Part shown: in pieces, positions 1-22,936 of the stretch
Layout: every line of letters starts with the position of its first letter
How positions within the stretch are numbered: the first letter of the stretch is position 1
From: a virus
Length of the DNA: 22,936 nucleotides
Virus record (IMG/VR): IMGVR_UViG_3300020419_000787
Span: 1-22,936 of that record
Reading direction: 5' to 3' (one strand)
Notes under the pieces: generated by a model
Databases searched by the model: none
What the model was told of the DNA's origin: nothing
The model's input: the letters and a program-made list of their open reading frames with translations, nothing else
Translations under genes and position numbers: made by a program

Positions 1-2
1 AG

Positions 3-1631
3 TACGCACAGTTAATATCCGATTTAAGAAATGCCAATGCTGGATTAATAGGTTTTACTATTATGTTTCCAGAGGCTGATAGGTTTAAAGGTGATGAAGT
101 ATTTGCCTCATGGGTAAAAGATAATGGTATTATATTGGCTCAAGATGCAGATAATAGTGGAAGAAGTGCAAAGGCACCTTATGTGGGTACAGCTACGTTC
201 GGTACAGGAGATCCTTTAGACCATGTCATAAGATATAAAGGACTGGTTACAAATATATCAGAGATAGAAGCTGGTGCATGGGGCCATGGATTAATAAATG
301 GTATGCCAGAAGTTGATGGAATTGTAAGAAGAATACCACTGATATCTCAAATTAATAAAGAATTATATCCATCATTTGCATTAGAAACAATTAGAGTTTT
401 AAATGAAAAAATATCCTATACAATAAAGGTAAGTGATATAGGATTAGAAAGTATTGTGTTAAGACCTTTTGAAATACCTACTGGTACAAATGGTTCTATA
501 TGGATTAATCCTAATTATAAGTTTACGGAAATAAACTACGGGACCAAGTTGGAGAACTTGGAAGGTAAGACTGTTCTTGTTGGACTAACGGCAAAGGGGT
601 TGTCTTCCCAAATACCAACTCCTCAAGGATTAGTCTCGGCTCATCAGATTCAAGCTTCTTCAATACAGACGATACTGAATGGGGATCAAATAACCCGTCC
701 TGTGTGGGCTGATATTGCTGAGATAATGCTTTCTCTTTTGGGGGCTGTTCTGATTGTGGTGGGAATATATTACCTTCCCGTTTGGGCATCTGCTGTGCTC
801 TTCTTCTCCGTTGCAGGTTTATCTGCTTTCGGCGCATGGTGCGTCTGGAATGAATGGGGTATGCTCCTTGACCTTAGTTATCCACTAATATTATATATAC
901 TTTCTTTCACTTCAGGCTCATTCAATAATTTCTATAAGCAATTCATGCTCAGACAGCTGGTTAAGAAGCAGTTTGAAACTTATTTGGATCCTAGACAAGT
1001 TGCATTACTACAAAAAAATCCGGAACTTTTAAAACTTGGTGGTGAAAGAAAAGAGATGACCTTCATGTTTATGGACATTGTTGGATTTACTCCAATATCA
1101 GAACACTATAAGAATAATGATGACCCAGAAGGCCTTGTTGGTATTATAAATAATTATTTGGACCGGATGACTAAAATAATATTAAAGCATGGTGGTACAA
1201 TCGACAAGTATATGGGAGACTGTATTATGGCATTCTGGAACGCGCCATTACCTTGTGATAATCATGCGGAATGTGCAGTTAATGCTGCAGAGGAAATTGT
1301 AGAAACAGCAGATGAACTTATTAAAGAACTTGAAACACAAGGTTTACCTAGGATTGATATTGGTATTGGTATTAACACCGGCACATGCATCGTCGGAAAC
1401 ATGGGATCAGAATCTAGATTTGACTATTCCGTCATTGGAGATGCCGTCAACCTTGGTGCTAGACTCGAAGGCCAAACACGCAATTATGATGGGGTACGAG
1501 TGTTGTTGGGCCCAGAAACATATCGAGGCTGTAAAGAAAGAGCATTCTCAGAAGTCGATAGAATCCTTGTTAAGGGTAAATCAGAAAAGGTTACCATATA
1601 CACACCTCTCAATTCAACCGTTATTAGATAA
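3..1631 (+). CDS. CHASE2-domain membrane adenylate cyclase (class III), 5' partial
   Basis: The reading frame is open from the window edge, so the start lies upstream. Numbering from the Met at 63, residues up to about 205 form the end of an extracytoplasmic CHASE2 sensor (preceded by QLISDLRNANAGLIGFTIMF, then GHGLINGMPEVDGIVRRIPL). Residues 215-290 hold about three membrane helices, and 328-515 a full class III cyclase domain. Key residues are visible: metal aspartates D338 (MDIVGFT) and D386 (DKYMGD), purine-site K382, and transition-state N463 and R467. The second adenine-site position is Ser (S456) instead of Asp, as in class IIIb enzymes that carry Thr/Ser there. It should therefore be active and make cAMP on the cytoplasmic side of the host membrane; other cyclic nucleotides are possible. 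This architecture is common in bacteria but odd among T4-like genes. G+C is patchy along the gene. The domain call is secure; the role in infection is unknown. Confidence 0.93.
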   Translation, partial: YAQLISDLRNANAGLIGFTIMFPEADRFKGDEVFASWVKDNGIILAQDADNSGRSAKAPYVGTATFGTGDPLDHVIRYKGLVTNISEIEAGAWGHGLINGMPEVDGIVRRIPLISQINKELYPSFALETIRVLNEKISYTIKVSDIGLESIVLRPFEIPTGTNGSIWINPNYKFTEINYGTKLENLEGKTVLVGLTAKGLSSQIPTPQGLVSAHQIQASSIQTILNGDQITRPVWADIAEIMLSLLGAVLIVVGIYYLPVWASAVLFFSVAGLSAFGAWCVWNEWGMLLDLSYPLILYILSFTSGSFNNFYKQFMLRQLVKKQFETYLDPRQVALLQKNPELLKLGGERKEMTFMFMDIVGFTPISEHYKNNDDPEGLVGIINNYLDRMTKIILKHGGTIDKYMGDCIMAFWNAPLPCDNHAECAVNAAEEIVETADELIKELETQGLPRIDIGIGINTGTCIVGNMGSESRFDYSVIGDAVNLGARLEGQTRNYDGVRVLLGPETYRGCKERAFSEVDRILVKGKSEKVTIYTPLNSTVIR

Positions 1632-1923
1632 TAGAAGAATTGTAATTTTTACGGTATTGCAAGTTGCAGACCTTTACACAACGTATAGAGGTCTAAAATA
1701 TGATTGTGTTAAAGAGCTGAATCCCTTTTTAGGTGAAACCCCATCACTAAATAGATTGGTACTTACTAAAGCAACAGTTGTGATTCCTCTTGTGCATTAC
1801 GATATACAAAATGGTAATCTCACTAATCATACTCTAGATGAAGTAAATCTCTTAATGAGTATAGTGGTTGCGAATAACTATGACGTTTATCACAAAGTTA
1901 AAAAAGTGTGTAATAAAAGATAA
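1567..1923 (+). CDS. Small membrane protein (D-x-YTTY ... NP-x-LG family), start unresolved
   Basis: The part after the cyclase stop (1632-1923) encodes about 95 residues with a hydrophobic start, VADLYTTYRGL, ELNPFLGETPS and two more hydrophobic stretches. This is the pattern of short phage and bacterial membrane proteins with a 'D-x-x-x-T-(x)n-E-x-NP-x-LG' signature (DUF5658-like, from memory). No ATG with a ribosome site lies near the domain start. The start given here is a TTG inside the cyclase gene. The frame is actually open back to an ATG at 1312, where its first 28 residues would look like a signal peptide, but that would overlap the cyclase by 320 nt. Homologues normally have a short signal peptide directly before the domain, which is absent here, so the 5' end may have been lost when the genes were joined. 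The 3' end is well supported, the start is not. Confidence 0.5.
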   Translation: MLRVNQKRLPYTHLSIQPLLDNRRIVIFTVLQVADLYTTYRGLKYDCVKELNPFLGETPSLNRLVLTKATVVIPLVHYDIQNGNLTNHTLDEVNLLMSIVVANNYDVYHKVKKVCNKR

Positions 1924-1954
1924 TACGTTATAACAAAATGATATAAGAAAAGTG

Positions 1955-1983
1955 TTGACAAATGTGATTTAGCCTTATATAAT
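1955..1983 (+). promoter_or_regulatory. Early sigma70-type promoter P1
   Basis: TTGACA at 1955-1960 and TATAAT at 1978-1983 are separated by exactly 17 nt. They are followed by the leader ATACCTATATT and TGATAAGGA that recurs at the other early promoters. It drives the metalloprotease-like gene at 2019. It matches the host housekeeping sigma consensus, so it probably fires at once after infection. Confidence 0.92.
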
Positions 1984-2018
1984 ATACCTATATTAAATGA
2001 TAAGGACTTATTATAATT

Positions 2019-2441
2019 ATGCCAAACGTATTAATAGACGGCCAAATAAAAGGTAAAGATAACGTAGAATTATACGTCCACAATCTTTGCTATGCCTTAA
2101 ATATCCATCGGATGAAAACCAAACTAATACAAGTATACTTTGTAACCAAAGCAGATGGTACTTTGGCTAATGCCTGGGGGTGTCCTAAAGAGGGTTATGC
2201 TGAAATTAATGTGGCACGGAAACCTGAGGGTGTACGAATACCTTACGAAGAATTAATGCAAAATCTAGCCCATGAAATGGTTCATGTAAAACAATTCTTC
2301 CGAAAAGAGCTTGATGGATCGAATTGGCAATTTAAATGGAAAGGTCGTAATGCCAATGGATATAAGTACGAGAACCAACCGTGGGAGCGTGAGGCTTACA
2401 AGCTTGAAGAGAAATTATATAAACAATGTTGGCCAACTTGA
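2019..2441 (+). CDS. SprT-like / HExxH zinc metalloprotease-like protein
   Basis: The 140-residue protein has H85-E86-M-V-H89 (HEMVHVKQF), a classical zinc site, and 36 residues later the segment PWEREAY, whose E125 could be the third ligand, as in SprT-like and gluzincin-type proteins. A basic WKGR motif lies between them. Such single-domain proteins are frequent in large phages, mostly without known function; cleavage of a host protein or a DNA-protein crosslink is only a guess. It has a private early promoter (P1) and is followed by a hairpin, so it is a single-gene unit. The start ATG at 2019 follows AAGGA by 12 nt, somewhat long. No signal peptide is seen, so the product is cytoplasmic. 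Confidence 0.75.
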   Translation: MPNVLIDGQIKGKDNVELYVHNLCYALNIHRMKTKLIQVYFVTKADGTLANAWGCPKEGYAEINVARKPEGVRIPYEELMQNLAHEMVHVKQFFRKELDGSNWQFKWKGRNANGYKYENQPWEREAYKLEEKLYKQCWPT

Positions 2442-2452
2442 CCTTCATGACC

Positions 2453-2500
2453 AATTGTAACATTCTGGTTACAAATATGTTACAATTATGAAACTTTTTT
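2453..2500 (+). terminator. A+T-rich hairpin, probable weak terminator
   Basis: AATTGTAAC (2453-2461) pairs over 9 bp with GTTACAATT (2479-2487). A second copy of GTTACAA (2468-2474) offers a competing 7-bp stem with the same left arm. Six T follow at 2495-2500, just before the next promoter. The stem is weak in G+C, so efficiency is doubtful; the duplicated right arm could instead be an operator. Confidence 0.45.
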
Positions 2501-2510
2501 AAAAAAAGTG

Positions 2511-2539
2511 TTGACAAAGTGGATATAACGTAGTATAAT
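2511..2539 (+). promoter_or_regulatory. Early sigma70-type promoter P2
   Basis: TTGACA at 2511-2516, a 17-nt spacer and TATAAT at 2534-2539. The transcribed leader ATACCTATATTAAATGATAA and GGAG is the fullest copy of the shared early leader. It starts the 2569-3604 unit. An A-tract (AAAAAAAG) lies immediately upstream of the -35 box, resembling an UP element. Confidence 0.93.
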
Positions 2540-2568
2540 ATACCTATATTAAATGATAAGGAGTTAAT

Positions 2569-3078
2569 ATGAAAAACATAGTTATAAACACACAGTACAT
2601 GGAGAATTACGGGACTAATTTAAATCCGTATATGAAATTTAAAGGTGGTTCCACATATATTGTCAAAACTCTTAATATTGCCATCAACGAGAATGAAGTT
2701 GCTACAATCGTGGCACAAGTCAGACCTCTTATTCAAATGACAATGGTCGATACTAACGGCGGTTGTGAAGAATACATAACAGATTTCAAATTATTTGACA
2801 GTATTGCAGATGCAGGTATTCCTGAATACGAAAATATTACTGAACTTTGGTTCGACGATAAGCCAGGTGGCGGAGAATGGAAGGCCATTAAGATTAGTGA
2901 TAACCGTGGCGAGTATGGATTTATGAAACAAGAAATCTTTGAAAAGGTAGAGGCATGGACATGTGGTCTGGCTCAAGAAAGAAAGGATTATAATGTATCT
3001 TTCCTAATGGAAGATGGCGATGAGTGTTATGGCACTGACGAACTCAATGAGTGGTTTGATGCAAAGGAGGTAGCGTAA
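2569..3078 (+). CDS. Conserved phage hypothetical protein (NTQYxENYG family)
   Basis: A soluble, acidic protein of 169 residues opening with MKNIVINTQYMENYG and containing FKGGSTYIVK. This opening recurs in hypothetical proteins of many marine phages (from memory). No catalytic motif, membrane segment or signal peptide is visible. The start is firm: GATAAGGAG stands 6 nt before the ATG and promoter P2 just upstream. It is the first gene of a three-gene early unit, and its stop overlaps the next start (TAATG). The function is unknown. Confidence 0.8.
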   Translation: MKNIVINTQYMENYGTNLNPYMKFKGGSTYIVKTLNIAINENEVATIVAQVRPLIQMTMVDTNGGCEEYITDFKLFDSIADAGIPEYENITELWFDDKPGGGEWKAIKISDNRGEYGFMKQEIFEKVEAWTCGLAQERKDYNVSFLMEDGDECYGTDELNEWFDAKEVA

Positions 3079-3290
3079 TGAACAAGAAAATGCTTGATTA
3101 TTTTATATCCATCATACTCATTGGTGGTCTTTTTGCTATATTAATTTACATGCTAATATTCACAAATTATATCCCCGATGTTCACGTCAGTCATTCTACA
3201 GGAGAATGCGTCAAAGTTATTAATTATGGAGACCAAGATTGGTCATGTGATAATCTTCCCTCCAAATATACACATATTTGGGTTCAATAA
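3078..3290 (+). CDS. Small single-pass membrane protein
   Basis: 70 residues. A hydrophobic helix at about 9-29 (FISIILIGGLFAILIYMLIF) follows a short lysine-bearing N-terminus, and a C-terminal half of about 40 residues contains two cysteines (CVKVINYG and WSCDN). The charge pattern suggests an inner-membrane anchor with the tail in the periplasm, where a disulphide is possible. AAGGAGG lies upstream of the start, which overlaps the previous stop (TAATG); its own stop overlaps the next ATG in the same way, so the three genes are translationally coupled. No family recognised. Confidence 0.7.
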   Translation: MNKKMLDYFISIILIGGLFAILIYMLIFTNYIPDVHVSHSTGECVKVINYGDQDWSCDNLPSKYTHIWVQ

Positions 3291-3604
3291 TGATCAGAAT
3301 ATTACAAGAAATAACTGATTGGGGAGAATACAATATCTCTAACGGCACTTACTATGTTAACGAACATGGACACTTAGTTGCATATAAACCTGTGAATGGC
3401 GAGTATAAAGAATATAATAAGCCTATGAAACAGTTTTCAACTGCCCGTAGAAAATTCAAAGAATTGGGTATCATTGATGATGGCAATTCAGGCACACCAA
3501 TAAAAGGTTCTAGGGGTAATACCTATTACCTTAAAGATGGCAGATGTACATGCCCTGGTTTTAAATTCAGAGGAACATGCAAACACTTGAAAAAAGTTGC
3601 ATAA
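3290..3604 (+). CDS. Small SWIM-type zinc finger protein
   Basis: 104 residues. The C-terminus reads CTCPGFKFRGTCKHLKKV, the C-x-C-(x)n-C-x-H pattern of a SWIM zinc finger, a DNA- or protein-binding module known from transposases and Rad51-paralogue partners. The rest is polar (NGTYYVNEHGHLVAYKP, then a helix ARRKFKELG). The ATG at 3290, overlapping the previous stop (TAATG), is preferred over an in-frame TTG at 3278 because of this coupling. A stand-alone SWIM protein expressed early could bind DNA or a host regulator; the target is unknown. Confidence 0.75.
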   Translation: MIRILQEITDWGEYNISNGTYYVNEHGHLVAYKPVNGEYKEYNKPMKQFSTARRKFKELGIIDDGNSGTPIKGSRGNTYYLKDGRCTCPGFKFRGTCKHLKKVA

Positions 3605-3609
3605 AAGTG

Positions 3610-3638
3610 TTGACAAGACATGCTAAATGTGATATAAT
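3610..3638 (+). promoter_or_regulatory. Early sigma70-type promoter P3
   Basis: TTGACA at 3610-3615, a 17-nt spacer, TATAAT at 3633-3638, then ATACATATATT and GATAAGGAG. It starts six bases after the stop of the SWIM gene and opens the run of tiny genes at 3668-4658. Confidence 0.92.
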
Positions 3639-3667
3639 ATACATATATTTAAAGATAAGGAGTAAAT

Positions 3668-3946
3668 ATGAATCGATTAGATATAATTAAACAGGCCGCA
3701 GAAAAGGCCCAAATGAAGAAAGTCATTAAAGACCTTGACAGTAGAAAGGCTGCCATCAAGGAAGAAATGCGTCTTCATAAAAAATTAACCAAGTCAGTCA
3801 AGAAGGCTGAACACCAAGCCCCTAAAAGTCTAGAGGCATTTTCAGAAGAAAACCTTTATTACTCTGATAGAGAAACCAAGGATTTTCTTTCAGGTAGTTC
3901 CATTATGGACACGTATGAAGCAATGAGGTCTCAAGATGACTATTGA
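3668..3946 (+). CDS. Small charged coiled-coil-like protein, unknown
   Basis: 92 residues. The first half is a lysine-rich amphipathic helix (about 1-50, with KKVIKDLDSRKAAIKEEMRL), the second half acidic and polar with SDRETKDFLSGSS. No cysteine pairs, membrane segment or enzyme motif. AAGGAG is 6 nt before the ATG, directly behind promoter P3, so it is highly expressed early. Such small basic-then-acidic helical proteins are typical of host-takeover factors that bind host machinery, but this is inference only. The end overlaps the next gene by 11 nt. Confidence 0.75.
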   Translation: MNRLDIIKQAAEKAQMKKVIKDLDSRKAAIKEEMRLHKKLTKSVKKAEHQAPKSLEAFSEENLYYSDRETKDFLSGSSIMDTYEAMRSQDDY

Positions 3947-4094
3947 TTGGGAAGTAATTAAAGAATTGGTTGAAAATAATCCAAACAATTATGCTTTGGG
4001 TGAAGAAATCAGAAAACTATATTGGCAATTTAGTAAGCCAAGAATAGTTGATGATGCTGGTTGTGACGTTGAGACAGGAAAATTTTTAGGATGA
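3936..4094 (+). CDS. Tiny unknown protein (52 residues)
   Basis: Begins MTIDWEVIKELVENNPNNY and ends ETGKFLG. It starts inside the end of the previous gene with a GAGGT ribosome site 6 nt upstream, and its stop shares ATGA with the next start. Mostly one predicted helix, aromatic-rich (W5, YW at 29-30), no known motif. Position between two coupled genes and the clean ribosome site support it as real. Confidence 0.6.
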   Translation: MTIDWEVIKELVENNPNNYALGEEIRKLYWQFSKPRIVDDAGCDVETGKFLG

Positions 4095-4258
4095 TGTCTT
4101 TTAAGTTGGCAACTACACGCCTTGAGGCTCTAAAACGAGCAGAACTGGCGGCTAAGAATCCAGAATTTAAAACCCTTTGGGCTAATAAAAGGCAGGAGTT
4201 AATAGAATTATTACAATCAGGAAGCTCCTATGATGAACTATCAGGAGAATTAATATGA
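4091..4258 (+). CDS. Tiny unknown helical protein (55 residues)
   Basis: Starts MMSFKLATTRLEALKRAELA; basic helix at first, then NPEFKTLWANKRQELIELLQ and an acidic end SYDELSGELI. Both ends share ATGA with neighbours, which implies coupled translation. No strong ribosome site of its own (an AGG lies just before the ATG). A helical segment of this type could bind another protein; no family recognised. Confidence 0.6.
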   Translation: MMSFKLATTRLEALKRAELAAKNPEFKTLWANKRQELIELLQSGSSYDELSGELI

Positions 4259-4416
4259 TCGAATTAATATTAGGTTGGGCGTTTACAATAGGTTTACTAG
4301 TTCTGGCCTATGTTGGAATACATATGGTTTTTGAAAAAGACGCTGGAAAATATATACCCCTTGTATGGGAAAAAAACGGCCTTCTTGACAAATTATTAAA
4401 GCTAATAAGGAAATAA
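4255..4416 (+). CDS. Tiny membrane protein (53 residues)
   Basis: A hydrophobic helix at about 3-25 (LILGWAFTIGLLVLAYVGIH) is followed by a lysine-rich tail, LLDKLLKLIRK at the end. This is a typical one-helix phage membrane protein; orientation would place the basic tail in the cytoplasm. AGGAGA is 7 nt before the ATG, and ATGA is shared with the previous stop. It may alter the host envelope or exclude other phages; this is inference. Confidence 0.65.
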   Translation: MIELILGWAFTIGLLVLAYVGIHMVFEKDAGKYIPLVWEKNGLLDKLLKLIRK

Positions 4417-4418
4417 AA

Positions 4419-4658
4419 ATGAGTAACGAAAATGTTTCTTATATGGAAATTTCATCATACTACGAAAAGAACCGTCAGGCTGATGTTGTTAGGTCGGTAG
4501 GACTTAACGAAAAGAATTATTGGGGAGTCCGGTACTGGGTTGATGGTAACCCATTAGGTATCGAATGGTACCCAACAAAATCTGCAGTATATGCAGAAGA
4601 TGCAGCAGAGAATTATATTCTCGGGATTAAGGAGTATCCCTCAAATCCTGCATTATAA
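4419..4658 (+). CDS. Small unknown soluble protein (79 residues)
   Basis: Sequence has MSNENVSYMEISSYYEK, then a beta-like segment NYWGVRYWVDGNPLGIEWYP and a short helix AVYAEDAAENYI. Rich in Tyr and Trp, acidic. AAGGAAA is about 6 nt before the ATG, two bases behind the stop of the membrane protein. It is the last gene of the P3 unit, directly before a strong terminator. Similar small proteins occur in marine phages, none with a function that I recognise. Confidence 0.7.
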   Translation: MSNENVSYMEISSYYEKNRQADVVRSVGLNEKNYWGVRYWVDGNPLGIEWYPTKSAVYAEDAAENYILGIKEYPSNPAL

Positions 4659-4666
4659 GTTTGTGA

Positions 4667-4717
4667 ACCCTCTGACGGCCCCTTCAACTCCTTATCATGA
4701 ATGCCGTCAGGGGGTTT
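4667..4717 (+). terminator. Strong rho-independent terminator of the early small-gene unit
   Basis: AACCCTCTGACGGC (4666-4679) pairs with GCCGTCAGGGGGTT (4703-4716) over about 14 bp with one G-U pair. A 23-nt loop lies between, and TTTACTTTTG follows. The stem is far richer in G+C than its surroundings. The T-rich end is also the -35 region of the next promoter. Confidence 0.88.
4686..4698 (+). ncRNA. Anti-Shine-Dalgarno loop in the terminator (candidate regulatory RNA)
   Basis: The loop contains AACTCCTTATCAT, the exact reverse complement of ATGATAAGGAGTT at 2553-2565, the ribosome site of the P2 unit (13 of 13). It also pairs over 10 nt with the P1 leader (ATGATAAGGA) and the P3 leader (GATAAGGAGT), and over 9 nt with the P4 leader (ATAAGGAGT). 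A terminated transcript would therefore end in a stable hairpin displaying a sequence able to block translation of the other early messages. Regulation is inferred from complementarity only. Confidence 0.45.
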
Positions 4718-4743
4718 ACTTTTGAATAAATGCGTGGTATAAT
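4715..4743 (+). promoter_or_regulatory. Early promoter P4, overlapping the terminator tail
   Basis: TTTACT at 4715-4720 (4 of 6 matches to TTGACA), a 17-nt spacer and a perfect TATAAT at 4738-4743, then ATACCTATATCAAATAAGGAG. The weaker -35 box is built from the T-run of the preceding terminator. It drives the gene at 4770 and presumably gp33 and gp59. Confidence 0.82.
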
Positions 4744-4769
4744 ATACCTATATCAAATAAGGAGTAAAT

Positions 4770-5945
4770 ATGGTAAGTAAAGCATTAGAAAAGAAAAGAG
4801 TTAAGGGCAGGAAGAATCGTGTCACTATTGAAGATAAGTATTTAGGTCAAGAGCCATGGTGGGATGAAGATAATCCTCCACCTACTGATAAAAGTCCTAG
4901 AATGATCCAATGGACTAAGGCAGCGCATTGGTATAACTACTTTTATAAAGCCAAAGATTATATTCCATATGTTATCAGATATGCCCAAGAAGTTCATGGG
5001 TTAACCAAAGACGATATTAAAGCCATTAAGGCACTACCAGATTGGAAAATAAATTATAGTGTTAATGCAGTGGCTAGATTGCATTTTCGTGGATGGAATC
5101 ATGAACAGCATATACATGATAGATTATTTGAAATCTTAAAAGAAAAGGTCATTGCAGGTAAAGAAATATTAAAAACAAAAAAGGAAACAGCCGCTACAGC
5201 CCCACCACCAATCAGTCCAGCTCAAAGAGCATATAATAACATGATAGAAACTGTACATGCAGATTGGGACGACAAAGTTGTTGATTCTTGGATAGATGGT
5301 AACTTTAAACCAGATTTTAATGTATATGAAATATGGAAATCTCATGGATTAAAAGGTAATGTAATAAATGCCTTTAAAGAAAAAGTCCAATATGAATATG
5401 ATATTATTGCCGATTCATATCATAAAAGATGTGACCAAGCAATGGAAGCGTATTCTCACATATCACTTCGTAATCAAAAGAAGATGTTACAAACAATGGA
5501 AACAATCTTTGATGACCTAGAGAAACTTAGAACTAGCTTTAGGGCTGTTAAAATGCCCAGGGCCAAGAAACCTAAGGCATCCGATGCGCAAGTTGCACAC
5601 TTACAATATAAACAGGAAGACATTGATGCAAAAGTTACCTCAATTAATCCTGTTCTAATACCAGGCAAGGAAATGTTATTTGTTTATAACACCAAACAAA
5701 GGGTGTTGACACAGTATGTAACGACTGCTACGAAGGGCTTTGAGGTAGGAGGTACTTCTATTAAGAATTATGAACCTACTTTGTCTAAAACAACCAAGCT
5801 TAGAAAACCAGAAGATATACTTCCAGAAGTATTAAAGCTCACACCTAAACAAATTGAAAAACGAGTTTGGGATAAATTAACCACTAAAATAAACTCTCCA
5901 GCCGGTCGTATTAATAAGGACTGTGTATTGTTGAGAGTAGTATAA
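4770..5945 (+). CDS. Unknown conserved T4-like protein upstream of gp33 (391 residues)
   Basis: A basic N-terminus (KKRVKGRKNRV) is followed by conserved-looking helical text (YFYKAKDYIPYVIRYAQEVH; PDWKINYSVNAVARLHFRGW), a Pro/Ala linker near 143-152, a long helical middle (about 155-265, coiled-coil-like around KKMLQTMETIFDDLEKLRTS) and a beta-rich C-terminus with EMLFVYNTKQRVLTQYVT. I recognise this as a hypothetical protein that marine T4-likes keep next to gp33-gp59-gp32 (from memory), without a known role. Its place with replication and late-transcription genes, and the basic start, would suit a DNA- or replisome-binding protein; inferred. AAGGAG is 5 nt before the ATG. The next gene begins 6 nt after the stop. 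Confidence 0.75.
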   Translation: MVSKALEKKRVKGRKNRVTIEDKYLGQEPWWDEDNPPPTDKSPRMIQWTKAAHWYNYFYKAKDYIPYVIRYAQEVHGLTKDDIKAIKALPDWKINYSVNAVARLHFRGWNHEQHIHDRLFEILKEKVIAGKEILKTKKETAATAPPPISPAQRAYNNMIETVHADWDDKVVDSWIDGNFKPDFNVYEIWKSHGLKGNVINAFKEKVQYEYDIIADSYHKRCDQAMEAYSHISLRNQKKMLQTMETIFDDLEKLRTSFRAVKMPRAKKPKASDAQVAHLQYKQEDIDAKVTSINPVLIPGKEMLFVYNTKQRVLTQYVTTATKGFEVGGTSIKNYEPTLSKTTKLRKPEDILPEVLKLTPKQIEKRVWDKLTTKINSPAGRINKDCVLLRVV

Positions 5946-5951
5946 AGGAAT

Positions 5952-6188
5952 ATGATTGAAGAAAAAATAATGACTAGAAAAAGGTTCTCTGCTGCGGTAG
6001 AGGCCTTGGTTCAACAAAGTAAAGGAGTGTCTTATATAGAGGCAGCTGCTTATATTATAGAGGAAAGAGGAATGGATTTTAAAAGTTTAAACAGACTCCT
6101 ATCAGACTCTTTGAAACAAAAAATAGAGGCTGAGGCCACTAATCTAAATTTATTAAGACAAAAGAAGAAGAATACACTACCAATATGA
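5952..6188 (+). CDS. 33: Late-transcription co-activator gp33
   Basis: In T4, gp33 bridges host RNA polymerase and the gp45 sliding clamp so that sigma factor gp55 can start late transcription at TATAAATA. The 78-residue protein aligns by eye with the T4 gp33 core: GVSYIEAAAYIIEERG against GMSYLEATTAFLEENS, then KQKIEAEATNLNLLR against EKIQSEAIDENLL. It lacks the N-terminal stretch of T4 gp33 (112 residues). Gene order 33-59-32 is the same as in T4. AAAGGA precedes the ATG at 5952; an in-frame ATG at 5970 is a weaker alternative. ATGA is shared with gp59. The late octamers found to the right in this window are its expected targets. Confidence 0.88.
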   Translation: MIEEKIMTRKRFSAAVEALVQQSKGVSYIEAAAYIIEERGMDFKSLNRLLSDSLKQKIEAEATNLNLLRQKKKNTLPI

Positions 6189-6772
6189 TGGATCCCTTTG
6201 ACTCTTATAAGTTATACAATGCACTCAAGCTACACTTCGAGACAGACAGCTATGATGCTGTGAAGTATAATTATAAGTCTAATGTAACGCCTTCCTCGTT
6301 CTTTAAGAGAAAGGATAAATATTTCTTTGCCAAGTTGGCCAAGAAGTATGACAAGAATCTAAAAGAGTTCTATATATCACAATTTAAAAATACAGAAACG
6401 TATGTTGGTGATATGATGGATGAAGAAGCCGAAAAGAACTATTTGGATTTTAAAAGAATTCAAGAGAGCATACATCGTGTGTTTTCAATTGATATAAATA
6501 AACTAAATGACCAAGAACAGAAGTTCGATAAATTATTTGAAAGTGATAAAGGACAACTGCCATTGGTTATTAAGTTATGGATGCAAGAGGAAATTAGTTT
6601 AGAAACTATTGTTATTCTGAATTCCATATTAGGGTTTATACCTCGTGAATCTAAAAAAATATCAGATACCATTATATGGCCTGATACAAAAAGATTAATC
6701 GAGAAGTATACACCCTTCGTGAATTATAGTAAAAATAAATGCACAAAGTTGTTGACAAATGCATTTAAATGA
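6185..6772 (+). CDS. 59: Replicative helicase loader gp59
   Basis: gp59 loads the gp41 helicase onto forked DNA coated with gp32. The 195-residue product (T4 gp59 has 217) shows the family's opening (SYKLYNALKLHFETDSYDAVKYNY), then FFKRKDKYFFAKLAKKY and FYISQFKNTETYVGDMMDEE, all matching T4 gp59 in order. The C-terminal half (LWMQEEISLETIVILNSILG) matches the region after it. It overlaps gp33 by four bases (ATGA). The last codons contain the -35 and spacer of the gp32 promoter, so the end of this gene is under double constraint. Confidence 0.92.
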   Translation: MMDPFDSYKLYNALKLHFETDSYDAVKYNYKSNVTPSSFFKRKDKYFFAKLAKKYDKNLKEFYISQFKNTETYVGDMMDEEAEKNYLDFKRIQESIHRVFSIDINKLNDQEQKFDKLFESDKGQLPLVIKLWMQEEISLETIVILNSILGFIPRESKKISDTIIWPDTKRLIEKYTPFVNYSKNKCTKLLTNAFK

Positions 6773-6780
6773 ATTATAAT
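6752..6780 (+). promoter_or_regulatory. Promoter P5 of gp32
   Basis: TTGACA at 6752-6757, a 17-nt spacer and TATAAT at 6775-6780, reaching across the gp59 stop. It is followed by ATAACCTATATT, a variant of the shared early initial transcribed region, but the leader then departs from the others and runs for about 77 nt to gp32. Confidence 0.92.
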
Positions 6781-6785
6781 ATAAC

Positions 6786-6863
6786 CTATATTATGAATAA
6801 AGTGACATACAACAGAAACGGCAATAATGCCGTAATACAACGCATATACAACGGAGAAATACA
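6786..6863 (+). promoter_or_regulatory. gp32 mRNA leader with hairpin and ATACAA repeats (candidate autoregulatory site)
   Basis: T4 gp32 represses its own mRNA by binding an unstructured leader next to a folded element. Here the leader has a 6-bp hairpin, ACGGCA/TGCCGT (6818-6823 with 6828-6833), flanked by four copies of ATACAA(C/T) at 6807, 6835, 6846 and 6859, the last running into the start codon. CGGAGA is the ribosome site. The sequence differs from T4, so the function is an analogy. Confidence 0.5.
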
Positions 6864-7766
6864 ATGTCATTTGCAAATCTAAAGAGCTCACGAGGCTCGT
6901 CAATCGACAAACTCGTTAAGGCTGCAGAAGCAGTATCCACTAAAACAGAATCCAATTCCTACGCGGACGACAGATTCTGGAAACCTACCAGAGATAAAGC
7001 AGGAAACGGTTATGCTGTAGTCCGATTTTTGCCCGCGAGAGAAGGTGAAGACCTTCCTTGGGTAAGATATTGGGACCATGGCTTTAAAGGCCCTACTGGT
7101 TTATGGTATATTGAAAACTCTTTAACTTCCGTGGGACAAGATGATCCAGTATCAGAGATGAACTCTGTACTATGGAACTCTGGTCGTGACGAGGATAAAG
7201 CTATTGCAAGGGAAAGAAAAAGAAGGCTACATTATGTAAGTAATGTTCTTGTTGTTTCTGATCCCTCTAACCCAGAAAACGAAGGAAAGGTTTTCCTTTA
7301 TAAGTTCGGTAAAAAAATCTTTGATAAGATTATGGAATCAATGCAACCTGCATTTGAGGATGAAGAACCTATAAACCCTTACGACTTTTGGGAAGGTGCC
7401 GAGTTCAAAATCAAAATTAGAAAGGTAGAAGGTTGGGTAAACTATGATAAGTCAGAGTTTGCACCACAGTCTGCTCTCTATAGTGGTGATGAATCAAGAC
7501 TTGAAGAAGTCTATAATAAACTATACTCACTACAGGATTTTCTCGATCCTAAGAACTACAAGTCATATGATGAGCTCAAGTCCAAGATGAATAAAGTTTT
7601 GGGTATTGATGCTGGTGTCATGGCTCCAGCGCCATCTGTTTCAGATGTAATGGAAGCACCAACTATGCAGACTGCTGCACCAGTTGTTGACACTCCAGTG
7701 GAAAGTAGTAGTGATGATGAGGATGAAACCTTATCTTATTTTGCTAAACTTGCAAAAGAGAGTTAA
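6864..7766 (+). CDS. 32: Single-stranded DNA binding protein gp32
   Basis: gp32 coats single-stranded DNA during replication, recombination and repair. The 300 residues include the basic N-terminal cooperativity region (SFANLKSSRGSSIDKLVK), the core (DDRFWKPTRDKAGNGYAVVRFLP; WVRYWDHGF; VSNVLVVSDP), the strongly conserved ENEGKVFLYKFGKKIFDKI, and an acidic tail ending SSDDEDETLSYFAKLAKES that would contact gp59 and polymerase. The His/Cys zinc site of T4 gp32 is missing: there is no cysteine in the protein, and the zinc loop is replaced by SLTSVGQDDPVSEMNSVLWN, as in marine T4-like homologues known to me. It has its own promoter and terminator, so it is a one-gene unit. Confidence 0.96.
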   Translation: MSFANLKSSRGSSIDKLVKAAEAVSTKTESNSYADDRFWKPTRDKAGNGYAVVRFLPAREGEDLPWVRYWDHGFKGPTGLWYIENSLTSVGQDDPVSEMNSVLWNSGRDEDKAIARERKRRLHYVSNVLVVSDPSNPENEGKVFLYKFGKKIFDKIMESMQPAFEDEEPINPYDFWEGAEFKIKIRKVEGWVNYDKSEFAPQSALYSGDESRLEEVYNKLYSLQDFLDPKNYKSYDELKSKMNKVLGIDAGVMAPAPSVSDVMEAPTMQTAAPVVDTPVESSSDDEDETLSYFAKLAKES

Positions 7767-7798
7767 AAAACCTACGTAATAACAATAATACGGTTTTT

Positions 7799-7827
7799 AA
7801 GGGACGGCTGAGGTCGTCCCTTTTTTT
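7799..7827 (+). terminator. Rho-independent terminator of gp32
   Basis: AAGGGACG (7799-7806) pairs with CGTCCCTT (7815-7822), loop of 8, followed by a run of seven T (7821-7827). It stands 32 nt after the gp32 stop. A weaker outer stem (AAAAACC with GGTTTTT, before the hairpin) is also possible. Confidence 0.93.
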
Positions 7828-7828
7828 G

Positions 7829-7836
7829 TATAAATA
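7829..7836 (+). promoter_or_regulatory. T4-type late promoter (TATAAATA) of the riboswitch unit
   Basis: Perfect TATAAATA followed by CT, two bases behind the gp32 terminator T-run. With the usual T4 late spacing, RNA would start near 7842, precisely at the first stem of the glutamine-riboswitch-like element. Confidence 0.8.
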
Positions 7837-7842
7837 CTAATA

Positions 7843-7888
7843 CGTTCATCCCGTTCGGGACGGAAGTAAGGATTGGCCTGAAGGAACG
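7843..7888 (+). promoter_or_regulatory. Glutamine riboswitch (glnA / Downstream-peptide type aptamer)
   Basis: The sequence carries the aptamer signature CGTTCATCCC ... GGGACGGAAGTAAGG ... GAAGGAACGC. Stem P1 is CGTTC (7843-7847) with GAACG (7884-7888), P2 is TCCC (7849-7852) with GGGA (7857-7860) over GTTC, and P3 is AGG (7869-7871) with CCT (7877-7879). The glnA and Downstream-peptide RNAs are known glutamine-binding aptamers of cyanobacteria and marine metagenomes, the latter placed before short peptides, as here. A strong AAAGGAGG site follows at 7907-7914. CATCC (7847-7851) could also pair with GGATG (7913-7917) at the ribosome site, a possible switch. Confidence 0.88.
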
Positions 7889-7919
7889 CATCTTAACTTT
7901 TTAAATAAAGGAGGATGTT

Positions 7920-8081
7920 ATGGCTCATTATCGAGGTGTTAAATATACTCCCCAAAAAGATACTAAGGCTACTCCCACTCAAAGTGGTGTGTATCGTGGT
8001 ATTAAGTGGGTAAGTGTAAACCAAGAAAAGTTGCCTAAGAGACAAAGCGGTATTTATCGTGGCGTTAAATGGGTTGCTTAG
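7920..8081 (+). CDS. 53-residue peptide with three YRG(V/I)K(Y/W) repeats, riboswitch-controlled
   Basis: The product holds three copies of the motif: HYRGVKYTP, VYRGIKWVS and IYRGVKWVA, joined by polar linkers of about 15 residues (KDTKATPTQSG; NQEKLPKRQSG). The YRG motif resembles DUF4278, found in short cyanobacterial and cyanophage proteins, and peptides of this kind are those named in 'Downstream-peptide' RNAs. The ATG is 5 nt after AAAGGAGG, one of the best ribosome sites in the window. It is the only gene between the riboswitch and the UUCG terminator. Translation should respond to host glutamine, and late in infection given the promoter. Some cyanobacterial glutamine-controlled small proteins act on nitrogen metabolism; whether this one does is inference. 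Confidence 0.87.
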   Translation: MAHYRGVKYTPQKDTKATPTQSGVYRGIKWVSVNQEKLPKRQSGIYRGVKWVA

Positions 8082-8097
8082 TATTAAGAAACACGTT

Positions 8098-8119
8098 GAA
8101 AGGACCTTCGGGTCCTTTC
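8098..8119. terminator. Bidirectional UUCG-loop terminator
   Basis: GAAAGGACC (8098-8106) pairs perfectly with GGTCCTTTC (8111-8119) around a TTCG loop, with TTCTT after it. It separates the rightward peptide gene from the leftward tape measure gene, and T-rich tracts on both strands suit termination from each side. Confidence 0.88.
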
Positions 8120-8122
8120 TTC

Positions 8123-9850
8123 TTATCTACTCGCCAATCCTTGAGATGTTCTATCTGGCGTTGCAGGTTTTTGAGAAACAAATGTTTGTTGTCTTTTACT
8201 ATTATCAGTAGATGATACTATGTTATTTGCAGCTGCCTGTATCTGTCCTTGAGTTGTTTTATCCAATTCGTTCTGGCCAGACATAACTTGTACTTCTTCT
8301 CCCCTTTCATTAAGTCCGTCGCCCTGTACTTTAAACGAATCAATAGTATCATCACCTAAAGTAAAGACACTATTAAACTTGTCGGTAAAGGCCTCTCCTG
8401 GTGTTTTACCACCTGGCCATGCGGCCGCTAATCCAGCAACTGCACCTGCTGCCACTGCCGCAGGGAATAGTAATATCTTTTTAAGAATTTTTAATAGTGA
8501 CAGTGATACGTTCTTAATAGTGTCGCCCATACCTATATCAGCAATAGAATCTTTTATATTATCAATAAATCCTATTATTGTATCTTTTATTGTAGTAAAT
8601 ATATTTGAAAATATTTCTGCAAATGAGAATGATTCAAGTGATTCAGCAATGTTTTCAAATCCTAATTTACCAGCAATCCATGCAAAGACATTCCTTATTA
8701 AGTCAAGAAAATCAGTAACAAAGAATTTAAATAAATCACTAATAGTATTTCCAAGTATTTCAAAAATACCTTCTCCATTTTTTATACCCGAAAATATATT
8801 CTTTATGGTAAATATAATTGCTGTAAGAGGTACGAATAATCTTCCTAAGAATGAACCTATGGATTTAAATGCCGAAAATACTGTCTTTAAAATTCCTGTA
8901 ACTCTTTTAAAAATTCCTTGAGCAGGCCCGAATATTTGTGGCTTAGGTATAAATTTACCTAAAGTTTTAAAAGTAGAACCTAATCCCTGTAATGGAGCAA
9001 GAACAAAATTCTTTAATCTACCTACAAGACTTCCAATTGCCTTAAATGGTTTCGTAAGAGTACCAATTATTCCACCTAGTCTTCCGAAAAATCCAAGTTT
9101 ACCAAATTGGCCTGTGGTTTTTCTGAATACGTTAAGTCCTGCAAATCCTGCTGCAAAAGCCTTCTGAGCATTTTTAACTCCCTTTGTAACACCAGTAAAT
9201 ATATCCTTTACAGAATCAGCAAGTCTAGCAAAATTACCTTTTAGTGAAGTACCTAAAGCATTTAAAGATTTTGAAATACCATTAGCTAATTGAGAAGCTA
9301 AACCACCTGTGAAAAAATTAAGAGTTTTAAATATAGCTCCATAAAATAATTTCCAAGAATTTAATATTCCTTTAACAATAACTCCAGTACCTTTTATAAG
9401 TCCTTTCGCAACACCTGATACAAAACTTGCCAATGATGCTGCAACACCAGATACAAATCCTACTGCAAGTCCTAAAAGAGCGCCTGGTATTGCTAATAAA
9501 CCTATACCAGCAGCCTCTACGGGTCCACTTATTTTACCTAGGTCTTCTGTATTTTCTAATATCCCTTCTAGTGCTTCTAAAGTTTGTTCTGCAATGGCTT
9601 TGGCTTCTTTCTTTTCTTCTAGTGACGCTAATTCATTACCAGATAATATTTCTGATAGTTGTCTTAATTCTTCTCTTTGGTCTTGGGTTAATTTTATTGA
9701 ATCGTCAAGAAGTTGACTCTGAATCTTCTCTGCAAAGATGCGATTCTCGTCTATGGTTTTAGCAGTCTCATTTTGCTCTCTAAGCTGATCTGCTAGTTTT
9801 GCGAAACCTTTTAATTGGTTATCTTCTGGTGGTCGAGGATTGTCTGCCAT
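8123..9850 (-). CDS. 29: Tail tape measure protein (gp29-like)
   Basis: The protein of 575 residues (T4 gp29 has 590) sets tail length and is carried inside the tail tube. It shows the typical layout: a charged N-terminal helix/coiled coil (about 10-100, with IAEQTLEALEGILENTED), then a glycine/alanine/phenylalanine-rich core with many hydrophobic stretches (about 105-165, 330-365, 455-490) that may insert in the host membrane on injection, and a polar tail. Sequence identity to T4 gp29 is not obvious; the call rests on length, composition and place behind the gp26 frameshift pair and beside the tube and hub genes. AAGGACT precedes the ATG. It is the last gene of the leftward unit. Confidence 0.75.
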   Translation of the reverse strand: MADNPRPPEDNQLKGFAKLADQLREQNETAKTIDENRIFAEKIQSQLLDDSIKLTQDQREELRQLSEILSGNELASLEEKKEAKAIAEQTLEALEGILENTEDLGKISGPVEAAGIGLLAIPGALLGLAVGFVSGVAASLASFVSGVAKGLIKGTGVIVKGILNSWKLFYGAIFKTLNFFTGGLASQLANGISKSLNALGTSLKGNFARLADSVKDIFTGVTKGVKNAQKAFAAGFAGLNVFRKTTGQFGKLGFFGRLGGIIGTLTKPFKAIGSLVGRLKNFVLAPLQGLGSTFKTLGKFIPKPQIFGPAQGIFKRVTGILKTVFSAFKSIGSFLGRLFVPLTAIIFTIKNIFSGIKNGEGIFEILGNTISDLFKFFVTDFLDLIRNVFAWIAGKLGFENIAESLESFSFAEIFSNIFTTIKDTIIGFIDNIKDSIADIGMGDTIKNVSLSLLKILKKILLFPAAVAAGAVAGLAAAWPGGKTPGEAFTDKFNSVFTLGDDTIDSFKVQGDGLNERGEEVQVMSGQNELDKTTQGQIQAAANNIVSSTDNSKRQQTFVSQKPATPDRTSQGLASR

Positions 9851-9865
9851 ATCTAGTCCTTAAAT

Positions 9866-10030
9866 TTATTGTATCCAACACACTGGATATACACACCAAT
9901 AGGGATTTGCAAATCCTAATAACCATAGAATTAGTAGCCATAGAGGTATCTGTACCCAAATTTTACCTTGTGACCACTCTCTAAATCTTAGGGCGTGTGG
10001 TGTTAATTTATTATATAACCAATTAGTCAT
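9866..10030 (-). CDS. Tiny tryptophan-rich membrane protein (54 residues)
   Basis: Sequence begins MTNWLYNKLTPHALRFREW and then has one hydrophobic helix (IPLWLLILWLLGFANPYW) ending with CVYPVCWIQ, which contains two cysteines. The start codon follows the stop of the upstream gene without a gap (TAAATG), so it is coupled. It sits between the EF-hand membrane protein and the tape measure gene. It may be a tail-associated or holin-like piece, but no family is recognised. Seven tryptophans in 54 residues is unusual. Confidence 0.68.
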   Translation of the reverse strand: MTNWLYNKLTPHALRFREWSQGKIWVQIPLWLLILWLLGFANPYWCVYPVCWIQ

Positions 10031-10360
10031 TTATTTCTTATTCCCAAATGCCTGTGAACCAAAGAATGCTGCCACGATACCTGCCACAGCCACAAAATAT
10101 GTTGCTGCCATGTCTCCTAGTATTTTACTTGCTGAATCTAAGTCAAGTATTACTGCCAATACTACTGCAAAGGGATATAATAACATACCGCCTAATGCAA
10201 ACCATGCCATTTTTCTTTGGGCATCTCGCATTGCATCTGCATCTTCAAGTTCCTTTCTTTTAAACTCTAAATACATATCTTGTTCTTTGCGACTTACTTT
10301 GCCGTCACCATTAGTATCTGCGGGGTGATGACCACTCGATTTAATTTCTTCTTCGCCCAC
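10031..10360 (-). CDS. EF-hand protein with two membrane helices
   Basis: 109 residues from a GTG start with AAGGAG 7 nt upstream. Residues 15-26 (DTNGDGKVSRKE) form a textbook EF-hand calcium loop with D15, N17, D19 and E26 as ligands. A charged helix (about 28-50) follows, then two membrane segments (about 52-74 and 85-103) and a basic end NKK. The start overlaps the stop of the gp26 extension frame (TAGTG). Its location between the tail chaperones and the tape measure suggests a role in tail assembly, injection or lysis. A calcium-sensing membrane protein could react to entry into, or exit from, calcium-rich sea water; this is inference. Confidence 0.8.
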   Translation of the reverse strand: MGEEEIKSSGHHPADTNGDGKVSRKEQDMYLEFKRKELEDADAMRDAQRKMAWFALGGMLLYPFAVVLAVILDLDSASKILGDMAATYFVAVAGIVAAFFGSQAFGNKK

Positions 10361-10554
10361 TATGTTCTCCTTCTATTCTCTTTTTTAATTCGTTCATTCT
10401 CTTCCTTTATCCAATCTTGTAAGAGTGAAACGTAAATCTCCCTCTCCCAAGGTAACATGTCGTTTAGTTCAGTCAAACTATACTTGTGATGTTGCATCAT
10501 CGCGAAGTTAGTTTTATAATGATTAACTAAACTATCATGAGAGAGGCCTACGTA
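10360..10554 (-). CDS. 51: gp51-like extension of gp26, reached by -1 frameshift
   Basis: The -1 frame continues across the gp26 stop for 64 codons: YVGLSHDSLVNHYKTNFAMM, then QHHKYSLTELNDMLPWEREI and an acidic/basic helical end. The QHHKYSLTEL...PWERE text is, from memory, a small conserved protein after gp26 in marine T4-likes. There is no ribosome site before its only plausible ATG pair (in FAMMQ), whereas the frame joins gp26 precisely at a run of seven T. The best reading is a fusion of 297 residues (gp26 residues 1-233 plus 64), analogous to tail assembly chaperones such as lambda G/GT and P2 E/E'. It stops at the GTG start of the EF-hand gene. Separate translation is the alternative. 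Confidence 0.7.
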   Translation of the reverse strand, partial: YVGLSHDSLVNHYKTNFAMMQHHKYSLTELNDMLPWEREIYVSLLQDWIKEENERIKKENRRRT

Positions 10555-11252
10555 AAAAAACTTTGTAGTCCTCTTAATTCAGTTTCATTTTCTGTTCCAC
10601 AATTTACACATTTAAATTGAATACTTGTTTTTAATGCAGGCATATCTTCAAAGAAAGCTGAAACCTTTTGGAACTGAGCCGTATTTAACGATTCAATAAA
10701 TTCCTTCATCTGTTTTTCGCCTTCATTATCAGAAGTATAAACCCCATCATCATCGAATACACTTACAATACATTTCATAATAATATCAAATGCTGTTTCA
10801 ATGGATTCTTCCTTGTTAGGATCAATACTTGATACGTCATCAAAAGATGGATATCTCATTTCTATTCCTACAGTATCTGTAATCATAACCACATTATTAT
10901 CTTCGGGTACTTCCACTCCAATATCGTTGAAGTCTACAGTTACATCATTTTGTGTTTCACAATTATCACATTTAACTTTAAGACCTACAGATTCTCCAAC
11001 CGATTTTGATCTAAGTTGTAAGAATAAGCTTTCTATGTCAAATGTAGCCAATTTATTTACATTAATATCATCTAAAACACAAGACGATATCATTTCTTTT
11101 GTTGCCTTAACAATCTGTTTCTGATCGTTAGACTCTAATGCCATCATTAATACCTTTTCTTCTTTTACAAGATAAGGTCTAAAAGAAACCTTTTTCCCTG
11201 TCGAAGGGATAGTTGTTTCATAACTGACACTATTCAGTTTTGGTAAAGCCAT
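10548..11252 (-). CDS. 26: Baseplate hub / tail assembly chaperone gp26 (T4_baseplate family)
   Basis: 234 residues (T4 gp26 has 208). It opens MALPKLNSVSYETTIPSTGK, then VSFRPYLVKEEKVLMMALES, the family hallmark, and contains FDIESLFLQLRSKSVGE. Two CxxC pairs, C95-DN-C98 and C215-VN-C218 (followed by G), would bind one zinc as a ribbon. It ends LRGLQSFFT. In T4, gp26 and gp51 assist hub assembly before the tape measure protein and tube join. The ribosome site AGGAG stands 9 nt before the ATG. The final codons contain the slippery site, so a share of ribosomes should make the longer gp26-51 protein. Confidence 0.9.
   Translation of the reverse strand: MALPKLNSVSYETTIPSTGKKVSFRPYLVKEEKVLMMALESNDQKQIVKATKEMISSCVLDDINVNKLATFDIESLFLQLRSKSVGESVGLKVKCDNCETQNDVTVDFNDIGVEVPEDNNVVMITDTVGIEMRYPSFDDVSSIDPNKEESIETAFDIIMKCIVSVFDDDGVYTSDNEGEKQMKEFIESLNTAQFQKVSAFFEDMPALKTSIQFKCVNCGTENETELRGLQSFFT
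10554..10560 (-). other. Slippery site T TTT TTT for programmed -1 frameshift
   Basis: Read on the - strand, gp26 ends AG-T TTT TTT ACG TAG. Both P- and A-site Phe tRNAs re-pair perfectly after a one-base backward slip, and the stop follows within two codons. An AAGAGGA sequence (10569-10575) lies 8 nt before it, comparable to the stimulatory Shine-Dalgarno element of dnaX. A weak stem TTAGTT/AACTAA lies downstream. Confidence 0.65.
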
Positions 11253-11268
11253 ATTATAATTCTCCTAA

Positions 11269-11898
11269 TTATATAATTCCTGATACGGCACTTCTTATTG
11301 CAGATGCAGTAGAAGAAAGTGGCCCTTCAGGTACATAGTTTTCGTAACTAAATGTTACATTTAATTTTTGGACAGTATCGGTACTATTATTATCCAAATT
11401 TATAGCTGCAACGGTAGTAGGAAAGGCTTTTTCTAACCTAATTCCGTATACAGGTATATTCTTTTCGTTTAGTTGCTGTATCACAACATCGACCGCGAAA
11501 TCATTTTTAAACTTTGCTCGATAATTTTCTACATCGAAACAAACTGATAACCAATCATCAAACATATTTTTAATATAATAATCATTGGTAAGTAAAAAAC
11601 TAGCTGTTACATCTTCATTAATAATACCGTATGGTATTTTAACTGTTTGTTTTTCAGCAATATATTCTATTGTACTAATTTGTCTGCCTGGTAGTGTTAC
11701 ATTTTCTGCCAGTAAAGATATATCTCTAGGATCATTTATAAGTGATCCAGCACCACCTCCAGAAATTAAAGATGATATAACACCACCGGAAGTATTAAGA
11801 AGACCACTTGCAGGCGATGAAAAGATTAAATTAAATCTATTGGCCTTTGCAAGTCCACCCCTTTTACTAATTGTGCTTTTTAAAGTATCTATTGACAT
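11269..11898 (-). CDS. 54: Tail tube / tube-initiator protein, gp54-like (gp19 fold)
   Basis: 209 residues from the ATG at 11898, which overlaps the previous stop (TAATG); a longer frame starting at 11994 lies inside the upstream gene and is not used. The protein shows the tail-tube pattern: KANRFNLIFSSP, then ENVTLPGRQISTIEY, DVTASFLLTNDYYIKNMFDDW, and a C-terminal AFPTTVAAINLD...LNVTFSYENYVPEG. That is the phage_T4_gp19-type fold. Because it lies next to gp26 and the gp2/gp4 genes rather than beside a sheath gene, gp54 (the first ring of the tube on the baseplate, itself a tube paralogue) is preferred over the main tube gp19. Residues from 60 to 80 are a flexible Gly/Ser stretch. Confidence 0.72.
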   Translation of the reverse strand: MSIDTLKSTISKRGGLAKANRFNLIFSSPASGLLNTSGGVISSLISGGGAGSLINDPRDISLLAENVTLPGRQISTIEYIAEKQTVKIPYGIINEDVTASFLLTNDYYIKNMFDDWLSVCFDVENYRAKFKNDFAVDVVIQQLNEKNIPVYGIRLEKAFPTTVAAINLDNNSTDTVQKLNVTFSYENYVPEGPLSSTASAIRSAVSGII

Positions 11899-12488
11899 TA
11901 GGACATCCTGTATTGCTTTCTGGAATCTCTCCAGACTGTTGCATCTTTTCGTTTTACAAACTGTTGTGTAGGTAAGAATATTGCTATTTCCCATTCTGTC
12001 ATAGGTACTCGTACTATTCTAGACCTTACATGATTACCCAAGTATCTTTTCCAACATGGTTTAAATTCTTTGTACTTTTTTGTCCCAGCCAATAATTGAT
12101 ATCTTAACTTTAATCTTGTCGTATCGTTTATATTCTTCGGCGCTGTTGACATTAGTTCATCTAGGAAACGCGCACGTACTCCAGGCGATAAGTAATGTAG
12201 GTTAAGTCCACTAAACCCATTCTTTTCTGGTTGTACCATTATGGTAAGTGGAAACCTATCATAGTAAGGTAGTTCATTCTTTAACTTAGGATCATAAAAA
12301 TACATATACATATTACCAGCAATCTCTTTTGATACTGGTTCTAATGCTTTATCCTTTAATAACTTCTGTCTTGTAGGTATTGCAAGATTCTTTATATTCT
12401 TTTGAAACCACAGCTGAGAACGTCTTGTCCTAGCAGTGACTCCTGCTCTCTGTGCATTTGCTTGTAATGTATCGAATAAACTAGCCAT
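11898..12488 (-). CDS. 2: gp2-like DNA end protector / head completion protein (YYDRFPL family)
   Basis: 196 residues with a block typical of a protein widespread in T4-likes: GNMYMYFYDPKLKNELPYYD-RFPL, then GLNLHYLSPGVRARFLDELM, KYKEFKPCWKRYLGNHVRSR and TEWEIAIFLPTQQF. In T4 the adjacent genes 2 and 4 complete the head; gp2 binds DNA ends and shields them from RecBCD. Here it lies directly behind gp4, the T4 order, which supports the gp2 reading. T4 gp2 is longer (about 274), so it may be only the core. There is no clear ribosome site before the ATG; a late octamer ends 5 nt in front of it. Confidence 0.65.
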   Translation of the reverse strand: MASLFDTLQANAQRAGVTARTRRSQLWFQKNIKNLAIPTRQKLLKDKALEPVSKEIAGNMYMYFYDPKLKNELPYYDRFPLTIMVQPEKNGFSGLNLHYLSPGVRARFLDELMSTAPKNINDTTRLKLRYQLLAGTKKYKEFKPCWKRYLGNHVRSRIVRVPMTEWEIAIFLPTQQFVKRKDATVWRDSRKQYRMS

Positions 12489-12493
12489 AATAC

Positions 12494-12501
12494 TATTTAT
12501 A
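12494..12501 (-). promoter_or_regulatory. Late promoter (TATAAATA) at the gp2-like gene
   Basis: Perfect octamer on the - strand in the 13-nt gap between gp4 and the gp2-like gene. With normal T4 late spacing the RNA would begin at or within a base of the ATG at 12488, giving a leaderless message. Confidence 0.6.
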
Positions 12502-12945
12502 CTAGCCTTTAAGTAGTTTTATTCCCAGATTGGTTAAAGTGTCTTCGGTCCATACCTGAAATTTCCATCCCTTATGTTCTGCATATTGATTGGCAGCTTC
12601 CCATTTGGAAGTATTCTTAACATATGTCATTACTTCTCTGACATATCTCTTTGTTTTTCTTTTACCTTGTGGCGGTACGGTTTCTTTCTTTGGTTTAATT
12701 TCAATCAAAAGTATATCTTTATTATCCAATTCAACCAATAGGTCGACATAATATCTATGGATTTTATTATCGGTCTTACATTTATAGGGTACAACAATCT
12801 CTTCCGAGTTCCATTTCTTTACTCTCGGATTTGATTCACACCATCTAAATGCCTGTCTTTCCCATAAGGATCTATAAATAACCTTAGTGGGATCCCCCAG
12901 ATATTTCTTAGTGTTCTTAATTGTATATTTCCCTTTGTAAGCCAT
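12502..12945 (-). CDS. 4: Head completion nuclease gp4
   Basis: 147 residues (T4 gp4 has 150). Opening MAYKGKYTIKNTKKYLGDPT, then YRSLWERQAF and HRYYVDLLVELDN followed by ILLIEIKPKKETVPP: the order E29, D68, E82-x-K84 is a PD-(D/E)xK nuclease core similar to TnsA-like endonucleases. In T4, gp4 acts on the DNA at the head vertex before tail joining. The end has KYVREVMTYVKNTSKWEAA in the spirit of the T4 protein (RKTKRYVREV). It starts just inside the diverging promoter region; AAGAG is a modest ribosome site. Confidence 0.93.
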   Translation of the reverse strand: MAYKGKYTIKNTKKYLGDPTKVIYRSLWERQAFRWCESNPRVKKWNSEEIVVPYKCKTDNKIHRYYVDLLVELDNKDILLIEIKPKKETVPPQGKRKTKRYVREVMTYVKNTSKWEAANQYAEHKGWKFQVWTEDTLTNLGIKLLKG

Positions 12946-12953
12946 TATAAATA
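12946..12953 (+). promoter_or_regulatory. Late promoter (TATAAATA) of the rightward baseplate genes
   Basis: Perfect TATAAATA followed by CT, directly abutting the gp4 start codon on the other strand. RNA should start near 12959, giving a leader of about 34 nt with AAGG before the gp48 ATG. Confidence 0.72.
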
Positions 12954-12972
12954 CTCTTATATTGTAAATAAT

Positions 12973-12980
12973 TATTTATA
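12973..12980 (-). promoter_or_regulatory. Late promoter (TATAAATA) of gp4 and the leftward genes
   Basis: The - strand reads TATAAATA here; a start near 12967 would give a 21-nt leader before gp4. It faces the rightward late promoter, so the first bases of the two RNAs are complementary. Confidence 0.65.
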
Positions 12981-12992
12981 AGGTAAAAAAGT

Positions 12993-13775
12993 ATGTCAGG
13001 ACAAATTCTACACTTTCCAATGTCACTAAGGGGAAAAGCCTCTAGTGGTACATCACACGTCAGATTTAGTATTGATAATCACGGCCAAGAAGTCGAATGT
13101 GATTCAATCCATTTATTTGTACCTCAAGGATTTTCGGTACCAGATTCTGCTGGTTATGGAACTATGGACTTAGGTCTTATTGAAGGCGCATCCAATGCAG
13201 AAAATGCAACTGGAGCAGATGCAGTTGCCCAAGCGGCAAGACAAGGTACTGCATTAGACGCAACTACAGGTGGTGCTGCAAGTCAATTAGTAGGAGCAGC
13301 TGCTCTGAAAAAGGGAATTGCTGTTAACCCATATACCGATACTACATTTACTAATACCAATATTAGGTCTTTTGGGTTTACTTTTAAACTTGTATCAGAG
13401 AATAAAGAAGAAGCTCAGATGGCTGCCATTATAGAGAACGTATTTAGAAAATACTTATACCCAGAAAAGTTAGGTGCAGCATCTTTAAGATACCCTGCCA
13501 AATTTACAATCGGATTTTTTAATGGTGGTAAAATTAACAAGTATATGCCAAAGATTATGGAATCATATCTGGTTAATTGTACTACAACATATAATTCAAC
13601 AACTAATGCATTCCACGATGATGGACAACCAGTAGAAATCGATATGGCTCTTACTTTCCAAGAAACGAGACCACTCACAAGAAAAGATTTATACCGAGAA
13701 GAAGTTATTTCAAGTGGGAATATAGGATATTCCGAAGGAGCATTTGGAGCCTTTGATAGAATAAGAGGAGAATAA
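12993..13775 (+). CDS. 48: Baseplate tail-tube cap / initiator gp48
   Basis: In T4, gp48 sits on the hub and carries gp54, from which the tube grows. This product of 260 residues (T4: 364) starts MSGQILHFPMSLRGKASSG and has a variable Ala/Gly-rich middle (about 60-110). It is followed by NIRSFGFTFKLVSENKEEAQ, RKYLYPEK, RYPAKFTIGFFNGGKINKYM and FQETRPLTRKDL, which match marine T4-like gp48 proteins and the tube-type fold. ATAAGG precedes the ATG. Being first behind the rightward late promoter fits its early need in assembly. The next gene follows after 2 nt. Confidence 0.85.
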   Translation: MSGQILHFPMSLRGKASSGTSHVRFSIDNHGQEVECDSIHLFVPQGFSVPDSAGYGTMDLGLIEGASNAENATGADAVAQAARQGTALDATTGGAASQLVGAAALKKGIAVNPYTDTTFTNTNIRSFGFTFKLVSENKEEAQMAAIIENVFRKYLYPEKLGAASLRYPAKFTIGFFNGGKINKYMPKIMESYLVNCTTTYNSTTNAFHDDGQPVEIDMALTFQETRPLTRKDLYREEVISSGNIGYSEGAFGAFDRIRGE

Positions 13776-13777
13776 GA

Positions 13778-14653
13778 ATGGCATTTTTTAAATTATTTCC
13801 TAAAGTACCATATGACTTAAGGAATGATGGAGTATTACAAAATATAGTTAACATATATCGTTCTGTAAGACCTCTTCAAAACTTTGTAGATAACGTATCA
13901 GCATATAAATTTTATGAAGTAAAGAATGGCGAGAGACCAGATATCGTTTCAGAAAGATTATATGGAACTCCAGACTATTATTGGACATTTTTTATTCTAA
14001 ATGAATTTTTACACGATGGTCTTGCATCATGGCCTTTGTCCCAAGAGAATTTACAAGACTATATGGTTACAGAATATAATGGTTATGCAATTCAAGTGGC
14101 CAAACCAATTATTAGAAGAAACAGTGACCTATTAATTACCGACCATGAAAATTCACTTTCTGGTAGATTTAATATAGGAGAAGTCATAACAGGTAATATA
14201 TCTGGTTCTAAAGGAACCCTTACAAAGAAAATAGTGGATTTAAATCAGTTAATAGTACAGGATGTGACTTTAGGCACATCAGGTATTCATCCACATACAG
14301 GTGTATCAGATTCTTCTATTTTGGGTGGAGCATTTATAGGTAGTAAAGGTGTAGGTGACGTACCATCCGAAAACGTTACAGGATTTACGACTTCCGATAC
14401 AGTAGGTACTTGGGCAGTATACAAATATATTGACGCCCCATATTATTTTTATGATGAAACAGATCCAGAAAAAAGAGTTGCTGATAATGCTAGAATGATA
14501 GATGGAGCAACTCCTGATAGTAATTTAAATTACGTTAGTAATAGAGCACATTTAGAAAATACAAACGATTCTCGAGCAAAAATACGAGTTATATCTCCAA
14601 GTTATATTACACAATTTGTTGATATGTTTGAAACCGTTATTAATAGCGAGTAA
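13778..14653 (+). CDS. 53: Baseplate wedge protein gp53 with extra domain
   Basis: The family core is in the first 100 residues: RPLQNFVDNVSAYKFYEVKN, GERPDIVSERLYGTPDYYWT and FFILNEFLHDGLASWPLSQE match the T4 gp53 LysM-like region (YGNPQLYWVLLM). T4 gp53 has 196 residues; here there are 291. The surplus (about 128-210) is a beta-rich insert with FNIGEVITGNISGSKGTL, a motif also found twice in gp8 of this window. The C-terminus (ITQFVDMFETVINS) resembles the T4 end. In T4 gp53 joins neighbouring wedges in the baseplate. AGGAGAATAAG precedes the ATG. Confidence 0.9.
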   Translation: MAFFKLFPKVPYDLRNDGVLQNIVNIYRSVRPLQNFVDNVSAYKFYEVKNGERPDIVSERLYGTPDYYWTFFILNEFLHDGLASWPLSQENLQDYMVTEYNGYAIQVAKPIIRRNSDLLITDHENSLSGRFNIGEVITGNISGSKGTLTKKIVDLNQLIVQDVTLGTSGIHPHTGVSDSSILGGAFIGSKGVGDVPSENVTGFTTSDTVGTWAVYKYIDAPYYFYDETDPEKRVADNARMIDGATPDSNLNYVSNRAHLENTNDSRAKIRVISPSYITQFVDMFETVINSE

Positions 14654-14659
14654 TAATTA

Positions 14660-15997
14660 ATGTTTAGAAATACTTCCAAACTTATTAGCGGAGACCAGCC
14701 TGCATCTCCAACAGGTTATATTGTAAAGCAAATAAAACTTTACAGTAACTTGGCAGAAAATAACGAATTGGATATTAGAGGAATGGTAAGTAAAATAACC
14801 ATTACCGAAAGCATTTATACAGGTTCAGTCCAAACAGATTTAATTATTTTAGATGCTGTAAACGCTATAGAAGAACTAAAAATAAATGGCCAAGAAAGAA
14901 TACATATAAAACTTGGAAGACAAGAAGGAGATACCAAGGGTAATGAATTTATTGAATTTGATACTTACATTGCCGATGTAAAAAATTATTCTCGTTCTAA
15001 TCCTGGATCAGCCTCATACGAATTTAAGTGTTTATCAGAACACATGCTCATAAATAATACCAAAACTATTGCAAGAGCATTTGAAAATACTACCGGAAAC
15101 TTAATTAAGAAAATATGTTCTAGTGATTTAAAGATTAGTAATACAAAAGGTATAGAAACTAAATCAAATAATATAAAAGGTATTTATCCTAGACTAAGAC
15201 CATATGCTGCCATAAAATGGTTAGTACAAAATTCATTTGATGCAAGTGGAGCACCTTATTATTTCTATGAAACAGTAAAGGACGGAGTACAATTTAAATC
15301 ATATATTGATTTTCTTGATTCAGACCCACACAATCCAGTAGACGATCCGTATATACATGATGCATTCTACCAAGAAACGATTGGAGAAGAACAATATTAT
15401 AAAGAAGCAAAAAGAAAGATAAGAAAATTATCGTCAGACTTAAATATGTCAAAATATATATCCGCAGGTGAAGGAGCATTCGCCTCACAAACTCATAAAA
15501 TCGACATATATAATAAAAATTATGAAACGTCAAAATGGCAATATAAATCACTAAAAAAATTAAACCAGCACAAACCTTTTATTGAAAAGGACTTTAAACA
15601 ATTTGGTGGCCGCTCTGTTAACCAATGTGATAATGGTAAAAATTATTTTATATCATTGAATAGTGGTAATAAGGATAATTATTCTAGTGCATTAAAAGAC
15701 AATTTTAATAAGAGCCAAGGTTATTTAGGTAACGAATCTATTATAAGTCACGACATTGAACTTGCAGGTGATTTTACTTTACAGCCTGGTGCTATAATGC
15801 ATGTAAAATTCTTAAAGACGAATTTAGAAGGAGTGACTGATACAACAGATAAAGTATTAACAGGTAAATATCTTGTAACAAGTATAGTCCATGAATTTGC
15901 AGATGAATATACTATGGATGTAAGAATTAAAACTGATTCTTTTGGAGCAGATTTAAACGATATACTACAGATTACAGAAGAGGTTCCTAATGCGTAA
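14660..15997 (+). CDS. 27: Baseplate central hub protein gp27-like
   Basis: 445 residues (T4 gp27 has 391). The start includes YIVKQIKLYSNLAENNELDI, then VSKITITESIYTGSVQTDLI, the hub-type opening in which the first tube-like domain begins; the end, VLTGKYLVTSIVHEFADEYT followed by MDVRIKTDSFG, is the second. The arrangement just before gp5 is that of hub and spike in T4-like baseplates. T4 gp27 trimers hold the gp5 spike at one end and the tube at the other. No own ribosome site is obvious. The stop lies 8 nt inside the next gene. Confidence 0.82.
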   Translation: MFRNTSKLISGDQPASPTGYIVKQIKLYSNLAENNELDIRGMVSKITITESIYTGSVQTDLIILDAVNAIEELKINGQERIHIKLGRQEGDTKGNEFIEFDTYIADVKNYSRSNPGSASYEFKCLSEHMLINNTKTIARAFENTTGNLIKKICSSDLKISNTKGIETKSNNIKGIYPRLRPYAAIKWLVQNSFDASGAPYYFYETVKDGVQFKSYIDFLDSDPHNPVDDPYIHDAFYQETIGEEQYYKEAKRKIRKLSSDLNMSKYISAGEGAFASQTHKIDIYNKNYETSKWQYKSLKKLNQHKPFIEKDFKQFGGRSVNQCDNGKNYFISLNSGNKDNYSSALKDNFNKSQGYLGNESIISHDIELAGDFTLQPGAIMHVKFLKTNLEGVTDTTDKVLTGKYLVTSIVHEFADEYTMDVRIKTDSFGADLNDILQITEEVPNA

Positions 15998-16721
15998 TGA
16001 TGAATTTATAGGTGGTGAATTTACTTGGTTCACTGGTATCATAAAAGATATAAACGATACAGAATTTTTAAATAGAGTTAAGGTAAACTGCCTTGGGTTC
16101 TATGATGAGGCCAAAGATGATGAATTACCTTGGGCCACAGTGATGATGCCACCAACTTCTGGTTCTATAAAAGGTGTTGGTATGAACCATAATTTACAAG
16201 TTGGTTCATGGGTTGTAGGATTCTTTAGGGATGGCCCAAGCGCACAAGACCCAGTAGTAATGGGTTCTATCGCTACACAAACAGATGGTACAAAAGATAT
16301 ACCCACAGAGGCACAAGTATCTGGTAATACCAATCACGTATACAAAAGTCAGTCAGGCCATGTAATAGAAGTTGATAATACAACAGGCTCTGAAAGAATA
16401 AATATAAAACATAAATCGGGTACAACAATTAATATTCCAGCAGATGGAACAGTATTTATTAATTCATCCAATACAACAGTTGATATAACAGGTAATACAA
16501 CCGTTCATGGTAATTTAAGAATTAATGGTACTACACATTCAACTGGTGATGTATCCACGGATGCTGGTAATGCTCCAACATTGGCAACACACATACACGA
16601 AGAAGTGCCGGGAACAGGTGGATCATCATCTCCAAGTCCAGCAACTACTATGACATCCAAACCATTTGGAGGTGGAACAACGGTATCTTATGATGAAGAA
16701 GGAAACAGAACAGTAACTTAA
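15990..16721 (+). CDS. 5: Baseplate spike protein gp5-like, no lysozyme domain
   Basis: 243 residues. The N-terminal OB-fold (about 10-100: GEFTWFTGIIKDINDTEFLN-RVKV; DELPWATVMMPPTSGS; GSWVVGFFRDG) binds the hub. The rest (about 115-190) is a repetitive triple-helix-type region (TTINIPADGTVFINSSNTTV, DITGNTTVHGN), with THIHEE just before a Gly/Ser/Pro tail. T4 gp5 has 575 residues because a lysozyme lies between; here it is missing, as in cyanophage gp5 proteins I recall. It pierces the outer membrane, so wall cleavage must come from another protein. GAAGAGG precedes the ATG at 15990. Confidence 0.9.
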   Translation: MRNDEFIGGEFTWFTGIIKDINDTEFLNRVKVNCLGFYDEAKDDELPWATVMMPPTSGSIKGVGMNHNLQVGSWVVGFFRDGPSAQDPVVMGSIATQTDGTKDIPTEAQVSGNTNHVYKSQSGHVIEVDNTTGSERINIKHKSGTTINIPADGTVFINSSNTTVDITGNTTVHGNLRINGTTHSTGDVSTDAGNAPTLATHIHEEVPGTGGSSSPSPATTMTSKPFGGGTTVSYDEEGNRTVT

Positions 16722-16725
16722 AAGG

Positions 16726-16733
16726 TATAAATA
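16726..16733 (+). promoter_or_regulatory. Late promoter (TATAAATA) at gp25
   Basis: Perfect octamer followed by CT, between gp5 and gp25. The last base is 6 nt from the gp25 ATG, so a transcript started here would have almost no leader; AAAGG at 16721-16725 can serve messages read from upstream. Confidence 0.6.
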
Positions 16734-16738
16734 CTTAT

Positions 16739-17227
16739 ATGTCAACAATAAATACTACAGGCTCACCCGACTTACTATCCGACATATCTGTATCTGATAA
16801 TAAGAGGGTTATAAGGTCTACAAAAAGAGCAAGTGTAACTTCTCGTAAAAAAGGATGGGCTGATTTAGATTTATCATTGCCTTTACATCCGTATACAAAA
16901 GACATTGTTACTTTAAAGGATGATACAGCAATAAGGAATTCAGTAAAAAATTTATTATTAACCAATTTTTATGAAAGACCTTTTAATAAAAATATAGGCG
17001 CAAATCTTAGAGGACTATTATTTGAACCAGCTGATGTTTTGACAGAAATTAGTTTGAGAGAAAATATTTCAAAGACAATACAGAAACACGAACAGAGAGT
17101 AGAAGTCAAAGATATAGAAATAATAAACGAAGAAGAAAATAACTCATACCGCATATCGGTAAATTTTTTAATAAAAGAATTTGATACCGATCAAAGTGTG
17201 GAAATAGTATTAAGAAGGTTAAGGTAG
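16739..17227 (+). CDS. 25: Baseplate wedge protein gp25
   Basis: gp25 is the small, universally conserved wedge protein that starts sheath polymerisation. The 162 residues (T4: 132) contain the family core: WADLDLSLPLHPYTKDIVTL, AIRNSVKNLLLTNFYERPFN and IGANLRGLLFEPADVL, then EDIEIINEEENNSYRISVN-type beta strands ending VEIVLRRLR. The EPR-type core motif reads YERPF (residues about 78-82). The extra N-terminal 30 residues are Ser/Thr/Lys-rich and may be flexible. The next gene starts 4 nt after the stop. Confidence 0.95.
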   Translation: MSTINTTGSPDLLSDISVSDNKRVIRSTKRASVTSRKKGWADLDLSLPLHPYTKDIVTLKDDTAIRNSVKNLLLTNFYERPFNKNIGANLRGLLFEPADVLTEISLRENISKTIQKHEQRVEVKDIEIINEEENNSYRISVNFLIKEFDTDQSVEIVLRRLR

Positions 17228-17231
17228 AATT

Positions 17232-19103
17232 ATGGCAACGAATTTAAATGTAACGGAATTAGATTTTGATCAGATAAAACAAAATCTAAAAAATTATTTA
17301 AAAACACAAACTGAATTTTCAGGTTATGAATTTGAAGGTTCTGGGCTGAGTACACTTCTAGATGTACTTGCATATAATACCCATTATAATGCCATGGCCG
17401 CTCACTTCTCACTTAATGAGGCATTCTTGGACTCAGCACAAATTCGTGGTAATGTAGTCACAAGGGCAAAACTTTTAGGTTATACTCCAAGGTCTGTATT
17501 GGCGCCAAGAGCGACTATTAATATAGTGGTTAATGTTACATCGGAGGTAGGAACTCTTCCTAGTAATCTTTCCCTTTTAAGAGGGACTAAATTATCAACT
17601 ACAGTAGCTGGAGAAACTTATCAGTATGTGGTATTGTCCACACAATCAGCAGCTTTAGTTACAGACGGTTCTACGTCTCCAGCAACAAAAACATATACAT
17701 TTTCTAGTGTTGCAATTGCACAGGGCTCATATAAGTCTTTAAAATATAGAGTTGACAATGATATAGAAAATCAAAAATTCCAATTATCAGATTCAGATGC
17801 TGATACAAGTACACTAAGAGTTAGGTTACAAGAGAACGAAGAATCATCTTCTTTTGATATTTACACAAAATTTGAAACACTCTTAAATGTCGATTCAACT
17901 TCCAGAGTATATTATCTACAAGAAAATTCATCTGAGTATTATGAAATATATTTCGGCGATGGTGTTACAGGTAAGAAACCAAACAATAATAATATTATTA
18001 CTGTAGACTATGTTTATACCGAAGGTGCAGAATCAAATGGTGCTAATGTATTTACTATGGTAGATACTATAGGTGGATTTAGTAATACAGCAGTTACAAC
18101 TTTAACAGCTGCAGCTGGTGGTTCTGAATCAGAAACCACAGAATCAATTAGGTTCAATGCTCCACTTACATTTACATCACAGAATAGAGCTGTTACATCG
18201 GATGATTACAGGGCAATTATACAAAGAGAATTTACTAATATATCATCCATTTCATGCTGGGGTGGAGAAGATAATGATCCACCAGATTATGGTAAGGCAT
18301 ATATTTCTATTAGACCTTTAGTTGCAAATACACTTACTGACGCAGAAAAATCACAAATTACAGGAACTATATTAAAAGGTAAAAACGTTGTATCTATTAC
18401 TCCAGAAATTGTAGATCCTAATTATACTAATTTAGAATTGGATGTATTCTTTAAATATAATCCAAACCTTACAGATAGAACATCGGTAGAATTAACATCT
18501 GTTGTTAGAGATACTATATCAGATTATAATTTTAATAACCTAAATAAGTTTGATGGGGTATTTAGACATTCACAATTATTAAAGTTAATTGATAATGCAG
18601 ATCCTGCAATACAAAACTCTACAGTAAGACCATTTATGTTTATGGATATAACTCCAGCTATTACAGCAGGTTCTAATAATTTCGATTTAAAATTTACATC
18701 GCCTATTTTCCAATCTGGCAATTCTACGGCATTTGTTTTATCATCTACTGCATTTAAGATAGGAACAGTGGATCATTACTTTGGCGATATACCTATAGCA
18801 GGCACTACTAATAGAAAGGTAATAGTTTATAAAATAGTTGCAGGTAATAATGTAACAGTAATTAATGACGCTGGAATTGTAGATGTTATAAACGGTAAAG
18901 TAACATTAAATAACTTTACACCAGCCGATACAACTTCAATAAGAATTACAGTAATACCAAATTCATTAGACTTGGCTCCTAAAAGAGATCAATTAATATC
19001 CATAGATACAACCAGTGTCACAATTACTCCAGAAGTGGATACAATTTCCGTGTCAGGTTCATCAGGTACTATTAATTATACAACACCTTCAAGGTTAAGA
19101 TAA
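17232..19103 (+). CDS. 6: Baseplate wedge protein gp6
   Basis: 623 residues (T4 gp6: 660). Opening NVTELDFDQIKQNLKNYLKT, then GSGLSTLLDVLAYNTHYNAM and GNVVTRAKLLGYTPRSVLAP are classical gp6/J-type baseplate motifs. The core (RFNAPLTFTSQNRAVTSDDY; FTNISSISCWGGEDNDPPDY; GKAYISIRP) and KFDGVFRHSQLLKLIDN continue the match. Two gp6 copies with one gp7 form the wedge heart and make the ring that switches during sheath contraction. The C-terminal 120 residues are beta-rich. AAGG in the previous stop region precedes the ATG. Confidence 0.96.
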   Translation: MATNLNVTELDFDQIKQNLKNYLKTQTEFSGYEFEGSGLSTLLDVLAYNTHYNAMAAHFSLNEAFLDSAQIRGNVVTRAKLLGYTPRSVLAPRATINIVVNVTSEVGTLPSNLSLLRGTKLSTTVAGETYQYVVLSTQSAALVTDGSTSPATKTYTFSSVAIAQGSYKSLKYRVDNDIENQKFQLSDSDADTSTLRVRLQENEESSSFDIYTKFETLLNVDSTSRVYYLQENSSEYYEIYFGDGVTGKKPNNNNIITVDYVYTEGAESNGANVFTMVDTIGGFSNTAVTTLTAAAGGSESETTESIRFNAPLTFTSQNRAVTSDDYRAIIQREFTNISSISCWGGEDNDPPDYGKAYISIRPLVANTLTDAEKSQITGTILKGKNVVSITPEIVDPNYTNLELDVFFKYNPNLTDRTSVELTSVVRDTISDYNFNNLNKFDGVFRHSQLLKLIDNADPAIQNSTVRPFMFMDITPAITAGSNNFDLKFTSPIFQSGNSTAFVLSSTAFKIGTVDHYFGDIPIAGTTNRKVIVYKIVAGNNVTVINDAGIVDVINGKVTLNNFTPADTTSIRITVIPNSLDLAPKRDQLISIDTTSVTITPEVDTISVSGSSGTINYTTPSRLR

Positions 19104-19105
19104 TA

Positions 19106-21082
19106 ATGACAGTTAAAGATCCAAAATTTTATAGCAACGATATTATATCCCCAGGATATATTGAATCGAAGGCTTCTTCTACTAGAAAAAGTAAAGAGGA
19201 TATTAGATTTAAAAGTCTAGTACCATCTGAAATTTTAGAAAACGCAGATGGTATTAAAAAACTTTTAGAGGCTTATTATACTTTTTTAAATTTGGATGAA
19301 TTTATTTATGCAGAGAATGAAACCTTTTCTGATATAATACTAGATACTAAAGCAGTTTTTAGGATATCAGATCCTAATAATGAGAACGACGAATTCTTTA
19401 CTGATGAACAAGGAGCTGATTCTACACTTACCGTAACACTTTTAAGTGGTGAGGTTGTGGCAATTCCTCTGAATAATACTAATGTAAGTATTTCAAATGG
19501 TAATGAATTACCAGGCACTTTGGCATCACTTACATCAGAAGTTGGTAAAACTTTTCAGGTTCAAAATTTAACCACTATACAAGATTCAAATGGGGCAAGT
19601 CATCAGTTAAATGGTTTAACAGCGACACTTGTTACTCCTGTTAAACATTGGATAGGCCCAGGGCCATCACATGTATTAAATAATATCGAAAGTGCAATGG
19701 ATATTGATTCTAATTCAATAAAATATTTAGAGTTAATGCAGAAAGAAATTGCAGCTGTAATACCTAGAAGTATAACAGTTAATAAAAGAAACCTTTATAA
19801 AACTATTATTGATTACTATAAGGTTAGAGGTTCTTCTGATTCTATAGAAATATTTTTCAGACTCTTATTTAACGATGAAGTGGAAGTTCAATATCCTTAT
19901 GATAAAACATTAGTACCTTCATCTGGTAATTGGGATATAAACGCAAGTTTACCTAAAGGTGGTCAGTATTTGGATCACAAAGGTTTCTTGTCATATGATA
20001 TCAAAATACATGACAGTTTAAGATATCAAAGATTTTCATATCTTGTACGTACAGGTCAGAACGTATCTACTTGGGAAAATGTATTTAATAGGTTAGTACA
20101 CCCTGCAGGATTTGTATTCTTTGGAGAAATTTTACTTTTAATCGAATTAAGTAAGGCTGTATTAGGAGAAGATGTTGGATCTGGTGATACATTAATACGA
20201 AAAGTATTATCAGCTATGCCCGAAAGACAACCGGGTGCAATTGGTCTAGAGGATATTCCATTACTTGTTGAAATGTTTGCATCAGTATTCTTACCTTCTA
20301 TTGAGGCTAAGATTCATAAAAGTGCAACACTATCCATAACATTAAATGCTACAGGACAAGTAACTGCAGTTGAAGTGCCAGAAAGGGGATGGGGATATAC
20401 ATCATTAAGTGCATCAGACATTACTATAAATGGAACTCCACAAACGGGTCATAGTATCGTAGATGCAGTTCTAACTCCAGTTTTGGATTCTTATGGAAGA
20501 ATTGATTCCGTAACAATTACCAACCCTGGATCCAGATATGGTAATATATTTGCATCAGTATCTGCTAATCCTAATGCTGGTAAATTATCAGATGTAATAG
20601 TAACGGGATCTGCAGATAAGAATTTTAATACTGCCCCAACATTAATATTTGGAGAACCTACTGCAGTAGATGACCTAGGTAATCCATTAGGTTCAAATGT
20701 AACTTGTGCAGCTGCATTTACATTAAACTCCGATAAGGAAATACCAACTACTACTTTAACAGTTGCGAATGGTGGTATAACTAATGCAGGAAGTGGTTAT
20801 ACAGTTGATCCAGAAGTGAGAATAGGTTCTAATGCTAATAACGAAATAAGAGCTAAAGATATTAAACCTATACTTATATTATTGTTAAATCATATTTCGG
20901 ATGCATCGAGAACAGATATAACAAATAACTATTTTAACAGGAAGGGAACTTCCTACGTAACAGGCACTAAAAGGTATGCGTATAATGAAACCTTAGAGGT
21001 TTTAGGAAACAGAACTATACAAAGTACTGATGTAGCCAATATAAATAAATATAATGTGAAATCTTATATTCACATAAACTAA
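19106..21082 (+). CDS. 7: Baseplate wedge protein, probably gp7 counterpart
   Basis: 658 residues (T4 gp7 has 1032). Residues about 45-75 (SEILENADGIKKLLEAYYTF) and 215-275 (KRNLYKTIIDYYKVRGSSDS; IEIFFRLLFNDEVEVQYPYD) follow the tail-protein-I type pattern (helix, then 'kG..dsi..ffr.lf') also found in gp7. Between and after these are beta-rich inserts: 105-180, and from about 405 repeats such as TAVEVPERGWGYTS, DSVTITNPGSRYG and LTVANGGITNAGSGYTVDPE. The latter is a common surface-exposed beta module. Place between gp6 and gp8, as in T4, supports gp7. Identity to T4 gp7 is too low to be certain; marine annotations often give only 'structural protein'. Confidence 0.72.
   Translation: MTVKDPKFYSNDIISPGYIESKASSTRKSKEDIRFKSLVPSEILENADGIKKLLEAYYTFLNLDEFIYAENETFSDIILDTKAVFRISDPNNENDEFFTDEQGADSTLTVTLLSGEVVAIPLNNTNVSISNGNELPGTLASLTSEVGKTFQVQNLTTIQDSNGASHQLNGLTATLVTPVKHWIGPGPSHVLNNIESAMDIDSNSIKYLELMQKEIAAVIPRSITVNKRNLYKTIIDYYKVRGSSDSIEIFFRLLFNDEVEVQYPYDKTLVPSSGNWDINASLPKGGQYLDHKGFLSYDIKIHDSLRYQRFSYLVRTGQNVSTWENVFNRLVHPAGFVFFGEILLLIELSKAVLGEDVGSGDTLIRKVLSAMPERQPGAIGLEDIPLLVEMFASVFLPSIEAKIHKSATLSITLNATGQVTAVEVPERGWGYTSLSASDITINGTPQTGHSIVDAVLTPVLDSYGRIDSVTITNPGSRYGNIFASVSANPNAGKLSDVIVTGSADKNFNTAPTLIFGEPTAVDDLGNPLGSNVTCAAAFTLNSDKEIPTTTLTVANGGITNAGSGYTVDPEVRIGSNANNEIRAKDIKPILILLLNHISDASRTDITNNYFNRKGTSYVTGTKRYAYNETLEVLGNRTIQSTDVANINKYNVKSYIHIN
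21040..21047 (+). promoter_or_regulatory. Possible late promoter (TATAAATA) upstream of gp8
   Basis: Octamer inside the last codons of the gp7-like gene, 47 nt before the gp8 ATG, in a suitable place. The octamer is expected several times by chance in such A+T-rich DNA, and here it may be only coding sequence (Asn-Ile-Asn-Lys). Confidence 0.35.
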
Positions 21083-21094
21083 GGGAAACGAATT

Positions 21095-22498
21095 ATGACA
21101 GCAATAGTAACATCAGCATTTAGAACGGTAAATGCCGAAAATTTTAAACAAGATGTCGCAGATGCAGCCACTAGCGTATATGTGGGAATAGGGAAGGCAG
21201 ACGCTTGGTCCAACTCATTATCAGATACTACTGATACAACTCCATTTACACCTGTTGATGCATTAGATGCTACAGGAGAAGCCTTTCAGAATATGATTGG
21301 TATGAAACTTGTAAGTAGTGCAGACATCTCTCACGTAGTGCCTAGATATACATGGACAACAAATTCAACTTATGTGCCATGGGATTCAGATGACGGTTCA
21401 ATATATGATAAAAAATTCTATATTATAACCTCTGAATTTAAGGTTTATAAAGTAATTAAGGGCGGTGGTGCTGGTTCAACTATACAACCTACACAAACAC
21501 TTACTGATCCTCAAACAGAATCAGATGGTTATACATGGAAATATATGTATACTGTATCAGTTGCTGATGCAGAAAAATTCTTGACTAATTCATATATGCC
21601 AGTTAAGACAGTTGATTCAAAAGCAGGTGGACAGTCTACTGAATATAGTAGTGATTCTACTGCAGAGAATGCATTGTCAGAGGCAGATTATGCTCAATAC
21701 CTAAACCAAAAAGGATCCCTTAATTCTACTACGGCCGCAGGTATTGAAAGAGTCGAAGTTACTAATGGTGGAACATATACCAATGCACCTACTGCTGCTA
21801 TTACTGGAGACGGAACTGGAGCTACTGTAACAGTTAATATGAGTGGTACTGGTTCAAATAAAACAGTAGCAAGTATTACAGTAAGTGCAAAAGGAACAGA
21901 CTACACTATTGCTGATGTCACATTTAGTGCTGGTGATGCAGCTGCAAGAGCAGTTATCTCTCCAGTAAGAGGACATGGTACTGATCCAGTTACTGAATTA
22001 GGAGCATTCTTTATTGGTCTTAATACACAATTAACTGGTAACGAAAGTGGCGATTTAACAGTAGGTAATGATTTTAGGCAAGTAACAATTATTAGAAATC
22101 CATTTAACTTCGGTACTGCCACAGTTGCAACTGCAGCAACACGTAAAGCATTAAGATATTTAGATTTTGCATCTGGTGTAACAGTTACTAATTTTAATGT
22201 TGATGAAGTAATAACTGGTGGAACATCAGGAGCTAAGGCATATGTAACTGAACGTGATGCAGCATCAGGTTACATATACTATCATCAAAATTCAAAAACG
22301 GGTTATAAATCATTCGTAAATGGTGAAACGATAACTGGTGGAACATCATCCACATCAGGAGCTTTAGAGTCAAGTAATGCATTAGGTAATCCGGAAGTAC
22401 AACCAGGCTCAGGAGCCATAATGTTCTTAGAGAATAGAAATCCTATCAACAGAACAACAACACAAATTGAAGATATTAAGGTTATTATAGAATTCTAA
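21095..22498 (+). CDS. 8: Baseplate wedge protein gp8, enlarged
   Basis: T4 gp8 (334 residues) links gp10/gp7 at the wedge edge. This protein has 467. The N-terminal 170 residues are the family: TAIVTSAFRTVNAENFKQDV, SVYVGIGKADAWSN, RYTWTTNSTYVPWDSDD and ESDGYTWKYMYTVS; the family end is IMFLENRNPINRTTTQIEDI. Two extra parts stand out: about 215-290, a beta module beginning IERVEVTNGGTYTNAPTAA, and 365-425, a duplicated VDEVITGGTSGAKAYV / NGETITGGTSSTSGAL. AAGGGA precedes the ATG. The extra modules probably face outward. Confidence 0.9.
   Translation: MTAIVTSAFRTVNAENFKQDVADAATSVYVGIGKADAWSNSLSDTTDTTPFTPVDALDATGEAFQNMIGMKLVSSADISHVVPRYTWTTNSTYVPWDSDDGSIYDKKFYIITSEFKVYKVIKGGGAGSTIQPTQTLTDPQTESDGYTWKYMYTVSVADAEKFLTNSYMPVKTVDSKAGGQSTEYSSDSTAENALSEADYAQYLNQKGSLNSTTAAGIERVEVTNGGTYTNAPTAAITGDGTGATVTVNMSGTGSNKTVASITVSAKGTDYTIADVTFSAGDAAARAVISPVRGHGTDPVTELGAFFIGLNTQLTGNESGDLTVGNDFRQVTIIRNPFNFGTATVATAATRKALRYLDFASGVTVTNFNVDEVITGGTSGAKAYVTERDAASGYIYYHQNSKTGYKSFVNGETITGGTSSTSGALESSNALGNPEVQPGSGAIMFLENRNPINRTTTQIEDIKVIIEF
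22211..22348 (+). repeat. Internal 18-bp direct repeat in gp8
   Basis: ATAACTGGTGGAACATCA occurs at 22211-22228 and 22331-22348, 120 bp (40 codons) apart and in frame. It encodes the ITGGTS core of a duplicated beta unit; a diverged copy lies in gp53. Confidence 0.8.
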
Positions 22499-22533
22499 TA
22501 TACCATTAGTATTAAAAACAGAGAAGAGATAAT

Positions 22534-22936
22534 ATGAGTACAACACGAATAAAAACTTTTGGAAACGCTCCATACTATGATGATTTTTTTACTCCCGACG
22601 CTAGTGGGAAAACAGTAGAAGAAAAGAATTATCATAGAATACTATTCAGACCTGGATACTCTGTTCAGGCAAGAGAACTTACTCAATTACAAACTGCCCT
22701 ACAAGCTCAAATCGATAGACATGGTCAATATGCATTTAAACATGGATCAAGAGTTGTTGGTGGTAAAGTTACTGTTAATACAGAACATGATTTTATAAAA
22801 ATAGAATCAGCATTTACTCACTCTGTTGGTGGTACATTAAATTCAGATAATTATTTATCCACATTTGTAGGTAAAGAAATTACAGGTTATAATAATGTTG
22901 GTAATGAAATTAAAGCAAAGGTATTATCGGTAGTTG
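22534..22936 (+). CDS. DUF4815 virion structural protein, 3' partial
   Basis: The first 134 residues read MSTTRIKTFGNAPYYDDFFT, then EKNYHRILFRPGYSVQAREL and TQLQTALQAQIDRHGQYAFK followed by HGSRVVGGKVTV. This is the start of the DUF4815 family, large structural proteins of marine T4-likes that follow gp8, sometimes called tail-fibre or neck proteins. AAGAGAT lies 5-9 nt before the ATG. The protein continues beyond the window and is usually long (often over 1000 residues, from memory). Place behind gp8 fits a baseplate-linked fibre or fibre-holding part, the function not proven. Confidence 0.85.
   Translation, partial: MSTTRIKTFGNAPYYDDFFTPDASGKTVEEKNYHRILFRPGYSVQARELTQLQTALQAQIDRHGQYAFKHGSRVVGGKVTVNTEHDFIKIESAFTHSVGGTLNSDNYLSTFVGKEITGYNNVGNEIKAKVLSVV

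Follow-up and report, generated by a model that had tools for sequence, protein, structure and literature searches.

The window analysed here, by which is meant the whole stretch of 22,936 bases, is a viral contig that carries T4-type genes for gp33, gp59 and gp32, all of them upstream of a compact regulatory cassette (Table 1). An intrinsic terminator separates the gp32 transcript from this cassette, in which a T4-type late octamer is followed by an aptamer of the glutamine riboswitch type, a Shine-Dalgarno (SD) sequence, an open reading frame (ORF) of 53 codons and a second terminator. The strong ribosome site and the 53-residue ORF described in the original prediction, which had been made from the sequence alone, were both found, with AGGAGG ahead of the ATG and the repeats YRGVKY, YRGIKW and YRGVKW encoded by the ORF. 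The UUCG terminator that was said to close the unit is also present, but it lies beyond position 8081, where the unit had been made to end. No sigma-70-like promoter was found at the aptamer on the + strand of the window, and the scan of the window returned no terminator-like site between the aptamer and the start codon. This T4-like phage contig also encodes, at 63-1631 (+ strand), a protein with CHASE2 and class III adenylate/guanylate cyclase domains, a relative of which (47% identity over 524 aa) occurs in L025, where aptamers stand in tandem.

Table 1. Features of the cassette and of its T4-type neighbours (window coordinates)
Feature	Positions	Strand	Basis or remark
gp33, late-transcription coactivator	5952..6188	+	PF16805, 78.1 bits; context for T4-type late transcription
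gp32 single-stranded DNA-binding protein, upstream neighbour	6864..7766	+	PF08804, 139.8 bits; tblastn
Intrinsic terminator that ends the gp32 transcript	7799..7822	+	10-bp stem and T run; conserved in the related viral locus L002
T4-type late octamer TATAAATA	7829..7836	+	Sequence match; predicted RNA start ~7842
Type 1 glutamine riboswitch aptamer	7841..7892	+	RF01739; P1 7843-7847/7884-7888, P2 7849-7852/7857-7860
Anti-SD strand GCAUCUU	7888..7894	+	Starts on the last base of P1; minimum free energy (MFE) fold, pair probabilities, comparative pairing
SD AGGAGG	7909-7914	+	AGGAUGU (7912-7918) pairs with 7888-7894; region 7909..7918
53-aa DUF4278 micropeptide ORF, three YRG repeats	7920..8081	+	PF14105; ATG at 7920
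UUCG-loop intrinsic terminator GAAAGGACC-UUCG-GGUCCUUUC	8098..8119	+	Closes the cassette

The aptamer and the DUF4278 peptide

The covariance search reported the window aptamer as RF01739 with 57.4 bits against a gathering score of 35 (E 1.8e-10 among 4227 Rfam families, both strands). The match is full length (model positions 1-53 of 53) and contains zero broken or non-standard pairs, in agreement with the near-perfect core that had been noticed by eye. By sequence and structure, the RNA is a type 1 glutamine riboswitch, with glutamine as the presumed ligand by homology. Glutamine aptamers have been described ahead of ORFs of 17-100 aa (PMC2864571), and the ORFs found behind Downstream-peptide (RF01704) aptamers include DUF4278 (PMC6316151). 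The window aptamer shares with the Downstream-peptide type 2 switch of picocyanobacteria (RF01704, yfr6) its location ahead of a small ORF, but it is reported as RF01739 instead. If the aptamer were degenerate or read another ligand, the cassette would be translated constitutively late in infection; the strong SD of the ORF and the assignment of the ligand by homology are compatible with this, yet the fit of the core to the model without a broken pair and the conservation of P1, core and platform across many phages make it highly improbable.

The ORF encodes a DUF4278 protein (PF14105, 33.0 bits against a cut-off of 25.3), whose residues 3-50 correspond to positions 4-56 of the 57 in the profile. 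The YRG-repeat peptide had been presented as new; the match above the cut-off rules out a new repeat protein, and the aptamer-linked proteins of cyanobacteria commonly have three YRG repeats as well. DUF4278 genes are indeed the main association of cyanobacterial glutamine riboswitches (PMC6316151), and of 123 bacterial aptamer loci that were gathered by DNA pattern and examined, 61 lie ahead of a YRG protein, commonly with three repeats. All three YRG are invariant in 18 relatives. The relative encoded in L002 has 89% amino acid identity and the same context; the dN/dS between the two ORFs, 0.84 from 8 codon differences, is uninformative. In an AlphaFold model of the peptide, each YRG is at the centre of a short beta hairpin, three in all; the confidence is low (pTM 0.28), insufficient for a fold search, and no solved structure of a relative was found. 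A search of the genome contigs with the peptide gave no match, and comparison of the window cassette with isolate phages, by DNA and tblastn, gave no real relative.

The same aptamer class with a downstream DUF4278 is present at gifB of Synechocystis and at other cyanobacterial aptamer-DUF4278 genes, and many cyanobacterial YRG leaders have a blocking layout similar to that of the window. The gifB product, IF17, inactivates glutamine synthetase (GS) according to the account of Klaehn et al. 2018 given in PMC6316151. The two systems differ in the promoter, which is an NtcA-controlled host promoter at gifB and a phage late promoter in the window, and in the organism, as the host of the window phage is probably not a cyanobacterium. 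They also differ in the protein: DUF4278 residues 3-50 cover the 53-aa ORF with no further domain, and the C-terminal IF7-like half of IF17 (GifB), the part that inhibits GS, is absent. Since the DUF4278 half is dispensable for the function of IF17, although it stabilises the protein (PMC6316151), direct inhibition of GS is not the first expectation for the phage peptide. We infer that it is a small nitrogen-status effector acting through protein binding.

Promoter spacing and the blocking helix

The octamer TATAAATA occurs 9 times in the window against 5.65 expected; it is not rare in itself and what matters is its position relative to P1. Its last base lies 7 nt upstream of P1 (7843), and the spacing is the same in L002. 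In T4 late promoters, roughly one turn of the helix separates the TATA box from the start (PMC2988020), and application of this register gives a predicted +1 at 7842, immediately ahead of P1. The original prediction that the octamer is set so that the RNA should begin at P1 is supported by the 7-nt spacing, which is kept in L002 and in about half of the scorable viral loci among the matches listed. This comparison is based on at least 120 viral stretches with the aptamer core, found in viral contigs with one strict core pattern, and the counts describe that subset. An aptamer was considered scorable when enough upstream sequence was available and it was not the second aptamer of a tandem (n = 108 among the matches listed). 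TAAATA with its first base between -22 and -8 relative to P1 was present in 57 of these 108 aptamers, a count that includes near-identical contigs, whereas the same criterion applied at random positions of the same contigs gave 1.4%. The start of TAAATA was mostly at -12 or -13 from P1. Late-type sites were distributed, among the matches listed, over 11 of 15 peptide clusters (GTSGY 15/16, DPRLQ 6/8, NPFYP 5/11, LWC 15/42, YRG 4/17, plus smaller clusters). What defines a T4-type late promoter at the level of sequence, the octamer and an encoded gp33, is found in the window, and the start and timing are predicted. The idea that a phage pairs glutamine sensing with late transcription is upheld by these results, the gp33 of the window (PF16805, 78 bits) included.

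In the predicted ligand-free fold (MFE), GCAUCUU pairs with AGGAUGU over the SD, and the inner pairs of this blocking helix have probabilities of 0.96-0.99 in the window leader. The fold of the leader showed no extra stability when compared with shuffles (z -0.18). The helix was evaluated across viruses by taking as partner the 16 bases before the start codon and by permuting the partners 1000 times. Among the matches listed, 72 of 89 distinct viral leaders can form 5 bp or more between the 3′ edge of P1 and the ribosome site; with permuted partners, this was the case in 42 leaders on average and in 53 at most. The mean duplex energy was -9.4 kcal/mol, compared with -6.9 kcal/mol for permuted partners. 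In the same set of listed matches, the third base after the last base of P1 was engaged in C-G (52 leaders), T-A (11), T-G (7) or A-T (2) pairs, and the fourth in C-G (41), T-A (27) or T-G (4) pairs. When the helix was anchored on GGAG, no signal emerged (48-54% paired at adjacent shifts), since its position with respect to the SD is variable, and register-free pairing tests were used instead.

The putative expression platform is a covarying anti-SD helix that departs from the edge of P1 and is yet compatible with P1 in the energy model, where the two overlap by one base and coexist. A consequence of this arrangement is that the direction of the switch is not readable from the secondary structure. 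A platform based on transcription termination was ruled out by the absence of a terminator between aptamer and ORF, and control is for this reason expected at translation.

Polarity and origin of the proposed switch

Nitrogen status is thought to limit the production of marine phages and, to our knowledge, little has been learnt about the way in which a phage reads it. The reading of the cassette that we favour, and regard as reasonably probable, is a translational ON switch that is transcribed late and, gated by glutamine, controls a DUF4278 micropeptide. A T4-type late RNA polymerase, for which the window encodes gp33, would start at about 7842, and the mRNA would begin at the glutamine aptamer. 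At low glutamine, GCAUCUU on the 3′ side of P1 would pair with AGGAUGU at the ribosome site and translation would be blocked. Bound glutamine would firm P1 and withdraw the base that P1 shares with the blocking helix, favouring an open ribosome site, and the micropeptide would be produced in late infection if glutamine is abundant. The aptamer, the position of the promoter, the covarying blocking helix and the membership in DUF4278, on which this model is built, can be read in the sequence itself. The late timing in the cell, like the function of the peptide, is presumed. If the model is true, a common group of marine phages would read host glutamine by means of RNA and would gate tiny late proteins with it. 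As switch, promoter and peptide lie within ~300 bases, direct testing is feasible.

Homology suggests glutamine as the ligand and ON as the polarity, which we consider quite likely provided that the switch works. The opposite polarity would result if glutamine-bound P1 stacked on the adjacent blocking helix and stabilised it, so that translation would be turned OFF and the peptide made at low glutamine. The two helices do abut and coexist in the energy model, and marine heterotrophs have the same aptamer before Amt, GS and GOGAT genes, where repression by glutamine is the expected logic. However, the leaders of these genes in heterotrophs lack the short blocking helix, which was found in 0 of 6 GS/GOGAT leaders and in 3 of 15 Amt leaders, a number equal to that with permuted partners. 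Cyanobacterial DUF4278 leaders, which belong to the glutamine-activated gifB family, often have it: the layout of the YRG leaders is the same as in the window (GCGCCUC...GGAGGCG) and the helix is present in 40 of 61, a modest excess over the permuted mean of 32. The type 1 switch of gifB is activated by glutamine (PMC6316151), its own leader being outside the leader alignment. Because the cyanobacterial YRG leaders are alike, gifB is activated and the GS, GOGAT and Amt leaders are unlike, the bacterial comparison leans towards ON and makes an OFF switch rather unlikely.

A cyanophage origin, to which the aptamer might point, was dropped. The nearest relative of gp32 is in Synechococcus phage ACG-2014a (55%, tblastn) and that of the protein encoded at 10548-11249 in Synechococcus phage Bellamy, but gp6 is nearest to that of Melnitz (40%) and then to those of pelagiphages (39%). 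In the tree of this baseplate protein, a split with 100/98 support places the window with the SAR11/OM43 phages HTVC008M, Mosig and Melnitz, whereas two cyanophages lie on the opposite side together with the single-cell virus AG-345-P14. Given this grouping, a cyanobacterial PII/IF target is not to be assumed. The triple-YRG phage peptides group with proteins from SAR86 and Porticoccaceae metagenome bins (MAGs), with weak support and short sequences. Taken together, the gp6 and peptide trees lean towards a host other than a cyanobacterium, which is regarded as likely.

The cassette might also be a moron, that is, a riboswitch and DUF4278 gene taken whole, leader included, from a marine bacterium and devoid of a specific glutamine role in the phage cycle. 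MAG contigs of SAR86 and Porticoccaceae do contain tandem glutamine aptamers with triple-YRG genes, and the phage peptides group with these MAG proteins, apart from the cyanobacterial ones, with the weak support mentioned above. A phage late promoter at a fixed spacing that recurs across unrelated peptide clusters argues against this origin, as does the conservation of leader and peptide in L002, though over a short distance in time; the moron is therefore distinctly unlikely, and the late ON switch is retained as the preferred reading. The bacterial cassettes themselves, each a tandem glutamine riboswitch with a triple-YRG DUF4278 gene, are located at 7394-7742 (+ strand) of L350 and 4137-4476 (- strand) of L385, which are MAG contigs of Porticoccaceae and SAR86. 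In L385 the cassette is surrounded by bacterial genes; L350 has an integrase-like ORF near a tRNA and may be an island. A search for gp32 in both MAG genomes was silent, as was its control. Aptamer-DUF4278 pairs thus extend beyond cyanobacteria.

Glutamine aptamers and micropeptides in other viruses

Near-uniqueness among phages is not supported, given the number of viral stretches found and the switches already published for the T4-like phages Melnitz (OM43) and Mosig (SAR11) (PMC9004378); cyanophage glutamine riboswitches have also been mentioned (PMC9964418, PMC9602691). The window resembles Melnitz and Mosig in the aptamer class, in the T4-like marine background and in the tiny ORF that follows each aptamer; in Mosig, TAAATA likewise lies at the distance of a late promoter. 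The difference lies in the micropeptide families, as Melnitz has a 32-aa LWC peptide and Mosig a 51-aa DPRMQ peptide. The aptamer class, its link with DUF4278, the small ORFs behind glutamine aptamers and the presence of glutamine riboswitches in T4-like phages are already known. In the open-access papers searched, no description was found of a fixed late-promoter spacing, of a blocking helix common to the leaders or of the variety of micropeptides; what is new here, as judged from sequence comparison, is the generality of the late promoter-aptamer-micropeptide arrangement among marine viruses.

Among the matches listed, viral glutamine aptamers precede at least 11 clusters of ORFs of 28-78 aa. 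These include the clusters FWC/LWC (~30 aa), GTSGY (64 aa), NPFYP (~49 aa) and DPRLQ (50 aa), which are represented in L008, L024, L003, L013, L014 and relatives. None of these four clusters has a Pfam match, and only GTSGY has a PHROG match; for many such micropeptides, the cassette would serve as a handle for finding their function. Tandem glutamine aptamers before one small ORF were observed in L025, L052, L077, L095, L111, L115, L350 and L385, and in phages the tandem is often located behind a single late-type octamer.

Cultured cyanophages (P-SSM2, Syn33, S-CAM8, S-PM2 and others) have, like the window, glutamine-type aptamers followed by a DUF4278 ORF in the nrdB-talC region. Unlike that of the window, these aptamers are tandem variants that mostly score below the Rfam cut-off: behind nrdB, RF01739 matched with E<=1 in 10 of 15 genomes (1 above the cut-off) and a DUF4278-like match with E<=1 was obtained in 14 of 15 (4 above the cut-off). 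In all genomes examined except S-PM2, which has an ordinary hairpin in its place, the second aptamer is split by an ORF of ~53 aa, nested in the loop of P2, whose product is phrog_504. This ORF is opened by CGTTCATCCCATG; its start codon is located where the 5′ strand of P2 ends, and its last codons (WDAND and stop) form the 3′ half of the second aptamer. P2 covaries across the nested ORF, the four inner pairs being kept in 121 distinct cases with 13 exchanges of T-A for C-G, and pairing was observed in 242 of 242 tested cells compared with a permuted maximum of 235. A sigma-70-like promoter accompanies aptamer 1 in 67 of 97 nested cassettes, and no late octamer was found at that position in them. 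The nested-ORF loci of this region comprise L139, L141-L148 and L165-L284, with the DUF4278 ORF downstream.

A possible generalisation, which we put forward tentatively, is that marine T4-like phages share a device in which a late promoter and a glutamine aptamer, with the edge of P1 gating the ribosome site, would serve at least 11 clusters of micropeptides and allow them to be made only at high glutamine late in infection. The cultured cyanophages would have an early counterpart, with sigma-70-like promoters and an ORF embedded in the second aptamer.

The switch of Melnitz has been interpreted as controlling tmRNA (PMC9004378). It is located at 1501-1549 of L407 (46398-46446 of the record), on the 3′ side of the tmRNA, whose Rfam end is at 1448 or 1493 of L407, and directly before an unannotated 32-aa ORF of the LWC family (MTLYQQWCYLKAQ...). 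The reading as a control of tmRNA should be rechecked. In alphaproteobacterial Amt leaders (L289, L303, L325, L333 and relatives), the first element is succeeded by another that is aptamer-like, CGTTCAAT...TCGGAAGTAGG...GAAGGAACGCGG, and the platform is unlike that of the phages.
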